Assembly (NCBI RefSeq): GCF_900105115.1
Contig: NZ_FNRV01000001.1
Span: 310,001-374,000 of the forward strand
Origin: Pseudomonas mohnii
Lineage (GTDB): Bacteria > Pseudomonadota > Gammaproteobacteria > Pseudomonadales > Pseudomonadaceae
Reading direction: 5' to 3'
DNA: 64,000 bases
Shown: positions 1 to 64,000 of the stretch, in pieces
How the letters are laid out: each line of letters opens with the position of its first letter
How positions within the stretch are numbered: position 1 is the first letter of the stretch
Made by a program: the position numbers and the translations under genes
The notes under the pieces: generated by a model
Told to the model about the DNA's origin: nothing
The model's input: the letters and a program-made list of their open reading frames with translations, nothing else
Database searches by the model: none

Positions 1-311
1 CCCGCAGCGGTGAAGAAGAACGTTACAGCCACACCGACCTGAATGGCTTCGCCGCCAATCTCGACGCCGCACGCAAGGTCGTCGACCTGTTGCGTCCGTT
101 GCTGGCCAAATCCGCCGCCGACCTGCTGCCGCAGATCGACAGTGCGCTCAGCGCATTCGACACCGAACTCAACGGATTGAAGGTCAAGGACGGCTACGCC
201 AGTTACGACAGTGTCGGCACAGCGCAACGCCAAAAGATCGCCGACAAGGCCAAGGCACTGGCCGCGGCACTCGATGGAATCGACCCCGCCCTTGGCCTTT
301 CTGGCCTGTAA
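1..311 (+). CDS. efeO: EfeO/EfeM-family iron uptake protein, C-terminal part only
   Basis: The gene enters from the left edge; the frame is open from base 3 to a TAA at 309-311. The visible part (about 102 residues) carries the imelysin/M75 signature GEEERYSHTDL followed by an amphipathic helical tail. It aligns closely with the same region of the complete EfeM-like protein at 1651-2475 ([11 protein letters not shown]), so the two are paralogues on either side of efeB. EfeO proteins are periplasmic and bind iron for the EfeU/EfeB ferrous iron system. Whether this copy has the N-terminal cupredoxin domain of EfeO cannot be seen because the 5' part lies outside the window. Confidence 0.85.
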   Translation, partial: RSGEEERYSHTDLNGFAANLDAARKVVDLLRPLLAKSAADLLPQIDSALSAFDTELNGLKVKDGYASYDSVGTAQRQKIADKAKALAAALDGIDPALGLSGL

Positions 312-329
312 GCAGAAGACGACTGATCA

Positions 330-1625
330 ATGAACGACTCAAAGCAATTCAACCTCCAGCGGCGCCGGGTATTGATGGGCATGGGCGCAGCCGGTGTCGC
401 CCTGGCCGGCTCCGCGCTGAGCTGCCCGGCCATGGCCGCCAGTCCGGCACAGGTCACCGAGGCGCCGAGCAGCGACCACACGCAAGACCACCACGAATTC
501 CACGGCAAGCACCAGACGGGCATCGTCACTCCGCGCCCGGCGTCCGGCATGCTGGTGTCGTTCGATGTGCTGGCCAGCGATCGCGAAGACCTGGAGCGAC
601 TGTTTCGCACCCTCAATGATCGCATCGCGTTTTTGATGAAAGGCGGTCCGGTCACCCAGGTCGATCCGAAGTTGCCGCTGGTAGATTCAGGCATTCTCGG
701 CCCGATTGTGACCCCGGATAACCTGACCATCACCGTGTCGGTCGGTGCCTCATTGTTCGATGAACGCTTTGGTCTGGCCCACGCCAAACCCAAGCGCCTG
801 ATCCGCATGGTCGGTTTTCCCAACGATGCCTTGGAGGCCGACTGCTGCCATGGCGACCTGAGCCTGCAGTTCTGCTCCAACACCACCGACACCAACATCC
901 ACGCCTTGCGCGACATCGTCAAAAACCTTCCGGACCTGCTGCTGGTGCGTTGGAAACAGGAAGGCAGCGTGCCGCCCCAGGCCCCCGCAAAACCCGGCGT
1001 GCCGGCGCAAAGCGCGCGCAACTTCCTGGGCTTTCGTGACGGCTCGGCCAACCCCGATTCCAACAATGCCAACACCATGGACAGCATCGTCTGGGTTCAA
1101 CCCGGCAGCGACGAGCCGGCCTGGGCCGCCAACGGCAGCTATCAGGCGGTGCGGATCATCCGCAACTTCGTCGAGCGCTGGGACCGCACACCGTTGCAGG
1201 AGCAGGAAAGCATTCTCGGCCGGGTCAAGAGCAGCGGCGCGCCCATGGGCGGTACCCATGAGTCGCAGGTGCCGGACTACAGCAAGGACCCGCACGGCAA
1301 GTTGACCAGACTCGACTCGCATATCCGCCTGGCCAACCCGCGCACCGCCGCGACCCAGGCCAACCTGATCCTGCGTCGGCCGTTCAACTACTCCAATGGC
1401 GTGAACAAGAACGGCCAGTTGGACATGGGCTTGCTGTTCATCTGCTATCAGGCCGACCTGGAGAAAGGCTTTATCACCGTGCAAACCCGACTCAACGGCG
1501 AGCCGCTGGAGGAGTACCTGAAGCCGGTCGGTGGCGGCTACTTCTTCACCCTGCCCGGTGTCACCGGCGACCAGGATTTCATCGGTCGCTCACTGCTTGC
1601 CGCCACACATCCAACAACCGCGTAA
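330..1625 (+). CDS. efeB: EfeB, periplasmic DyP-type haem peroxidase / deferrochelatase
   Basis: 431 residues. The N terminus has a twin-arginine signal (R11-R13 followed by VLMG and a hydrophobic stretch ending near residue 37), so it is predicted to be exported folded by Tat with haem bound. DyP-family hallmarks are present: GFRDG at about 234-238 with the catalytic Asp237, and the proximal haem ligand His331 in HIRLANPR. EfeB-type enzymes oxidise Fe(II) or remove iron from haem to feed the Efe permease. It starts 18 bases after the upstream efeO-type gene and is followed closely by efeM, so the three are probably one transcript. The start ATG at 330 gives a complete Tat signal. Confidence 0.95.
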
Positions 1626-1650
1626 CCATCCCCCAACACGGAACCGTCCC

Positions 1651-2475
1651 ATGAAACAGTCGCCACTCGCGTTACTCCTGACCCTAGGCTTGCTGACCAC
1701 CCCGCTTGCGGCTTCCGCGGCGACTGCGCCACTGGCGTTGGTGCAGCAGATTTCGGACTACAAGATCTACGTCACCGAACAACTGGATGAACTGGCCAGC
1801 CACACCCGGCAGTTCACCGAGGAGGTGAAAAAAGGTGATCTGGCCACCGCGAAAAAACTCTATGCGCCGACCCGGGTTTACTACGAATCGATCGAACCGA
1901 TTGCCGAACTGTTCAGTGACCTCGACGCGTCCATCGACTCCCGCGTCGATGACCACGAAAAAGGCGTGAAAGCTGAAGACTTCACCGGGTTCCACCGCAT
2001 CGAATTCGCGCTGTTTTCGGAAAACAGCACCCAGGGCCTGGGCGAACTGGCGGACGGTCTGAACAAAGACGTCGAAGACCTGCAAACCCGTGTCGCCGGC
2101 CTGACGTTCCCGCCAGAAAAAGTCGTCGGGGGTGCCGCTGCGCTGCTGGAAGAAGTGGCCGCCACCAAGATCTCCGGCGAAGAAGATCGCTACAGCCACA
2201 CCGACCTCTATGACTTCCAGGGCAACATCGACGGCGCGAAGAAAATCGTCGACCTGTTCCGCCCGCAAATCGAAAAACAGGATGCGGCATTCATCGCCAA
2301 AGTCGACAAGAACTTTGCCACGGTGAACAGGATTCTGGCCAAGTACAAAACCACGGACGGCGGTTTCGAGACTTACGACAAGGTGAAGGAAAACGACCGC
2401 AAGGCGCTGGTCGGGCCGGTGAATACCCTGGCAGAGGATCTATCGACCTTGCGTGGAAAACTGGGTCTGAACTGA
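1651..2475 (+). CDS. efeM: EfeM-like periplasmic iron-binding protein (imelysin/M75 family, no cupredoxin domain)
   Basis: 274 residues with a Sec signal peptide (hydrophobic core 7-21, likely cleavage after ASA near residue 23). The metal-binding HxxE motif is H115-R-I-E118, and [11 protein letters not shown] lies further on, both typical of EfeM/EfeO M75 domains. No cupredoxin domain precedes the M75 domain, so this is the short EfeM type. The ATG at 1651 was chosen because it begins the signal peptide; longer in-frame readings would run back into efeB. It lies 25 bases after efeB and is a paralogue of the partial gene at the window edge. Confidence 0.9.
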
Positions 2476-2500
2476 GTGTCGTAGCGACTGGAAGCGCCTC

Positions 2501-2591
2501 ATCGCGAGCAAGCTCGCTCCCACGGAGTTTTGAGTCGAACCCCAATCACGTGATCGACATTCAACCCTGTGGGAGCGGGCTTGCCCGCGAT
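2501..2591. repeat. REPIN (paired inverted REP sequences)
   Basis: Two REP arms in opposite orientation, 2501-2523 (ATCGCGAGCAAGCTCGCTCC...) and 2569-2591, separated by about 45 bases. It lies between convergent efeM and pssA, a typical Pseudomonas REPIN position, and may act as a transcript end. Confidence 0.85.
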
Positions 2592-2616
2592 GGCGTCAGC
2601 CGCCGCGCTAGCGTTT

Positions 2617-3960
2617 TTACAGGATACGGTAGAGTAAGCGCTCAATACGCACCCGGCTCACACGCTTGAGAAACTTCGCCACTCCGGTCGGGTAATCCGG
2701 CAAGGTTTGCAGGTCCTGGAAGCGCTCGATACGCCGGGTGTGCTGGAAAATCTGCGCCAGTTCCGTGCGCCGCGGTGCCTGCAACTCGCCTTTCGGATCA
2801 TCGATCAGCAAGCCGTTTTCCAGATCGAGACGAAACGCCCGAGGGTTGAGGTTGTTGCCGGTCAGCAAGGTGTAGCGCTGATCGATCCACATGCCCTTGA
2901 GGTGATAGGTGTTATCGCCGTCCAGCCACAGGTGCAGGTTCAACTGGCCACTGTCGATGTTGCGTTGATGGCGCTTGGCGAACCGGCGCAGGCTGATTTC
3001 GTAAAGGTACGGCAGCGCCGAAATCACTTTGAACGGCTCGCTCGGCGGAATATAGAAGTCGTTGGCGGTCTTGTCGCCGACCACAATGTCGATCTTCACC
3101 CCACGCGCCAATGCCCGGTTGACCTCCCGAATCACCGCCAATGGCAGATTGAAATACGGTGTGCAGATGGTCAGCTGCTGCTGGGCGCTGGCGATCAGTT
3201 CACAAATCACCCGGTTCAACGGGTTGTTCTTGCCGACGCCGAGCAAGGGGCTGACCGACAGGCCGCTCTTGTCCGTGGTGCCCTGTGTCGTGTCGTACAC
3301 CGCATGCTTGAGTCGGCTGCGCAGGTCGCCGATGTCATTGCGTAGGCTGCGGGTGGTCGGCAGGTTCGGCAGATCCAGGCGATGCACGGCCTTGGAAGCC
3401 ACCAGGCCGTGTTGAACCAGATGCTGCATCGAATCGGCCAGGTCACGGTTCTGCAACAGGTGATAACGGTCGTAGCGGTACTTGTCGAATTTGTGCAGGT
3501 AGACGTTGTTCAGGCTCGCACCGCTGTAGATCACGCAGTCATCGATCACGAAACCCTTCAGATGCAGCACGCCGAACAGTTCGCGGGTCTGCACAGGCAC
3601 GCCATACACCGGTACTTCACTGGCGTGGGTGCGGGTCATTTCCTGATACCAGGCCGAGTTGCCCGGTTGCTTGCCCGCGCCGATCAGGCCGCGCTGGGCG
3701 CGCAACCAGTCGACGACAACCACCACGTCCAGTTCCGGACGCGCCTGTTTGGCGGCGTGCAAGGCATCGAGAATTTCCTGACCGGCCTCATCCTGTTGCA
3801 GGTACAGCGCAACGATGTAAATACGCCGGGTTGCACTGGCGATTTTTTCCAGCAGGCAACGGCGGAATTCGGCAGCGCCAGAGAGGAAGGTGACGGCATC
3901 GGCGGTCAGCGGAAAACTGCGCAGTTTGGGCAGCAGAGAGCGTTTGAAAAGCGACGGCAT
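2617..3960 (-). CDS. pssA: CDP-diacylglycerol--serine O-phosphatidyltransferase (PLD-superfamily PssA)
   Basis: 447 residues, close to the E. coli enzyme (451). It joins CDP-diacylglycerol and serine to make phosphatidylserine, the precursor of phosphatidylethanolamine, at the membrane-cytosol interface. Two PLD-type HxK(x)4D motifs are intact: H133/K135/D140 and H353/K355/D360. Stretches such as KYRYDRYHL, LTICTPYFNLP and VGDKTANDFYIP match PssA closely. The start at 3960 (MPSLFKRSLL) matches the usual N terminus; an in-frame extension to 4047 has no PssA similarity. The C terminus is basic (RIERLLYRIL), as in the family. It is a single-gene unit diverging from the TetR gene. Confidence 0.95.
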   Translation of the reverse strand: MPSLFKRSLLPKLRSFPLTADAVTFLSGAAEFRRCLLEKIASATRRIYIVALYLQQDEAGQEILDALHAAKQARPELDVVVVVDWLRAQRGLIGAGKQPGNSAWYQEMTRTHASEVPVYGVPVQTRELFGVLHLKGFVIDDCVIYSGASLNNVYLHKFDKYRYDRYHLLQNRDLADSMQHLVQHGLVASKAVHRLDLPNLPTTRSLRNDIGDLRSRLKHAVYDTTQGTTDKSGLSVSPLLGVGKNNPLNRVICELIASAQQQLTICTPYFNLPLAVIREVNRALARGVKIDIVVGDKTANDFYIPPSEPFKVISALPYLYEISLRRFAKRHQRNIDSGQLNLHLWLDGDNTYHLKGMWIDQRYTLLTGNNLNPRAFRLDLENGLLIDDPKGELQAPRRTELAQIFQHTRRIERFQDLQTLPDYPTGVAKFLKRVSRVRIERLLYRIL

Positions 3961-4094
3961 AGGGCTCGCAGTGGGTCGAATCCAAAGAGGTTGAGAGCTT
4001 ACACCATGGATCGGTTCGGGTCTTGTGGCTGTCTGGCCTGACGTCATCGAAGGCCAGCCAGCGATGACGATTTCTTCACTGGCGAAAATAATAA

Positions 4095-4123
4095 TTGACC
4101 ATGAAGAACGATCGTTCTACTGT
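4095..4123 (+). promoter_or_regulatory. Candidate promoter with a GAACGATCGTTC operator palindrome
   Basis: A perfect 12-base palindrome, GAACGATCGTTC (4106-4117), sits between a -35-like TTGACC (4095-4100) and a weak -10-like TACTGT (4118-4123) with a 17-base spacer. The position is what is expected of an autorepressing TetR-family operator. If the promoter is used, the transcript would begin at about 4130, next to the ATG at 4131. Confidence 0.45.
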
Positions 4124-4130
4124 TCGATCC

Positions 4131-4694
4131 ATGAACGAAATCACAAGCAACGACACACGCGACATCATTCTGGACGTCACCGAAAAGCTGATCTACAAAA
4201 GTGGCATCGCCGCCACTGGCATGGATCTTCTGGTGAAGACCGCCGGCGTCTCCAGAAAGAGCGTCTACCGCTACTTCGCCAACAAGGAGGCGCTGACCGT
4301 CGCCGCCCTGCAACGCCGGGATCAGCGCTGGATGCACTGGTACAGGAGTGCGGTCGACCAGGCCGATACTCCAGCGGACCGGCTGCTCAATCTGTTTACC
4401 GTGCTCAAGTCCTGGTTCTGTTCCGAAGGCTTTCGCGGCTGTGCGTTCATTAATACCAGCGGTGAGACCGGTGATCCGCAAGACCCGGTTCGCCTGGTCG
4501 CCAAAGACCACAAACAGAAGCTGCTCGACTACGTGTGCGAGCTGTGTACCGAATATGGCGCCGAAGATCCGCAGACGCTGGCCAAGCAGTTGCTGATCCT
4601 GATTGACGGGGCCATTACCGTCGCACTTGTCATGGGTGACTACAGTGCCGCCGATCATGCGCAATGTGTGGCGCGCAAGTTATTGGTGCTGTAA
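4131..4694 (+). CDS. TetR/AcrR-family transcriptional regulator
   Basis: 187 residues from the ATG at 4131. The TetR N-terminal HTH is clear at about residues 11-55 (IILDVTEKLIYKSG...GVSRKSVYRYFANKEAL). The C-terminal ligand domain contains Cys residues in WFCSEGFRGCAFIN and is otherwise unassigned. Upstream alternatives (TTG 4095, ATG 4101) would place the operator palindrome inside the coding region and lengthen the pre-HTH arm beyond the usual size, so 4131 is preferred, although no clear Shine-Dalgarno precedes any of them. The DUF1348 gene starts 56 bases downstream in the same direction and is the likeliest target. Confidence 0.8.
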   Translation: MNEITSNDTRDIILDVTEKLIYKSGIAATGMDLLVKTAGVSRKSVYRYFANKEALTVAALQRRDQRWMHWYRSAVDQADTPADRLLNLFTVLKSWFCSEGFRGCAFINTSGETGDPQDPVRLVAKDHKQKLLDYVCELCTEYGAEDPQTLAKQLLILIDGAITVALVMGDYSAADHAQCVARKLLVL

Positions 4695-4750
4695 CTGCGT
4701 GATCAAGACCGACCACGTTGTTGAACGTTCATTTGATACGGAGATATCCA

Positions 4751-5227
4751 ATGTCTAACGCTGAAGTTCGTCCGCCATTGCCGCCCTTTACCCGTGAATC
4801 CGCCATCGAAAAAGTCCGCCTGGCCGAAGACGGCTGGAACTCCCGCGATCCGCAGCGTGTGTCGCTGGCCTACACCCTGGACACCCAATGGCGAAACCGC
4901 GCCGAGTTCGCCCACAACCGCGAAGAGGCCAAAGCCTTCCTGACCCGTAAATGGGCCAAGGAACTGGACTATCGCCTGATCAAGGAACTCTGGGCGTTCA
5001 CTGACAACCGCATCGCCGTGCGTTATGCCTATGAATGGCACGACGATTCGGGCAACTGGTTCCGTTCCTACGGCAACGAAAACTGGGAGTTCAATGAAGA
5101 CGGCCTGATGGCCCGGCGCTTCGCCTGCATCAACGACCTGCCGATCAAGGAAAGCGAGCGCAAGTTCCACTGGCCGCTGGGCCGCCGCCCGGATGATCAC
5201 CCGGGCTTGTCCGACCTGGGCTTGTAA
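4751..5227 (+). CDS. DUF1348 (NTF2/SnoaL-like) protein
   Basis: 158 residues. The sequence ([21 protein letters not shown]..., then TQWRNRAEF and [14 protein letters not shown]) is characteristic of the DUF1348 nuclear-transport-factor-2-like family, small cone-shaped alpha+beta proteins that usually act as single-domain enzymes or binding proteins; the substrate is unknown. The ATG at 4751 follows an ACGGAGAT ribosome site. It lies directly downstream of the TetR gene, suggesting a regulator-target pair. No signal peptide, so cytosolic. Confidence 0.8.
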
Positions 5228-5280
5228 CACTGGCCCCTGGCAGGCGCTGGCAAGCCAGTACCTGCCAGGGGTTGAGGTGC

Positions 5281-6375
5281 TCAGGCGACCGCTGCGGTGT
5301 GCCGGGACAACGCTTCGGCCTCCAACGCCCTTACCAGTGGTAATACCCGCTGGCCGAAATACTCCACTTCTTCCTGAAAGTGCAGAAACCCCGCCAGTAC
5401 CAGATCCACGCCCACCGCTTTGAGCGCCACGATTCGCTCGGCGATCTGTTGTGGCGTGCCGATCAGATTGGTCTTGAAACCATCGTTGTATTGCACCAGA
5501 TCCTCAAACGTCGATTTCGCCCAGTTGCCCTCGCCCTCCGGCGATGCCCGGCCGGCTTGCTTCGCCGCGTCGCCGAAGGCATTCACCGCCTCCGGGTCGG
5601 CCTGATCGATGATCTGTGCCAGCACTTCCCGCGCCTCCTCTTCGGTGTCGCGGGCGATCACGAATGCGTTCACCCCGATCTTGACTGAATGATTGTTCGC
5701 CGCGGCCTTGGCGCGAATGTCATCGACCTGAGCCTTGATGCCTTCCGGGGTGTTGCCGTTGGTGAAATACCAGTCCGACACCCGCGCGGCCATGTCCCGC
5801 GCGGCACGGGAACTGCCACCCTGGAAGATTTCCGGACGCCCCAGGGGTTTGGGTTTGAGGCTGTAGTTATCGAAGCGGTAGAAGTCGCCGCGAAAGGTGA
5901 AGTTGTCCTGGGTCCAGATGCCTTTGAGTGATCGGATGAACTCTTCGGAGCGGCGATAGCGCTCATCGTGTTCCAGCCAGTGTTCGCCGATGGCTTGGAA
6001 CTCGCCCTTGAACCAACCGCTGACGACATTGATCGCCACCCGGCCGTTGGTGAGTTGATCGATGGTAGCCAGTTGCTTGGCCGCCAGCGCCGGTTGCCAA
6101 GGGCCCGGCAGGATCGCCGCGATGACTTTGAGCTTGGTCGTTGCCGCCAGCAGCGCATGGCTGAAGGCGACTGATTCATGCTGGTACTCGGCGCCGTAAC
6201 CGGCGGTGAAACGAATCTGTGTCAGGGCATATTCGAACCCCGCCTCTTCTGCCAGTTGTGCCAGCTTGCGGTTGTAGTCGATACCCCAGTGGGTACGTTG
6301 CTCGATCTTGCTGACCACCAGCCCACCGCTGACGTTCGGCACCCAGTAGGCAAATTTCACGGCTTGCTGACTCAT
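5281..6375 (-). CDS. sfnG: FMNH2-dependent dimethylsulfone monooxygenase SfnG
   Basis: 364 residues, bacterial luciferase-like flavin monooxygenase fold. The sequence (KFAYWVPNVSGGLVVSKIEQRT at the start, then LTNGRVAINVVSGWFKGEF and IFQGGSSRAARDMAARVSDWYF) matches SfnG of Pseudomonas. SfnG oxidises dimethylsulfone to methanesulfinate when preferred sulfur sources are lacking; reduced flavin comes from a partner reductase not seen here. The start codon is 31 bases downstream of a predicted sigma-54 transcription start (site at 6417-6431), in line with SfnR control known for this gene in P. putida. Confidence 0.92.
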   Translation of the reverse strand: MSQQAVKFAYWVPNVSGGLVVSKIEQRTHWGIDYNRKLAQLAEEAGFEYALTQIRFTAGYGAEYQHESVAFSHALLAATTKLKVIAAILPGPWQPALAAKQLATIDQLTNGRVAINVVSGWFKGEFQAIGEHWLEHDERYRRSEEFIRSLKGIWTQDNFTFRGDFYRFDNYSLKPKPLGRPEIFQGGSSRAARDMAARVSDWYFTNGNTPEGIKAQVDDIRAKAAANNHSVKIGVNAFVIARDTEEEAREVLAQIIDQADPEAVNAFGDAAKQAGRASPEGEGNWAKSTFEDLVQYNDGFKTNLIGTPQQIAERIVALKAVGVDLVLAGFLHFQEEVEYFGQRVLPLVRALEAEALSRHTAAVA

Positions 6376-6416
6376 TGGCGTTTCCTCGGGACATTAGGGT
6401 ATGTCCTGGGGCATGA

Positions 6417-6431
6417 GCAGCAAGCGTGCCA
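6417..6431 (-). promoter_or_regulatory. Sigma-54 (-24/-12) promoter of sfnG
   Basis: On the minus strand the sequence TGGCACGCTTGCTGC matches the -24/-12 consensus TGGCACG-N4-TTGC with one change (T to C at the first T of the -12 half). GG and GC are at the required 10-base separation. The predicted start at about 6405 leaves a 30-base leader before sfnG. Confidence 0.75.
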
Positions 6432-6448
6432 GACCTGAAGTGAGCACT

Positions 6449-6540
6449 GTGGCGAGGGCGCTTGCTCCCGCCGGGCTGCGCAGCGGCCCCGGATTTCGGC
6501 GAGCGCTGCGCACTCAAGCGGGAGCAGGCTCCCCCGCCAC
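6449..6540. repeat. Inverted repeat pair of a second REP type, in the divergent sfnG promoter region
   Basis: Arms GTGGCGAGGGCGCTTGCTCC... (6449-6471) and its near-complement (6518-6540) flank a GC-rich centre with its own short dyads (GCTGCGCAGC). It lies midway between two divergent sigma-54 promoters, in the roughly 335-base region without a gene between sfnG and the next gene, where enhancer sites would normally be. Confidence 0.8.
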
Positions 6541-6644
6541 AAAAACCGCCTCACCCGGACAATTTGCTGATGCACTGTTGGCCCGGCAACAGTTGAAACC
6601 ACCGCCCACTCAAGGGCGCCCAGTAAATCCGCACAGGACGGGTC

Positions 6645-6660
6645 CGGCATGGACCCTGCA
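6645..6660 (+). promoter_or_regulatory. Candidate sigma-54 promoter of the acyl-CoA dehydrogenase-like gene
   Basis: CGGCATG-GACC-CTGCA keeps the GG and GC of the -24/-12 pair at correct spacing and shares the CTGC form of the -12 half with the sfnG promoter. The predicted start at about 6671 is 41 bases before the ATG at 6712. Confidence 0.5.
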
Positions 6661-6711
6661 ACCGTCCCCGGCAGACGCAATGCTTTTTCTGCCCAGCCAA
6701 GGAGTTGTCCC

Positions 6712-7950
6712 ATGACCGAACACCAGGTAATCAACCCGCTGTCCACCGGCACCGACTATCAAACCCTCGCCGCGAAGTACCGACCGATTTTCCAGCGCAT
6801 TGCCGACGGCGCCCTCGAACGCGAACAGTCGCGCACCCTGCCCTATGAGCCCATCCAATGGCTCAAGGACGCCGGATTCGGCGCAGTGCGGGTGCCGATT
6901 GAATACGGCGGCGGTGGCGCTTCGGTGCCGCAGTTGTTTGAGCTGCTGATCGAACTGGCCGAAGCCGACTCCAACGTTCCCCAGGCACTGCGCGGCCACT
7001 TCGCCTTTGTCGAGGATCGCCTCAACGCCCCCTACGGCCCGTCGCGGGATATCTGGTTCAAACGCTTCGTCGAGGGAGACATCGTCGGTTGCGCCTGGAC
7101 TGAAATCGGTGCCGTCGAGGTTGGCGATGTCGTGACCAAAGTCACGCCCCATGGCGATCAATGGCGGCTCAACGGTGAGAAGTTCTACAGCACCGGCAGC
7201 CTGTTCTCCGACTGGATTGACGTCTACGCCCAGCGCAGCGACACCGGTGGCGACGTGATTGCCGCCGTGCGCACGCGCCAGCCGGGCATCGTGCAGAGCG
7301 ACGACTGGGACGGCTTCGGCCAACGCACCACGGGCAGCGGAACATCGCGCTTTGTCGATGCCGAGGTGGACGCCGAGAACATCATCGATTTCGCGACCCG
7401 CTTCAAATACCAGACTGCGTTCTATCAGCTCGTACTCCTGGCCACCCTGGCAGGCATCGGCCGTGCGGCATTGCGTGATGTTTCGCGTCATGTGCGCGAA
7501 CGCCAGCGCATCTACAGCCATGGCAACGCACAGCGTGTCAGCGATGACCCGCAGGTCCAGCAAGTGGTCGGCAATATTGCCGCGTGGGTGTATGCCGCCG
7601 AAGCCAGCGCCTTGAGAGCCGCGCAACCCGCGCAGGAGGCCTACCTGGCACGTTTCGCCGGTGACGACTTACGGGAAACGGCGGCGAATGTGGCCGCGGA
7701 AATCGAATCGGCTAAGGCGCAAGTGGTGGTCACGGAGCTGATCCAACGGGCGACCACCGAGCTTTTCAATGCGTTGGGGGCTTCGGATATTCGCCAGGGC
7801 AAATCGCTCGACCGGCATTGGCGCAATGCGCGGACCGTGTCGTCGCATAATCCACTGATCTACAAGGCACGGATTGTCGGGGACTGGACGATCAACGGAA
7901 CCGAGCCACCGTTCGTGTGGCAGATCGGTAATGGGCCGCAGCTTAAATGA
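6712..7950 (+). CDS. Acyl-CoA dehydrogenase-fold flavin monooxygenase of the SfnB/DszC type
   Basis: 412 residues. The acyl-CoA dehydrogenase fold is visible: N-terminal helices with LKDAGFGAVRVPIEYGGGG, the middle beta domain (VGCAWTEIGA...WRLNGEKFYSTGS), and the C-terminal helical domain ending SLDRHWRNARTVSSHNPLIYKARIVGDW. The HNP motif and lack of the usual catalytic Glu context place it with DszC/SfnB-like FMNH2-dependent oxygenases annotated as sulfur-acquisition oxidoreductases. It diverges from sfnG, which supports a sulfur-scavenging role. The exact substrate is not shown by the sequence. ATG 6712 follows CCAAGGAG; the in-frame upstream extension is not homologous. Confidence 0.85.
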   Translation: MTEHQVINPLSTGTDYQTLAAKYRPIFQRIADGALEREQSRTLPYEPIQWLKDAGFGAVRVPIEYGGGGASVPQLFELLIELAEADSNVPQALRGHFAFVEDRLNAPYGPSRDIWFKRFVEGDIVGCAWTEIGAVEVGDVVTKVTPHGDQWRLNGEKFYSTGSLFSDWIDVYAQRSDTGGDVIAAVRTRQPGIVQSDDWDGFGQRTTGSGTSRFVDAEVDAENIIDFATRFKYQTAFYQLVLLATLAGIGRAALRDVSRHVRERQRIYSHGNAQRVSDDPQVQQVVGNIAAWVYAAEASALRAAQPAQEAYLARFAGDDLRETAANVAAEIESAKAQVVVTELIQRATTELFNALGASDIRQGKSLDRHWRNARTVSSHNPLIYKARIVGDWTINGTEPPFVWQIGNGPQLK

Positions 7951-7977
7951 TCTGCCGCCATCGTCGGAACGCCGCCC

Positions 7978-8001
7978 GGAGCGAGCTCGCTCCCACAGGG
8001 T
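7978..8001. repeat. Single REP sequence
   Basis: GGAGCGAGCTCGCTCCCACAG is a palindromic REP core without a partner arm, located in the gap between the monooxygenase gene and the TSUP permease gene. Confidence 0.7.
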
Positions 8002-8095
8002 AAGGCCAGGCGGGTCGCCGCCAAAGGTGGATGTGGGTAAGATGTGAGCCCTCCCCGCATTCCACCTTTGGCACCTCGCCGAATAAGCCGATTCC

Positions 8096-8875
8096 ATGCC
8101 TTTCGAACTCAGCGTTGACCTCACCACCCTGGCCATTCTCGCCCTTGTCGCCTTTGTCGCCGGCTTCATCGACGCCATTGCCGGCGGTGGTGGCCTGTTG
8201 ACCACCCCGGCCTTGCTGACCGCAGGCCTGCCACCGCACCTGGTCCTGGGCACCAACAAGCTCAGCTCGACCTTCGGCTCCGCCACCGCCAGCTTTACCT
8301 TCTACCGCCGCAAGCTGTTCCATCCCAGGCAGTGGACTCACGCCATCGTCGGCACGCTGGTCGGCGCCCTGAGCGGTGCCGTGGTCGCCCACTACCTGCC
8401 GGCCGAATGGCTGAACAAGATGCTTCCGGTGATCGTCTTTGCCTGCGGTGTCTATCTGTTGTTTGGCGGAACGCCGAAAGCCCCGCTGGACAGCGACGCG
8501 CCGATCAAGAAAACCTGGCAATCGACCCAAGGCTTCAGCCTCGGCTTCTATGATGGTGTGGCCGGTCCCGGCACCGGGGCGTTCTGGACCGTCAGCAGCC
8601 TGCTGCTCTACCCCATCGACTTGGTGAAAGCCAGCGGCGTGGCGCGCAGCATGAACTTCGTCAGCAACGCGGCGGCGCTGTCGATCTTCATTTTTTCCGG
8701 TCAGGTGGACTGGGTCATCGGCTTGAGCATGGGCTCGTCATTGATGGTCGGCGCCTTCTTCGGCGCTCGCACCGCCATCAGTGGCGGCGCGAAGTTCATT
8801 CGTCCGGTGTTCATCACCGTGGTGTTGGGCCTGACCGTGCGCCTAGCCTGGCAACACTGGTTCAGCGTGGCCTAA
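8096..8875 (+). CDS. TSUP (TauE/SafE) family membrane permease
   Basis: 259 residues and about eight hydrophobic segments with two family repeats ([22 protein letters not shown] near residue 20 and [17 protein letters not shown] near 150). This family moves sulfite, sulfoacetate or other small organosulfur anions; the YfcA-like sequence does not fix the substrate. Its position after two sulfone-metabolism genes suggests export or uptake of a sulfur compound, but an independent promoter is likely because a REP lies between. The last 33 bases overlap the end of nudC on the other strand. Confidence 0.88.
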
Positions 8876-9673
8876 CCGCCGCGCCACATAGACGTCGATC
8901 AGGTAACGGGCAATCGAGCGTGACGCCGGCAACGGCGGCAGCTCGTGCACGTTGAACCACTGGGCGTCTTCAATCTCGTCTTCCTGGCAGACGATCTCGC
9001 CGCCCGCGTATTCAGCATGGAAGCCGAGCATCATCGAGTGCGGGAACGGCCAGCACTGGCTGCCCATGTACTGGATGTTCCTGACCTCGATCCGCACCTC
9101 TTCGCGAACCTCGCGAATGAGGCAATCCTCGGCTGACTCACCCGGTTCGGCAAAGCCCGCCAGCGTGCTGTAGACGCCGCTGACAAACCGTGGTGAACGC
9201 GCCAGCAGGATTTCGTCGCCACGGGTCACCAGCACGATCATGCTCGGCGAGATCCGGGGATAGCTGCGCAGGTCGCACGGCTGGCAATACATCGCCCGCT
9301 CGCGCGGCACCTGGCTCATGGCTTGCCCGCAGTTACCGCAATAGCGGTGCTCACGGGCCCAGGTGCCGATCTGCGCGGCGTACGCGAGCACCTTGTACAC
9401 CGTGTGATCGCCTTCGAGCATGAACGCCCGCAAGCCTTTCCACTGACAGCCCGGGACTTCGCTGTGGCTGCGCAATTCCAGCAGATACACCGGCTCGCCA
9501 TCGAGATGACCGATGCCATGCTCGGCAAGAATCGCCAGGTCCTGGCGCTTGAGCCACTCACGGGGGAACAGCGCGCCATTGTCATCGAACAGAAAGCCTT
9601 CAGGGCTGCGCGCCACGGCCCAGCCGCCGGGTTGATCGGTGTCCAGTACTGCAGTGGTCCAGCGTGAAGTCAT
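8843..9673 (-). CDS. nudC: NADH pyrophosphatase / NAD-cap decapping Nudix hydrolase NudC
   Basis: 276 residues. A zinc ribbon (YCGNCG ... YCQPC) precedes the Nudix box [21 protein letters not shown], followed by the NudC-specific SQ-x-WPFP-x-S motif (here SQCWPFPHS). NudC hydrolyses NAD(H) and removes NAD caps from RNA. The 3' end overlaps the convergent TSUP gene by 33 bases. The downstream-reading isomerase gene ends 7 bases... on the same strand upstream (stop at 9681), so the two may be co-transcribed. The common Pro of SQPWPFP is Cys here, a minor deviation. Confidence 0.93.
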
Positions 9674-9680
9674 TTTTCAA

Positions 9681-10493
9681 TCAATCCAGAAATTCGGGTT
9701 TCTGTTTGCTCAAATGGGCGGCCATGGCCACGCGCAAGTCAGTGGATTGCAACATGGCGGCGTTCCAGGTGGCGACGTATTCCAGGCCATCATCGATGCG
9801 GTGATCGCGCATGTAGCTGATCATTTCCTTGGTGCCGGTAACGGCAATCGGCGACTTGCTGGCAATCTCGCGGGCAATGCCCATCACGCCATCAAGCAGG
9901 CTGGCGTTGTCGCTGTAAACACGATTGACCAGGCCCATGCCCCGCGCCTCTTCGGCACCAAAGGTGCGACCAGTGTAAGCCAGTTCGCGCAGCATGCCGT
10001 CACCGATGATCCGCGGCAAGCGTTGCAGCGTGCCGACGTCAGCGGCCATGCCGATGTCGATTTCCTTGATCGAGAACTGGGCATCTTCGGCGGCGTAGCG
10101 CATGTCGCAAGCAGCGATCAGGTCAATGGCACCGCCCAGGCAGTAGCCTTGAATGGCGGCCAGTACCGGTTTGCGGCAGTTGTCGACGGCATTGAACGAC
10201 GCTTGCAGATTGAGAATCTTGCGCCGCAACAGGCGCGCGTTGCGGCCGACATCCTTGCCCAGTTCATTGGCTACGCCCGCCAGCATCATCAGGTCGATGC
10301 CCGAGGAAAAATGCTTGCCGGCGCCACTGAGGACCACCACTCGCACCTCGTCGGTGTCGTCGATCCACTGGAAGATCTCGACGATTTCGCTCCAGAACGC
10401 AGCATTCATCGAGTTGATCTTTTCCGGGCGGTTGATCTGCACATGGGCGATTTTATCGACCAGTTCGACGTTGAATGCTGTGTATTGGGACAT
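9681..10493 (-). CDS. Crotonase-family delta(3,5)-delta(2,4)-dienoyl-CoA isomerase-like protein
   Basis: 270 residues of crotonase fold. The oxyanion-hole motifs are GKHFSSGIDLMML and QGYCLGGAIDLIAACD. Three acidic residues occur at D124, E144 and D152; their spacing (20 and 8) is the same as the Asp176/Glu196/Asp204 set of mammalian ECH1 dienoyl-CoA isomerase, and the local sequence (KEIDIGMAADVGTLQRLP) is very like ECH1. It therefore probably shifts double bonds in unsaturated fatty acyl-CoAs instead of hydrating enoyl-CoA. It starts after an AAGGATC ribosome site and precedes nudC on the same strand. Confidence 0.85.
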   Translation of the reverse strand: MSQYTAFNVELVDKIAHVQINRPEKINSMNAAFWSEIVEIFQWIDDTDEVRVVVLSGAGKHFSSGIDLMMLAGVANELGKDVGRNARLLRRKILNLQASFNAVDNCRKPVLAAIQGYCLGGAIDLIAACDMRYAAEDAQFSIKEIDIGMAADVGTLQRLPRIIGDGMLRELAYTGRTFGAEEARGMGLVNRVYSDNASLLDGVMGIAREIASKSPIAVTGTKEMISYMRDHRIDDGLEYVATWNAAMLQSTDLRVAMAAHLSKQKPEFLD

Positions 10494-10753
10494 GCCAGTG
10501 ATCCTTTAACGGGCCAAAAAGAGGCTCGAACTATAACAAGGCAGTGCGGTGGGCAGTAAGGCAGCGGTTCGGCCAAAAGCGGGACCGCATGCGGACATAA
10601 CCCCTCGATGTGAGCCTTTCTTGCAAAGAACCCCGCAACGGAATGAATAATTGTTCACCCTGCAGTGTTTACCTTGTGACGGGCACTGGCAGAGCAATTC
10701 GACGTATTCGGCCTGTTCGATGTCCCGACCCTGATTCCTGTGGAGCATTGTCC

Positions 10754-11287
10754 ATGAATAGCCGTTTTTCAGTGTTCATCGCACCGCTGTTGATTGCCAC
10801 CGCGCTCACCAGTTCCCTGGCGCTGGCCCACGGCGATGACGACTCCCCCGCCAAGCCCGAATGCCCTCGAGGCCAGGTTTTAGATAAAAAAACGCAAAAA
10901 TGCGTCCTGCAAACCAGTAAAGCGCTGTCTGACGCCGACCGCACCGATTACGCTTACCAATTGGCCAAGGACAATCGCTACGAAGAAGCGCTGGCATTGC
11001 TGGATACGCTCAAAGACCCCAACACCGCCAAGGCGTTAAACTATCGCGGCTACGCCACGCGTAAACTGGGGCGCACCGACGAAGGCATCGGTTACTACCT
11101 GCAATCGGTCAAACTCGACCCGCAGTACGCGAAGGTCCGCGAGTACCTCGGCGAAGCCTATGTGGTCAAAGGCCGGCTGGACCTGGCCCAGGAACAGTTG
11201 CAACAGATCAAATCGATTTGCGGCAACAGCGCCTGCGAGGAATACCGGGACCTGGCCGAAGCCATCAACGATTCATCGAAAACCTGA
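10754..11287 (+). CDS. Exported TPR protein upstream of an ECF sigma factor
   Basis: 177 residues with a Sec signal (hydrophobic 8-24, cleavage near ALA-HG at 25). A short Cys-containing segment (PECPRGQVLDKKTQKC) is followed by TPR helices (residues about 63-165: YEEALALLDTLKD, ALNYRGYATRKLGRTDEGIGYYLQSVKLDP, YLGEAYVVKGRLDLAQEQL). It is probably periplasmic and mediates protein contacts. It lies directly upstream of, and in the same frame as, the ECF sigma gene, so a role as partner or sensor of that sigma/anti-sigma pair is an inference from position. Confidence 0.82.
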   Translation: MNSRFSVFIAPLLIATALTSSLALAHGDDDSPAKPECPRGQVLDKKTQKCVLQTSKALSDADRTDYAYQLAKDNRYEEALALLDTLKDPNTAKALNYRGYATRKLGRTDEGIGYYLQSVKLDPQYAKVREYLGEAYVVKGRLDLAQEQLQQIKSICGNSACEEYRDLAEAINDSSKT

Positions 11288-11311
11288 CTCCCTGAACGGA
11301 CGGAGGTCGCC

Positions 11312-11839
11312 ATCGCCAGCAATCAGGCAATACGGGCAGAGCTGAGCCAGCACCTGGCGCGATTGTGGCGCTACGGCCTGCTGCTGTCCCGACAACGGCA
11401 TGTCGCCGAAGACCTGGTGCAGGCCACGTGCGTGCGCGCACTGGAACGGGCCGGGCAATACGAACCGGGGACGCGGATGGACCGCTGGCTGATGAGCATC
11501 CTGCATTCGATCTGGATCAACGAAGTACGCGCGCGGCGGGTGCGTCAGGGGCAAGGGACAGTCGATACCGACACTGCCTTGTCGTTTGACGGAGAGCACG
11601 TGGCGCAGACCCATGTGCTGGCGTCGCAGGTCATTCGCCGTGTCGATGCGCTGCCCGAGGCACAACGGGAAACGGTGTTTCTGGCCTATGTCGAGGGTCT
11701 GTCCTATCGCGAGGTCGCCGAAGTGTTGCAAGTCCCCATCGGCACGGTCATGAGTCGCCTGGCAGCGGCCCGGGTGAAACTCGCCGAATACCCGCCGTTG
11801 CAATCCGTGCCGAACCCTTCCAGCGGAGAACGTCGATGA
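11312..11839 (+). CDS. ECF sigma factor with an apparent ATC start codon
   Basis: 175 residues if read from ATC 11312. Sigma region 2 (ELSQHLARLWRYGLLLSRQRHVAEDLVQ...WLMSILHSIWINEVRARR) and region 4 (LPEAQRETVFLAYVEGLSYREVAEVLQVPIGTVMSRLAAAR) are both complete. No ATG, GTG or TTG exists between the upstream TGA (11285-11287) and TTG 11363, and starting at 11363 would cut into region 2. A strong ribosome site GGAGG (11302-11306) is 5 bases before ATC 11312, which would give (M)ASNQAIRAEL. Either ATC is used as start or it is a mutated or misread ATG. The gene overlaps the anti-sigma gene by 4 bases. Confidence 0.8.
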   Translation: MASNQAIRAELSQHLARLWRYGLLLSRQRHVAEDLVQATCVRALERAGQYEPGTRMDRWLMSILHSIWINEVRARRVRQGQGTVDTDTALSFDGEHVAQTHVLASQVIRRVDALPEAQRETVFLAYVEGLSYREVAEVLQVPIGTVMSRLAAARVKLAEYPPLQSVPNPSSGERR

Positions 11840-12597
11840 ACGCGAAACTCTCGGATGAGCAACTGGTGGCGTACCTGGATGACCAGCTCGATACCGAACA
11901 GCGGGCACGCATCGACGCGGCCATTGCCGAAGACCCGATGATCGGCCTGCGCCTGCAATGGCTGGATCGCAGCAGCCTGCCGTTCAAGGAAGCGTTCAAT
12001 CAATTGAATCGGCAGGCCCCCGTGGATCGCCTGCAAGCGATGCTCGACACCTTGCCCTCGCCGGCCCGTCCACCGCTCAGCCGTCGCTGGTTCCTGGCGG
12101 CAGCGGCCGGGCTGTTGGCCGGTGGCGTGCTGGCGGATCGCCTGTTCCTGGGCTGGCAGGAAAGTCAGCAAACCAGCAACTGGCGTGGGCTGGTGGCCGA
12201 CTATATGGCGCTCTACGTGCCGCAGACCCTGGACCATCTACCCAGCGATGAAACCACTCAGCGCGCGCAGTTGCAGACCCTTGATGAACATCTGGGCCTC
12301 AAGCTCGCACCCGCGCAGTTGAGCTTGCCCAGGATTGAACTCAAGCGCGCGCAAATCCTTGAATACGATGACGTGCCGATCGCCCAGATCACCTACCTGG
12401 ACCCGGTCCATGGCCCGCTTGCGCTGTGCATCACCCTTTCCAGCAGTGGCAGCCGACAGGTCGCCCGGGAACGTCGGCACGGGTTGAACATTGTCTATTG
12501 GTCGGACATGCACCACGCCTGGATGCTGATCGGGCATAACCCGGCGGCAGAACTTGAGGCGATGGCCACGACGCTACGCAGCCGATTAAGCGCCTGA
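11836..12597 (+). CDS. Membrane anti-sigma factor paired with the ECF sigma gene
   Basis: 253 residues. The short N-terminal cytoplasmic domain (MNAKLSDEQLVAYLDDQLD...) is of the anti-sigma type but lacks the zinc HxxxCxxC motif. A twin-basic SRRW precedes one transmembrane segment at about residues 84-102 (FLAAAAGLLAGGVLADRLFL), and about 150 residues follow outside the membrane. The ATGA overlap with the sigma gene implies translational coupling and equal production. It should hold the sigma factor at the membrane until a signal arrives; the signal is unknown. Confidence 0.85.
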   Translation: MNAKLSDEQLVAYLDDQLDTEQRARIDAAIAEDPMIGLRLQWLDRSSLPFKEAFNQLNRQAPVDRLQAMLDTLPSPARPPLSRRWFLAAAAGLLAGGVLADRLFLGWQESQQTSNWRGLVADYMALYVPQTLDHLPSDETTQRAQLQTLDEHLGLKLAPAQLSLPRIELKRAQILEYDDVPIAQITYLDPVHGPLALCITLSSSGSRQVARERRHGLNIVYWSDMHHAWMLIGHNPAAELEAMATTLRSRLSA

Positions 12598-12610
12598 CTG
12601 CACGGATCTC

Positions 12611-12636
12611 TGTGGCGAGGGAGCGAGCTCGCCACA
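12611..12636. repeat. Single palindromic REP-like element
   Basis: TGTGGCGAGGGAGCGAGCTC... pairs with ...GAGCTCGCCACA to form a hairpin immediately after the anti-sigma stop. It shares the GTGGCGAGGG arm with the element at 6449-6540. Confidence 0.65.
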
Positions 12637-12649
12637 GGGCGGCGGCCTG

Positions 12650-12922
12650 TCAGACCGTGTTGGTGTCGGCGGACTTCGCCAGGTCCTGCACCCTTGGGAA
12701 CTCTCCCGTCGGCCCCGTCAGCACGGTGTATTTGACCTTGTCGCCCACTTGAAAACAGTCGCGGCCATCGACCGTAAGATGGGGGCTTATGCGCACGGCC
12801 AGTCTGGAATGGCCGTCATCCGGCAGGATCATCGCGAACCGGGTCGGTGTCGAATCGATCCAGACGTGCCTGATGGCGTTGATCGTACCGTTGCCCGTTG
12901 TTTTTATTGTGGGTGTTCCCAT
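12650..12922 (-). CDS. Small hypothetical protein (90 aa)
   Basis: 90 residues from the ATG at 12922, which follows a good GGAGGCGAG ribosome site on the minus strand. The sequence is mostly beta-prone (TIKTTGNGTINAIRHVWID...RLAVRISPHLTVDGRDCFQVGDKVKYTVL) and looks like a small barrel, perhaps OB-like, but I cannot assign a family. No signal peptide or membrane segment. It lies alone, convergent with the anti-sigma gene and downstream of the sensor kinase gene, from which it is separated by a CTGTCA/TGACAG hairpin at 13005-13020. Confidence 0.6.
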   Translation of the reverse strand: MGTPTIKTTGNGTINAIRHVWIDSTPTRFAMILPDDGHSRLAVRISPHLTVDGRDCFQVGDKVKYTVLTGPTGEFPRVQDLAKSADTNTV

Positions 12923-13033
12923 CACTCGCCTCCGGTCATACGTGGGTGGCGCGACAGCTTGACTGCGTGTTTTCAATGAAACGCCGAATTCGCGTGGGTG
13001 ACTACTGTCAGGAATGACAGTTCGGCTGTCGTG

Positions 13034-14332
13034 TCACGCCGGCGTCGGCAACCACAAGCGGAATCGCGCCCCGCTCAGCGGCGATGCTTCGACCGTCAAG
13101 GTACCGCCCTGCGCCTCCAGTGCCCGACGACTGATCGCCAGCCCCAGGCCAAACCCGCCCGTGGCGCGATCACGACTGCGATCGAGCCGATAGAACGGCT
13201 CGAAAATCCGTTCACGCTGATCATCCGGAATGCCGATGCCGTCATCGTCGACCCAGATCTCACAGCCTTTTGGACACACCTGCACGCCAATCTGAATGCG
13301 TTTTTCACAGTAGCGCATGGCGTTGCGCAGCAGATTTTGCAGGGCGCGGGCGGTCAGGCGCGGGTCGAGGCTGAAGCGTTCGAGCTGCCCATGGAGCAGC
13401 ACGTCGATAACGATGTCCGGTGATTGCTCTTCATCGACACTGCCCAGAATGCTGTCGATGAATTCATCCAGCGACACCTGGACCTGCTCCGGCACCCGCG
13501 CCGGATTCTGCAAGCGGCTGTAGGACAGCAGTTCCAGCACCAATTCATCGAGTTCACGGATGTGGTCGACCAGCCCTTGCAGACGTTCGCGGCTGGTGGC
13601 CGGCAGGTCGTCGGACAGGGCCAGGGCCAGGCCGAAATCCAGTCGCGTCAACGGCGTGCGCAATTCGTGGGACACCGCGTTGAGCAGGTCTCGCTGCTGA
13701 TTCAGCAGGTTTTCGATATCGCCGGCCATGGTGTCGAAGACGTTCGCCAGACTGCCGATGTTGGAACTGGCCGCAATCTGCGTGCGCTCGCTCAAGTGGC
13801 CCTTGCCGAAGCGTTCTGCCGCACGTTTCAGGCGCTCCAGGTCACGCCAGTGCGGACGCAGCCACAGCAACAGGCACGCGAGCATGGTCGCGCCGATCAG
13901 CACGTTGATGCTCCAGTACAGCAGGTTGACGTCCAGCGGGTCCGGCGGCACCACCATTTGCACCACGGTGCGCTCATTCAGCGGCGCCACCGCCAGGGTG
14001 CGCCAACCCCAGTCGCCGACACGCACCACGTTTTCACCGCGCTGCAAACGTTGCTGCTCGTCGAGGGACAAACCGGGATCGTCGATCGCGCTGAGTACGA
14101 TGTGCAGCGGTCGGAAGTCCTCGTCCATTTCGGCCGCCAGGGCTGGCCACCGATCGACCGGAACCGCTTTGAACTGCTTGACCATAAGGGTTTGCAGCCC
14201 TCGGGAATAATCGAGGTTGTAGCTGATAAAGCGCTCCTGGAAGACCTTGATCACCAGGTCCGGCACCAGATAAATGGCGGCGCTGAACGAGACAATGGTC
14301 ACCAGGTAAAGGCGAAAGAGGATTCTGAACAT
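13034..14332 (-). CDS. Sensor histidine kinase (RstB-like) of an OmpR-type two-component system
   Basis: 432 residues from ATG 14332. Transmembrane helices at about 5-25 and 137-158 enclose a periplasmic sensor of about 110 residues; a HAMP segment follows, then the H-box AVSHELRTPLTR with phospho-acceptor His222, and N, D and G boxes (ALQNLLRNAMRY, VDDDGIGIP, GFGLGLAIS). It begins 4 bases after the stop of the response regulator gene, so they form an operon. The pair diverges from an RND efflux operon, which is its probable target. An in-frame extension to 14422 overlaps the regulator and was rejected. Confidence 0.9.
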   Translation of the reverse strand: MFRILFRLYLVTIVSFSAAIYLVPDLVIKVFQERFISYNLDYSRGLQTLMVKQFKAVPVDRWPALAAEMDEDFRPLHIVLSAIDDPGLSLDEQQRLQRGENVVRVGDWGWRTLAVAPLNERTVVQMVVPPDPLDVNLLYWSINVLIGATMLACLLLWLRPHWRDLERLKRAAERFGKGHLSERTQIAASSNIGSLANVFDTMAGDIENLLNQQRDLLNAVSHELRTPLTRLDFGLALALSDDLPATSRERLQGLVDHIRELDELVLELLSYSRLQNPARVPEQVQVSLDEFIDSILGSVDEEQSPDIVIDVLLHGQLERFSLDPRLTARALQNLLRNAMRYCEKRIQIGVQVCPKGCEIWVDDDGIGIPDDQRERIFEPFYRLDRSRDRATGGFGLGLAISRRALEAQGGTLTVEASPLSGARFRLWLPTPA

Positions 14333-14336
14333 CGGC

Positions 14337-15038
14337 TCAGCATTCCCACTCGGAACGGCTGAACAGATAGCCCTTGCCCCACACGGTCTTGATCTTGCGC
14401 GCTTCGCCAGCGTGGTCGTCAAACTTGCGTCGCAGCTTGGAGATCGCCACGTCCACCGAACGGTCGGTGCCGTTGAACTCGATGCCGCGCAGCCGTTGCA
14501 GAATCTGGTCGCGGCTCAATACTTCGCCGGCATGCCGGGCCAGCACCACCAGCAGGTTGTATTCGCCGCTGGACAGTTCGACCAATTGTTCGCGCCAGGT
14601 CACGGTGCGCTCGGACAGGTCGATGCACAGGTTGCCCATCAGGATCCGGTCGTTGGCGGTCTGTGGTTCGCTGAGGCTGCTGCGCCGCAGCAAGGTACGT
14701 ACCCGGGCCAGCAATACGCGAGGCTCGCAGGGTTTGGTGACGTAGTCGTCAGCGCCCATTTCCAGGCCCAGCACCTGATCGTGGCTGTCGTCGCGGGCGG
14801 TGAGCATCAGGATCGGCAGGCTCGCCGAATCGGCGCGCAACAGTCGGCACACTTGCAGGCCGTCGAGCCCCGGCAGCATCAGGTCGAGGATCACCAGGTC
14901 CGGCGGATTGAGCCGCGCCCGTTCGCGCACATGATCACCGCGACTGATCACGCTGACGGAGTAGCCGTTGCGTTCCAGGTAGCTGGCAATCAGCTCGGCG
15001 AGTGCGGTGTCGTCTTCGACCAGGAGGATGTTGGGCAT
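14337..15038 (-). CDS. OmpR/PhoB-family response regulator (RstA-like)
   Basis: 233 residues. The receiver domain has the acidic pocket E8-D9-D10, phospho-acceptor Asp52 (VILDLMLPG) and Lys102 (YVTKPCEP). The C-terminal winged helix (about 135-230) has LSSGEYNLLVVLARHAGEVLSRDQIL and DRSVDVAISKLRRKF. Start at ATG 15038 gives MPNILLVEDD; longer readings run into a REP element. It is transcribed before the sensor kinase gene. The divergent RND efflux genes 290 bases away are the likely regulon members, but no binding site was proven. Confidence 0.9.
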   Translation of the reverse strand: MPNILLVEDDTALAELIASYLERNGYSVSVISRGDHVRERARLNPPDLVILDLMLPGLDGLQVCRLLRADSASLPILMLTARDDSHDQVLGLEMGADDYVTKPCEPRVLLARVRTLLRRSSLSEPQTANDRILMGNLCIDLSERTVTWREQLVELSSGEYNLLVVLARHAGEVLSRDQILQRLRGIEFNGTDRSVDVAISKLRRKFDDHAGEARKIKTVWGKGYLFSRSEWEC

Positions 15039-15079
15039 GGGGGTGTTCCAGAAAGTGCTGTGGCGCCTGTTCCGGCCTC

Positions 15080-15170
15080 TTCGCGGGCAAGCCCGCTCCC
15101 ACAGGGATCTGATGTGAACACAGATGATGTGAACACCACCGACCACTGTGGGAGCGGGCTTGCCCGCGAA
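15080..15170. repeat. REPIN between the two-component operon and the RND operon
   Basis: Arms TTCGCGGGCAAGCCCGCTCC... (15080-15102) and the inverse (15148-15170). The rest of this roughly 290-base divergent region (15171-15331) has CCTTACACAATTTCACACAG-type repeats, a possible regulator target, but nothing decisive. Confidence 0.85.
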
Positions 15171-15331
15171 GGCGGCCTCACAGTCGCAATAAAATTCAAG
15201 ACTTGCAGGATATACGCCCCCGCCCACACCTGAGTAAAACCCTTACACAATTTCACACAGCGCCTACAAAGCTTCACCGCTACCCTCCCCGCCGCCCAGT
15301 AGGATGCTGGGGGTCATTATTGGGGTCATTC

Positions 15332-16489
15332 ATGTCTAAACATCTGCTTGCCCGGCTCAGTCTTGTAACGTTGGCGTTGACACTCAGCGCGTGCGAGAAG
15401 TCCTCCAACGCCGAAGAACAGGCGCCGTTGGCCACCGTTCGCATCGAAACCATCGAAGCGCGGCCGCTGTCGATCAGCAGCGAGCTGAGCGGGCGGATCG
15501 TGGCGCCACGCATCGCCGAAGTGCGAGCGCGGGTGGCCGGCGTGGTGTTGCAACGGACCTTCCGCGAAGGCAGCGACGTGAAAAAAGGCGATGTGCTGTT
15601 TCGCATCGACCCGGCCCCGTTCAAGGCCGATCTGGAAAGCGCCGAGGCGGCGTTGCGCAAGGCGGAGGCCAATGCGTATCAAGCCAGACTGCAAGAGCAG
15701 CGCTACGCCCAGTTGATCGACGACAAGGCCATCAGTGGTCAGGACTACGACAATGCGCGCGCCGCCGTTCGGCAAACGGCGGCCGATGTCGCGGCCAACA
15801 AGGCGGCGGTCGACCGGGCAAGCCTCAACCTGGGTTACGCCACCGTCACCGCGCCGATTTCCGGGCGCATCGGTCGTGCCCTGGTCACCGAAGGCGCGCT
15901 GGTGGGGCAGAGCGAAACCACGCCGCTGGCACTGATCCAGCAACTGAACCCGATCCACGCCGACCTCACCCAGTCGACCCGCGAACTCAATGACCTGCGC
16001 CGGGCATTCCGTACCGGTCAGTTGAAGGAAGTGGGTCAAGGACAGGCCAAGGCCACACTGATCCAGGACGACGGCAGCCTGTACCCGTTGCCGGGCAAGC
16101 TGCTGTTCACCGATATCACGGTCGATCCAGGCACCGGGCAGATCATCCTGCGCAGCGAATTCCCCAACCCGGACCTCGACTTGCTGCCGGGCAGTTTCGT
16201 ACGGGTGCGCCTGGAACAAGCGGTCAATCAGCAAGGCATCAGCGTGCCGCAGCGGGCGATCCAGCGTGACAGCGCCGGGGTGGCGCAGGTGCTGCTGCTC
16301 GACGACCAACAGCGGGTGGGCCAGCAACCGGTCGAACTGGGCCCAGTGCAGAACGATCGCTGGGTCGTCACCGGCGGCCTAAAACCCGGCGACCGCATCG
16401 TCGTCGAAGGCCTGCAACACGCCCGCCCCGGCGAAAAAGTGCAGATCGACGACACCCCTCTTCCACTCGCCCAGGTTTCTGGCCAGTAA
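15332..16489 (+). CDS. RND efflux periplasmic adaptor (membrane fusion lipoprotein)
   Basis: 385 residues. A lipoprotein signal ends in LSAC with the acylated Cys at 21. The adaptor organisation is complete: lipoyl half-motifs (RARVAGVVLQRTFREGSDVKKGDVLFRID and ATVTAPISGRIGR), an alpha-helical hairpin between (residues about 100-160), a beta-barrel and a membrane-proximal domain. It is of the AcrA/MexA type. It lies 15 bases before the RND pump gene. No outer membrane factor gene follows, so the pump should use one encoded elsewhere, such as an OprM relative. Confidence 0.93.
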   Translation: MSKHLLARLSLVTLALTLSACEKSSNAEEQAPLATVRIETIEARPLSISSELSGRIVAPRIAEVRARVAGVVLQRTFREGSDVKKGDVLFRIDPAPFKADLESAEAALRKAEANAYQARLQEQRYAQLIDDKAISGQDYDNARAAVRQTAADVAANKAAVDRASLNLGYATVTAPISGRIGRALVTEGALVGQSETTPLALIQQLNPIHADLTQSTRELNDLRRAFRTGQLKEVGQGQAKATLIQDDGSLYPLPGKLLFTDITVDPGTGQIILRSEFPNPDLDLLPGSFVRVRLEQAVNQQGISVPQRAIQRDSAGVAQVLLLDDQQRVGQQPVELGPVQNDRWVVTGGLKPGDRIVVEGLQHARPGEKVQIDDTPLPLAQVSGQ

Positions 16490-16504
16490 GCAGGACGCTT
16501 GTTT

Positions 16505-19500
16505 ATGCCGCAGTTCTTTATCGACCGCCCGGTGTTTGCCTGGGTGGTCGCGTTGTTCATCCTGCTGGCCGGTGCCCTGGCCATCCCTCAGTTGCCGGTG
16601 GCGCAGTACCCCGACGTCGCGCCGCCGCAGATCGAAATCTATGCCGTGTACCCCGGCGCTTCGGCACAGACCGTGGACGAAAGCGTGGTCAGCCTGATAG
16701 AGGAAGAACTCAATGGCGCGGACCACCTGCTGTATTTCGAATCCCAAAGCAGTCTGGGCAGTGCCACGATCAAGGCGACGTTCCAGCCCGGCACCGATCC
16801 GGAAATGGCCCAGGTGGATGTGCAGAACCGCTTGAAGGTCGTGGAATCGCGCCTGCCACAAGCGGTGACCCAGCAAGGCTTGCAGGTGGAGAAAGTCTCT
16901 GCCGGCTTCCTGCTGTTGATCACCCTGACCTCCAGTGACGGCAAGCTCGACGATGTGGCGCTCAGCGATTACCTGGCGCGCAACGTGATGAACGAGATCA
17001 AGCGTCTGGACGGCGTCGGCAAGGCGCAGCTGTATGGTGCCGAAAGGGCGATGCGCATCTGGATCGACCCGCAGAAACTGCTCGGTTTCAACCTCACGCC
17101 CGCCGACGTCAATGCCGCCATCGTGGCGCAAAACGCCCAGGTCTCGGCGGGCAGCATCGGCGACTTGCCGAGCCGCGGCACCCAGGAAATCACCGCGACC
17201 ATTCTGGTCAAGGGCCAATTGTCTACGCCTGAGGAATTCGCCGATATCGTACTCAAGGCCAATCCCGATGGCTCCACCGTGCGCATCGGCGATGTCGCCA
17301 GGGTCGAGATCGGCAGCCAGGACTATCAGTTTTCCACGCGCCTGAACGGCAAGCCGTCGACCGCCGTCGGCGTGCAATTGTCGCCCGGCGCCAACGCCCT
17401 GAGCACCGCGACGCTGGTGAGGGCGAAGATGGATGAACTGTCGCGCTACTTCCCGGCCGGGGTGCAATACAAGATTCCGTACGACACGTCGCCCTTTGTG
17501 AAAGTCTCCATCACCAAAGTGGTCTACACCCTGGGCGAGGCGATGCTGCTGGTGTTCGCGGTGATGTTCCTGTTCCTGCAGAACATCCGCTACACGCTGA
17601 TCCCGACGCTGGTGGTGCCGGTGGCGCTGATGGGCACCTTTGCGACCATGTTGGCGCTGGGTTTCTCGATCAACGTGCTGACCATGTTCGGCATGGTGCT
17701 GGCCATCGGCATTCTGGTGGACGACGCGATTGTGGTGGTGGAAAACGTCGAGCGAATCATGGCCACTGAAGGCCTGTCGCCCAAGGAAGCGACGCGCAAG
17801 GCGATGAAGCAGATCACCGGCGCGATCATCGGCATCACCCTGGTGCTGGTTGCAGTGTTCATTCCAATGGCGTTCATGCAGGGCTCGGTCGGGGTGATTT
17901 ACCGCCAGTTCTCGCTGTCGATGGCCACTTCGATCCTGTTCTCGGCGTTCCTCGCCCTGACCTTGACCCCGGCGTTGTGCGCGACGCTGTTGAAGCCGAT
18001 TGCCAAGGGTGAGCATCACGAGAAAGGCGGGTTCTTTGGCTGGTTCAACCGCCGTTTCGAGCGACTCACGGACCGTTATCAGAGTTGGGTCGCCTATGCG
18101 TTGAAGCGCAGCGGCCGTTACCTGTTGATCTACGGTGTGCTGCTGGCAGGTCTGGGCCTGTGCTTTGTGCGCCTGCCCTCCTCGTTTTTGCCGGTGGAAG
18201 ATCAGGGCTACACCATCACCGACATTCAATTACCGCCAGGCGCCACCAAGAATCGTACGGTGCAAGTGGCCGAGCTGATCGAGGCGCACAATGCCGGCGA
18301 ACCCGGTATCGGTGACAGCGTGGTGATTCTCGGTTTCAGCTTTTCCGGCAGTGGACAGAATGCCGCGCTGGCGTTTTCCACGCTCACGGACTGGTCGCAT
18401 CGAGGCAGCGACGATTCGGCGAGTTCGATCGCCGACCGCGCCAACATCGCCCTCAGCGAGATCAAGGACGCCATGGCCTTCTCGGTGCTGCCGCCGCCGG
18501 TCGACGGCCTCGGCACCTCCAGCGGTTTCGAATTCCGCCTGCAGGATCGCGGTGGCCTCGGTCACGCCACGCTGATGCAAGCGCGCACCGAGCTGCTGGC
18601 CGCCGCCGAGAAAAGCCCGATCCTGATGAACGTACGCGAAAGCGCCCTGGCCGAAGCGCCCCAGGTGCAACTGGTCGTCGACCGTAAACAGGCGAATGCC
18701 CTGGGCGTGTCCTTTGCCGACATTGGCAGCGTGCTGTCCACCGCCGTCGGCTCGACCTACATCAACGACTTCCCCAATCAGGGGCGGATGCAACGAGTGG
18801 TGGTGCAGGCTGAAGGCGATCAACGCAGTCAGGTCGAGGACGTGCTGAAGATTCATGTGCGCAACAACGCCGGCGACATGGTGCCGCTGTCGGCATTCGT
18901 CCAGGCCAAATGGACCCAAGGCCCGGCGCAGTTGACCCGCTACAACGGCTACCCGGCGATCGCGATTTCCGGCGAACCGAAACCCGGCCACAGCACGGGT
19001 GAAGCCATGGCGGAGATCGAGCGCCTCGTCGCGTTGGGCCCGGCGGGTTTGGGCCAGGAATGGACCGGGTTGTCGTTGCAGGAACGTCTTTCCGGCAGCC
19101 AGGCGCCGATCCTGCTCGGTTTGTCGTTGCTGATCGTGTTCCTGTGCCTGGCGGCGCTCTACGAGAGCTGGTCGATCCCGACCTCGGTGCTGCTGGTGGT
19201 GCCGCTGGGCGTGCTTGGCGCGGTGCTGGCGGTGACCTTGCGCGGCATGCCCAACGATGTGTTCTTCAAGGTCGGGCTGATCACCATCATCGGCCTGTCG
19301 GCGAAGAACGCGATCCTGATCATCGAATTCGCCAAGAGCCTGTACGACGAAGGCCATGAGCTGATCGACGCCACCTTGCAAGCGGCGCGCCTGCGATTAC
19401 GGCCGATCGTCATGACTTCGCTGGCGTTCATCCTCGGCGTGGTGCCCCTGGCGATTGCCACCGGGGCCAGCTCGGCGAGCCAGCAGGCCATCGGGACCGG

Positions 19501-19603
19501 GGTGATTGGCGGGATGATCACCGCGACCCTTGCCGTGGTGTTCGTGCCGGTGTTTTTTGTGGTGGTGATGAAGCTGGTCAGCAAGCGCCACAAAATCATC
19601 TGA
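16505..19603 (+). CDS. RND multidrug efflux pump, HAE1 (AcrB/MexB) family
   Basis: 1032 residues, full length for HAE1 transporters. The start PQFFIDRPVFAWVVALFI is typical. Proton-relay Asp residues are in TM4 (GILVDDAIVVVENVER) and the relay Lys in TM10 (LSAKNAILIIEFAKS). Two large periplasmic loops and twelve membrane helices can be traced. It exports amphiphilic drugs or metabolites across the envelope together with the adaptor upstream. ATG 16505 is chosen over an in-frame TTG two codons earlier. Regulation by the divergent two-component system is inferred from position. Confidence 0.95.
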   Translation: MPQFFIDRPVFAWVVALFILLAGALAIPQLPVAQYPDVAPPQIEIYAVYPGASAQTVDESVVSLIEEELNGADHLLYFESQSSLGSATIKATFQPGTDPEMAQVDVQNRLKVVESRLPQAVTQQGLQVEKVSAGFLLLITLTSSDGKLDDVALSDYLARNVMNEIKRLDGVGKAQLYGAERAMRIWIDPQKLLGFNLTPADVNAAIVAQNAQVSAGSIGDLPSRGTQEITATILVKGQLSTPEEFADIVLKANPDGSTVRIGDVARVEIGSQDYQFSTRLNGKPSTAVGVQLSPGANALSTATLVRAKMDELSRYFPAGVQYKIPYDTSPFVKVSITKVVYTLGEAMLLVFAVMFLFLQNIRYTLIPTLVVPVALMGTFATMLALGFSINVLTMFGMVLAIGILVDDAIVVVENVERIMATEGLSPKEATRKAMKQITGAIIGITLVLVAVFIPMAFMQGSVGVIYRQFSLSMATSILFSAFLALTLTPALCATLLKPIAKGEHHEKGGFFGWFNRRFERLTDRYQSWVAYALKRSGRYLLIYGVLLAGLGLCFVRLPSSFLPVEDQGYTITDIQLPPGATKNRTVQVAELIEAHNAGEPGIGDSVVILGFSFSGSGQNAALAFSTLTDWSHRGSDDSASSIADRANIALSEIKDAMAFSVLPPPVDGLGTSSGFEFRLQDRGGLGHATLMQARTELLAAAEKSPILMNVRESALAEAPQVQLVVDRKQANALGVSFADIGSVLSTAVGSTYINDFPNQGRMQRVVVQAEGDQRSQVEDVLKIHVRNNAGDMVPLSAFVQAKWTQGPAQLTRYNGYPAIAISGEPKPGHSTGEAMAEIERLVALGPAGLGQEWTGLSLQERLSGSQAPILLGLSLLIVFLCLAALYESWSIPTSVLLVVPLGVLGAVLAVTLRGMPNDVFFKVGLITIIGLSAKNAILIIEFAKSLYDEGHELIDATLQAARLRLRPIVMTSLAFILGVVPLAIATGASSASQQAIGTGVIGGMITATLAVVFVPVFFVVVMKLVSKRHKII

Positions 19604-19622
19604 CCAACACAGTCGATGACTT

Positions 19623-19710
19623 GTGGGAGCGAGCCTGCTCGCGATAGCGGTGTGACAGTCAACCGAGTAGTTGAATGTGATGGCCTCATCGCGAGCAGGC
19701 TCGCTCCTAC
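19623..19710. repeat. REPIN after the RND pump gene
   Basis: Arms GTGGGAGCGAGCCTGCTCGC... (19623-19645) and the inverse with CTCCTAC (19688-19710). It fills most of the gap between the RND gene and the DUF1345 gene. Confidence 0.85.
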
Positions 19711-19784
19711 AGGGATCTTGGTGATTTCAAGATTGTGCTCACCTGGGCTAAGGTGTTGGCAATACCCTGACCCATCGAGTGCTC

Positions 19785-20426
19785 ATGTCCTTCCTCACCC
19801 ACACCCACCCTCGCCTCTCCGCCGCCATGACGTGCGGGATCGCGGCGGGCATTCTGGTTCCGGCCGATTCGATCATCACCAAAATACTCATCGGCTGGAA
19901 TGCCGGGGTCTGGACTTACCTGATCCTGATGTCCTGGCTCGTCGTGAATTCCAAAGCCGCGGATGTGAAACGCATTGCCGACATCGAAGATGAAAACGCC
20001 GGGCTGGTGCTGTTCGTGGTGTGCATTGCGGCGATTGCCAGCCTGGCGACCATCACCTTCGAACTGGCGGGCAGCAAGGAGCTGGAAACCACCCGAAAAC
20101 TGCTGCATTACGGTTTCACCGCGTTGACGGTGTTCAGTTCGTGGCTGCTGATCGGGGTGATTTTCAGCGTGCATTACGCGCGGCTGTATTACACCTGGGA
20201 AGGCAAAGAGCCGGCGCTGCGGTTTGCCGAGGGCTTGACCACCCCCAATTACTGGGACTTCCTGTACTTCTCCTTCACCATCGGTGTGGCGGTGCAGACG
20301 TCCGATGTGGGCGTGGCGACTCGCGACTTGCGCAAGATCGTACTGGCGCAGTCGCTGATCGGTTTTCTGTTCAACACGGCCATTCTCGGGTTTTCGATCA
20401 ACATCGCCGCTGGGTTGTTTGGCTAA
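19785..20426 (+). CDS. DUF1345 family integral membrane protein
   Basis: 213 residues with about five hydrophobic segments. The region [41 protein letters not shown] is characteristic of DUF1345, in which the [14 protein letters not shown] segment resembles an ion-channel pore region. The function is unknown. Start ATG 19785 is preferred; a GTG two codons upstream is also possible. It appears to be a single-gene unit between a REPIN and the convergent fibronectin-III gene. Confidence 0.8.
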
Positions 20427-20450
20427 AGCGATAGTGGTCAGTGGCAGTCT

Positions 20451-22151
20451 TCAGAGCTCGCTGCCCCAGGGTTCACCCTCGATTTCAATCCTTACCGACG
20501 CAGGGACGGAGTAATTACCGCTGAGATCCAGCGCACACACCTCAAATAAGTACTCGCCGGAAGGCAAGTCAACGGCAGTGTAATGGGTCAATGGGGTGCG
20601 ATCAAAATACTGCTGATTATTGTAGATAATGTAATCACAAATACCGATGTCATCGGTGGATTCATCCCAGGCGAGCGTGACGGAGTCAAGGGTCGAACCC
20701 ATCTTGCGCAGGTTTCCCGGAGCGCTGGGCGGGGTGAGGTCCAGGGGTTCATAAACAATGACCGTGGGTTCGGACAATTGTCCGTAAATATCAAACGCAC
20801 TGACGCTGATCTTGTACTCCGTGTGCGGGATCAAGTTATTGAGGTGAATGCTTGGTAAGAACAGCACGTCTTTCAGGTGCTCGTCATCCTTCACGATCCT
20901 TACCCCCGAAGCCGCATCACCTTCCGCGAATGCCCACTCCAACTTGGCTGAGCTGGAGCTCAGTGCGCTTATACTGACGGTCGGTGCATGGGGTCTAGGC
21001 ACAGGCGCCTGCCCTGCCGTTTTGAATACGCTTATCGGGCTGCGTTCGGAGAGGTTTCCGTCCTTGTCACGGGCGCGCACGGAAGCATAGTGATAGGCAC
21101 CCGGGGTCAAACTATTGAAGGTCATTTGAGTGTCCGGACTATTGAACACCAGAAATCCGTTCAAGGTAATCCGATAGTCAGTGACAGCAGCATTATCGCT
21201 CGAGGGCTCCCAGGATATTTTTGCGGAGGTTTCCGTTACATCAGTGACGACGGGGGCTCCAGGCTGGCTTGGAGGGATTGTGTCAGCCACTGTCGCCTCC
21301 AGAGTCACCACTTCAGAGCTGTCTCCGTCAAGTTGGGCGCGTACCGCAAACTTGAAGTGATGCGGAGCAGGCCCAGGAGAAAGATCCGCCAACCTGAAGT
21401 TGTAGCCCCAGCGACCAGGGGCAATCGTAAAACTTTTGCCATTAATGGAAACTTCATGCGCCGGGCGTTTTTTGAATAGTGGATCCCATGCCAGCCTGCA
21501 GATCCCGTTAAAGTGCCTGAACTTAAGATTGGTCGGTGGGCTCAGCCTGGTTTTAAAGGCCGTGGCAACGGGTTCGGAGCTGCCTGCGGCATTGATTGCC
21601 AGTACCTTGACTCGATAGTCAGTATGATTTTGCAGGTGCGTAATCAAGACATGCGGTTGGGCGGTCTGCTTGATGAGAAAGTCGTTCAAAAAAACCCTAT
21701 AGCGAATGTTCCCACCATTATCAGTGGACGCGGCCCAGCTCACTTTTACAGAGGTGCTGGTTAAATCGCTCAGATCCAGGGGGCCCGGGCTGGAGGGCGC
21801 GACTAATTTGAATTTTAAAAACCGCATCGGACTGAGTTGCGAAACATTATTGCCGGCAGCCATTGCCCTGACGTAAAGCAGGTACTCGGTATCTGGGTTT
21901 AACCCGGTCAATTCAACAGGCGGTTGGGTCACGCTTCTTGTTTGAATACCTTCTCCGAACACTTCATAACCAATGGCATTCGGGCACCGCTTGCAGGTTG
22001 AATAGGGCTCCTCCCAACTCAACACGGCAGTTGTCGGGGCGGTTCGTGTGCCTCTCAAATTACCCGGAGCACAAATTTGCACCTCATCCGTTGCAGGGCC
22101 GACGGCGGATGAAGGGGAGTCAAACTGGTTCATGTTTTGGGAGCCCTGCAT
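20451..22151 (-). CDS. Protein made of about six fibronectin type III domains
   Basis: 566 residues from ATG 22151 (alternatives ATG 22178 and 22133). Six repeats of about 88 residues show the FnIII pattern of a PxxP start, W in strand B and a Y-x-V-x-A strand F, for example VKVSWAASTDNGGNIRYRVFLN, AKISWEPSSDNAAVTDYRI and VTLAWDESTDDIGICDYIIY. The third repeat is degenerate. No enzymatic domain, convincing signal peptide or membrane segment was found, so its location is unknown. The gene looks richer in A+T than its neighbours and stands alone, consistent with acquisition. It could be a surface or secreted adhesion-like protein; this is a guess. Confidence 0.8.
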   Translation of the reverse strand: MQGSQNMNQFDSPSSAVGPATDEVQICAPGNLRGTRTAPTTAVLSWEEPYSTCKRCPNAIGYEVFGEGIQTRSVTQPPVELTGLNPDTEYLLYVRAMAAGNNVSQLSPMRFLKFKLVAPSSPGPLDLSDLTSTSVKVSWAASTDNGGNIRYRVFLNDFLIKQTAQPHVLITHLQNHTDYRVKVLAINAAGSSEPVATAFKTRLSPPTNLKFRHFNGICRLAWDPLFKKRPAHEVSINGKSFTIAPGRWGYNFRLADLSPGPAPHHFKFAVRAQLDGDSSEVVTLEATVADTIPPSQPGAPVVTDVTETSAKISWEPSSDNAAVTDYRITLNGFLVFNSPDTQMTFNSLTPGAYHYASVRARDKDGNLSERSPISVFKTAGQAPVPRPHAPTVSISALSSSSAKLEWAFAEGDAASGVRIVKDDEHLKDVLFLPSIHLNNLIPHTEYKISVSAFDIYGQLSEPTVIVYEPLDLTPPSAPGNLRKMGSTLDSVTLAWDESTDDIGICDYIIYNNQQYFDRTPLTHYTAVDLPSGEYLFEVCALDLSGNYSVPASVRIEIEGEPWGSEL

Positions 22152-22345
22152 AAATGAAGTCCCGTTAGTAAAAAACATCTGAGTCAACTGCACCACTATC
22201 AGAACTGTGAGTGGCAAGACCGTGCATTTGTGCTAAGGCGGTCGGCTTGTGGGGGAGGCAATGGATATCCAGTGCACAAACATTCTATCCATCGCCCTCG
22301 ATACGAGCGTTAAATGAGCCAGAAAACCCGTCCCACAGGTGAAGC

Positions 22346-23185
22346 ATGACGTCTCATAACTGGATCGATCTGTCCCAGGATGCCGACACCGGCATCGAGA
22401 CCCTGCGCGCGCATTTCGAAGGCCATGCCTACGATCCGCACTGGCATGACAGTTATCTGGTGGGTGTCACCGAGCAAGGCGTACAGCAGTTCAATTGTCG
22501 GCGCGCCAGGCATCAAAGCACGCCGGGGAAGGTGTTTTTGCTCGAACCGGGAGACATTCACGACGGCGAAGCCCCGACGGCTGAAGGCTTTACCTACCGC
22601 ATGCTGTACCTCGACCCGCAGTGGTTGCAGCGTGAACTGGCTGCCGTATTCGAGAAAGCGCCCGACCACGGCCAATTGGGCTTCACCAACACCCTGGCAA
22701 CCGACGCGCGCCTGGCGCAGGCCACCAGCCTGGCGTTCGAAACCTTGCACCGCGGCGAACTGAAAATCGTCCGGCAAACCGCCCTTGACGGTTTGCTCGA
22801 ACGCTTGACCCGCCATCTGCACTGGCGCACCCGCTATGGCGAAGATCCGCGCCTGCCCTTGGTTGCGCAAAAGGCGCGAGAGTACCTGCACGCCAACGCT
22901 CAATACGACATCGGCCTCGATCAACTGGCCACCGCCACTGGCGTCGACCGTTTCCGTCTGACCCGCGCTTTCAAGGCCGCGTATGGCATCGCGCCCCATG
23001 CCTATCTTGTGCAGTTGCGCCTGGCCAACGCCCGGAGAATGCTCGCCCAGGGCGAACAACCGGCAGCGGTCGCCATGGCGCTGGGCTTCGCCGATCAGAG
23101 TCATCTCGGTCGCTGGTTCGTCCGCGCCTACGGCCTGACACCGGCCCTATACCGTAAACGCTGCTCAAATCTTCCAGACAGGTAA
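22346..23185 (+). CDS. AraC-family transcriptional regulator with cupin sensor domain
   Basis: 279 residues. The N-terminal AraC-type cupin (HAYDPHWHDSYLVGVTEQGVQQF...EPGDIHDGE) is followed by the double HTH (residues about 175-275: YDIGLDQLATATGVDRFRLTRAFKAAYGIAPHAYLVQLRLANARRML...GFADQSHLGRWFVRAYGLTP). The LysE-type exporter gene follows 52 bases downstream in the same direction, a common AraC/LysE pairing in which the regulator senses the exported amino acid or related compound. A perfect 10-base inverted repeat lies between the two genes. Confidence 0.88.
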   Translation: MTSHNWIDLSQDADTGIETLRAHFEGHAYDPHWHDSYLVGVTEQGVQQFNCRRARHQSTPGKVFLLEPGDIHDGEAPTAEGFTYRMLYLDPQWLQRELAAVFEKAPDHGQLGFTNTLATDARLAQATSLAFETLHRGELKIVRQTALDGLLERLTRHLHWRTRYGEDPRLPLVAQKAREYLHANAQYDIGLDQLATATGVDRFRLTRAFKAAYGIAPHAYLVQLRLANARRMLAQGEQPAAVAMALGFADQSHLGRWFVRAYGLTPALYRKRCSNLPDR

Positions 23186-23195
23186 CGCCGCGATT

Positions 23196-23222
23196 GTGAA
23201 GATCAACTTCACTGATCTTCAC
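23196..23222. promoter_or_regulatory. Perfect 10-base inverted repeat before the LysE gene
   Basis: GTGAAGATCA (23196-23205) and TGATCTTCAC (23213-23222) are exact complements with a 7-base spacer, between the AraC stop and the ribosome site of the LysE gene. There is no T-run, so a terminator is less likely than an operator or a hairpin affecting translation of the exporter. Confidence 0.55.
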
Positions 23223-23237
23223 CGGAGTTTGCCCGCA

Positions 23238-23846
23238 ATGTTCGCCTCTTTTCCGACGTTACTGCCCTTCTTGCTGTTTGCCTTTGTCGCCTCGATCACG
23301 CCCGGCCCGACCAATATTCTGGTGCTGAGCAACAGTGCACGGTTCGGCGTGGCGGCGGCCATTCCGATCATCCTGGGCGCCTGCGTCAGCGCTGCGAGCC
23401 TTGTGCTGTTGGTGGGTACCGGGGCCGGGGCTGCGTTGACTGCCTGGCCGGTCGTGCAAACCGTCATGCAATGGATCGGTGTGGCGTGGCTGAGCTATCT
23501 GGCGTGGCAGATTTTCCGCGCGCCGGCCGGCGCAATCAGCGCTCAGGCCAAAGAACCCCGTCTCGGAATGTGGGGCGCCGCCGGCCTGCAATGGATCAAC
23601 CCGAAGACCTGGATGATGGCGCTGGCGGTGGTCAGTGTGTTTGCCGGGGTTGGCGAAAATCGGCTGGTCCATGTGTTCTGCCTGTCCCTGGCGTTCTTTG
23701 TGATTTCGGTGCCGTGCCTGAGTGCCTGGGCGCTGCTCGGTGCGGCCTCCTCGCACTGGTTGAGTTCGGCGACGGCAGTGCAACGCTTCAACCGAGGTAT
23801 GGCGCTATTACTGCTGGGTTCGGCATGGTTGAGCGTGCTGGCGTGA
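23238..23846 (+). CDS. LysE/RhtB-family amino acid exporter
   Basis: 202 residues and about six membrane helices. The N-terminal family motif SITPGPTNILVLSNSARFG is present, and GLQWINPKTWMMAL marks the middle of the fold. These proteins export amino acids or their derivatives; the substrate is not predictable. ATG 23238 follows CGGAG; a GTG at 23196 is in frame but begins inside the inverted repeat. Probable target of the AraC regulator upstream. Confidence 0.88.
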   Translation: MFASFPTLLPFLLFAFVASITPGPTNILVLSNSARFGVAAAIPIILGACVSAASLVLLVGTGAGAALTAWPVVQTVMQWIGVAWLSYLAWQIFRAPAGAISAQAKEPRLGMWGAAGLQWINPKTWMMALAVVSVFAGVGENRLVHVFCLSLAFFVISVPCLSAWALLGAASSHWLSSATAVQRFNRGMALLLLGSAWLSVLA

Positions 23847-23918
23847 ACACCACTCGTCGTGGGTTGTAGGACAATTCGCTATTCGGGGCTTGACGGCGAA
23901 TTGGCTTTTGGTGTCTTC

Positions 23919-23932
23919 TGAAACCGGTTTCA
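23919..23932. promoter_or_regulatory. PtxS operator upstream of ptxS
   Basis: TGAAACCGGTTTCA, the known 14-base PtxS palindrome, 46 bases before the ptxS start. Indicates autoregulation. Confidence 0.92.
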
Positions 23933-23978
23933 GCGTCATGCGCTCAGCCTAATAAATCCAATAAGAAGGTTCCAGACC

Positions 23979-25004
23979 GTGAACGATTTCTCCGCCGCCC
24001 AGCGCAGCCGCGTGACCATGCTCGACGTGGCCGAACACGCCAAGGTCTCCAAGGCCAGCGTTTCGCGGTTCATTGGCGACGACCGCGACTTGCTTTCCGA
24101 TGCCATTGCCCAGCGCATCGAACAGGCGATTGCCGAACTGGGTTATCGCCCGAACCAGATGGCCCGTGGTCTCAAGCGCGGGCGTACCCGCCTGATCGGC
24201 ATGCTGGTGGCCGATATCCGCAACCCTTATTCAATCGCCGTGATGCACGGGGTGGAAACCGCCTGTCGTCAGCATGGCTACAGCCTGGTGGTGTGCAACA
24301 CCGACCGCGACGACGAGCAGGAACGCCAGCACCTGGCCCTGCTTCGCTCGTACAACATCGAGGGCCTGATCGTGAACACCCTCGGCCATCACCGGGACGA
24401 GTTGCTGGAATTGCACCGTGAAATGCCCCTGGTGCTGGTGGACCGCAAGGTCGAGCACCTGGAAAGCGACATGGTCGGCCTGGACAACCCCGCAGCGGTC
24501 GAGATGGCCCTCGCCCACCTTGAAGAACGTGGCTACCGCGATGTGTTGCTGGTGACCGAACCTTTTGACGGCACCAGTTCTCGCGTCGAACGGGTCGCCA
24601 GCTTCAAGGCGCACATCGAGCAACGCCCAGCCCTTCGCGGCACGCTGGTCGAAACCGGCAGCGATCTGACCGCACGACTCAAAACCTTTCTCGACACCCC
24701 CGGTGCGGGCCCCAAAGCGCTGTTCTGCGCCAACGGCATCGCGGCGCTGGCCAGCACCCATGCCCTGCGTGAATTGCAGTGCAACCTGTTTGAAGACGTG
24801 GGGCTCATCGCCCTTGATGACCTGGATTGGTATCCGCTGGTGGGCAGCGGCATCACCGCCCTCGCCCAACCGACCACCGAAATTGGCGCGAGCGCGTTTG
24901 AGTGTTTGCTCAAGCGTTTGCGCGGGGATGACGGGCCGGTGCGGACGCTGGATTTTGCGGCGCGATTGATTGTTAGAGGGTCCACCCTTGGGAATTTGCG
25001 GTGA
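23979..25004 (+). CDS. ptxS: PtxS, LacI-family repressor of 2-ketogluconate use
   Basis: 341 residues. The LacI HTH is at residues about 13-40 (TMLDVAEHAKVSKASVSRFIGDDR), followed by the hinge GYRPNQMARGLKRGRTRLIGMLVADIRNPYSIAV and a periplasmic-binding-protein-like sensor domain. The sequence and the neighbouring kgu genes identify PtxS, which binds 2-ketogluconate and then releases its operator. An exact operator lies before this gene and a second before kguE. A REPIN separates ptxS from kguE, so the operon downstream probably has its own promoter. Confidence 0.93.
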   Translation: MNDFSAAQRSRVTMLDVAEHAKVSKASVSRFIGDDRDLLSDAIAQRIEQAIAELGYRPNQMARGLKRGRTRLIGMLVADIRNPYSIAVMHGVETACRQHGYSLVVCNTDRDDEQERQHLALLRSYNIEGLIVNTLGHHRDELLELHREMPLVLVDRKVEHLESDMVGLDNPAAVEMALAHLEERGYRDVLLVTEPFDGTSSRVERVASFKAHIEQRPALRGTLVETGSDLTARLKTFLDTPGAGPKALFCANGIAALASTHALRELQCNLFEDVGLIALDDLDWYPLVGSGITALAQPTTEIGASAFECLLKRLRGDDGPVRTLDFAARLIVRGSTLGNLR

Positions 25005-25011
25005 ATGTTCT

Positions 25012-25114
25012 GGCCCCATCGCGGGCAAGCCCGCTCCCACAGGAGTCTCTGGGATACACACCATTTGTGGACGACACAAAACGCTGTGGGAGCGGGCTTG
25101 CCCGCGATGGGGCC
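25012..25114. repeat. REPIN with 31-base perfectly matched arms
   Basis: Arms at 25012-25042 and 25084-25114 are exact reverse complements (starting GGCCCCATCGCGGGC...), the best-conserved REPIN in the window, which suggests recent spread or strong constraint. It lies between ptxS and the kguE operator. Confidence 0.9.
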
Positions 25115-25143
25115 CTAAAGATCACTATTTTTTTGAACAAAAA

Positions 25144-25157
25144 TGAAACCGGTTTCA
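25144..25157. promoter_or_regulatory. PtxS operator upstream of kguE
   Basis: A second exact TGAAACCGGTTTCA, 14 bases before the kguE start codon. At this distance it would block transcription start or early elongation of kguEKTD. Confidence 0.93.
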
Positions 25158-25171
25158 GAGGTAGAAAAACA

Positions 25172-25954
25172 ATGAACAAACCTGCCGTTTCCATCAGCCT
25201 GTCGAGCTACGGTGCCGATCTGGTCCGTCAGCGCGGTCAGGGCAGCTTCATCGAAGTCCTGGCCGCCGCCGGCGCCACGCACATTGAATGGCGCGAGGAA
25301 TTGCTGACCGTCGAAGACCCTGCCCAACTGGCCGAGGCGACCCTGACCCAAGGTCTGCAAAGCGTGTATTCCTCGCCCATGGAGCTGTGGCTGGCCGGGC
25401 AGTCCAAACCCAATCCGCAACTGATCAGCGCCCTGGGGCGCGCCCAGGCGTTTGGCGCCAGATGGCTGAAAGTGTCGCTCGGCTATTTCACCGATAATTG
25501 CGACCTGCAAGCCCTTGCCCGCGCGCTCGGCGAAAGCTCCGTGCAGTTACTGGTCGAAAACGACCAGACCTTGCACGGTGGTCGTATCGAACCGTTCCAG
25601 CGCTTTTTCGCGGAAGTCGAGCAACACCACCTGCCGATCAAAATGACCTTCGATATCGGCAACTGGCACTGGCAGGACCAGTCGGCCGCCTGCGCCGCAC
25701 GCCTGCTCGGACGTCACGTCGGGTATGTGCACTGCAAGGCGGTGGCGCGTCGTGCCGACGGCAAACAGGTGGCGATCCCGCCCACTGCCAGTGACCTGCA
25801 ACAATGGGAACACCTGCTGCGGCACATGGCCCAAGGGGTTATGCGGGCGGTGGAATATCCACTGCAAGGTGAAGACCTGATGCAACTGACCCACGAACAC
25901 GTCACCGCCCTCGCCCGACTCGGCCAATCGCAGCTGGAGAACGTTCATGTCTGA
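25172..25954 (+). CDS. kguE: KguE, sugar isomerase/epimerase-fold protein of 2-ketogluconate metabolism
   Basis: 260 residues, xylose-isomerase-like TIM barrel (SFIEVLAAAGATHIEWREELL, QLLVENDQTLHGG, KMTFDIGNWHWQ, GYVHCKAV). KguE is the first gene of the kgu operon in Pseudomonas; its exact reaction is not settled. The start at 25172 lies just after the PtxS operator; open frame before it belongs to the REPIN. The end overlaps kguK by 8 bases, so the two are translationally coupled. Confidence 0.9.
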   Translation: MNKPAVSISLSSYGADLVRQRGQGSFIEVLAAAGATHIEWREELLTVEDPAQLAEATLTQGLQSVYSSPMELWLAGQSKPNPQLISALGRAQAFGARWLKVSLGYFTDNCDLQALARALGESSVQLLVENDQTLHGGRIEPFQRFFAEVEQHHLPIKMTFDIGNWHWQDQSAACAARLLGRHVGYVHCKAVARRADGKQVAIPPTASDLQQWEHLLRHMAQGVMRAVEYPLQGEDLMQLTHEHVTALARLGQSQLENVHV

Positions 25955-26933
25955 GTTCGATATTCTGTCGTTCGGCGAGACCATGGCGATGTTTGTCGCC
26001 GAACAGGCCGGCGATCTGGCCAGCGTCAGCGCTTTCCACAAACGCATTGCCGGCGCCGACAGCAACGTCGCCATCGGCTTGTCCCGATTGGGCTTCAAGG
26101 TGGCTTGGCTAAGCCGGGTCGGCGCCGATTCACTGGGCCGATTTGTGATCGATACGCTGGAGAAAGAAGGCCTGGATTGCCGCCACGTCGACATCGACCC
26201 CGCGCACCCCACCGGGTTTCAACTCAAATCGCGCACCGACGATGGCAGCGACCCGATGGTCGAATACTTCCGCCGTGGCTCGGCGGCCAGTCACTTGTCG
26301 GCGCATTCGATCGTGCCCGAATTGCTCACTGCCCGGCACCTGCACGCCACCGGCATCCCCCCGGCGCTGTCGGAAACGGCGCGGCAGATGTCGTTCGAAT
26401 TGATGAGCCGCATGCGCGATGCCGGCCGTAGCGTGTCGTTCGACCCGAACCTGCGTCCGGGCCTGTGGGCCAGCGAGCAACTGATGATCAGCGAGATCAA
26501 CCGCCTCGCCGCCCTTGCCCATTGGGTACTGCCGGGCCTGAGCGAAGGTCGCCTGCTGACCGGTTTCGAGGACCCGGCCGACATCGCCGCGTTCTATCTC
26601 GACCAGGGCGCCGAAGCGGTGGCAATCAAACTGGGGCCGCATGGCGCCTATTACCGCACGCACCTGGATGCTGGTTTTGTCGCCGGCGTGCCGGTGCAAA
26701 CCGTGGTCGACACCGTGGGTGCCGGTGATGGCTTTGCCGTGGGCATGATCAGCGCGCTGCTGGAAAACTACAGCTTTGCCGAGGCGGTGCAGCGTGCCAA
26801 CTGGGTTGGCAGCCGCGCGGTGCAGAGCCGCGGGGACATGGAAGGGTTGCCGACCCGGGCAGAGATGTCCGTCGAATTCGAGGCCGCCTTCGCGGGCAAG
26901 CCCGCTCCCACAGGGGACTTGTGTCGAACATAA
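25947..26933 (+). CDS. kguK: KguK, 2-ketogluconate kinase (PfkB family), with a repeat-derived tail
   Basis: 328 residues of PfkB ribokinase fold. N-terminal ISFGETMAMF-like strand, substrate motifs (RIAGADSNVAIGLSRLG) and the anion-hole/catalytic motif DTVGAGDGFAVG with the base Asp are present. It makes 2-keto-6-phosphogluconate for KguD. The last 15 or so residues (AAFAGKPAPTGDLCRT) are translated from a REP element at 26889-26914 that has run into the 3' end, replacing the original stop. The fold is complete before this tail, so activity is probably retained. Confidence 0.92.
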   Translation: MSEFDILSFGETMAMFVAEQAGDLASVSAFHKRIAGADSNVAIGLSRLGFKVAWLSRVGADSLGRFVIDTLEKEGLDCRHVDIDPAHPTGFQLKSRTDDGSDPMVEYFRRGSAASHLSAHSIVPELLTARHLHATGIPPALSETARQMSFELMSRMRDAGRSVSFDPNLRPGLWASEQLMISEINRLAALAHWVLPGLSEGRLLTGFEDPADIAAFYLDQGAEAVAIKLGPHGAYYRTHLDAGFVAGVPVQTVVDTVGAGDGFAVGMISALLENYSFAEAVQRANWVGSRAVQSRGDMEGLPTRAEMSVEFEAAFAGKPAPTGDLCRT

Positions 26934-26980
26934 ATAAATAGGAACACCACCGATCCTGTGGGAGCGGGCTTGCCCGCGAT
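26889..26980. repeat. REPIN overlapping the 3' end of kguK
   Basis: Arms TTCGCGGGCAAGCCCGCTCC... (26889-26914, inside kguK) and the inverse (26955-26980). The first arm is read as protein; the second lies in the kguK-kguT gap. It could adjust expression within the operon. Confidence 0.88.
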
Positions 26981-27023
26981 GAGGCCCGCCCAGCCACTGA
27001 ACCCGCCCAGCCACTGAAGATTT

Positions 27024-27037
27024 GAAACCGTTACCTG
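27024..27037. promoter_or_regulatory. Partial PtxS site before kguT
   Basis: TGAAACCGTTACCT keeps the left half (TGAAACCG) of the PtxS palindrome but the right half is degraded. It is 35 bases before kguT, after the REPIN. It may be a weak internal operator or a chance match. Confidence 0.35.
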
Positions 27038-27071
27038 CTGCGACAAAAACAACAAGCTCAGGAGCATCACC

Positions 27072-28370
27072 ATGAAAACCGCAACGCTCGCCACCCGCCG
27101 CTGGTGGTACATCATGCCCATCGTGTTCATCACCTACAGCCTGGCGTACCTCGATCGCGCCAACTACGGGTTCGCCGCCGCCTCGGGCATGGCAGCGGAC
27201 CTGATGATCACCCCGGGCCTGTCGTCGATGCTCGGCGCGCTGTTCTTCCTCGGTTACTTTTTCTTCCAGGTACCGGGGGCGATTTACGCGCAGAAACACA
27301 GCGTGAAGAAACTGATTTTCGTTAGCCTGATCCTCTGGGGTGGCCTGGCGACCTTGACCGGGATTGTCTCCAACGCTTATTGGCTGGTGGTCATCCGCTT
27401 CATGCTCGGGGTTGTCGAAGCCGCGGTGATGCCGGCGATGCTGATCTACCTGTGCCACTGGTTCACCCGTGCCGAACGCTCGCGGGCCAATACCTTCCTG
27501 ATCCTCGGCAACCCGGTGACGATGCTGTGGATGTCGGTGGTGTCGGGCTATCTGGTGCAGCATTTCAGCTGGCGCTGGATGTTTATCGTCGAAGGTTTGC
27601 CGGCGGTGCTCTGGGCCTTTATCTGGTGGCGTCTGGCCGATGATCGCCCCTCCCAGGCCAAGTGGCTCAACGACCAGGAAAAACTCGATCTGGAAAGCGC
27701 CCTGGCGGCCGAACAGGTCGGCATCAAAGCCGTAAAAAACTACGCCGAAGCGTTCCGCTCCAGCAAAGTGATCATCCTGGCCCTGCAGTTTTTCTGCTGG
27801 AGCATCGGCGTGTACGGCTTCGTGCTGTGGCTACCATCGATCCTCAAGGCCGGCGCGCAAATGGACATGATCGAAGCCGGCTGGCTCTCGGCCCTGCCCT
27901 ACCTGGCGGCGGTGATCGGCATGCTGCTAGTGTCCTGGGGTTCGGACAAGCTGCAAAAACGCAAACGCTTCGTCTGGCCGCCGCTGCTGATTGCGTCCAT
28001 CGCCTTCTACGGTTCCTACGCCCTGGGCGCCGAACATTTCTGGTGGTCCTACACGCTGCTGGTGATTGCCGGCGCCTGCATGTACGCGCCTTACGGCCCC
28101 TTCTTCGCAATCATCCCGGAAATCCTTCCGTCCAACGTCGCCGGCGGCGCCATGGCGCTGATCAACAGCATGGGCGCGCTGGGTTCGTTTGGCGGTTCCT
28201 ACCTGGTCGGCTACCTGAACAGCTCCACTGGCTCGCCTGGTGCGTCGTACCTGCTGATGAGCGGCGCGCTGATGCTCTCGGTGGTGCTGACGATTTTCCT
28301 CAAGCCCGGCGCCAGCGACCGGGAACGTCCCACGGTCGCGCTGACCCGTCGCACCGCCGCTCACCCATGA
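27072..28370 (+). CDS. kguT: KguT, 2-ketogluconate MFS transporter
   Basis: 432 residues and about twelve membrane helices of the anion:cation symporter/MFS type. The first loop has YLDRANYGFAAASGMAADL and the second helix pair GYFFFQVPGAIYAQK, and the C half GPFFAIIPEILPSNVAGGAMALINSMGALGSFGG, all characteristic of 2-ketogluconate and sugar-acid transporters. It imports 2-ketogluconate made by periplasmic glucose oxidation. Start ATG 27072 follows CAGGAG. Part of kguEKTD, separated from kguK by a REPIN. Confidence 0.92.
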   Translation: MKTATLATRRWWYIMPIVFITYSLAYLDRANYGFAAASGMAADLMITPGLSSMLGALFFLGYFFFQVPGAIYAQKHSVKKLIFVSLILWGGLATLTGIVSNAYWLVVIRFMLGVVEAAVMPAMLIYLCHWFTRAERSRANTFLILGNPVTMLWMSVVSGYLVQHFSWRWMFIVEGLPAVLWAFIWWRLADDRPSQAKWLNDQEKLDLESALAAEQVGIKAVKNYAEAFRSSKVIILALQFFCWSIGVYGFVLWLPSILKAGAQMDMIEAGWLSALPYLAAVIGMLLVSWGSDKLQKRKRFVWPPLLIASIAFYGSYALGAEHFWWSYTLLVIAGACMYAPYGPFFAIIPEILPSNVAGGAMALINSMGALGSFGGSYLVGYLNSSTGSPGASYLLMSGALMLSVVLTIFLKPGASDRERPTVALTRRTAAHP

Positions 28371-28391
28371 ATTGATGTCGAGAGAACCCGG

Positions 28392-29369
28392 ATGAAAAAG
28401 CAGGTCGTTCTATACAAGAAACTGTCACCGTCGCTGATGGCTCGCTTGCACGAGCAGACTGAAGTGACCCTGATCGAAAGCCTCGATGCCGAGGGGCTGG
28501 CCAAGCTGCGCCACGCCCTGCCCCGTGCCCAGGGTTTGCTCGGTGCCAGCCTGAAACTCGATGCCGGACTGCTCGACCTGGCGCCGAATCTCGAAGCCAT
28601 CGCCAGTGTCTCGGTGGGCGTCGACAACTACGACATCGACTACCTGACCGAACGGCGCATCCTGCTCAGCAACACGCCGGATGTGCTGACCGAAACCACC
28701 GCCGACACGGGTTTCGCCCTGATCCTGGCCACCGCCCGGCGCGTAGTGGAACTGGCGAACATGGTTCGCGACGGCCAGTGGACCCGCAACATCGGCCCTG
28801 CGCATTTCGGCAGCGACGTGCACGGCAAGACCCTGGGCATCATCGGCATGGGACGCATCGGCGAAGCCCTGGCCCAGCGCGGGCATTTCGGCTTCGGCAT
28901 GCCGGTGATTTACCACAGTCACTCGCCGAAACCGGCGGTCGAACAGCGGTTCAATGCCCAATACCGCAGCCTCGACGAATTGCTGCAGCAGGCCGATTTT
29001 GTCTGCCTGACGCTGCCGCTGACCGCCGAAACCGAAGGGCTGATCGGTGCGCGGCAGTTCGCGCTGATGGGGCCGAAGACCATCTTTATCAATATTTCCC
29101 GAGGCAAAGTCGTGGATGAAGCGGCGCTGATCCGGGCCCTGAGCGAACGGCAGATTCGCGCCGCGGGGCTGGACGTGTTCGAGCGCGAGCCGCTGAGTCA
29201 TGACTCGCCGTTACTGCAACTGCACAATGTGGTGGCCACACCGCACATGGGTTCAGCGACTCATGAAACCCGGGAGGCGATGGCCCGGTGTGCGGTGGAC
29301 AACCTGTTGGCCGCGCTGGCGGGTCAGCGGCCGGTTAATCTGGTGAATGGAGCGGCCTGGAAAGGCTGA
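28392..29369 (+). CDS. kguD: KguD, 2-keto-6-phosphogluconate reductase
   Basis: 325 residues, D-isomer-specific 2-hydroxyacid dehydrogenase family. The NAD(P)-binding motif is GIIGMGRIGEALAQRG (about 150-165); catalytic Arg is in NISRGKVVDE, Glu in FEREPL and His in PHMGSATHETREAM. It reduces 2-keto-6-phosphogluconate to 6-phosphogluconate, which enters the Entner-Doudoroff pathway. It starts 21 bases after kguT and ends the operon, followed by an inverted repeat shared with the convergent aruH gene. Confidence 0.93.
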   Translation: MKKQVVLYKKLSPSLMARLHEQTEVTLIESLDAEGLAKLRHALPRAQGLLGASLKLDAGLLDLAPNLEAIASVSVGVDNYDIDYLTERRILLSNTPDVLTETTADTGFALILATARRVVELANMVRDGQWTRNIGPAHFGSDVHGKTLGIIGMGRIGEALAQRGHFGFGMPVIYHSHSPKPAVEQRFNAQYRSLDELLQQADFVCLTLPLTAETEGLIGARQFALMGPKTIFINISRGKVVDEAALIRALSERQIRAAGLDVFEREPLSHDSPLLQLHNVVATPHMGSATHETREAMARCAVDNLLAALAGQRPVNLVNGAAWKG

Positions 29370-29375
29370 AGATCA

Positions 29376-29449
29376 AAAGATCGCAGCTGTTGGCGGCTCA
29401 TTGAGTGAACGCATTTCAATGCAGGCGCTTCCAAAGGCTGCGATCCTTT
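29376..29449. repeat. Inverted repeat of the GATCGCAGC family between convergent kguD and aruH
   Basis: AAAGATCGCAGC (29376-29387) and GCTGCGATCCTTT (29437-29449) pair with one mismatch. The core GATCAAAAGATCGCAGC is a second abundant Pseudomonas extragenic repeat type. The second arm touches the last codons of aruH. Likely a shared transcript end. Confidence 0.6.
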
Positions 29450-30636
29450 CAGGCCCGCCGCGCCTCCAGCAGGTCCATCGCGCACAGCGCAATGCGTCGG
29501 CACGCATCCGCCAGTTTTAGCTGGTCCACCACCAAGCCAAGGCGAATATGCCCCGCAGCACTCGGCCCGAACGCTTCGCCCGCCAGCACCGACACGCCAT
29601 AACCTTCCAGCAACCGCTCGGCGAAGCGATGGGCCGACAACCCGGTCTGGCGCACATCGACCATCACGAACATCCCGCCATCGGGCCTGATCGCGCGAAT
29701 GCCCGGACAATGGTTCAGGCTCGCGCACACCAGGTCACGACGCTGGCGATATTCCTCACGCATCAACGCCACCTCCGGCAGATCTTCATCAAGCGCCAAT
29801 TGCGCAGCCTTCTGCACGAACTCCGGAATGCCAAAGAGCATGCATAACGACAGATTCTCAAGATGGTCGTTCAAGGGCTTGGGCCCGACCACCCACCCCA
29901 CCCGCCAACCGCTCATGGCATGGGATTTGGACAGGCTATTGATGGTCGCGGTGCGCTCGGCCATACCCGGCAGACTTGCCGGGCTGATGTGTTCGCCCTC
30001 GTAAAGCAATTCGCTGTAGACCTCATCGCTAATCAGCCATAAATCATGCCGGATGCACAGCGACGCCAGCTCCTGCCAGACCATCAGGGGCAGGCTGGCG
30101 CCGGAAGGATTGTTCGGGCTGTTGAGCAAAATGGCGCGGGTCCTTGCCGTGATCAGTGCTGCCACATCCGCCGGATCGACCCGAAAGCCATTCTCCGGCC
30201 GCACGGCCACCGGTACCACTTTGGCGCCACAGGCCCCCATGACCCCTTCATAGGTGACGTACATCGGCTCGGCGACAATCACTTCATCCCCTGGATCGAG
30301 CAGGCATTGCACCACTGAATACACCGCGCTCTGGGCACCGGGCAGTACCACCACATGCTCGGCGTCCACTATCTGGCCGCTGGTAAGCCGATGACGGCGG
30401 GCAATGCTGTCGCGCAAGCCTCGACGGCCACGGACTTCCGAGTAGTGAGTATCACCCGCCAGCAGGCTGTCGATGGCCGCCTGCACCACGGGTTTGGGTG
30501 TGTCGAAATCCGGATCGCCGACGGATAACAGCAGTACATCGACACCCTGCTCTCGCAATTGCAGCGCTCGGTAATGGATCTGCCAGGCTGCCGCTCCGTC
30601 ACCGGCGATTCGATGGGTCAAGGATGAATAGCGCAT
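29449..30636 (-). CDS. aruH: Arginine:pyruvate transaminase AruH (class I PLP aminotransferase)
   Basis: 395 residues. The N terminus (MRYSSLTHRIAGDGAAAW...LLLSVGDPDFDTP), SPNNPSGASLP and the PLP lysine K237 in SLSKSHAMSGWRVGW are as in AruH of P. aeruginosa, which converts L-arginine and pyruvate to 2-ketoarginine and L-alanine in the arginine transaminase pathway. ATG 30636 follows AGGAGA on the minus strand. The partner 2-ketoarginine decarboxylase gene aruI is not in the window, so the pathway is incomplete here. Aromatic or branched-chain substrates cannot be ruled out. Confidence 0.88.
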   Translation of the reverse strand: MRYSSLTHRIAGDGAAAWQIHYRALQLREQGVDVLLLSVGDPDFDTPKPVVQAAIDSLLAGDTHYSEVRGRRGLRDSIARRHRLTSGQIVDAEHVVVLPGAQSAVYSVVQCLLDPGDEVIVAEPMYVTYEGVMGACGAKVVPVAVRPENGFRVDPADVAALITARTRAILLNSPNNPSGASLPLMVWQELASLCIRHDLWLISDEVYSELLYEGEHISPASLPGMAERTATINSLSKSHAMSGWRVGWVVGPKPLNDHLENLSLCMLFGIPEFVQKAAQLALDEDLPEVALMREEYRQRRDLVCASLNHCPGIRAIRPDGGMFVMVDVRQTGLSAHRFAERLLEGYGVSVLAGEAFGPSAAGHIRLGLVVDQLKLADACRRIALCAMDLLEARRA

Positions 30637-30932
30637 GTGGTTCTCCTGTCGCGCGGGCTCCAAGCCACAACCCTATCTCAAATCATGCAGTGCGCCAGCA
30701 GCGCATTCAATTCGACGACCGGCATCGCGCCACGTATTGCGAATCGGCGAGACCACCGATGCAGTCCGGTGCTGTTTTTTGCCGCCCTCCGGTGCCTCGC
30801 CAGATCAAAAAAATCCTTTCTATTCAATAATTTAGCGCTCTGTTTGTAGGAGGCGAGAACTCAAAGACACCGACTACAAACGCGGAGTGCTTTCACTGAC
30901 AGCCTTTCCCCGGCGCCTGATTAAAGTGCACC

Positions 30933-30979
30933 ACCTGTAATTTGTGACAGGTTCCAAGAGGACAGAATCGCGATATAAG
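30933..30979 (+). promoter_or_regulatory. Lux-box promoter before the small LuxR-type gene
   Basis: ACCTGTAATTTGTGACAGGT (30933-30952) has the same arms and the same 8-base spacing as the classical Vibrio fischeri lux box (ACCTGT-N8-ACAGGT). A -10 element TATAAG (30974-30979) follows, giving a start at about 30986 and placing the box centre at about -43.5, the position used by LuxR activators that replace the -35. The leader to ATG 31101 is about 115 bases. The rest of the 464-base gap between aruH and this gene shows no other gene. Confidence 0.7.
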
Positions 30980-31100
30980 AACCCCGTACCTCAGCCCTTG
31001 TACAGGTGTCTGTAGGACGGCCGCGCGAACCACGCCATTTAGAAGTAGGAAGATTCTGCCGCGCCCACGCCGTCATTGATGATGAATGGGAGACTCAACC

Positions 31101-31385
31101 ATGCACCGTTCCGCCACCACTTCAGTTCGTGCATCGCCAGCCCCGGCCGATGTCCTGCATCAAGAAAGCGACCCCTCAGAAGAAATCACCCTCACCACCC
31201 GGGAAAAAGAAGTCTTGCAGTGGGTCTTCGCTGGCAAGTCGTCCTGGGAAATCTCCGTGATCTTCAGCTGTACCGAAGCAGGGGTGAATTACCACCTGAC
31301 CAATATCCGCCGAAAATTCGGCGTGAGCTCGCGCTGGGTCGCTATGGTCATGGCCCTGGAGCAAGGTTTGATTCAACGACCTTAA
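31101..31385 (+). CDS. HTH-only LuxR-family regulator (94 aa)
   Basis: 94 residues. A GerE/LuxR HTH domain occupies residues about 29-88 ([58 protein letters not shown]); the first 28 residues are low-complexity. There is no autoinducer-binding or receiver domain, so it is the DNA-binding half only. ATG 31101 follows GGGAGA. It lies behind a lux-box promoter that it may itself bind. A frameshifted second copy follows directly, and a truncated rhs gene ends 388 bases away on the other strand. Confidence 0.88.
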
Positions 31386-31484
31386 ACCGGCCGTCCAACA
31401 GTGGTCAGTGTGTTTGCAGGGGCAGTGAAGAACACCGGATGCAGGTGGCGTGCCTGACCTGCCCCAAACAACGGCTGCGTTGCG

Positions 31485-31674
31485 CTCACCACACGCAATA
31501 AAAGCACTGTTGTCGCCGGAGACACGTCGTCGTGGAAAATCAGCCGTTTCTTCAATGGCGGTGAAGCGGGTGTGAATGACCACTTCAGCAATATTCGTCG
31601 CACGTTTGGGGGGCAGTTCACGCCAGATGGCGGTGATGATGGTGTTGCATCGAGAAGAAATCTTCAGTGATCCG
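31485..31674 (+). pseudogene. Decayed second copy of the HTH-only LuxR gene
   Basis: In the 388-base gap after the LuxR gene, translation of 31485-31613 gives LTTRNKSTVVAG...SSWKIS, EAGVNDHFSNIRRTFG, clearly matching LTTREKEVL...[25 protein letters not shown] of the intact gene. At about 31611-31614 a one-base shift in a run of G moves the match to another frame (31615-31674: SSRQMAVMMVLHREEIFSDP versus [19 protein letters not shown]). About three codons near the start of the HTH are also lost and no start codon is left. It is a tandem duplicate that has decayed. Confidence 0.82.
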
Positions 31675-31773
31675 GTCATAGGTGGGCTTACACCAACGGC
31701 TTGCAGAAATTGCCTGTTTCCGTTGGTTGAAGTCCATGCTCGACAGGTTGTGCCGAGCACGGACTGGCTCCTG

Positions 31774-34620
31774 TTATGTTCTTCTAATGAAGTGCCCGCT
31801 CAACGCTGTGCCAGCCTCTGCTTGTTGGCTCTGACTGAGTCCACTGATTTTAAAGTTCTGTTTAAACATGGATTCCTTAGCACGTGTTCGCGCCCTCCAT
31901 TGCTGCAAACCGCTTGGTGGCTTTTCCAGCGCATCATACATTTTTGGTCCTTTTACATCGGCAATAGGACTTGAGCCTTTTGCAGCTAACTGGCCCGGCC
32001 TGAGTTGGATTTCTCCGCTCGTTAGTTGGTCCCAGTAACCGCCTGTTACCCGTCCACGTTTGAGAGCGCCACGGGGTTGAATCTTGCCACCGTCGGAGAC
32101 AGCGTTACCTGCGGTCCTGGAAACTCGCGTACCCGCATTTGTGCTCCTGCTGAGTGCCCCACCTGAACTGGGCGATCCTTGACCCGCTTTCGCTGCAGAA
32201 CGGCTTGCCTTTGCGCCAGTTGCTGCCGTTTTTCCGAAAAGCCGGCCAAAAAACTTTGTCACAGCCAGGGGCAAGCGCCACCTACCCTCCGGATCCACAT
32301 AATCAACCGGATTACCCTCGCAGTACGCATAGGGGTTAACCCCGCCTTGCTCAAAAGGACTCTCACTGTCCGAACTGTTAAACCTCATCAACACCGGACT
32401 AAACGCCCGATAACCATTGCCCAACAAATACCGTCCGGTCTGTCCTTCCCTTCGCTCGCCGTTGTAACTCAATTGGCTGCTCACCGAGGGGTCATTCGCA
32501 CGGTGGCCATACGGTGAATACGCGACCTCCTTGCGCCCGGCCCTGCTGACCTCGGCGAGCACGCTGCTCTTCATGTCACTGGCCAGCAATAAAGACTTTG
32601 GGTCGGCACCTGCCTTTAGCTCAGCGAGCACCACGTCTTCACCCCGAATAAAGGTACTGCTGTTGGCGCCCTTGATCTGGTTGGCAAGGCTGCCGTCCTG
32701 ATAAAAACGCTGTTCCTGGCCACCACCGTCGCTCACCCCGGCCAGTGTATCGAGGGGGTCGTAGTGGTAGCTGCCCGGCGTTTCGCCCGGCAGTGCGCTG
32801 ACGCTGATCAAACGGCCCAGCGCATCGTATTCCAGAGTGCGATTGGCTTCGTCGCGAATCAGGTGACCGTCGGCGTTGTAGTCGAGCAGAATTTCCGCCG
32901 GGTAATCGACGTCAGTGTTGACAACTTTGCGCAGCTGCGTCGGATCAACCGTGTCATAGGTATAGATGGCCCGGTTGCTGCCACCGTCAAAGGTCGTCAG
33001 CACAAGCTGGAGGTTGTCCACTGGACTGAACGAAAACACCTGACCGGTGATGGTCTTGCCATAGGGATCAACCGGGCGTTGAGTGCCCCCACATGTGTAG
33101 GTGGTCAACCTTCCGCGCAAGTCATAGCCGTACGTTTCATCACGCAGCACGACAGTCCCTTCTTTCAGCGTCCGCAGGGCCAGGCCATCGACATCGTTGT
33201 ACTTCTGCGTCATTTGCTGCTTCACACCGTCGAGATCGAATTCGCGCAGAGTTTCCCGATCGAACTCGTCGTACTCCAATCTGATGCCAACGCTTTGCCC
33301 ACTGCCGGTGTCGCTGGTTGTGATGGTTTCCGGTCGCCCCAGTAAATCGTAGGTAAACGTCGAAGATGTAGTACCCAGTTGGGTGTGTACCAGTCGTCCG
33401 TCGGCATTGTAGCGATAGGTTTGTTCCTGACGCAGCACATCGGTGTAACCCAGCAAACGCCCGAGCCGGCTATAGCGATAGTCCATGGTGTATTCGCCCT
33501 GAGCGACGGTGCGTTTTTCGCGCTTGGGTTCACCGGTGCTGTAGTACTCACGCGTCAGTGCGATGTCCTGCTCCTGGCAAAACACCAGGCGCGCGTTTTT
33601 CGTGTCGTATTCATACGTGGCCTCGTCAACCTCGCCCTTGAGGCCGATGCTCGGTAATCGGCGCAACACAGGTTCACTGCCCAACTGCGGCACATAGGCA
33701 TACTCGATGACCTCCCCACTCGCCATGGTGACCGAACTCGGCTGGGTTTGCCCCGGCTCGTAGTCGAAGACCTGTTCGCGACCGCCAGTGACGGCCTTGA
33801 TCCTGCGGTCAAGGCCGTCGAACGCCTGGGTGCCCAGCTGGATATTGTTGACACTGATGCTCGTTGGCAAATCGTTGCGGCTATGCGTGGCAAAACTGCG
33901 CCGCACGATCGCTTCGTCGGGCAAGGTGTTGGTGATCAGCCGATCAAATGCGTCATAGCTGTACTGCGTGACGCGCTGGACCTTGTCGAATCCTACGATC
34001 TCCTTCTGAGTCCGCCCTAGTCCGTCATAAAAATACTGATGCAGGCTGACACGTTGCTGGGCCAGATTGAAACGTTCGGTGCGCGTCGGTTTCTCGAACA
34101 GGTTGAACCAGGTTTCGGTCACGCCGCTCACTGGCGGATTCTCACCCGCGCCCTGACGCCAGCTACGCTGAATCGGGCCTTGGGACACCTCTGTACCGAT
34201 GGGATCGGTTTCCTCGAAGGTTTTCACACCGTCCGCCCCGGTTACACAGCGCTGCTGGCCCCAGTCGTCAAACTCATATTCAGTGGTCAGGGCCAGTGCC
34301 GTCGCGCCGATCCAGTCGAACTCGGTTTCTTTCACCAGGTTGCCGAATGAGTCGTAGCCGCCGGCATAGATCTGGCGTGGCGGGCTATTGGGCGCCGGGT
34401 TATCGGCGTCATCGCGCTCTTCGTAAATGACCCGGTTGAGCCCGTCGAAGCGGGCGGTGGTTTTTACATTCTTGACATCGAACATCCGTTGCTCGGCCTG
34501 CTCGCCTGCTTTGGCGCACAGGAAATACTCATAGCGACGGGTGGCTTCGTACGCCGTGCCTGGCGCCGCCGTTTCGCTGATCACCCGCTGCAGTGCGTCG
34601 TAGGCATAACGGATCATCAC
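31774..34620 (-). pseudogene. rhs: 5'-truncated rhs gene (YD-repeat protein with C-terminal tip)
   Basis: 948 codons open from GTG 34620. YD/RHS repeats run from the very first residues (IRYAYDALQRV, YGYDLRGRLTTY, YRYNADGRLVH, LEYDALGRLISV), and the RHS-associated core is complete (YLLGNGYRAFSPVLMRFNSSDS...NPYAYCEGNPVDYVDPEG). A variable tip of about 165 residues follows (RWRLPLAVTKFF...SGHFIRRT). Rhs proteins usually have several hundred residues before such repeats, so the 5' part is missing; the break falls where the glycerate kinase gene is also cut. TGA of glxK overlaps GTG/ATG of this frame, so translation by coupling remains possible. No immunity gene is seen beyond the tip. Confidence 0.8.
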
Positions 34621-35672
34621 GAGATCATCGGCCCGCTCGGCAACGCGAATGCGGCGTCGATGCCATGGGCATACAGATCCTGGTAATCCTCACCCAGGGT
34701 GCCAGCGATAACGATCACCGGCACGCCATGTTCACGGGCGATGCGCGCCACGCCAAAGGGCGTCTTGCCGCGCAGGGTTTGCGCATCGAAACGCCCTTCG
34801 CCGGTGATCACCAGATCGGCGCCCTCCACCAGTTCGGCCAGGCCCACCAGCTCTGCGACCACTTCTACCCCGGCCTTGAACTGCGCGCCCAGAAACGCCT
34901 TGGCGGCAAATCCCAGCCCCCCCGCCGCACCGCTGCCGGGTTCGTCACGCACATCCTTGCCCAGGACTTTGGCGCAGTGATCGGCAAAGTGCCCAAGGGC
35001 GCGGTCCAGCTGTTCGACCTGTTCGGGCGAGGCGCCTTTTTGCGGACCGAAAATCGCCGAGGCACCTTGAGCGCCGCACAATGGATTGTCCACATCCGCA
35101 GCGATTTCGAAGTGCACGGCGGCCAGGCGCGGATCGATGTCCGACAAATCAATCTTCGCCAGTCGTCTCAGCGCCAGACCTCCTGGCGGCAAAGGCTGTC
35201 CCCGGGCGTCAAGCAACTTCACCCCCAAGGCTTGCATGGCCCCGGCGCCACCATCATTGGTAGCACTGCCGCCAACCGCCAGAATCACCCGTTGCGCGCC
35301 CGCATCCAGGGCGGCGCGGATCAACTCGCCGGTGCCGTAGGTGCTGCTGGTGCAAGCATCGCGGTGGTCCAACGGGATCAATTGCAAACCGCTGGCTTCA
35401 GCCATTTCGATGATCGCGGTGTGGCTGTCGGGCAACCAGCACCACCTCGCATCGACGGGTGAGCCCAATGGCCCGCAAACCGCCGCCCAGCAAAGTGCGC
35501 TATCACGCGCTGCGAGCACCGCTTTGATCGTGCCCTCACCACCGTCAGCCATCGGGCATGTGATCAGTTGCGCGTCGAGCCATACCCCGGCCAGTCCCAT
35601 GGCGATGGCGTCGGCCGCGCCTTGGGCGCTGAGGCTGTCCTTGAACGAGTCCGGGGCAATGACGATTTTCAT
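34617..35672 (-). CDS. glxK: Glycerate 2-kinase, truncated at the C terminus by rhs
   Basis: 351 residues, family usually about 380. GlxK/GarK features are clear: MKIVIAPDSFKDSLSA, CPMADGGEGT, the substrate motif VGGSATNDGGAGAMQALG, DEPGSGAAGGLGFAAKAFLGA and ITGEGRFDAQTLRGKTPFGVARIA. It phosphorylates glycerate in glyoxylate/allantoin or tartronate pathways. After AFALPSGPM the expected terminal helix of about 25-30 residues (starting LEQA.. in relatives) is replaced by I-S-stop, exactly where the rhs frame begins. Activity may be lost or reduced. It diverges from the aldo/keto reductase gene. Confidence 0.85.
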   Translation of the reverse strand: MKIVIAPDSFKDSLSAQGAADAIAMGLAGVWLDAQLITCPMADGGEGTIKAVLAARDSALCWAAVCGPLGSPVDARWCWLPDSHTAIIEMAEASGLQLIPLDHRDACTSSTYGTGELIRAALDAGAQRVILAVGGSATNDGGAGAMQALGVKLLDARGQPLPPGGLALRRLAKIDLSDIDPRLAAVHFEIAADVDNPLCGAQGASAIFGPQKGASPEQVEQLDRALGHFADHCAKVLGKDVRDEPGSGAAGGLGFAAKAFLGAQFKAGVEVVAELVGLAELVEGADLVITGEGRFDAQTLRGKTPFGVARIAREHGVPVIVIAGTLGEDYQDLYAHGIDAAFALPSGPMIS

Positions 35673-35954
35673 GCGAATTCTCCCTATTCATTACATCAAT
35701 GCTGCCAGCCCGCATTAGCGATAGCGCCGGTCGGCAGCGCATGCGGAAAAGATTTTTTTCAATTCCAGCCAGCCAACGTTACCGCTGGGGGAATCGGCTT
35801 GCCAATGATACTAACGTCACCATCGCCATCCCCGGCAAGCCAGCGTTCACAAAGCGCTTGTGGCAGCCGCTGGCCTATCGTTCGATATTCGTTTGCTCAC
35901 GGGGGTTGTTCTGGTATTTGATTGAGCCTTTCCCATCGGTAAAAGGATTTTGTC

Positions 35955-36968
35955 ATGAGCTACCGCACGCTGGGTCAATCAGGGCTGCAGGTGTCCACCC
36001 TGACCCTGGGCACCATGATGTTCGGCGAACAGACCAGCACCGAAGATTCCCTGCGAATCATCGACAAGGCTTGGGACCAGGGCATCAATTTCATCGACAC
36101 CGCCGACGTCTACACCCATGGCCGTTCGGAAGAAATCGTCGGCGAAGCGATCGCCAGTCGCCGTCAGGAATGGGTGCTGGCCACCAAGGTCGGTTTCGGT
36201 CCGGTGGATGGCGTGCCAAACCGTAGCGGCCTGAACCGCAAGCACCTCTTCAACGGTATCGAAGCCAGCCTGACGCGTCTGGGCACCGACTATCTCGACA
36301 TCTATTACCTGCACCGCGAAGACCACAACACGCCGCTGGAAGTCACGGTGTCAGCCATCGGCGACTTGATTCGCCAGGGCAAGGTCCGCTATTGGGGCCT
36401 GTCGAACTACCGTGGCTGGCGCATCGCCGAGGTGATTCGCATTGCCGACCACCTTGGCGTCGACCGGCCGGTGATCAGCCAGCCGCTGTACAACATCGTC
36501 AACCGCCAGGCCGAAACCGAGCAGATCACCGCCGCGCAGAACTACGGCCTGGGCGTGGTGCCTTACAGTCCATTGGCGCGCGGCGTGCTCAGCGGCAAGT
36601 ACGCACCGGATGTCACCCCGGACGCCAACAGCCGTGCCGGGCGCCAGGACAAACGCATCCTGGAAACCGAATGGCGCGTCGAGTCGCTGCGCATCGCCCA
36701 GCAGATCCAGCAGTACACCCTGGAACGCGGCGTCGGCATGGTCGAGTTCGCCATCGCCTGGGTACTGAACAACAGCGCCGTGACGTCGGCCATCGTCGGC
36801 CCGCGTACCGAAGCGCAATGGGATGCCTACACTAAGGCCCAGGCGGTGAAGATTACGGCTGAAGATGAAGCGTTCATCGATTCGCTGGTGACGCCGGGGC
36901 ATGCATCGACGCCGGGGTTCAACGACGTGAGTCATTTCGTGTCGGGCCGTAAACCGCGTACCCACTGA
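35955..36968 (+). CDS. Aldo/keto reductase
   Basis: 337 residues, TIM-barrel AKR. Catalytic tetrad members are visible: Asp and Tyr in FIDTADVYTHGRSEEIVGEA, Lys in VLATKVGFG and His in YLHREDHNTP. It has the NADPH-binding end motif (ITSAIVGPRTEAQWD). The substrate is unknown; the closest feel is the YajO/IolS-like group. Start ATG 35955 follows AAAGGATTTTGTC. The 282-base gap from glxK contains no recognised gene. Probably a single-gene unit. Confidence 0.88.
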   Translation: MSYRTLGQSGLQVSTLTLGTMMFGEQTSTEDSLRIIDKAWDQGINFIDTADVYTHGRSEEIVGEAIASRRQEWVLATKVGFGPVDGVPNRSGLNRKHLFNGIEASLTRLGTDYLDIYYLHREDHNTPLEVTVSAIGDLIRQGKVRYWGLSNYRGWRIAEVIRIADHLGVDRPVISQPLYNIVNRQAETEQITAAQNYGLGVVPYSPLARGVLSGKYAPDVTPDANSRAGRQDKRILETEWRVESLRIAQQIQQYTLERGVGMVEFAIAWVLNNSAVTSAIVGPRTEAQWDAYTKAQAVKITAEDEAFIDSLVTPGHASTPGFNDVSHFVSGRKPRTH

Positions 36969-36984
36969 CGGTACATTTCACTTC

Positions 36985-37012
36985 TGGGAGCGGGCTTGTC
37001 GGGTCGCTCCCA
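36985..37012. repeat. Degenerate single REP
   Basis: TGGGAGCGGGCTTGTCGGGTCGCTCCCA-like palindrome after the aldo/keto reductase gene; the centre differs from the standard REP. Confidence 0.6.
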
Positions 37013-37126
37013 CAGGGTTTCGGGTCTTGCTCAAAATGTTGTGAATATTGATCATACGGCCAATATTCTGCACAAAAACCGCGTATCCTCCGCACCCCGT
37101 TTCACCTTCAACCACGCGAGGACAGC

Positions 37127-38008
37127 TTGTCTAAAGGTATCGCTCTATCGGTTTCAGCTTCGGTGCTGTTTGCCGTCATGTATTACTACACGTCGCTGCT
37201 CAGCCCCTTGAGTGGCGTGGAAATTTTTGGCTGGCGCATGTTGCTCACGGTGCCGTGCATGACCGTGTTCATGGTGGTGTCCGGGGAGTGGAAACGCGTC
37301 ATCGACATTGTGCGGCGAGTCGCGGGCCGGCCTGTTCTGTCGCTTGCCCTGATCGCCTCTTCGGCCTTGCTCGGCGTGCAGCTCTGGCTGTTCATGTGGG
37401 CACCGCTCAATGGCTACAGCCTGGATGTATCGCTGGGTTATTTCCTGTTACCGCTGACCATGGTCCTGACCGGCCGGCTGGCCTATGGTGAACGCCTCTC
37501 CTACCTGCAAAAAATCGCGGTGTTTTTTGCCTGCCTCGGCGTGATCAATGAGCTGTACCAGGTCGGTGGTTTTTCCTGGGCGACCTTGCTGGTGTGCATC
37601 GGTTATCCCACCTATTTCGTCCTGCGCAAGCGTCTGGCCTCGGACAACCTCGGCGGCTTGTGGCTGGACATGACGCTGACCCTGCCGGTGGCATTCTGGT
37701 TCGTGCAGAGCGGTGAACAGGGCTTCAACGTATTTGACCAGCATCCATGGCTGTCGCTGCTGATCCCGTTGCTCGGTGTGATCAGTGCGTCGGCGCTGGT
37801 GGTCTACATCATCGCCAGTCGCTTGCTGCCGTTCAGCCTGTTCGGACTGTTGAGTTACGTCGAGCCCGTGCTGTTGCTGGGCGTTGCGTTGCTGTTGGGG
37901 GAAAGCATCAAGGCCGGCGAATGGCTGACCTATATCCCGATCTGGTTGGCGGTGCTGGTATTGGTGTTCGAAGGGTTCAAGCATTTGATGCGACAGCGCA
38001 GGCCTTAA
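37127..38008 (+). CDS. rarD: RarD-like EamA-family transporter
   Basis: 293 residues and ten hydrophobic segments (two EamA halves). The order and sequence (SKGIALSVSASVLFAVMYYYTSLLSPLSGVEIFGWRMLLTVP, LWLFMWAPLNGYSLDVSLGYFLLPLTMVLTGRLAYGERLS) are those of RarD. The function is unclear; RarD was named for chloramphenicol sensitivity effects and is thought to be a drug/metabolite permease. The start is TTG 37127 after GCGAGGAC, as no ATG fits the first helix. Convergent with hpd. Confidence 0.85.
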   Translation: MSKGIALSVSASVLFAVMYYYTSLLSPLSGVEIFGWRMLLTVPCMTVFMVVSGEWKRVIDIVRRVAGRPVLSLALIASSALLGVQLWLFMWAPLNGYSLDVSLGYFLLPLTMVLTGRLAYGERLSYLQKIAVFFACLGVINELYQVGGFSWATLLVCIGYPTYFVLRKRLASDNLGGLWLDMTLTLPVAFWFVQSGEQGFNVFDQHPWLSLLIPLLGVISASALVVYIIASRLLPFSLFGLLSYVEPVLLLGVALLLGESIKAGEWLTYIPIWLAVLVLVFEGFKHLMRQRRP

Positions 38009-38026
38009 CCTCACCCAGAACCCAAT

Positions 38027-38114
38027 GTGGGAGCGAGCCTGCTCGCGAAGGCGGTCTGTCAGTCAACATTGTTGTTGAATGCACAACCGCTATCGCGAGC
38101 AAGCTCGCTCCCAC
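38027..38114. repeat. REPIN between convergent rarD and hpd
   Basis: Arms GTGGGAGCGAGCCTGCTCGC... (38027-38049) and TATCGCGAGCAAGCTCGCTC... (38091-38114). It may serve as a two-way transcript end. Confidence 0.85.
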
Positions 38115-38134
38115 AGGTTTATAGGCGTTATGGC

Positions 38135-39211
38135 TTAGTCGGTGGCCAACACACCACGACGGACCTGGTCGCGTTCGATGGATTCGAACAGCGCCTTGAA
38201 GTTGCCCTCGCCAAAACCATCATCGCCTTTACGCTGGATGAATTCGAAGAACACCGGCCCCATCAGGGTTTCCGAGAAGATCTGCAACAGCAGTCGCTTG
38301 TCACCCGATTCGGACGAACCATCCAACAGAATGCCCCGCGCTTGCAGTTCGCCCACCGGCTCGCCGTGGTTCGGCAAACGGCCTTCGAGCATTTCGTAGT
38401 AGGTGTCCGGCGGCGCGGTCATGAAGCGCATGCCGATGCTTTTCAGGTGATCCCAGGTCTTGACCAGGTCATCACTGAGGAAGGCCACGTGCTGGATGCC
38501 CTCGCCATTGAACTGCATCAGGAACTCTTCGATCTGTCCGGCGCCCTTGGACGACTCTTCGTTCAACGGGATACGGATCATGCCGTCCGGCGCGGTCATG
38601 GCCTTGGAGGTCAGGCCGGTGTATTCGCCTTTGATGTCGAAGTAACGGATTTCGCGGAAGTTGAACAGCTTCTCGTAGAAGTTCGCCCAGTAGGCCATGC
38701 GCCCGCGATACACGTTGTGCGTCAGGTGGTCGATGATCTTCAGGCCCGCTCCGACCGGGTTGCGATCGACGCCTTCGAGGAACACGAAATCGATGTCATA
38801 GATCGAGCTGCCTTCGCCGAAACGGTCGATCAGGTACAGCGGCGCGCCGCCGATGCCTTTGATCGCCGGAAGGTTCAGCTCCATCGGACCGGTTTCAATG
38901 TGAATCGGCTGCGCGCCGAGCTCCAGCGCACGCTTGTAGGCTTTTTGCGAATCCTTGACCCGGAACGCCATGCCGCACACGGATGGACCATGCTCGGCCG
39001 CGAAGTACGAGGCCACGCTGTGCGGCTCATTGTTGAGGATCAGGTTGATCGCGCCCTGGCGATACAGGTGCACGTCCTTGGAACGGTGGGTCGCGACTTT
39101 GGTGAAGCCCATGATCTGGAAGATCGGCTCCAGGGTGTTGGGGGTTGGCGATGCGAATTCGATGAATTCAAAACCCATCAGGCCCATCGGGTTTTCGTAT
39201 AAATCTGCCAT
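38135..39211 (-). CDS. hpd: 4-hydroxyphenylpyruvate dioxygenase
   Basis: 358 residues, the usual size of the Pseudomonas enzyme. Fe(II) ligands are His in [10 protein letters not shown], His in [12 protein letters not shown] and Glu in [19 protein letters not shown]. It converts 4-hydroxyphenylpyruvate to homogentisate in tyrosine breakdown. Start ATG 39211 follows a GAGG site ([20 protein letters not shown]). No other homogentisate pathway genes are nearby. Upstream 39212-39460 shows no gene. Confidence 0.97.
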
Positions 39212-39460
39212 TTTGGCGCCTCATCATGCTTTTGGAATTAACAAACGTTAGTTGCTAGCGATGCTGAGGCCGCGGGGTGGCGCGCAGGAGATGCCGCGCA
39301 CACTGCGGGCGAGGAAATCACCAAAGATCAATTGAAACCCGAATATCTTCATTGTCGACCCAAGGCTTTTGCGGGCGAGGCTTCTGCTGCCAGAAGTCGT
39401 TTATTCTTGTATGCGTAACTTGATTCTACACAGCGTAAATCAGTTTGTCCGCCTTCTGTA

Positions 39461-40405
39461 TCAAATCCCCTTTTTCCCTGCATGCGCAAGGGGTTTATTG
39501 CACAGGAAAATCCCGGTCAGGATCACCCCTCCTCCCACGCACATGGCCAGTGTCAGTTGCTCGCCCAACAGCAGCGCCCCGAGGATCACGGCCGTCAACG
39601 GGTTCAAAGCGATGAACACCCCGGAACGGGTCGCACCGATTTTGCGAATGCCGTCGTAATAGCCGATATAGGCCAGAGCCGAGCCAAAGACGCCCAGGTA
39701 CATCAGACTCAACCACTGTCGAGGGCCAAGCTGGACAAGCGCGGCCACACTCAACTCGCCGCAAATGGCGCTGGCGATCCACAGCATCAATGTGCCCAGC
39801 AGAATTGACCAGGTCACCGTTTGCAATGGGCCCAGGCTTTGATTCAGCGCCTTGGAAAACAGCGAATACACGCCCCAACCGAGCACGCAGCCGAAAATCA
39901 GCAGATCGCCGATCCAGGCATCGGCCTTGCCGGCCGAGAGTTGCGGATGGCGGCTGACGATGACCAGGCACGCGCCGACGATACAGATCGCAATGCCGGC
40001 AATCTTCGCCCGGCCCAGGCGCTCCTTGAATAGCAGCCACGAGGCCAATCCGATAACGGCCGGATTCAAGGCCACGATCAACGATGCTCGCGAAGCATTG
40101 ATGTAGTGCAGGCCATAAAAGAAGCACAGGTTGTAGAAAAAGATCCCGCAAAAGCCCAGCAGTGCCAACTGCAGCCATTGCCCTGGGTTGGGTCGGGCCA
40201 ATGGAATGCGGGACATCAACAAAAACAGTAACAGTGATGTACTCGCCAGCAGGAAGCGCAAGCTGGCGGCAAACAAAGGGCTCAGGCTTTCAGCCAGAAA
40301 CCGCCCCGCCACGAAGGTACCGCCCCAGATCATGGTGACCGCCGCCAGTTTCAAATAAACCGGCGCATCCGTCGGGCTTGGCAGGTATTTCTCATGAGTA
40401 GTCAT
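39461..40405 (-). CDS. EamA/DMT-family exporter
   Basis: 314 residues with ten membrane segments in two EamA repeats (MIWGGTFVAGRFLAESLSP... and LGWGVYSLFSKALNQSLGP...). Export of amino acids or other metabolites is typical but the substrate is unknown. It diverges from a LysR regulator whose start is 78 bases away, the usual arrangement for LysR control. Confidence 0.88.
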   Translation of the reverse strand: MTTHEKYLPSPTDAPVYLKLAAVTMIWGGTFVAGRFLAESLSPLFAASLRFLLASTSLLLFLLMSRIPLARPNPGQWLQLALLGFCGIFFYNLCFFYGLHYINASRASLIVALNPAVIGLASWLLFKERLGRAKIAGIAICIVGACLVIVSRHPQLSAGKADAWIGDLLIFGCVLGWGVYSLFSKALNQSLGPLQTVTWSILLGTLMLWIASAICGELSVAALVQLGPRQWLSLMYLGVFGSALAYIGYYDGIRKIGATRSGVFIALNPLTAVILGALLLGEQLTLAMCVGGGVILTGIFLCNKPLAHAGKKGI

Positions 40406-40469
40406 ACGTCTCCGGAACGGCTGATGAACGGTATGGCGTATGATTCGACTAATGCCAAGTCATCGTAAA

Positions 40470-40485
40470 ATGAGTCAATACTCAT
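40470..40485. promoter_or_regulatory. Inverted repeat covering the LysR start codon
   Basis: ATGAGT-CAAT-ACTCAT, with the second arm overlapping the ATG at 40484. It could be a self-repression site or a hairpin that limits translation. Confidence 0.35.
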
Positions 40486-41356
40486 GACCCTCACCCAACT
40501 GGAGATTTTCTCCCTCGTCGCCGAGCTGAGCGGCTTCACGGCGGCAGCCCATCGTCTGGGGATTTCCCAATCCGCGGTTTCCCATGCCATCAAGTCGCTG
40601 GAACAGGAATTGGGCGTCGAATTGTTGCGGCGCCATCAGTCAACGGTCGAGTTGAGTGACATCGGCCAGCAACTTCTCCTGCGCGCCCGTGCCATGCTGG
40701 GCCTGGCCAATACGTTGCGCCAGGAAGCGGCGGATGCCCGTGGGATGAAGCGCGGCACATTGCGTATCGGCTCGTTCGGGCCCACGTCGTCGATCAAACT
40801 GTTGCCCGATATCCTGCGGCATTACCGCGCAGAGCACCCTGGCATTGAGATTCATATCGACGAAGGTCCGGACCGTCAGGTGATCCAGTGGCTGGAAGAA
40901 CGGCGAATCGATGTCGGTTTCGTGGTGCTGCCACAAGAGCGTTTCGACACGGTTGCGCTGATCGAAGATCAAATGGTTGCGCTGCTCCCGGCTGACCATC
41001 CTTTGGCAACCCGCAACAGCGTCAGCCTGAGCGAGCTGTGCGACGACCCTTTTGTACTGACCGAGGCAGGCTCTTCGGAGATGGTTTCTCGCCTGTTCAA
41101 TGCCGCGCGCCTGACCCCCAATATCCGCTATCGTCGCTCGCAATTGCTGAGCACGCTGGATACGGTTGGACGCGGCGACGGTTTGACCGTGGTCGCCGAG
41201 GGTTCGCTGCCCGAGCATGTTGACTATCGCCATGTTAAAAAACCGCTGTCGCCACCGGTGGCGCGGCAGGTCGGCCTGGCGGTACTCGACCGCCGCCAGG
41301 CGTCACCGGCGACGCTGGCCTTCATCAAACTCGCCGAGCGGCTGAGTGACCGGTGA
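40484..41356 (+). CDS. LysR-family transcriptional regulator
   Basis: 290 residues. The LysR HTH is at residues 1-60 (TLTQLEIFSLVAELSGFTAAAHRLGISQSAVSHAIKSLEQELGVELLRR) and the effector-binding domain follows (GTLRIGSFGPTSSIKLLPDILRHYRAEHPGIEIHIDEG). It diverges from the EamA exporter, the probable target. The end is 110 bases before the EAL gene. Confidence 0.92.
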   Translation: MTLTQLEIFSLVAELSGFTAAAHRLGISQSAVSHAIKSLEQELGVELLRRHQSTVELSDIGQQLLLRARAMLGLANTLRQEAADARGMKRGTLRIGSFGPTSSIKLLPDILRHYRAEHPGIEIHIDEGPDRQVIQWLEERRIDVGFVVLPQERFDTVALIEDQMVALLPADHPLATRNSVSLSELCDDPFVLTEAGSSEMVSRLFNAARLTPNIRYRRSQLLSTLDTVGRGDGLTVVAEGSLPEHVDYRHVKKPLSPPVARQVGLAVLDRRQASPATLAFIKLAERLSDR

Positions 41357-41466
41357 GCGGCATAAGTGACAAGGGCCAACTATCATGGCTCGTACCCGAA
41401 CTCTTCATGGGAGGCGTTTCGCCCTGCCAGCATTTGAGAGCCCTATCATCGCTAAAGGTTTCTTGA

Positions 41467-42999
41467 ATGCCACTGAGAGCCAAAACCCGCACACGCCGCA
41501 TCAGGATAGCCGTCACTCTGCTGAGCGGATTGCTTCCGGTCATATTGGGCACCGCCATCCTCTATATCCAGGCTGGACGAGCGCTCGAACAAAATGCTCA
41601 ACAAACCGCCGAAGAGGCCATTCGCCAGTTCGACCTCATGCTCGACAACACCGCCCAGGCTGCCCGGGAATTATTGCCAATGGCCGGGCAAAGTTGTACC
41701 GACGTCAAATTGGCCCTGCGTGAACAAGTCACGCGACGCCCCTTCGTGCGCTCGACCAACCTGATCTGGGACGACGCCATTTATTGCAGTTCTTTGTTCG
41801 GCGACTATCACGAGAAGCTCGCTGCCGGGGACTTCAGCCAAGGCCGGTTACTGTTGATGAAGGGCAACCCTGTCACTCCTGATACCGCGCTGTTGGTGTA
41901 TCGCCTCGGCAAAGGCAAACAGGGCGCGATGAGCACGCTGGACGGTTATCACCTGAGTAACGTGTTGCGCCTGATTGGTCGCCAGACATTGCTGGTACTG
42001 CAGGTCGGGCCCAATTGGTTGTCGGCCGATGGCCAGTTTCATGAAGACGCGCCACCCGCCATGCCAACCGCACAAAGCAATCTCGGCTCGTCACGGTATG
42101 GTTTCAGCGTAACGGCCGGATTTCCCAAAGGCGAAACCTGGCGTTACATGCGCAGTCAGTATCCCCCCCTGTTCAGCTTGTTGATCTTTTTCGGCGTGAT
42201 TTCCGGATCGCTCGGGCATTTTCTACAGAAGCGTACGTCATCACCGACTCATGAAATGCAACGTGCGCTGGATGCGGCGGAGTTCGTCCCGTATTTCCAG
42301 GCGGTCGTGCATGGCGACAGTAAAAAGTTGTCCGGCATCGAAGTACTGATGCGCTGGAACCACCCGAAAGAAGGCCTGGTGCGGCCCGACCTGTTTATTC
42401 CGTTTGCCGAACACTCCGGGCTGATCGTGCCAATGACCCGATCCCTGATGCAACAGACCGCCACGTTGCTCGCGCCGCTGTCCGCATCGTTCAAGGAGCC
42501 GTTTCATATCGGCATCAACATCACCGCCAGCCATTGCCAGGACCTCGACCTGGTCAAGGATTGCCGCGAGTTTCTCGACGCTTTCGCGCCCGGTTCCGTG
42601 CACCTGGTACTGGAATTGACCGAACGCGAATTGATCGAACCGACAGCCATCACGCATCAACTGTTCGACCAACTTCGTGATCTCGGCGTAAAGATCGCCA
42701 TCGACGACTTCGGCACCGGTCACTCCAGTCTCGGCTATCTGCGTCAATTCAACGTGGACTACCTGAAGATCGACCAGAGTTTCGTCGCCATGATCGGCAT
42801 CGATACCCTTTCCAGCCATATTCTGGACAGCATCATAGAACTGGCGATCAAACTCGGCCTGGCAATGGTTGCCGAAGGTGTGGAGACCCAGCAGCAAAGT
42901 GATTACCTGACCGCTCATAACGTTAACTTTCTGCAAGGCTATCTGTACGGCAGGCCGATGCCTGGCGTCGAGTTCATTAGTGCATTAAGTGATCATTAA
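41467..42999 (+). CDS. Membrane c-di-GMP phosphodiesterase, CSS-motif plus EAL domain
   Basis: 510 residues. Two membrane helices (about 14-34 and 233-253) enclose a periplasmic CSS-motif sensor domain with C107-S108-S109 (IYCSSLFG); in known relatives the Cys senses periplasmic redox via DSB proteins. The cytoplasmic EAL domain has the metal-binding E292-V-L, NITASHC, ELTERELIE, D413-D414-F-G-T-G, YLKIDQSF and EGVETQQQ motifs, so it should hydrolyse c-di-GMP to pGpG. Start ATG 41467 follows TAAAGG. It is expected to favour motility over biofilm when active. Confidence 0.93.
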   Translation: MPLRAKTRTRRIRIAVTLLSGLLPVILGTAILYIQAGRALEQNAQQTAEEAIRQFDLMLDNTAQAARELLPMAGQSCTDVKLALREQVTRRPFVRSTNLIWDDAIYCSSLFGDYHEKLAAGDFSQGRLLLMKGNPVTPDTALLVYRLGKGKQGAMSTLDGYHLSNVLRLIGRQTLLVLQVGPNWLSADGQFHEDAPPAMPTAQSNLGSSRYGFSVTAGFPKGETWRYMRSQYPPLFSLLIFFGVISGSLGHFLQKRTSSPTHEMQRALDAAEFVPYFQAVVHGDSKKLSGIEVLMRWNHPKEGLVRPDLFIPFAEHSGLIVPMTRSLMQQTATLLAPLSASFKEPFHIGINITASHCQDLDLVKDCREFLDAFAPGSVHLVLELTERELIEPTAITHQLFDQLRDLGVKIAIDDFGTGHSSLGYLRQFNVDYLKIDQSFVAMIGIDTLSSHILDSIIELAIKLGLAMVAEGVETQQQSDYLTAHNVNFLQGYLYGRPMPGVEFISALSDH

Positions 43000-43232
43000 C
43001 TAGCGGTTTTAAGCGATGTGGTAACGTTGCCGTGCACCCATTTGAATCAAAAAACAACTCTTGTTACATGACAGAAAAGACATGATTTACTCTTGAGCAA
43101 TTAACTACTACAATTTTTCACGCCTGCCGTAATTTGGCGGGTGAGCCATTATCACCGGGTCGCTTCAAGGCTCTTGGCTTATAGCTTTGTTTGCGGTTGG
43201 TATCAGCCAAACACACTATTGGAGTAAAGATA

Positions 43233-43598
43233 TTGTCCAGACTCGCTGAATTTCGTGCCGCTGAAAAGGCCCTTCAAGAACAGCTCAAGCAGCTTGAATC
43301 CCTGAAGAACGATGCCGGGCTCAAGAAAGAAATCGAATTCGAAGAAAAGCTTCAAGGACTGATGAAAACCTACGGCAAGAGCCTGCGCGACATCATCGCC
43401 ATTCTCGATCCGAACCCGGCAAAATCCGGTCTGCAACAGGCCGTAGCACCTAAAACCCGTCGCGCTCGCGTGGTCAAGGTTTATCAGAACCCGCACACCG
43501 GTGAACTGATTGAAACCAAGGGTGGCAACCACCGCGGCTTGAAAGCCTGGAAGGAACAATACGGTGCCTCGACCGTTGATTCCTGGTTGCGTGGCTAA
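43233..43598 (+). CDS. mvaU: MvaT/MvaU-family H-NS-like xenogeneic silencer
   Basis: 121 residues from TTG 43233, which follows GGAG at 43221. The N-terminal coiled coil (SRLAEFRAAEKALQEQLKQLESLKNDAGLKKEIEFEEKL) serves oligomerisation; the C-terminal AT-hook-like DNA-binding part is RARVVKVYQNPHTGELIETKGGNHRGLKAWKEQYG. The sequence is nearest to MvaU (called MvaV in fluorescent species). It silences AT-rich foreign genes. The 230 bases upstream are A/T-rich with several dyads, as expected for an autoregulated H-NS-type promoter. A strong terminator follows. Confidence 0.92.
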   Translation: MSRLAEFRAAEKALQEQLKQLESLKNDAGLKKEIEFEEKLQGLMKTYGKSLRDIIAILDPNPAKSGLQQAVAPKTRRARVVKVYQNPHTGELIETKGGNHRGLKAWKEQYGASTVDSWLRG

Positions 43599-43617
43599 GC
43601 ACTCGCTGCCGACATAC

Positions 43618-43643
43618 AAAGCCCTGCGAATGCAGGGCTTTTT
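43618..43643 (+). terminator. Rho-independent terminator of mvaU
   Basis: Stem AAAGCCCTGC / GCAGGGCTTT with loop GAAT and a T-run, 20 bases after the stop codon. Confidence 0.92.
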
Positions 43644-43774
43644 CATGAATACCCTCTAAATTCAGCGACGAGGGTCGATCAACTCTCTAGTTACCGATCA
43701 ACTTTATGCTTAATCCCATTGGGTATCTAAACATTTGTGGGCGCGCTGAAGACCGCGTTTATTGAAGTTTTCAA

Positions 43775-44299
43775 CTAAAGCTTCAAGCCGTTACGTGCCG
43801 CCTCTATTTCATCCTGGCTGGTTTTATAAGCGTCGGCCTGCCCCGCATAGGAAAGAACGTAGGCTTTATCGGCGTCCACCGCAGCGACCAATGTTTGCGA
43901 AAGCACATGACGTCCGTTTTGCGTGATGGTGCACGTCGTTTCCAACGCCGGTAATCGGCTCAAGGTTGTCGCATGAATCCGACTGCACGCACTTTGATAG
44001 CCACTCTGATAAAAGCCTTTTTGCACGGACTTGCGCATCTCCAGTAGCACGGCTTCCAGATTGACCTGATGACCGGTTTCCACCTGGGTCATGGTCAGTT
44101 CCATCACCATGACCGGCTCGCCAGCCTGATTGTTTTTCACTGCGCGCTGGCGACTGACACCCGCTTTGCCGTCACCTTGCGGCACGTCTTCAATTTGCCA
44201 GCCGGTTGGCCAGGGCATGACCGGTGCATCGGCGTGAGCCATGGCGACCGTCGACAGCACGCCCATCAAGAGGAACAACGTTTTACCGAATCGAATCAT
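43775..44299 (-). CDS. Exported hypothetical protein (174 aa)
   Basis: 174 residues from ATG 44299, or 178 from GTG 44311. A Sec signal (MIRFGKTLFLLMGVLSTVAMAHA) is followed by PWPTGWQIEDVPQGDGK and two widely spaced cysteines (SACSRIH, ETTCTITQ) that could form a disulfide in the periplasm. It resembles the uncharacterised Pseudomonas family I remember as DUF4946; that assignment is from memory and uncertain. Single gene, convergent with mvaU. Confidence 0.7.
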   Translation of the reverse strand: MIRFGKTLFLLMGVLSTVAMAHADAPVMPWPTGWQIEDVPQGDGKAGVSRQRAVKNNQAGEPVMVMELTMTQVETGHQVNLEAVLLEMRKSVQKGFYQSGYQSACSRIHATTLSRLPALETTCTITQNGRHVLSQTLVAAVDADKAYVLSYAGQADAYKTSQDEIEAARNGLKL

Positions 44300-44444
44300 T
44301 GCAATGAACACTCGCCAATTGTGGCCGGAAGTCTGAGCTTCGACCGGCCGTCAGGCAATAGCCGACGGTTTTGGTTTGGTGATGTCAGAGCCCTTGCGTA
44401 TCATTGTCGCCATTCTTCAGCCCCACTTGTTTTCTGGAGGGCCC

Positions 44445-44966
44445 ATGAGCCTGCAAGAACTGAACAGCTTCCCCGGCGTGACCGCGCAGCCTGATACCGC
44501 AACCCAGAACTTCGTGTTCAACCACACCATGCTGCGCGTCAAGGACATCACCAAATCCCTGGATTTCTACACGCGCATCCTCGGTTTCTCACTGGTGGAA
44601 AAACGCGACTTCCCGGAAGCGGAATTCAGCCTGTATTTCCTTGCGCTGGTCGACAAAAGCCAGATCCCGGCCGACGCCGCAGCACGCACCGAGTGGATGA
44701 AATCGATCCCCGGCATTCTCGAACTGACCCACAACCACGGCACCGAGAACGACCCGGACTTCGCCTATCACAATGGCAACACCGACCCACGCGGCTTTGG
44801 CCACATCTGCATTTCGGTGCCAGACATCGTCGCCGCGTGCGAGCGCTTCGAGGCGCTGGGCTGCGATTTCCAGAAGCGCCTGAATGACGGTCGCATGAAA
44901 AGCCTGGCTTTCATCAAGGACCCGGATGCCTATTGGGTCGAGATCATTCAGCCAGCGCCGCTGTGA
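44445..44966 (+). CDS. gloA: Lactoylglutathione lyase (glyoxalase I)
   Basis: 173 residues. The four metal ligands of the glyoxalase fold are present in FNHTMLRVKD (His), ILELTHNHG (Glu), GFGHICISV (His) and YWVEIIQP (Glu). It converts the hemithioacetal of methylglyoxal and glutathione to S-lactoylglutathione. The GILELTHNHGTE...NTDPRGFGHI sequence is the longer Pseudomonas GloA type. ATG 44445 follows TGGAGG. Confidence 0.95.
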   Translation: MSLQELNSFPGVTAQPDTATQNFVFNHTMLRVKDITKSLDFYTRILGFSLVEKRDFPEAEFSLYFLALVDKSQIPADAAARTEWMKSIPGILELTHNHGTENDPDFAYHNGNTDPRGFGHICISVPDIVAACERFEALGCDFQKRLNDGRMKSLAFIKDPDAYWVEIIQPAPL

Positions 44967-44980
44967 TGCAAAACCCCATC

Positions 44981-45044
44981 TTGTGGGAGCTGGTCCAGCG
45001 TTGGCGTCCTTGAAATCGCCATCGCCGGCAAGCCGGCTCCCACA
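44981..45044. repeat. REPIN-like pair of a divergent type
   Basis: TTGTGGGAGCTGGTCCAGCG (44981-45000) and GCCGGCAAGCCGGCTCCCAC (45023-45042) are REP-like arms with a CCGGC core instead of CGGGC/CGAGC. Confidence 0.65.
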
Positions 45045-45060
45045 ATGATCGCGGACACAA

Positions 45061-45088
45061 AAAACCCCATGATCGCTCATGGGGTTTT
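45061..45088. terminator. Two-way terminator between gloA and ahpF
   Basis: AAAACCCCATGA / TCATGGGGTTTT with a TCGC loop: A-run on one side and T-run on the other serve both convergent genes. Confidence 0.9.
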
Positions 45089-45107
45089 GTGTTTTCAGCG
45101 CCAGGGT

Positions 45108-46670
45108 TTACGCCGGGGCCGACGTGCGAATCAAGTGATCAAATGCACTCAGGGATGCCTTGGCGCCCTCGCCCACGGCAATCACGATCTGCTTGTACGG
45201 CACGGTGGTCACGTCGCCAGCGGCAAATATGCCCGGTACCGAGGTCTCGCCACGGGCATCGACGATGATCTCGCCACGCGGCGACAACTCGATGGTGCCC
45301 TTGAGCCAATCGGTGTTAGGCAGCAGACCGATCTGCACGAAGATCCCCTCCAGCTCCACGGTCCGCAGCTCATCGGTCTTACGATCCTTGTAGCGCAGGC
45401 CATTGACTTTCTGCCCGTCGCCGGTGACTTCAGTGGTTTGCGCATGGGTGATCACGGTCACGTTGGGCAGGCTGTTCAGCTTGCGCTGCAAGACCGCATC
45501 GGCGCGCAGCTGCACGTCGAACTCCAGCAGCGTCACGTGGGAGACGATCCCCGCCAGGTCGATAGCCGCTTCGACACCGGAGTTACCGCCGCCAATCACC
45601 GCCACGCGCTTGCCCTTGAACAGCGGGCCGTCGCAGTGCGGGCAGTACGCTACGCCTTTGTTGCGATATTGCTGCTCACCCGGCACGTTCATTTCGCGCC
45701 AGCGAGCACCGGTCGCCAGGATCACGGTTTTGGCTTTGAGCTTCGCACCGCTGGCGAAGTGCACTTCGTGCAGCTCACCGTTCTTGCCGGGTAGCAACTT
45801 GTCGGCGCGCTGCAGGTTCATGATGTCCACGTCGTACTGCTTGACGTGCTCTTCCAGCGCTACCGCCAGTTTCGGTCCTTCGGTCTCCTGCACCGAGATG
45901 AAGTTTTCGATGGCCATGGTGTCCAGCACCTGCCCACCAAAACGCTCCGCCGCCACACCGGTACGAATGCCTTTGCGGGCTGCGTAGATCGCCGCCGAAG
46001 CACCGGCCGGGCCGCCGCCGACCACCAGCACGTCAAAGGCTTCCTTGGCGCTGATCTTCTCGGCTTGCCGCTCGATGCCGCTGGTGTCGATCTTGGCGAG
46101 GATTTCTTCCAGGCCCATGCGGCCCTGGCCGAAGTTCACACCGTTGAGGTAGATGCTGGGCACCGCCATGATCTGGCGCTCATCGACTTCAGCCTGGAAC
46201 AGCGCGCCGTCGATGGCGACATGACGGATGTTCGGGTTCAGCACCGCCATCAGGTTCAGCGCCTGGACCACGTCCGGGCAGTTTTGGCAGGACAGCGAGA
46301 AGTAAGTCTCGAAGTTGAACTCACCCTTGAGCGAGCGGATCTGTTCGATCACTTCGACACTGGCCTTCGAAGGGTGGCCGCCGACTTGAAGCAAGGCCAG
46401 CACCAGCGAAGTGAATTCGTGGCCCATCGGGATACCGGCGAAACGCAGGCTGATATCAGCCCCCGGGCGATTGATTGAGAACGATGGCTTGCGTGCATCG
46501 TCACCGTTGTCGAGTAAGGTAATTTGGGTGGAAAGACTGGCAACGTCTTTCAGCAATTCGAGCATTTCCCGGGATTTCGCACCGTCGTCGAGGGATGCAA
46601 CGATCTCGATCGGCTGGGTGACCCGTTCCAGGTACGATTTCAACTGGGCTTTAAGATTGGCGTCCAACAT
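45108..46670 (-). CDS. ahpF: Alkyl hydroperoxide reductase subunit F
   Basis: 520 residues. An N-terminal domain of two thioredoxin folds carries CQNC ([14 protein letters not shown], about 128-131); the C-terminal thioredoxin-reductase-like part has [17 protein letters not shown], the active YCPHCDG disulfide and FAAGDVTT. It passes electrons from NADH through FAD to AhpC. It is downstream of ahpC but a terminator lies between them. The ribosome site is AAGGAAA. Confidence 0.97.
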
Positions 46671-46694
46671 ACGGGCGATTTCCTTTTGATTCTT

Positions 46695-46727
46695 AAAAAA
46701 AAAAGCCCGAGCGAATCTCGCCCGGGC
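46695..46727 (-). terminator. Terminator/attenuator between ahpC and ahpF
   Basis: On the minus strand GCCCGGGCG, loop AGATT, CGCTCGGGC, then ten T. The 9-base stem (one G-U pair) lies 24 bases before the ahpF start, so ahpF must be made by read-through or its own promoter. Confidence 0.88.
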
Positions 46728-46794
46728 GTTTTTATTGGGCGGTGCTGCTTACTGGTCAGGTGCGGCGTTCCGCCCTGATACGGCGCTCACAGAC

Positions 46795-47358
46795 TTAGAT
46801 CTTGCCGACCAGGTCCAGGGACGGCGCCAGAGTGGCCTCGCCTTCTTTCCACTTGGCAGGGCAAACCTCGCCTGGGTGAGCAGCGACGTACTGGGCAGCC
46901 TTGATTTTGCGCAGCAGTTCGGAAGCGTCGCGGCCTACACCGCCGTCGTTCAGTTCGACGATTTTGATCTGGCCTTCAGGGTTGATCACGAAGGTGCCAC
47001 GGTCAGCCAGACCCACTTCCTCAATCAGCACGTCAAAGTTGCGGGAGATGGCGTGGGTCGGGTCGCCGATCATGGTGTACTGGATTTTGCCGATCGCTGG
47101 CGAAGTGTTGTGCCAGGCAGCGTGGGCGAAATGAGTGTCGGTGGAAACGCTGTAGATCTCGACGCCCAGCTTCTGGAAGGCATCGTAGTTGTCAGCCAGG
47201 TCTTCCAGCTCGGTTGGGCAAACGAAAGTGAAGTCAGCCGGGTAGAAGAAAACGACAGACCACTTGCCTTTCAGGTCAGCGTCCGAGACTTGTACGAAGT
47301 CGCCGTTTTTGTAGGCGGTCGCTTGGAACGGTTTAACTTGGCTGTTGATGATAGGCAT
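46795..47358 (-). CDS. ahpC: Alkyl hydroperoxide reductase subunit C (typical 2-Cys peroxiredoxin)
   Basis: 187 residues. Peroxidatic Cys lies in [12 protein letters not shown] (about 47) and resolving Cys in [11 protein letters not shown] (about 166). It reduces hydrogen peroxide and organic peroxides with electrons from AhpF. The start [17 protein letters not shown] is standard, after a GGAGAG site. A 15-base palindrome lies about 100 bases upstream, in the region where OxyR control would be expected. Confidence 0.98.
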
Positions 47359-47455
47359 CGTTGACTCTCCATCGGGGTTAAGAAGTTGATGGGGAGAACT
47401 TTACCCACTCGACGGACGGTTGGCTCATTGGCAAACCTCATGCCGCTGATTGGCT

Positions 47456-47470
47456 TTGGCTATTAGCCAA
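47456..47470. promoter_or_regulatory. Palindrome in the ahpC upstream region
   Basis: TTGGCTATTAGCCAA is a perfect 15-base palindrome about 100 bases before the ahpC start and 26 bases from the end of the recombinase gene. OxyR is the usual activator of ahpC; the full four-part OxyR motif is not evident, so this is a tentative regulator site. Confidence 0.4.
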
Positions 47471-47495
47471 CCTTATTAATAGAAGAAAAGCGTAT

Positions 47496-48434
47496 TTACG
47501 GGCCCAACGACTTTTCCGCGAGGCGGGCCATGCCCAGGAACGGACTGGCTTCGATGTAGCGCATGGCAGACTTCATGTCCTTCCAACCCACATAGCTCAT
47601 CAACGACTTCAAGTCCCAACCACTCTGATGCGCCCACGAGGCAAAGCCGCGGCGCAACGAGTGACTGGTGTAGTGCTCGGCCGCAATGCTCGCACGCCCC
47701 AATGCCTGGCGCAGCAGAGGAATGACACTGTTTGGGTGCAGGCCCTCCTCGCTCAAATGCCCCCAGCGATCGATGCCGCGAAACACCGGACCACGGACCA
47801 ATGCCGCTTCACCGATCCAGTCGATGTAGGCCTGCACCGGACATAAACGCTGCAGCGCGGGTGTCTGGTACGTCTTGCCAAGGTTCTCGCGGTCACTCTT
47901 GCTGCGCGGCAGGTACAGGCTGATGCCCGAACCGGCACTGGCCTGTACGTGCTCGACCTGCAGGCGACACAACTCATCGCTACGGAAGCCACGCCAGAAG
48001 CCGAGCAAAATCAACGCGGTGTCGCGCCGGGCGCGGAGCAACCCCGGACGATCACCCTCAGCCCTGGCCGCTATCGCTTCTTGCTCCAGCCAGCCGATGA
48101 CTTGCTCAAGGTGCTGCAGTTGCAGGGGCTCGGCCTGTTTCTCCTGGGCCGGATGCAGCGCACGAATCCCCTTGAACACCTTGCGCACCACAGGCGCCTT
48201 GGTCGGGTCGGCGAACCCCTGACTGTTGTGCCACTGGGCCAGCGCCGACAACCGCAACTTGAGGGTATTGATCGACAACACGCCGGCATGCGCCACCAGA
48301 TAGCGCGCCACGCTGTCGCCCGTTGCCGGCAGGAACCCGCCCCAACTGACTTCGAAGTGTTCAATGGCGGCGCGATAGCTACGGCGAGTGTTGTCGCGCG
48401 TCGCCGCTTGCAGGTAACGATCCAGTTCACTCAT
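47496..48434 (-). CDS. Tyrosine recombinase / site-specific integrase (312 aa)
   Basis: 312 residues. The N-terminal SAM-like core-binding domain (residues 1-100: TRDNTRRSYRAAIEHFEVSWGGF...) precedes the catalytic domain. All active residues are seen: R151 (GFRSDELCRL), K179 (LPRSKSDREN), H258 and R261 (SHSLRRGF), W284 in the His/Trp position (YVGWKDMKS, as in Cre) and nucleophile Y293 (MRYIEA). No att sites, excisionase or prophage genes are nearby. It diverges from the KfrA-like gene across a palindrome-rich promoter region, so the two likely work as one module. Confidence 0.9.
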   Translation of the reverse strand: MSELDRYLQAATRDNTRRSYRAAIEHFEVSWGGFLPATGDSVARYLVAHAGVLSINTLKLRLSALAQWHNSQGFADPTKAPVVRKVFKGIRALHPAQEKQAEPLQLQHLEQVIGWLEQEAIAARAEGDRPGLLRARRDTALILLGFWRGFRSDELCRLQVEHVQASAGSGISLYLPRSKSDRENLGKTYQTPALQRLCPVQAYIDWIGEAALVRGPVFRGIDRWGHLSEEGLHPNSVIPLLRQALGRASIAAEHYTSHSLRRGFASWAHQSGWDLKSLMSYVGWKDMKSAMRYIEASPFLGMARLAEKSLGP

Positions 48435-48470
48435 GGGGCCAACTCTCGAATGCGTACTGCTTTTACGGGT

Positions 48471-48588
48471 GAAAAACCGGTTTTTCGATGATCACACGGG
48501 GTAATACCAGTATATCCCGTGTCATTCGTCGCCTGTATTTATCTTTTAATATTCGATGGTACAATGCGTAATACGGCATTACGTACCA
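48471..48588. promoter_or_regulatory. Three dyads in the divergent recombinase/KfrA promoter region
   Basis: (1) Perfect 16-base palindrome GAAAAACCGGTTTTTC (48471-48486). (2) Nested dyad 48494-48522: ACACGGG ... ATACCAGTAT ... CCCGTGT; the minus-strand TATACT inside it could be the recombinase -10. (3) TGGTAC ... CGTAAT-ACGGC-ATTACG-TACCA (48557-48588), overlapping a TACAAT -10-like element for the KfrA-like gene. KfrA proteins of plasmids repress their own promoters by binding repeats, so these are candidate operators. Confidence 0.55.
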
Positions 48589-48612
48589 CACATCAAAATC
48601 GTAGGAGTAATC

Positions 48613-49626
48613 ATGGCCCGTGGCGGCGTTAACAAAGCAGTGGTTCAAGCCGCGCGTCTGGCGATCCTCGCCCGTGGCGAAAACCCGAGCATCGATGCAG
48701 TACGGATCGAGATGGGCAATACGGGCTCCAAGACCACGATCCATCGCTATCTGAAAGAACTGGGGGAAGGCACTCAACCTGATGACACGGAAGCGCCGGA
48801 GCCTATCGACGATGAGTTGCTGGCCCTGGTGTCACGACTGGCGCAACGCCTGAAGGAACAGGCACAAGAACCCATCGACCAGGCCCGCGAGCAGTTCGAA
48901 CAGCAACGCAAGGACCTGGAAACCCGGCTGCACGAGGCCGAGCAGGCCAATACGCAATTGCAGCAGCACTACGAACTCCAAAGCCTGGCACTGGCCCAGG
49001 AATCCGAGGCCCTGCACAGCACCCGCTCCATGCTGCAGTCCGAACAAACCCGCAATGCCGGACTGAACCAGGCACTGGCGGATTTCGAATTGCGCTTGCA
49101 AGACAAGGACGAGCAGATCCGCTCGCTGGAAGAGAAACACCTGCATGCCCGCGACGCGCTGGAGCATTACCGCAACGCCGTTAAAGAGCAGCGCGAGCAG
49201 GAGCACAGCCGCCATGAAAGCCAGGTGCAGCAGTTGCAGATGGAATTGCGCCAGGCTCAGCAGAGCGCCATGGTGCGCCAGGATGAAATCACCCAGTTGC
49301 ACCGCGACAACGAGCGCCTGCTGACCGAAAACCGGGGAACCCTGCGCGAGCTGAGTTCGCTGCAAGAGCAGCTCAAGCAGAGCAACAGTCGCCAGGATCA
49401 GTTACTGGAACAAGCCAATCGCGTTGACGGCGAACGCACCCTCCTCCAGGAACGCTTGCGCGTCGCCCTGCTGGAAAGTCAGTCGCTGAAACAGAACGTC
49501 GATGAACAGCTGCAGATCAACAAGTCGCTGGAAATCGAATTGATCAAGGCACAGGCAGAACTGGAAGAAAGCGAGCGTCTGGCGGCTGCCGTTGCGACAG
49601 CGCCAGACACCGCCCAGGACGATTAG
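48613..49626 (+). CDS. KfrA-like DNA-binding protein with long coiled coil
   Basis: 337 residues. The N-terminal KfrA-type DNA-binding domain ([49 protein letters not shown], residues 1-52) is followed by a nearly unbroken coiled coil of about 250 residues rich in Gln, Glu, Leu and Arg (about 75-322). KfrA proteins on IncP plasmids bind DNA and stabilise plasmids through their alpha-helical tails. This copy is chromosomal, diverges from a tyrosine recombinase and overlaps the end of gor by 4 bases. ATG 48613 follows GTAGGAG. The function here is unknown; a role in recombination-site or chromosome organisation is possible. Confidence 0.85.
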
Positions 49627-50981
49627 CCGGCAACCGGCGTGCGCATGGTGACGAACTCTTCGGCGGCCGTCGGGTGCACGCCGATGGTCTCGTCGAAGTG
49701 TTGCTTGGTGGCGCCAGCCTTCAAGGCAATCGCCAGGCCCTGGACGATCTCACCCGCCTCCGGACCGACCATGTGGCAGCCCAGCACCTTGTCGGTCTTG
49801 GCATCCACCACCAGTTTCATCAGCGTGCGCTCCTGGCATTCGGTCAGGGTCAGCTTCATCGGCCGGAAACGGCTTTCGAAGATCACCACATCGTGCCCCG
49901 CGTCGCGCGCTTCTTCTTCGGTCAAACCGACGGTGCCAATGTTCGGCAAGCTGAACACCGCCGTCGGGATCATTTTGTAATCCACCGGACGGTACTGCTC
50001 AGGCTTGAACAGGCGACGGGCCACCGCCATGCCCTCGGCCAGTGCCACGGGTGTCAGCTGGACGCGACCGATCACATCACCGAGCGCCAGAATCGACGGT
50101 TCAGCGGTCTGGTACTGCTCATCCACCTCCACGAAACCTTTCTTGTCGAGTTTCACCCCGGTGTTTTCCAGCCCCAGGTTATCCAGCATCGGACGCCGGC
50201 CGGTGGCGTAGAACACACAGTCAGCCTCCAGGTGCCGGCCGTCCTTGAGCGTCACCTTCAGGCTGCCGTCGGCCTGTTTTTCGATGCGCTCGATGTCGGC
50301 ATTGAATTGCAGATCCATGCCGCGCTTGGTCAGCTCCTCCTGCAAATGCTTGCGCACCGAACCGTCGAAACCGCGCAGGAACAGTTCGCCGCGATACAGC
50401 AACGTGGTTTTCGCGCCCAGACCGTGGAAGATCCCCGCGAACTCGACGGCGATGTAGCCACCGCCAACCACCAGCACACGTTTGGGCAGCTCGTTGAGGA
50501 AAAACGCCTGGTTGGAGCTGATTGCGTGCTCATGCCCCGGAACCTCCGGAATCTGCGGCCAGCCGCCGGTGGCGATCAGGATGTGCTTGGCGCTGTGGCG
50601 CTCGCCATTGATCTCGACTGTGTGCGGGTCGACGATCCTGGCGTGACCTTCGTGCAGGGTCACGCCACTGTTGACCAGCAGGTTGTGGTATATGCCGTTC
50701 AGGCGATTGATCTCGCGGTCCTTGTTGGCGATCAGCGTCGCCCAATCGAACTGCGCTTCATCCAGGCTCCAGCCAAAACCCGAAGCCTGTTCGAAGTCTT
50801 CGGCGAAGTGCGCGCCGTAGACCAGCAGTTTTTTCGGCACGCAGCCGACGTTGACACAAGTACCACCCAGGTAGCGACTCTCGGCCACGGCCACTTTCGC
50901 GCCGAAACCGGCTGCAAATCGGGCAGCCCGCACACCGCCAGAGCCGGCGCCAATCACATAAAGATCAAAATCGTAGGCCAT
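49623..50981 (-). CDS. gor: Glutathione-disulfide reductase
   Basis: 452 residues. FAD motif [14 protein letters not shown], redox disulfide C42-C47 ([13 protein letters not shown]), NADP motif [18 protein letters not shown] with following Arg-rich loop, and the catalytic His in [10 protein letters not shown] at the C terminus. It reduces glutathione disulfide with NADPH. The start follows GAGGAGATAG. The 3' end overlaps the KfrA-like gene by 4 bases in convergent direction. Confidence 0.97.
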
Positions 50982-51062
50982 TTTCTATCTCCTCGGCAGG
51001 CCATCAGCATACCTGCCGCCATGGGTTGGGCAAGCACTGCTCTCGATATAGGGCCAGAAAAT

Positions 51063-51090
51063 GAAAAAGCCACCCGTAGGTGGCTTTTTC
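51063..51090 (-). terminator. Terminator of galU
   Basis: GAAAAAGCCACC / GGTGGCTTTTTC with loop CGTA, 23 bases after the galU stop; on the minus strand it ends in a T-run. Confidence 0.92.
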
Positions 51091-51112
51091 AGTACAAGCA
51101 GCTCAGGCGTTA

Positions 51113-51952
51113 TCAGTAAGCCTTGCCAGTCTTGTAGAAGTTCTCGAAGCAGAAGTTGGTCGCGTCAATGTAGCCTTCAGCGCCACCGCAGTCGAAGCGC
51201 TTGCCCTTGAACTTGTAGGCAATCACGCAACCGTCCTGCGCCTGCTTCATCAGGGCGTCAGTGATCTGGATCTCGCCACCTTTGCCCGGATCGGTTTGTT
51301 CGATCAGGCTGAAGATGTCCGGCGTCATGATGTAACGACCGATGATCGCCAGGTTCGACGGGGCATCTTCCGGTTTTGGCTTCTCGACCATATTACGCAC
51401 GCGGTACAGATCGTCACCAATCAGGTCGCCTGCAATCACGCCGTATTTGCTGGTTTCTTGCGGGTCGACTTCCATGATCGCGACGATGGTGCAGCGATAC
51501 TGCTTGTACAGCTTGACCATCTGCTTGAGTACGCCGTCACCTTCCAGGTTGACGCACAAGTCATCCGCCAGCACCACGGCGAACGGTTCGTCGCCGATCA
51601 GCGGACGACCGGTCAGGATGGCATGGCCCAGACCTTTCATTTCCGTCTGGCGCGTGTAGGAGAACGAGCACTCATCCAACAGGCGGCGGATGCCGACCAG
51701 GTATTTTTCCTTGTCGGTGCCCTTGATCTGGTTTTCCAACTCGTAGCTGATGTCGAAGTGGTCTTCCAGAGCGCGCTTGCCACGACCGGTAACGATGGAA
51801 ATCTCGGTCAAACCGGCATCCAGAGCTTCTTCGACGCCGTACTGGATCAGTGGCTTGTTTACCACCGGCAGCATTTCTTTGGGCATGGCTTTAGTCGCTG
51901 GCAGGAAGCGAGTACCGTAACCGGCTGCTGGGAACAAGCATTTCTTGATCAT
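51113..51952 (-). CDS. galU: UTP--glucose-1-phosphate uridylyltransferase
   Basis: 279 residues, the usual Pseudomonas GalU size. The nucleotide-binding start IKKCLFPAAGYGTRFLPATKAMPKEMLPVVNKPLIQYGVEEA, the AVVLADDLC metal site and GGEIQITDALMKQA are all present. It makes UDP-glucose for envelope polysaccharides and trehalose. The start follows AAGGAC. The 293 bases upstream (51953-52245) contain only a CAGCGGA/TCCGCTG hairpin at 52063-52080. Confidence 0.97.
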   Translation of the reverse strand: MIKKCLFPAAGYGTRFLPATKAMPKEMLPVVNKPLIQYGVEEALDAGLTEISIVTGRGKRALEDHFDISYELENQIKGTDKEKYLVGIRRLLDECSFSYTRQTEMKGLGHAILTGRPLIGDEPFAVVLADDLCVNLEGDGVLKQMVKLYKQYRCTIVAIMEVDPQETSKYGVIAGDLIGDDLYRVRNMVEKPKPEDAPSNLAIIGRYIMTPDIFSLIEQTDPGKGGEIQITDALMKQAQDGCVIAYKFKGKRFDCGGAEGYIDATNFCFENFYKTGKAY

Positions 51953-52245
51953 AAAAGTCCTTGAAAGGGCTGTGTGTACGAGTTTCGGCGCAGTCTAATC
52001 AGGCAGCGAGCACCTTACAATGCCCCGCACTGGCTAACCGATGCCATCATAGAGAAATATTTCAGCGGATAGTTCCGCTGGGAGCTCCGCAGATTGCTCA
52101 GCAACCTGTTATTGATAGCAGACACTGCCAGACTTGCACGGTTTGTCATCTGAACGGGCAATCGGCCCACCATACGCCCATCCGCACCCGATGCGTGCAT
52201 TTGGCGTTATCATGGCGCGATTGAACCAGCCAACGAGGCAGATAG

Positions 52246-52434
52246 ATGTCGGCAGCAAAGAGCGTCAACGGTTTCCTGATCAACAAGGCAATGGACGGAC
52301 AATGGTGGGTCGGCAGTGTTGCCGGTGAGAATATTGCCGGGCCCTTTCCGACCGAAGCCATGGCGATCGAAGTGGCGTCGGTGCTGGAGCTGGAGCACCC
52401 GGATCCCAAGCGACGCGGCAAGGACAAGAACTGA
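52246..52434 (+). CDS. Small hypothetical protein (62 aa)
   Basis: 62 residues: MSAAKSVNGFLINKAMDG, QWWVGSVAGENIAGPF, then a helix AMAIEVASVLELEHPDP and a basic end KRRGKDKN. No family recognised. It has its own terminator 13 bases downstream and typical Pseudomonas codon use, which support it as a real gene. Confidence 0.72.
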   Translation: MSAAKSVNGFLINKAMDGQWWVGSVAGENIAGPFPTEAMAIEVASVLELEHPDPKRRGKDKN

Positions 52435-52446
52435 TCGGCACCCAAG

Positions 52447-52471
52447 GCCCTGCCATTGCGCAGGGCTTTTT
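52447..52471 (+). terminator. Terminator after the 62-aa gene
   Basis: GCCCTGC / GCAGGGC stem with loop CATTGC and five T. Confidence 0.9.
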
Positions 52472-52563
52472 CATGAAAACCGGCAACAAGTGGCCTATCG
52501 CTATAACCTTTTGCTGCCGGCGCTGTCACAGCTTTTGCCCACCTCTTTGACGACGACAACGAC

Positions 52564-52845
52564 ATGACTAAATTCTTGCCACTGATCGCGGTATTGGCCC
52601 TGAGTGGCTGTGCGACATCCCAAACCACGTACTTGAATAACGGCGAACAGGGTCTGGCCATCGATTGTTCCGGGGAAGCCAACTCCTGGGCCACCTGCTA
52701 CGAAAAGGCCGACGCCTCCTGCGCCGGCACCGGTTACCGGATTGTGGGCACCGATGGCACGCCTGCCACCAAGGAAAGCGACAAAACCCTGGGCGTCGAC
52801 GTCGGCAACTACAAGAATCGCAGCGTGGTGGTGGTCTGCAAGTAA
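52564..52845 (+). CDS. Small lipoprotein (93 aa)
   Basis: 93 residues. Signal peptide MTKFLPLIAVLALSGC with lipobox LSGC (Cys16), so it is likely an outer- or inner-membrane lipoprotein. The mature part has four cysteines (IDCSGE, ATCYEK, ASCAGTG, VVCK) that could form two disulfides. It resembles small uncharacterised Pseudomonas lipoproteins with a YEKA..CAGTGY motif. Convergent with the 76-aa gene. Confidence 0.8.
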   Translation: MTKFLPLIAVLALSGCATSQTTYLNNGEQGLAIDCSGEANSWATCYEKADASCAGTGYRIVGTDGTPATKESDKTLGVDVGNYKNRSVVVVCK

Positions 52846-52857
52846 GGCGTGCGGCCT

Positions 52858-53088
52858 TTACATATGGATTTCGGCGAACTTGATACCCAGGCCCCGTACC
52901 GTTTCGATCAGGTCGTCGAGGCGGCTGAAGGATTCCACTTCATCGTTGTCGTCCACCAGAAAAAAACTGCGCCCTCCGCTTTTCTTGAAAAAAACGATCC
53001 ATTCGCCCGGATCTGCCGGGTTCTGAATCACGTGGGTGCCAGAGACCTGCCCCTTTGAATGGCGCTCCCGTACTTGCTCTCGCTTCAT
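52858..53088 (-). CDS. Small hypothetical protein (76 aa)
   Basis: 76 residues from ATG 53088 after CTGGAGTCGAGC. The sequence KREQVRERHSKGQVSGTHVIQNP...EWIVFFKKSGGRSFFLVDDNDEVESFSRLDDLIETVRGLGIKFAEIHM suggests a short beta-beta-alpha unit with an N-terminal basic helix. No family assigned with confidence; it could be a small DNA-binding or antitoxin-like protein, which is speculation. Codon use fits its neighbours. Confidence 0.65.
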   Translation of the reverse strand: MKREQVRERHSKGQVSGTHVIQNPADPGEWIVFFKKSGGRSFFLVDDNDEVESFSRLDDLIETVRGLGIKFAEIHM

Positions 53089-53108
53089 GCTCGACTCCAG
53101 AAATGACA

Positions 53109-53137
53109 ATGCCGCCAAAGTCTTGCTTTGACGGCAT
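53109..53137. repeat. Inverted repeat between two small minus-strand genes
   Basis: ATGCCGCCAAAG and CTTTGACGGCAT pair over 12 bases with one mismatch and a 5-base loop; no T-run on either strand. It lies between the stop of the 118-aa lipoprotein gene and the start of the 76-aa gene. Confidence 0.5.
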
Positions 53138-53160
53138 CGGTGCTGACCGTTGGTATTGTA

Positions 53161-53517
53161 TCAGCCGGAAATGCACTCGGTGGCAGCGTCGCGCACATCC
53201 CGTGGGCGCAGGGGCACGTTGGAAATACGCTCATGCAGCTTGATACTGCTGCCGCCGGAGCGATGTTCGATATCGAACACGGCCGCCGGCCCGGACGAGA
53301 ACTTCTGCGGCACGATGACTCGAACGTCCTCTTTATGCGTTTCTATCTGCAAGGCACCACGGCTGCTGGCGAGCTTTTCGCTCAGGCATTGCGCGTACTC
53401 ATGGGGCTTCTTGCCTGAAATCACGTTCATGGTGGGCAGGGTCTCGCTGATCTCCGCGACACTTGCACACCCACTGATTGCCAGAAACAACGGCAGGACC
53501 CACGCACCCCACTTCAT
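53161..53517 (-). CDS. Hypothetical lipoprotein (118 aa)
   Basis: 118 residues from ATG 53517 after TTGGAGG. Signal MKWGAWVLPLFLAISGC with lipobox ISGC (Cys17). The mature part (YAQCLSEKLASSRGALQIETHKEDVRVIVPQKFSSGPAAVFDIEHRSGGSSIKLHERI...CISG) has a Cys pair and a beta-rich pattern. No known family recognised. It is one of several small envelope proteins in this stretch. Confidence 0.72.
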   Translation of the reverse strand: MKWGAWVLPLFLAISGCASVAEISETLPTMNVISGKKPHEYAQCLSEKLASSRGALQIETHKEDVRVIVPQKFSSGPAAVFDIEHRSGGSSIKLHERISNVPLRPRDVRDAATECISG

Positions 53518-53729
53518 ATAAAACCTCCAATAAAGACCCTCCGACAGCAAAGACGCTGTTTTTCTCCAAGGCACACTGCATTTAATGCCCAAGGATTGCC
53601 CGATATCGGTTTTTTATTGCCAAATCGGACCTCAACGACCCGATAATAACGCCTGCGGGCTGATAAACTGCGCCAATCGCCCATTGCTATCGTTTTGATT
53701 TTGTAGAAAAAGCCCTTCTGGAGGCGCCC

Positions 53730-54032
53730 ATGAAATTTATACACCAGCGCGAGCACCTCAACGAAGACGACATCGTCGTCATCCAATGCTCCCAAATGTG
53801 CAACATCCGCTTGATGAACGACGCCAACTTCCGCAGCTTCAAGAATGGCGGCCGTCATACCTACCACGGTGGCGCGTTCGACACCTTTCCGGCCCGCATC
53901 ACCGCGCCGAGCACCGGTTTCTGGAACATCACCATCGACACGGTCAACCGCCGGGCGATCAGCGTGACCCGTAAACCGACCCTGACTCATTCAATCAAAA
54001 TCATCCGCCGCACCAGCTCGAAATTGAGCTGA
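53730..54032 (+). CDS. DUF1883 family protein (100 aa)
   Basis: 100 residues. MKFIHQREHLNEDDIVVIQCSQMCNIRLMNDANFRSFKNGGRHTYHGGAFDTFPARITAPSTGFWNITID is characteristic of DUF1883, a small beta-sandwich protein; in some proteins this domain is fused to TIR domains. Function unknown. Start ATG 53730 follows TGGAGG. The 58-aa gene follows 29 bases later in the same direction. Confidence 0.82.
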   Translation: MKFIHQREHLNEDDIVVIQCSQMCNIRLMNDANFRSFKNGGRHTYHGGAFDTFPARITAPSTGFWNITIDTVNRRAISVTRKPTLTHSIKIIRRTSSKLS

Positions 54033-54061
54033 GTGACGCCCCAGTCCGCACACAGACAGGT

Positions 54062-54238
54062 ATGACCGTGGCCCAAACGACCAAATACGTCATCAAATAC
54101 AAGCTTAACGGCGAACGTCGCTTCGAGTTCGCCCAGCTTGAAAACGGCACGGCAGAAGAAGCCAAAGCCGCGCTGGAAGCCATTCACGGCCAGAGCGAAG
54201 ACGTCATCAGCGAGATCAGCGTCAGCAAAGCGCTGTAA
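54062..54238 (+). CDS. Small protein of 58 aa downstream of the DUF1883 gene
   Basis: 58 residues from ATG 54062 to TAA 54236-54238, too short for many gene finders. The product reads MTVAQTTKYVIKYKLNGE then RRFEFAQLENGTAEEAKAALEAIHG and ends ISEISVSKAL, a plausible beta-alpha-beta domain with Pseudomonas codon bias and an AGACAGGT ribosome site. It lies in tandem with the DUF1883 gene. Function unknown. Confidence 0.68.
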   Translation: MTVAQTTKYVIKYKLNGERRFEFAQLENGTAEEAKAALEAIHGQSEDVISEISVSKAL

Positions 54239-54368
54239 CACCCTGTGGAGCGGCAACATGGATGTCTGCTCCCGGCGTTGATCATTCGCGTCATGGCATC
54301 CCTCGCCTGCCCAGCGAAAGAAAACGGCATACCCCAGGCATTATTTCCACAATGCATCATGGATCACC

Positions 54369-55034
54369 ATGAACCCGACCACCCTTGATCTGTTCGCCGA
54401 CGCGGAACCCGTGCAGCAACCCCGGCGCGAGCAGATCGGCGAACAGTCATACGTATTGAGAGGCTTTGCCCTGCCCTGGCTGGAACGTTTGCTGCCGGCA
54501 CTCGAGGCTGTGCTGGCTGCGGCACCGTTTCGGCAGATGATCACGCCGGGCGGGTTTACCATGTCGGTCGCCCTGAGCAGTTGTGGCGCCTTGGGCTGGA
54601 CCACTGACCGCAGCGGTTATCGCTACACGCACCACGATCCGCAGACAGGCCAGCCGTGGCCGGACATGCCGGAGATTTTCTTGCAGTTGGCCCAGGCCGC
54701 CGCGCAAGAGGCTGGTTTCAGCGAGTTTCTCCCCGACTCCTGCCTGATCAACCGATACCTCCCGGGGGCGAAAATGTCTTTGCATCAGGACAAAAACGAA
54801 TGCACCTACGCCGCGCCGATCGTCTCGGTATCGCTCGGCTTGCCGGCGATGTTCCTGTTCGGTGGTTTTGAACGCGGCGATAAAAGCCAGCGTGTCCCGC
54901 TGCTGCACGGCGACATCGTGGTCTGGGGCGGCGTCGATCGCTTGCGCTATCACGGTGTCCTGCCCATCAAGGAAGGCCAGCATTCACTGCTGGGTGAACA
55001 GAGGATCAACTTCACCTTCCGCACGGCGGGATGA
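54369..55034 (+). CDS. alkB: DNA oxidative demethylase AlkB
   Basis: 221 residues, Fe(II)/2-oxoglutarate dioxygenase. Iron ligands are H139 and D141 (LHQDKNE) and H195 (LRYHGV); 2-oxoglutarate is bound by R212 and R218 (RINFTFR). YTHHDPQTGQPWPDMP and LINRYLPGAKMSLHQD are typical AlkB segments. It repairs 1-methyladenine and 3-methylcytosine. It precedes ada by 87 bases in the same direction, forming an alkylation-repair cluster. Confidence 0.96.
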   Translation: MNPTTLDLFADAEPVQQPRREQIGEQSYVLRGFALPWLERLLPALEAVLAAAPFRQMITPGGFTMSVALSSCGALGWTTDRSGYRYTHHDPQTGQPWPDMPEIFLQLAQAAAQEAGFSEFLPDSCLINRYLPGAKMSLHQDKNECTYAAPIVSVSLGLPAMFLFGGFERGDKSQRVPLLHGDIVVWGGVDRLRYHGVLPIKEGQHSLLGEQRINFTFRTAG

Positions 55035-55121
55035 ACCTGTCGAATTTGACCGCAAGCACCGGAGTGTGACGGCACGCCGACGTGGTTAATCTGCCGTAAA
55101 CAGGCCAACGGACTTCCCGCC

Positions 55122-56186
55122 ATGACAAGCCATACGACAAAAAACACCGCTGAACACGACCCCCGCTGGGCCGCCGTCGTCGCTCGCGACCCGCACGCCG
55201 ATGGGCAATTTGTCTATGCCGTGAAAACCACCGGCATCTACTGCAATCCCAGTAGCCTGGCGCGCTTGCCGAAACCGCAGAATGTCGAGTTCTTCGACAC
55301 GGCCGAACAGGCACAAGCAGCAGGTTATCGTCCGAGCAAACGCGTGGCGAAGGATCAAAGCGCCGTGGCCGCGCAGCATGCCGCCACCGTGGCCGCTGCT
55401 TGCCGGCAGATCGAAAGCGCGGAAACGCTCCCGGCCTTGAACGAACTGGCCGAAACAGCGGGACTGAGCAGTTTTCACTTTCATCGTGTGTTCAAGGCTG
55501 TCACCGGCCTGACGCCCAGGGGTTACGCCGCTGCCCATCGTTCCCGCAGGGTTCGGGAGTGTTTGACGGATGGCGGTTCGGTAACCGACGCGCTGTACGA
55601 CGCCGGCTTCAACTCCAACAGCCGTTTTTATGAAACGGCGGATCAAGTTCTGGGCATGAAACCTGCGGATTATCGCGCGGCCGGCCAGAACAACGACATT
55701 TGGTTTGCCGTCGGCCAATGTTCCCTGGGCGCGATTCTGGTGGCGCAGAGTGAACGCGGGGTTTGCGCCATTCTGCTGGGGGACGATCCGCAGCAGCTGG
55801 TGCGCGATCTGCAGGACAAGTTCCGGCGCGCCAATCTGATCGGTGCCGATCAAGACTTCGAGCAATTGATCGCCAGGGTTGTGGGTTTCATCGAGGCCCC
55901 GGCGCTGGGCCTGGACTTGCCTCTGGACGTGCGTGGCACGGCGTTTCAGGAGCGGGTCTGGCAAGCCCTGCGGGACATTCCCGTCGGCAGCACGGCCAGC
56001 TACGCCGATATCGCCCGGCAAATCGGCGCGCCAAAAGCCGTTCGCGCGGTGGCTCAAGCCTGTGGCGCGAACAGCCTGGCGGTAGCGATTCCCTGCCACC
56101 GCGTGGTGCGCAGCGATGGCAATCTGTCGGGGTATCGCTGGGGCGTGGAACGCAAGCGGCAGTTGCTGGAACGGGAAGCGCAGTAA
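55122..56186 (+). CDS. ada: Ada regulator/O6-methylguanine methyltransferase with a degraded zinc site
   Basis: 354 residues. The N-terminal Ada domain aligns with E. coli, but of the four zinc cysteines only C41 remains (TTGIYCNPSS); the others are S45, S72 and V75 (GYRPSKRV). The AraC-type HTH (about 95-185) and the methyltransferase domain are intact, with IPCHRVVRSDGN (nucleophile C325) and the usual GSTASYADIARQIGAPKAVRAVAQACG. So repair of O6-methylguanine is probably kept, while phosphotriester sensing by the N-domain is doubtful. Located after alkB. Confidence 0.93.
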   Translation: MTSHTTKNTAEHDPRWAAVVARDPHADGQFVYAVKTTGIYCNPSSLARLPKPQNVEFFDTAEQAQAAGYRPSKRVAKDQSAVAAQHAATVAAACRQIESAETLPALNELAETAGLSSFHFHRVFKAVTGLTPRGYAAAHRSRRVRECLTDGGSVTDALYDAGFNSNSRFYETADQVLGMKPADYRAAGQNNDIWFAVGQCSLGAILVAQSERGVCAILLGDDPQQLVRDLQDKFRRANLIGADQDFEQLIARVVGFIEAPALGLDLPLDVRGTAFQERVWQALRDIPVGSTASYADIARQIGAPKAVRAVAQACGANSLAVAIPCHRVVRSDGNLSGYRWGVERKRQLLEREAQ

Positions 56187-56262
56187 CGGCAAACACGGCG
56201 GTAGATCCTGCAGGGCAACGCGCTCCCATACGGGATCTGCCGCAGGCTGCACGGCTGGTTTG

Positions 56263-57246
56263 TCAGCGATTGACGTCGACGACAACCCTGCCCCGCAGTT
56301 GGCCGGCGAGCAAGCGTGGCGCCGCTTCAATCGCTTCGCTCAACCCGATTTCGTGGCTGATCAGTGGCAACAGGTCAAAGTCCAGATCCCGGGCCAGACG
56401 ATTCCACGCCTCGACCCGCTTGGCTTTGGGTTGCGTCACGCTGTTGATGCCCGCCAGGGTCACGCCACGCAAGATGAACGGCGCGACAGAGGCCGGGAAG
56501 TCCATGCCCTGGGCCAGACCGCAGGCAGCGACCGTACCGTTGGCCTTGGTGCTCGCGCAGGCATTGGCCAGGGTGTGACTGCCGACCGAATCGATGACCG
56601 CGGCCCAGCGCTCCTTCGCCAGGGGCTTGCCCGGCTCGGACAGCGTGGCGCGGTCGATGATTTCGCTGGCCCCCAGTTGCTTGAGGTAGTCGTGTTCCGA
56701 AGTACGGCCGGTGGACGCCACCACGCGATAACCCAGTTTGCTCAATAGCGCGATAGCGAAACTGCCTACGCCGCCATTAGCGCCCGTCACCAGGATTTCG
56801 CCTTGCTCGGGCGTCACGCCGTTATGCTCCAGCGCGAGGATGCACAGCATGGCCGTGTAGCCCGCCGTGCCGATGGCCATCGCCTGGGCGGCGGTAAACG
56901 CCTTGGGCAGCGGAATCAGCCAGTCGCCATTCAGGCGTGCCTTCTGCGCCAGGCCGCCCCAATGCCCCTCACCAACCCCCCAGCCATTGAGCAGGACGTT
57001 GTCACCCACCTTGTAGTCCGGATGCCCGCTGACTTCGACAGTGCCCGCCAGATCGATCCCTGGCACCATCGGGAATTTTCGCACCACCGGGCTACTACCG
57101 GTGATCGCCAGGCCGTCCTTGAAATTCAGCGTGCTGTAGGCGACACGTACAGTCACATCGCCCTCGGGCAATTGGTCGTCATGGATCTGCTGCAGTGTGG
57201 CCCGGTAACCGCTGTCGTCTTTCTCGATCAAAATACCTTGGAACAT
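56263..57246 (-). CDS. acuI: Acryloyl-CoA reductase-like zinc-free MDR oxidoreductase (AcuI/YhdH type)
   Basis: 327 residues of medium-chain reductase fold without structural zinc. The order [40 protein letters not shown]..., [22 protein letters not shown], the NADPH motif [22 protein letters not shown] and the end [15 protein letters not shown] are the YhdH/AcuI pattern. It reduces acryloyl-CoA or related enones with NADPH. Start ATG 57246. Single-gene unit. Confidence 0.88.
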   Translation of the reverse strand: [327 protein letters not shown]

Positions 57247-57560
57247 GACTGTCTCCTGGTGTGATTATTTGTTGTGGCTTGAATTAAATACCACATCGCA
57301 AAAAAATGCCGCATTCGACTTTAAGCCAATCGATAAAACCTCGGGGCCTTTCCATGACCTGCGGCGATGCTTTTTCCGGTGGTCAGGTCGGCTGGCCCCG
57401 CCCGCCGCGAACCGCTGCCGGGCCCATCGCTCACTTGGCGCCGCTGGCGGGCTGCTTCGCCGCTGATTCAGCGTCAAACAAGACTGGCCTCGGGACAGTC
57501 ATTGCTGCTACAAAACCGCTTGAACCGCCCTGCCCGGTTTCAACGTCGGAGACCTCAAAA
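57247..57560. other. 314-base gap between the AcuI-like gene and the nitronate monooxygenase gene
   Basis: The frame of the monooxygenase is open for 85 codons upstream of its ATG, but the translation has no family similarity and the GGAGACC ribosome site fits ATG 57561. The left third is A/T-rich and may hold the divergent promoters. No repeat or gene was recognised. Confidence 0.5.
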
Positions 57561-58625
57561 ATGAGCCCATGGCCAGACACCCGTATTCTTGATCTGTTCG
57601 GGATCGAGCTGCCCGTTATTCAAGCCCCCATGGCCGGTGCCACCCAGTCATCCATGGTGATTGCGGCAAGCAATGCCGGCGGCCTGGGCTCGATGCCCGC
57701 CGCCATGCTGAGCATCGAGCAATTACGCGCCGAGTTGACGACCATTCGTCAACACAGCTCACGCCCGTTCAACGTCAACTTCTTCTGTCACCAGCCGCCG
57801 GCTGCCGATGAGCAACGCGCGCGTGACTGGAAAAACCTGCTGGAACCCTATTACCGGGAGTTGGGCGTCGACTTTGATGCGCCGACGCCGGTGTCCAACC
57901 GCGCGCCCTTCGATGTCGCGGCCTGTGAGGTGATCGAAGCGTTTCGCCCCGAAGTGGTCAGTTTTCACTTTGGCCTGCCGGAAAAATCCTTGCTGGATCG
58001 GGTAAAAGCCACCGGGGCAAAGGTGGTGTCTTCGGCCACCACCGTCGAAGAGGCCATCTGGCTTGAACACCATGGCTGCGACGCGATCATCGCCATGGGT
58101 TACGAGGCAGGAGGACATCGCGGAATGTTTCTCAGTGATGACCTGAGCAGCCAGGTCGGGATCTTTGCCCTGGTGCCGCAAGTCGTCGATGCGGTGCAAG
58201 TACCCGTGATTGCCGCTGGCGGCATTGCCGACGCGCGAGGTGTCGCGGCAGCCTTCATGTTGGGCGCTTCGGCGGTGCAAGTGGGTACAGCCTATCTGTT
58301 TACGTCGGAAGCCAAGGTCAGTGCGTCTCATCACCAGGCGTTGCGTACGGCCCGGGAGAGCGAGACCGCCGTCACCAACATTTTCACCGGGCGCCCGGCG
58401 CGCGGCATCCTCAATCGGGTCATGCGTGAACTGGGGCCGATGAGCGACAAGGCACCGGCCTTTCCCCTCGCTGGCGGCGCGTTGATGCCTTTGCGGGCGA
58501 AGGACGAAGCGGATTTCAGCAATCTCTGGGCCGGACAGGCATTCCCTTTGGGTGTGGAAATGACCACGGCAGCGTTGACCCGGCGACTTGCTGAAGAAGG
58601 GTTGGCGAAATTGCTTGGGCGCTGA
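57561..58625 (+). CDS. Nitronate monooxygenase / 2-nitropropane dioxygenase family
   Basis: 354 residues, FMN TIM barrel. LFGIELPVIQAPMAGATQ, PFNVNFFCHQPP, GYEAGGHRG with the catalytic His, VPVIAAGGIADARGVAAAFMLGASAVQVGTAYLF and NIFTGRPARG are the class I nitronate monooxygenase motifs. It detoxifies propionate-3-nitronate or similar compounds. ATG 57561 after CGGAGACC. Ends 140 bases before the ModE box of modA. Confidence 0.9.
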   Translation: MSPWPDTRILDLFGIELPVIQAPMAGATQSSMVIAASNAGGLGSMPAAMLSIEQLRAELTTIRQHSSRPFNVNFFCHQPPAADEQRARDWKNLLEPYYRELGVDFDAPTPVSNRAPFDVAACEVIEAFRPEVVSFHFGLPEKSLLDRVKATGAKVVSSATTVEEAIWLEHHGCDAIIAMGYEAGGHRGMFLSDDLSSQVGIFALVPQVVDAVQVPVIAAGGIADARGVAAAFMLGASAVQVGTAYLFTSEAKVSASHHQALRTARESETAVTNIFTGRPARGILNRVMRELGPMSDKAPAFPLAGGALMPLRAKDEADFSNLWAGQAFPLGVEMTTAALTRRLAEEGLAKLLGR

Positions 58626-58704
58626 CGATTCCTCAAGCCAACACAAACCTGTGGTGAAGGGGGCTTGCCACAGTCCAATGCCCCAAGTTCCGTTTGCAGG
58701 CATT

Positions 58705-58730
58705 TCGCTATATATTCTGATATATAGCGT
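58705..58730 (+). promoter_or_regulatory. ModE box upstream of modA
   Basis: CGCTATATA (58706-58714), TTCTGA, TATATAGCG (58721-58729): a perfect 9-base dyad equal to the ModE consensus half-sites with 6-base spacing, 37 bases before the modA start. Molybdate-loaded ModE should repress the operon here. Confidence 0.92.
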
Positions 58731-58745
58731 TACCCCTCTATGTAA

Positions 58746-59534
<789 letters not shown>

Positions 59535-60215
59535 ATGACGCTATCGAGTGCCGATTTTTCCGCCATCTGGCTGACCCTGAAACTGGCGTCCCTGACGACC
59601 GTCATCCTGCTGGTGATCGGCACTCCGATAGCGTTGTGGCTCTCGCGCACCCAATCCTGGCTGCGCGGCCCGGTCGGGGCGATCGTCGCCCTGCCCCTGG
59701 TGCTGCCGCCCACGGTGATCGGTTTTTATCTGTTGCTGGCGCTGGGCCCGAACGGCTTTGTCGGCCACTTCACCCAATCGCTGGGGCTGGGCACTCTGAC
59801 CTTCAGTTTCGCAGGGTTGGTCATCGGCTCGGTGCTGTACTCGATGCCGTTTGTGGTCCAGCCCCTGCAAAACGCTTTTTCCGCCATCGGCACCCGCCCG
59901 CTGGAGGTGGCCGCGACCCTGCGCGCCAATCCCTGGGACAGTTTTTTCAGCGTAACCCTGCCGCTGGCCCGTCCCGGCTTCATCACCGCCGCCATCCTCG
60001 GCTTCGCCCACACGGTCGGCGAATTCGGCGTGGTGCTGATGATCGGCGGCAACATTCCCGATAAAACCCGAGTGGTCTCGGTGCAGATCTACGACCACGT
60101 CGAAGCCATGGAATACGCCCAGGCCCATTGGCTGGCCGGGGCCATGCTGGTGTTCTCCTTTGCGGTGTTGCTGGCGCTGTACTCCAGCCGTAAAACCAAA
60201 GCCGGCTGGAGCTGA
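59535..60215 (+). CDS. modB: Molybdate ABC transporter permease
   Basis: 226 residues with five membrane segments. The permease EAA loop is [32 protein letters not shown] and the start [37 protein letters not shown] is typical ModB. Begins at the base after the modA stop; modC starts 3 bases after its end. Membrane channel for molybdate. Confidence 0.97.
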
Positions 60216-60218
60216 CCG

Positions 60219-61298
60219 ATGATTCAAACGCGCCTGAAATTGAGTTACCCGGGGTTCCACCTCGATGTCGACCTGCAACTGCCCGGCCGTGGTGTCACGG
60301 CACTGTACGGCCATTCCGGCTCCGGCAAGACCACCTGCCTGCGCTGCATCGCCGGTCTGGAAAAGGCCGATCAAGGCTTTATCCAGGTCAACGATGAAGT
60401 CTGGCAGGACAGCGAAAGGAAGATTTTCGTGGCGCCGCACAAGCGGGCCCTGGGTTACGTGTTTCAGGAGGCCAGTCTGTTTACGCATTTGTCGGTGCTG
60501 GCCAACCTGGAGTTCGGGCTCAAACGTATCCCGAAACCGCAGCGTCGGGTCGACATGGCCCACGCAACCGAACTGTTAGGCATCGGCCACCTGCTGGATC
60601 GCCATCCACAACACCTGTCGGGCGGCGAGCGCCAGCGAGTCGGCATCGCTCGCGCGCTGCTCACCAGCCCGAAACTGTTATTGATGGACGAACCGCTGGC
60701 GGCGCTGGACGCCCAGCGCAAAAGCGAAATTCTCCCGTACCTGCAACGACTGCACGACGAACTGGACATCCCGGTGTTGTATGTCAGCCACTCCCAGGAT
60801 GAAGTGGCGCGCCTGGCCGACCACCTCGTCCTGCTGAGCAACGGCAAGGCGCTGGCCAGCGGCCCGATTGGCCAAACCCTGGCGCGCCTGGACTTGCCTC
60901 TGGCGCTGGGCGACGACGCCGGCGTGGTGATTGAGGGGCGCGTCTGTGCCTATGACAGCCACTATCAATTGCTCACCCTGCAACTGCCCGACACGGCCTT
61001 GAACATTCGCGTGGCGCACACGCCAATGGCCACGGGCCAGGCGTTGCGCTGCAAGGTTCAGGCGCGGGATGTCAGCCTGAGCCTGCACAGCGCCGAGCAC
61101 AGCAGCATCCTCAATCTTCTGCCGGTCACTGTGGTCAGCGAGATGGGCGCCGACAATGCCGCCCATGTACTGATCCGTCTCGACGCGGCGGGAACCCCTT
61201 TGTTGGCGCGTATCACCCGCTTCTCCCGCGACCAGTTGAACATCCGTCCCGGCCAGCAACTATGGGCGCAGATCAAAGCCGTGGCGGTGCTCGCGTAA
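60219..61298 (+). CDS. modC: Molybdate ABC transporter ATP-binding protein
   Basis: 359 residues. Walker [10 protein letters not shown] (31-39), ABC signature LSGGE (133-137), Walker B LLLMDEPL (about 154-160) and switch His (YVSHSQDE). The C-terminal region (about 290-355) is a TOBE/Mop-like molybdate-binding domain. It energises ModAB. Last gene of the operon. Confidence 0.97.
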
Positions 61299-61374
61299 AG
61301 GCATTGGCACGACTGAGGCGGCGCGGGGTCAATGCCTTTAACGGCCCCCTGACTCCTCGCCAAGGACAATTGCC

Positions 61375-62394
61375 ATGCCCGATGCGCTGCCGTCCGACCT
61401 GCACTACGTGGATGACACCCAACCCGGAATCCGCCGCAAGAAACAGCGCGGCAAGTTCTGCTATTTCGATCCGGCGGGGCAACGCATCACCGACCCGGAC
61501 GAGATCCGGCGCATCAACGCGCTCGCGGTGCCGCCGGCCTACACCGACGTGTGGATCTGCGCCGACCCGCGCGGGCACCTACAAGCCACCGGCCGTGATG
61601 CCCGGGGCCGCAAGCAGTACCGGTATCACCCACGCTGGCGTGAAGTTCGCGATCTGGACAAGTATTCGCGCCTGCGGGATTTCGGCCTGGCCTTGCCGAA
61701 ACTGCGCAAACAGCTGGAAGCCTTGTTGGCCGCGCCGGGTTTCAGCCGCGACAAGGTCATGGCCACGGTCATCACCTTGCTCGATGCCACGCTGATCCGC
61801 GTCGGCAACACTCAATATGCCCGGGACAACCACTCCTACGGCCTGACCACACTGCGCAACCGGCATGTCGAGATCAACGGCAGTGCGATCCTGTTCCAGT
61901 TTCGTGGCAAGAGTGGCGTCGAACATCAGATCACCGTGAAAGACCGGCGACTGGCACGCATCATCAAGCGCTGCCAGGAGATCCCCGGACAAACCCTGTT
62001 TCAGTACCTCGATGAAAACGGCGAGCGACACAGCATTACCTCGTCCGACGTCAACGCCTACCTGCAAACCCTGACCGGTGCCGACTTCACCGCCAAGGAC
62101 TACCGCACCTGGGCCGGCAGCGCCCTCGCCCTTGCGGTGCTGCGAGAGTTGCAATGGCAACCGGAATCGGAGGCGAAACGGCATGTGGTGGAGATGGTGA
62201 AAAACGTCGCCCGACAGCTGGGCAATACACCGGCGGTGTGCCGCAAGTGCTACATCCATCCGGCGGTGCTCGAAGGCTTTGTGCTGGGTACATTGGCGCA
62301 GTTGCCCAAGCCGCGGATGCGTAAAGGCCTGCGTGCCGAGGAAGTCGGACTGGCCATGTTGCTGGAGAAACTGGTGTCTGAACCGACGAATTGA
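61375..62394 (+). CDS. DNA topoisomerase IB (poxvirus type)
   Basis: 339 residues. N-terminal DNA-clamp domain (GIRRKKQRGKFCYFDPAGQRITDPDEIRRINALAVPPAYTDVWI) and catalytic domain with Arg/Lys motifs (LRNRHVEINGSAILFQFRGKSGVEHQI) and the nucleophile Y293 in CRKCYIHPAVLEGF. It relaxes supercoils without ATP by 3'-phosphotyrosyl cleavage. Occasionally bacterial TopIB genes are considered acquired, but codon use here is like the surroundings. ATG 61375 after CCAAGGAC. Confidence 0.95.
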   Translation: MPDALPSDLHYVDDTQPGIRRKKQRGKFCYFDPAGQRITDPDEIRRINALAVPPAYTDVWICADPRGHLQATGRDARGRKQYRYHPRWREVRDLDKYSRLRDFGLALPKLRKQLEALLAAPGFSRDKVMATVITLLDATLIRVGNTQYARDNHSYGLTTLRNRHVEINGSAILFQFRGKSGVEHQITVKDRRLARIIKRCQEIPGQTLFQYLDENGERHSITSSDVNAYLQTLTGADFTAKDYRTWAGSALALAVLRELQWQPESEAKRHVVEMVKNVARQLGNTPAVCRKCYIHPAVLEGFVLGTLAQLPKPRMRKGLRAEEVGLAMLLEKLVSEPTN

Positions 62395-62405
62395 CTGTCT
62401 ATTTT

Positions 62406-62433
62406 TTGCACGATTGCAAATGACTTCTATAGT
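62406..62433 (+). promoter_or_regulatory. Promoter of the 73-aa gene
   Basis: TTGCAC (62406-62411), 16-base spacer, TATAGT (62428-62433, preceded by C). Predicted start near 62440, 26 bases before ATG 62466. The C before the -10 is compatible with sigma-S recognition. Confidence 0.55.
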
Positions 62434-62465
62434 TGATGTGTAAACGAATCAGCTGCGGTGACGCC

Positions 62466-62687
62466 ATGGAAGACATTTTCGTCGTGAAGCGATGCAACAA
62501 GATCATCATTCATGGCCGCCGGGCCGGAGAAACCGCTCACCCGCCTCCTGACGCCGCCGTCTGGTATCGCATCGCCGATACCCGAACCCACGGCTTCATC
62601 GGTGACGGTTACGATCTCGAGGAAGACGCCCGGCACGTTTGCCGGCAGCTCAATGCAAGGTCACACGTCATGGCCCGTCAAGGCTGA
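62466..62687 (+). CDS. Small hypothetical protein (73 aa)
   Basis: 73 residues: MEDIFVVKRCNKIIIHGRRAGETAHPP... then WYRIADTRTHGFIGDGYDLEEDARHVCRQLNARSH. Basic N-terminal half and an acidic helix. It has a good promoter directly upstream. No family recognised; similar small proteins with WYRI..THG..G.GYDLE are familiar from pseudomonads, but no function can be given. Confidence 0.68.
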   Translation: MEDIFVVKRCNKIIIHGRRAGETAHPPPDAAVWYRIADTRTHGFIGDGYDLEEDARHVCRQLNARSHVMARQG

Positions 62688-62714
62688 TGAGCTCTAGCGT
62701 GCCCTATACGGGTC

Positions 62715-62779
62715 TATACTCAAAGGAGCTGAAGGATCAGCGCCCCACCGGTAGAAAGCTCGCCTCCAGCGGGCTTTTT
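62715..62779 (+). other. Possible short transcript: CTATACT promoter element followed by a terminator-like hairpin
   Basis: CTATACT (62714-62720) is an ideal sigma-S type -10; start expected near 62727. AAGCTCGC (62756-62763) / GCGGGCTT (62769-62776) with one mismatch and a T-run forms a terminator-like hairpin. The interval would give an RNA of about 50 bases, or the hairpin may simply lie in the leader of the 76-aa gene at 62819. Confidence 0.35.
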
Positions 62780-62818
62780 ACTGCCAACTGCCAGGTTTCT
62801 TAAGCGGAGGTGTTTTCC

Positions 62819-63049
62819 ATGTCCGAAAAAGAGTCCATCACCACCCTGCTCACCCTGCTCGACTCGCGCCAGGTTCGTTTGGCTGCGGCGTGCAAGGAAA
62901 TCGCCGACTGGGTCGATCATCAAGGCGGACATCCGACAGCCCTCAGAATTCGTGATCGCCTGAACGACATCGAAAAGGATACGCCGCTGATTCGCAACAC
63001 CCTGTCTTCGCTCAAACCTGTCGAGCGTCCCCTGCCACGGTTCAGATGA
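62819..63049 (+). CDS. Small hypothetical protein (76 aa)
   Basis: 76 residues from ATG 62819 after GCGGAGG. Mostly helical: SEKESITTLLTLLDSRQVRLAAACKEIADWVDHQGGHPTALRIRDRLNDIEKDTPLIRNTLSSLK. It looks like a small alpha-helical bundle. No family recognised. A sigma-S-like -10 and a hairpin lie upstream, suggesting stationary-phase or attenuated expression. Confidence 0.72.
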   Translation: MSEKESITTLLTLLDSRQVRLAAACKEIADWVDHQGGHPTALRIRDRLNDIEKDTPLIRNTLSSLKPVERPLPRFR

Positions 63050-63254
63050 TTCGATCCGCACATTCGATGCCAAGGCGCGACCTGGTGCAGCAGGCATGAT
63101 CGGCGACGTTATCGTCACCGGTTGCGTGCCTGCCTGATTGCCTTCCATCCCCCCTGCCCAGCCTTGCGCCGGGATTTTTTTGTGTCCGGGTCACGACCGA
63201 ACGTCCTCGACCGTGAGTGGTCAAACGCTTACACGTCACCAAGGAGACGTTCTG

Positions 63255-63539
63255 ATGGTCACTCACTTCAAAGTCAGCGGGCATTTGGCCTGCGGTCACA
63301 AAGGCACCAATCTCACCTCGACCCGCGAACTCAACCGGGTGAAATGCAGAAGCTGCCGCAACACCGAAGTTTTCAAGGAAGCACGCCGGAACGAACGTAA
63401 TGCGGCACGTCGCGCCGCCCGCAAAGCCAAAGTCGTGCATATCGTCAATGACTGGCGCCAGGCGTGGACCGAACGGTTGTCGGCCATGGCGGGACGGCAA
63501 AGATTGCCAAGGGGCTTTGGTAGTCAGGCTTACGTCTAG
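63255..63539 (+). CDS. Small basic protein with a Cys4-like motif (94 aa)
   Basis: 94 residues from ATG 63255 after CCAAGGAG. C-G-H near residue 13 and VKCRSCRNTEVF near 30-40 give a possible zinc ribbon (C..H..CxxC). A highly basic helix follows (KEARRNERNAARRAARKAKVVHIV), so nucleic-acid binding is likely. No family identified. It ends just before a strong hairpin. Confidence 0.72.
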   Translation: MVTHFKVSGHLACGHKGTNLTSTRELNRVKCRSCRNTEVFKEARRNERNAARRAARKAKVVHIVNDWRQAWTERLSAMAGRQRLPRGFGSQAYV

Positions 63540-63544
63540 ACAAA

Positions 63545-63575
63545 AAATTCGGGCCGATCACATCGGCCCGAATTT
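63545..63575. terminator. Strong terminator after the 94-aa gene
   Basis: AAATTCGGGCCGAT / ATCGGCCCGAATTT, a perfect 14-base stem with loop CAC, A-run before and T-run after. Confidence 0.85.
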
Positions 63576-63713
63576 CATGGGTCACAATCCGGCGGACTCG
63601 CGAGGCTAATGTCCGACACGCTGCAGTGGCGATAGTCAGTTTCCTCGACTAGGGTCTCAAACGTATCGAACTGCGGTGCCTTTATTGGCAGGAGCCTGAT
63701 CAAGGAGGAAGCG

Positions 63714-63920
63714 ATGTCACCCACGCGTAGTGCCGAACACACCTATCGTCAGTGGTCCAGCCCTATCCTGCTGGAACTCAAAGCGCGAGAGCACCAGTTG
63801 AACCCGTCGGACCGCGAAGCGCTACACAATATTCTGCTGGAAAGAAGGCTGATAAACACGGGCAATCCAGCAGGCCCGGATCGGCGCAATGCAGCGCCGC
63901 CCGATGATGCGAACCGTTAA
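63714..63920 (+). CDS. Small hypothetical protein (68 aa)
   Basis: 68 residues from ATG 63714 after the strong site AAGGAGG. SPTRSAEHTYRQWSSPILLELKAREHQLNPSDREALHNILLERRLINTG forms two helices; the C terminus is disordered and polar. No family recognised. A terminator follows 18 bases after the stop, so it is a complete transcription unit. Confidence 0.72.
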   Translation: MSPTRSAEHTYRQWSSPILLELKAREHQLNPSDREALHNILLERRLINTGNPAGPDRRNAAPPDDANR

Positions 63921-63938
63921 AGACTGTTGATCGTGCAG

Positions 63939-63964
63939 AGCCCGACCCGGACGTCGGGCTTTTT
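63939..63964 (+). terminator. Terminator after the 68-aa gene
   Basis: AGCCCGAC / GTCGGGCT with a 6-base loop and a T-run. Confidence 0.9.
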
Positions 63965-64000
63965 CATTCCCCCTCCCTTCAAGGTGCGCCGCATGCCCCA

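What the first reader, a model, noticed from the sequence alone, without database searches (positions are those of the whole stretch)
31774..35672. Glycerate kinase and rhs genes broken at the same point and fused tail to head
glxK (minus strand) stops right after AFALPSGPM, without the terminal helix of about 25-30 residues expected in the family. The next frame on the same strand is an rhs gene that begins in the middle of YD repeats. The stop TGA of glxK overlaps GTG/ATG of the rhs frame, so the fusion may still be translated by coupling. A 7-base direct repeat GATCATC (34612-34618 and 34623-34629) sits at the junction. This looks like a deletion or recombination scar that removed the glxK end and the rhs start together.
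Basis: partly seen in the sequence, partly recalled or inferred. Interest (0 to 1): 0.75.

Follow-up and report, generated by a model that had tools for sequence, protein, structure and literature searches.

The report
Deletion scar joining glxK and rhs
In this Pseudomonas genome a deletion seems to have removed the end of a glycerate kinase gene and the front part of a neighbouring rhs (toxin-type repeat) gene, leaving their remains joined end to end; it looks like ordinary decay at a chromosomal spot where rhs genes are also cut and fused to neighbours in some related genomes.

Summary
glxK (minus strand) ends after 351 codons; homology to other Pseudomonas GlxK stops after codon 349, and 80 of 80 named relatives have 377-391 codons. 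The rhs frame that follows lacks about 600-635 N-terminal codons of full-length relatives. No listed match from 398 genomes, own aside, crosses the junction (list cut). The missing glxK tail is nowhere in the window. G107 keeps intact glxK, a long rhs, convergent luxR and the same downstream genes in the same order, so a deletion is the simplest account. Intact relatives of both genes share CGATGAC at the breakpoint in 24 of 40 pairs, which suggests a short-homology deletion; GATCATC is weak evidence. glxK has evolved unusually fast for this lineage and a TtuD-type glycerate kinase remains: both fit reduced function, unproven. Four other genomes show comparable gene-rhs junctions at or beside this locus. 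Rhs loci as rearrangement sites are known; this is a well-documented instance, with an untested hint that junctions may be kept when rhs stays translatable.

The parts
34617..35672 (-). glxK, class 1 glycerate kinase (PF02595), 3'-truncated: 351 codons instead of about 380
   Evidence: only PF02595 match in its genome
34614..34625 (-). junction: relatives' glxK DNA reaches 34620-34625, relatives' rhs DNA reaches at most 34614-34620
31774..34620 (-). 5'-truncated rhs frame, 948 codons; about 600-635 N-terminal codons of full-length relatives are missing
32284..32520 (-). RHS repeat-associated core domain (TIGR03696, residues 701-779 of the frame)
31777..32292 (-). C-terminal tip after the core; no match in Pfam or NCBIfam (E up to 0.1) or PADLOC (E up to 0.01)
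34612..34618 (.). GATCATC copy 1 (rhs side); weak evidence
34623..34629 (.). GATCATC copy 2 (glxK side); weak evidence
31086..31385 (+). short LuxR-type HTH gene (99 codons), convergent with rhs; a like gene follows many related rhs genes
29449..30663 (-). class I/II aminotransferase gene (PF00155), synteny marker downstream of glxK in many relatives

Best explanation
A full-length rhs gene (1,545-1,588 codons in relatives), followed by a convergent short luxR gene, lay downstream of glxK on the same strand. A single deletion, probably between short matching sequences (CGATGA/C), removed the last 31 or so codons of glxK, whatever lay between, and about 600-635 codons of rhs. The rhs remnant now follows glxK with a stop/start overlap. 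Shown: both truncations, the shared breakpoint, absence of the glxK tail from the window, and the same gene order in a relative with intact glxK. Inferred: that it was a deletion, its size (about 1.9 kb or more), the short homology, co-transcription, that truncated GlxK is inactive or dispensable because a TtuD-type glycerate kinase remains, and any translation of the rhs remnant.
For: 0 of 80 named relatives share the short GlxK. rhs relatives continue about 600-650 open codons upstream of the window's first rhs residue where enough sequence was held (L200-L202). The 31-residue tails of 8 relatives give no match in the 64 kb window better than E 0.26. G107 has intact glxK - MCP - long rhs - response regulator - luxR - aminotransferase - 2-hydroxyacid dehydrogenase - MFS, same order and strands as the window minus the missing pieces. 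G392 keeps a full-length rhs, 69% identical over the shared part, followed by luxR, the dehydrogenase (90%) and MFS (96%). CGATGAC or longer is shared at the breakpoint in 24 of 40 relative pairs; random pairs share 7 or more bases in 123 of 5000. The rhs 5' half is in the own genome only as a 38% paralogue. glxK has the longest terminal branch of 81 (0.174, median 0.031) and the most private changes at otherwise invariant sites (4; next 3). gcl-hyi-glxR-ttuD-pyk is present.
Against: No same-species strain or direct ancestor was available. G107's rhs is only 48% identical to the window's and lacks its own first ~200 residues, so it models the layout, not the parent; in G392 the rhs stands about 24 kb from glxK. 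In 16 of 40 pairs the shared sequence is only 5 bases, which random pairs reach or exceed in 36%, and the pairs are not independent. About 10 bases after CGATGA fit neither parent type well. The window is a long branch in general (about twice the median for four neighbours), and glxK pN/pS (0.195 against 0.145) still shows mainly constraint, so loss of function is recent, partial or not certain. Outside the window the glxK tail was not sought with enough sensitivity: the only whole-genome try did not list the own glxK either.
Confidence: 0.8

Rival explanations
1. A partial rhs module (YD repeats, core and tip), arriving as a fragment or circular intermediate, was inserted at the end of glxK and replaced its tail, so a full-length rhs never stood here.
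For: Short rhs pieces starting at many different points occur at this locus (L107, L088, L091, L095, L114), and displacement of rhs C-termini through circular intermediates is proposed in PMC2935791 (abstract read).
Against: A simple insertion would leave the glxK tail on the far side; it is not in the window, and the luxR-to-aminotransferase distance is about 460 bp both here and in G107. The remnant keeps about 700 codons before the core, more than the pieces in L088, L091, L095, L107, L114 and L191.
Confidence: 0.1
2. Assembly or sequencing error at the junction.
For: Reads cannot be inspected here; no other listed genome shows the junction.
Against: The window lies on a 6.476 Mb contig of a two-contig assembly rated 100% complete, 0.89% contaminated. 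Comparable junctions occur in four other genomes. Fast evolution of glxK is not expected from a misjoin.
Confidence: 0.05
3. The truncated GlxK and the rhs remnant form a functional, selected bicistron: the rhs tip is expressed by coupling to glxK.
For: GTGA overlap here and ATGA overlap at L107; in-frame fusions at L191 and L192; no terminator-like site on the minus strand. PMC3967940 reports recombination that lets an orphan rhs toxin be expressed (abstract read).
Against: Only five junctions, found after the fact; a 4-nt overlap arises in 7-12% of out-of-frame breakpoints, and 4 of 5 in frame or 4-nt coupled has a chance of about 0.07-0.09. No ribosome-binding-like sequence is seen by eye; no immunity-like gene was found, and the tip matches no family searched. 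The autotransporter halves in L107 and L192 are themselves broken.
Confidence: 0.08

Closest known systems
Orphan rhs tips and C-terminal displacement (PMC2935791, abstract read)
   Same: 5'-truncated rhs without its own start, at a locus that changes often
   Different: No full-length rhs lies upstream of the remnant; the nearest other rhs-like place in the genome is about 414 kb away. The remnant is joined to a metabolic gene and keeps about 700 codons before the core.
Evolved Salmonella recombinants that express an orphan rhs toxin (PMC3967940, abstract read)
   Same: A rearrangement changes what lies in front of an rhs 3' part
   Different: There the main rhs and the orphan recombine; here the upstream partner is glxK and no expression is shown
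Autotransporter-rhs and U659-rhs junctions at or beside the same locus (L107, L091, L191, L192; this work)
   Same: Upstream gene cut on its 3' side where a 5'-truncated rhs begins, same strand
   Different: Other partner genes and breakpoints; two are in frame; L192 lies just past the aminotransferase gene; in L191 the autotransporter origin of the 50-residue leader is weakly supported

Membership tests
Class 1 glycerate kinase (GlxK/GarK; PF02595, TIGR00045) | Sequence match over the family cut-off | tested here: met
   476.8 bits against 23.3; 472.1 against 168.45
Class 1 glycerate kinase (GlxK/GarK; PF02595, TIGR00045) | Complete C-terminal segment | tested here: not met
   Match ends at profile 347/372; relatives 377-391 codons, here 351
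Class 1 glycerate kinase (GlxK/GarK; PF02595, TIGR00045) | Kinase activity | not testable with these tools
   Models of truncated and full-length forms are both low confidence (mean pLDDT 41.8 and 50.7)
Rhs / YD-repeat protein | YD repeats and RHS repeat-associated core | tested here: met
   TIGR01643, TIGR03696, PF05593
Rhs / YD-repeat protein | N-terminal portion with own start | tested here: not met
   Frame starts at about residue 607-635 of relatives
Rhs / YD-repeat protein | Linked immunity gene | tested here: inconclusive
   The longest same-strand frame just downstream (31176-31760, antisense to luxR) has no Pfam or PADLOC match; a 79-codon frame inside the same stretch was not searched; the tip itself is unassigned
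Orphan rhs tip | Lies downstream of a full-length rhs | tested here: not met
   glxK is directly upstream; other rhs-like places are far away
Short-homology deletion | Short identical sequence at both parental breakpoints | tested here: inconclusive
   CGATGAC or longer in 24 of 40 relative pairs, 123 of 5000 random pairs; true parents unknown

The most novel reading that the evidence does not exclude
The glxK-aminotransferase region in these Pseudomonas genomes is a site where 5'-truncated rhs genes are repeatedly joined to whichever same-strand gene lies upstream, and the surviving junctions tend to be in frame or stop/start-coupled, so that rhs tips are brought back into expression by capturing a neighbour's expression signals. 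Four of the five junctions found are in frame or have a 4-nt overlap.
Probability: 0.12. Interest if true: 0.6.

Novelty: new member of a known kind. Interest (0 to 1): 0.35.

Why it matters
It is a clean example of rhs-linked decay reaching a metabolic gene: a deletion that cost the strain the tail of its only class 1 glycerate kinase, with sequence signs of relaxed constraint and a second-class enzyme elsewhere. If the wider pattern holds, this locus is a natural series of independent rhs breakpoints, which would let one test whether rhs remnants are just debris or are kept because they can be translated from a neighbour's message.

Tried and rejected
GATCATC as the deletion repeat: rejected, both copies remain and such pairs are not rare. 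Normal lengths for both genes: rejected. Missing rhs 5' half elsewhere in the genome: only a 38% paralogue. glxK tail on the far side of an insertion: not in the window. An MCP gene that lies between glxK and rhs in G107 has an 81% DNA match at own C1:1039574-1041400, between other genes; it may have moved or never been at glxK here, so it was not used to size the deletion. Structure models were too poor to judge the truncation. Plasmids gave no match to window 31000-36000. Phage records: 10 with matches to the rhs frame, all under 60% identity, 8 of them APSE records; none was fetched. PADLOC gave nothing. A paper search for 'rhs gene', LuxR, Pseudomonas and convergent together found 0 papers; the other three searches gave listings, from which two abstracts and passages of one paper were read. 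pN/pS of rhs against its two nearest relatives (0.29 and 0.28) says little about the time after the deletion. The insertion rival was lowered from 0.12 to 0.10 because one search finds no tail.

Full report
The window lies on a 6.476 Mb contig of a two-contig, 6.59 Mb genome, a Pseudomonas by its nearest named relatives. On the minus strand glxK (34617-35672) is followed at once by an rhs frame (31774-34620).

GlxK is truncated. Pfam and NCBIfam matches end before the profile end (347/372 and 345/375). Of 298 genomes of the genus, 270 had a match to GlxK; the listed best ones, own genome aside, match residues 1-349 and sit in open frames of 381 or more codons (list cut). The 29 relatives read have 378-386 codons, the 80 named loci 377-391 (the sets overlap). 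With a DNA query spanning 34320-34920, 363 of 398 genomes had a match; the matches listed for other genomes all lie on the glxK side, starting at query 301 or later, and none crosses to the rhs side (the list was cut). Tails of 8 relatives have no match in the 64 kb window better than E 0.26.

The rhs is truncated at its front. Related genes have about 600-650 open codons before the window's first rhs residue where enough sequence was held, and full-length forms are 1545-1588 codons. The nearest full-length ones are 64% and 69% identical over the shared part (L200, L201); another 69% relative (L079) is interrupted by a stop. The own genome has 12 rhs-like places including this one; the best-scoring other matches residues 4-794 at 41%, the rest are short matches at 40-47%. 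The N-terminal half is present only as a 38% paralogue.

Order in relatives. In G107: glxK (380 codons), MCP (541), a long rhs frame (1377 codons, lacking the first ~200 residues of full-length relatives), a response regulator, a convergent short luxR, aminotransferase, 2-hydroxyacid dehydrogenase and MFS. The window has the same order and strands without the glxK tail, MCP, the rhs front and the response regulator. In G392 a full-length rhs is followed by luxR, the dehydrogenase and MFS, with glxK about 24 kb upstream on the same strand and the aminotransferase beside glxK. Of the 80 named glxK loci (flanks up to 10 kb, some shorter), 6 hold an rhs-like stretch and 8 the luxR gene. So the interval is variable, and most loci have no rhs there.

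Breakpoint. Relatives' glxK matches reach 34620-34625 and rhs matches 34603-34620. Intact glxK (8 loci) and rhs (5 loci, L079 being interrupted further on) share CGATGAC or longer in 24 of 40 pairs and only CGATG in 16; random pairs share 7 or more bases in 123 of 5000, 5 or more in 36%. This suits a short-homology deletion, but about ten bases after CGATGA fit neither parent type well and the true parents are unknown. GATCATC is not persuasive.

Consequences. glxK has the longest terminal branch of 81 in a protein tree (0.174; median 0.031, 5.6-fold). The window ranks 9 of 57, 5 of 69, 3 of 42 and 8 of 36 for aminotransferase, aldo-keto reductase, dehydrogenase and MFS, each about twice the median, so it is a long branch in general and glxK more so; by root-to-tip length glxK ranks only 17 of 81, by mean pN 7 of 81. 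It has 4 changes at sites invariant in the other 80 (next highest 3, median 0) and pN/pS 0.195 against 0.145. This suggests relaxed constraint, not full decay. There is no second PF02595 gene, but a TtuD-type gene (PF05161) sits in a gcl-hyi-glxR-ttuD-pyk cluster (gene names by recognition). In P. aeruginosa the glycerate kinase of that cluster, PA1499, is of another sub-group, 19% and 21% identical to E. coli GlxK and GarK (PMC12694930, passages read). Structure models were too weak to use.

Comparable junctions. L107: an autotransporter gene (PF03797 and PF03212 in the intact relative L102) is cut at residue ~328 where rhs begins near residue 1120, with an ATGA overlap. L091: a gene of the 659-codon type (no Pfam match) is cut at ~504 where rhs begins near 1312, out of frame. 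L191 (G263): a leader of about 50 residues, weakly like the autotransporter start (E 1e-4), runs in frame into rhs near 908. L192 (G276): an autotransporter cut near 634 runs in frame into rhs near 1205, just past the aminotransferase gene. With the window that makes five junctions, all on one strand, all at different points. I looked at 12 loci with rhs pieces in this neighbourhood (window, L075, L086, L088, L091, L095, L107, L114, L163, L191, L192, L193); the other seven show no clear cut neighbour (L088 unclear, L193 at a contig end). Four of five are in frame or 4-nt coupled; with 0.38-0.41 expected per junction (one third in frame plus two thirds of 7-12%) the chance is 0.07-0.09. With so few, chosen afterwards, this is only a hint.

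Verdict: a real deletion-type scar, correctly noticed, at a site where rhs rearrangements recur; new in detail, known in kind.

Noticed in passing
31086-31385 (+): A short LuxR-HTH gene lies convergent to the rhs 3' end. A like gene is convergent in 11 of 19 related rhs loci with about 1.5 kb of flank (L044-L062, one of them a short partial match) but in 0 of 11 loci of the own genome's other rhs-like genes (L033-L043).
   Followed up: partly
31479-31610 (+): A decayed second copy of the LuxR HTH (55% over residues 34-79), scoring best against the luxR of L107 and L088.
   Followed up: partly
L180:5573-7198 (own genome C1 about 1.04 Mb): The MCP gene that sits beside glxK in several relatives is found here at a different place, with repeated intergenic sequence (REP-like, my naming) nearby.
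   Followed up: partly
L192:6250-9246 and L191:4965-7052 (both counted on the reverse complement of the locus): In-frame fusions of an autotransporter, or a leader weakly like one, to a 5'-truncated rhs in two other genomes.
   Followed up: partly
35433-35528 (glxK residues 49-80): A cluster of unusual substitutions in the window's GlxK, including three of its four private changes.
   Followed up: no
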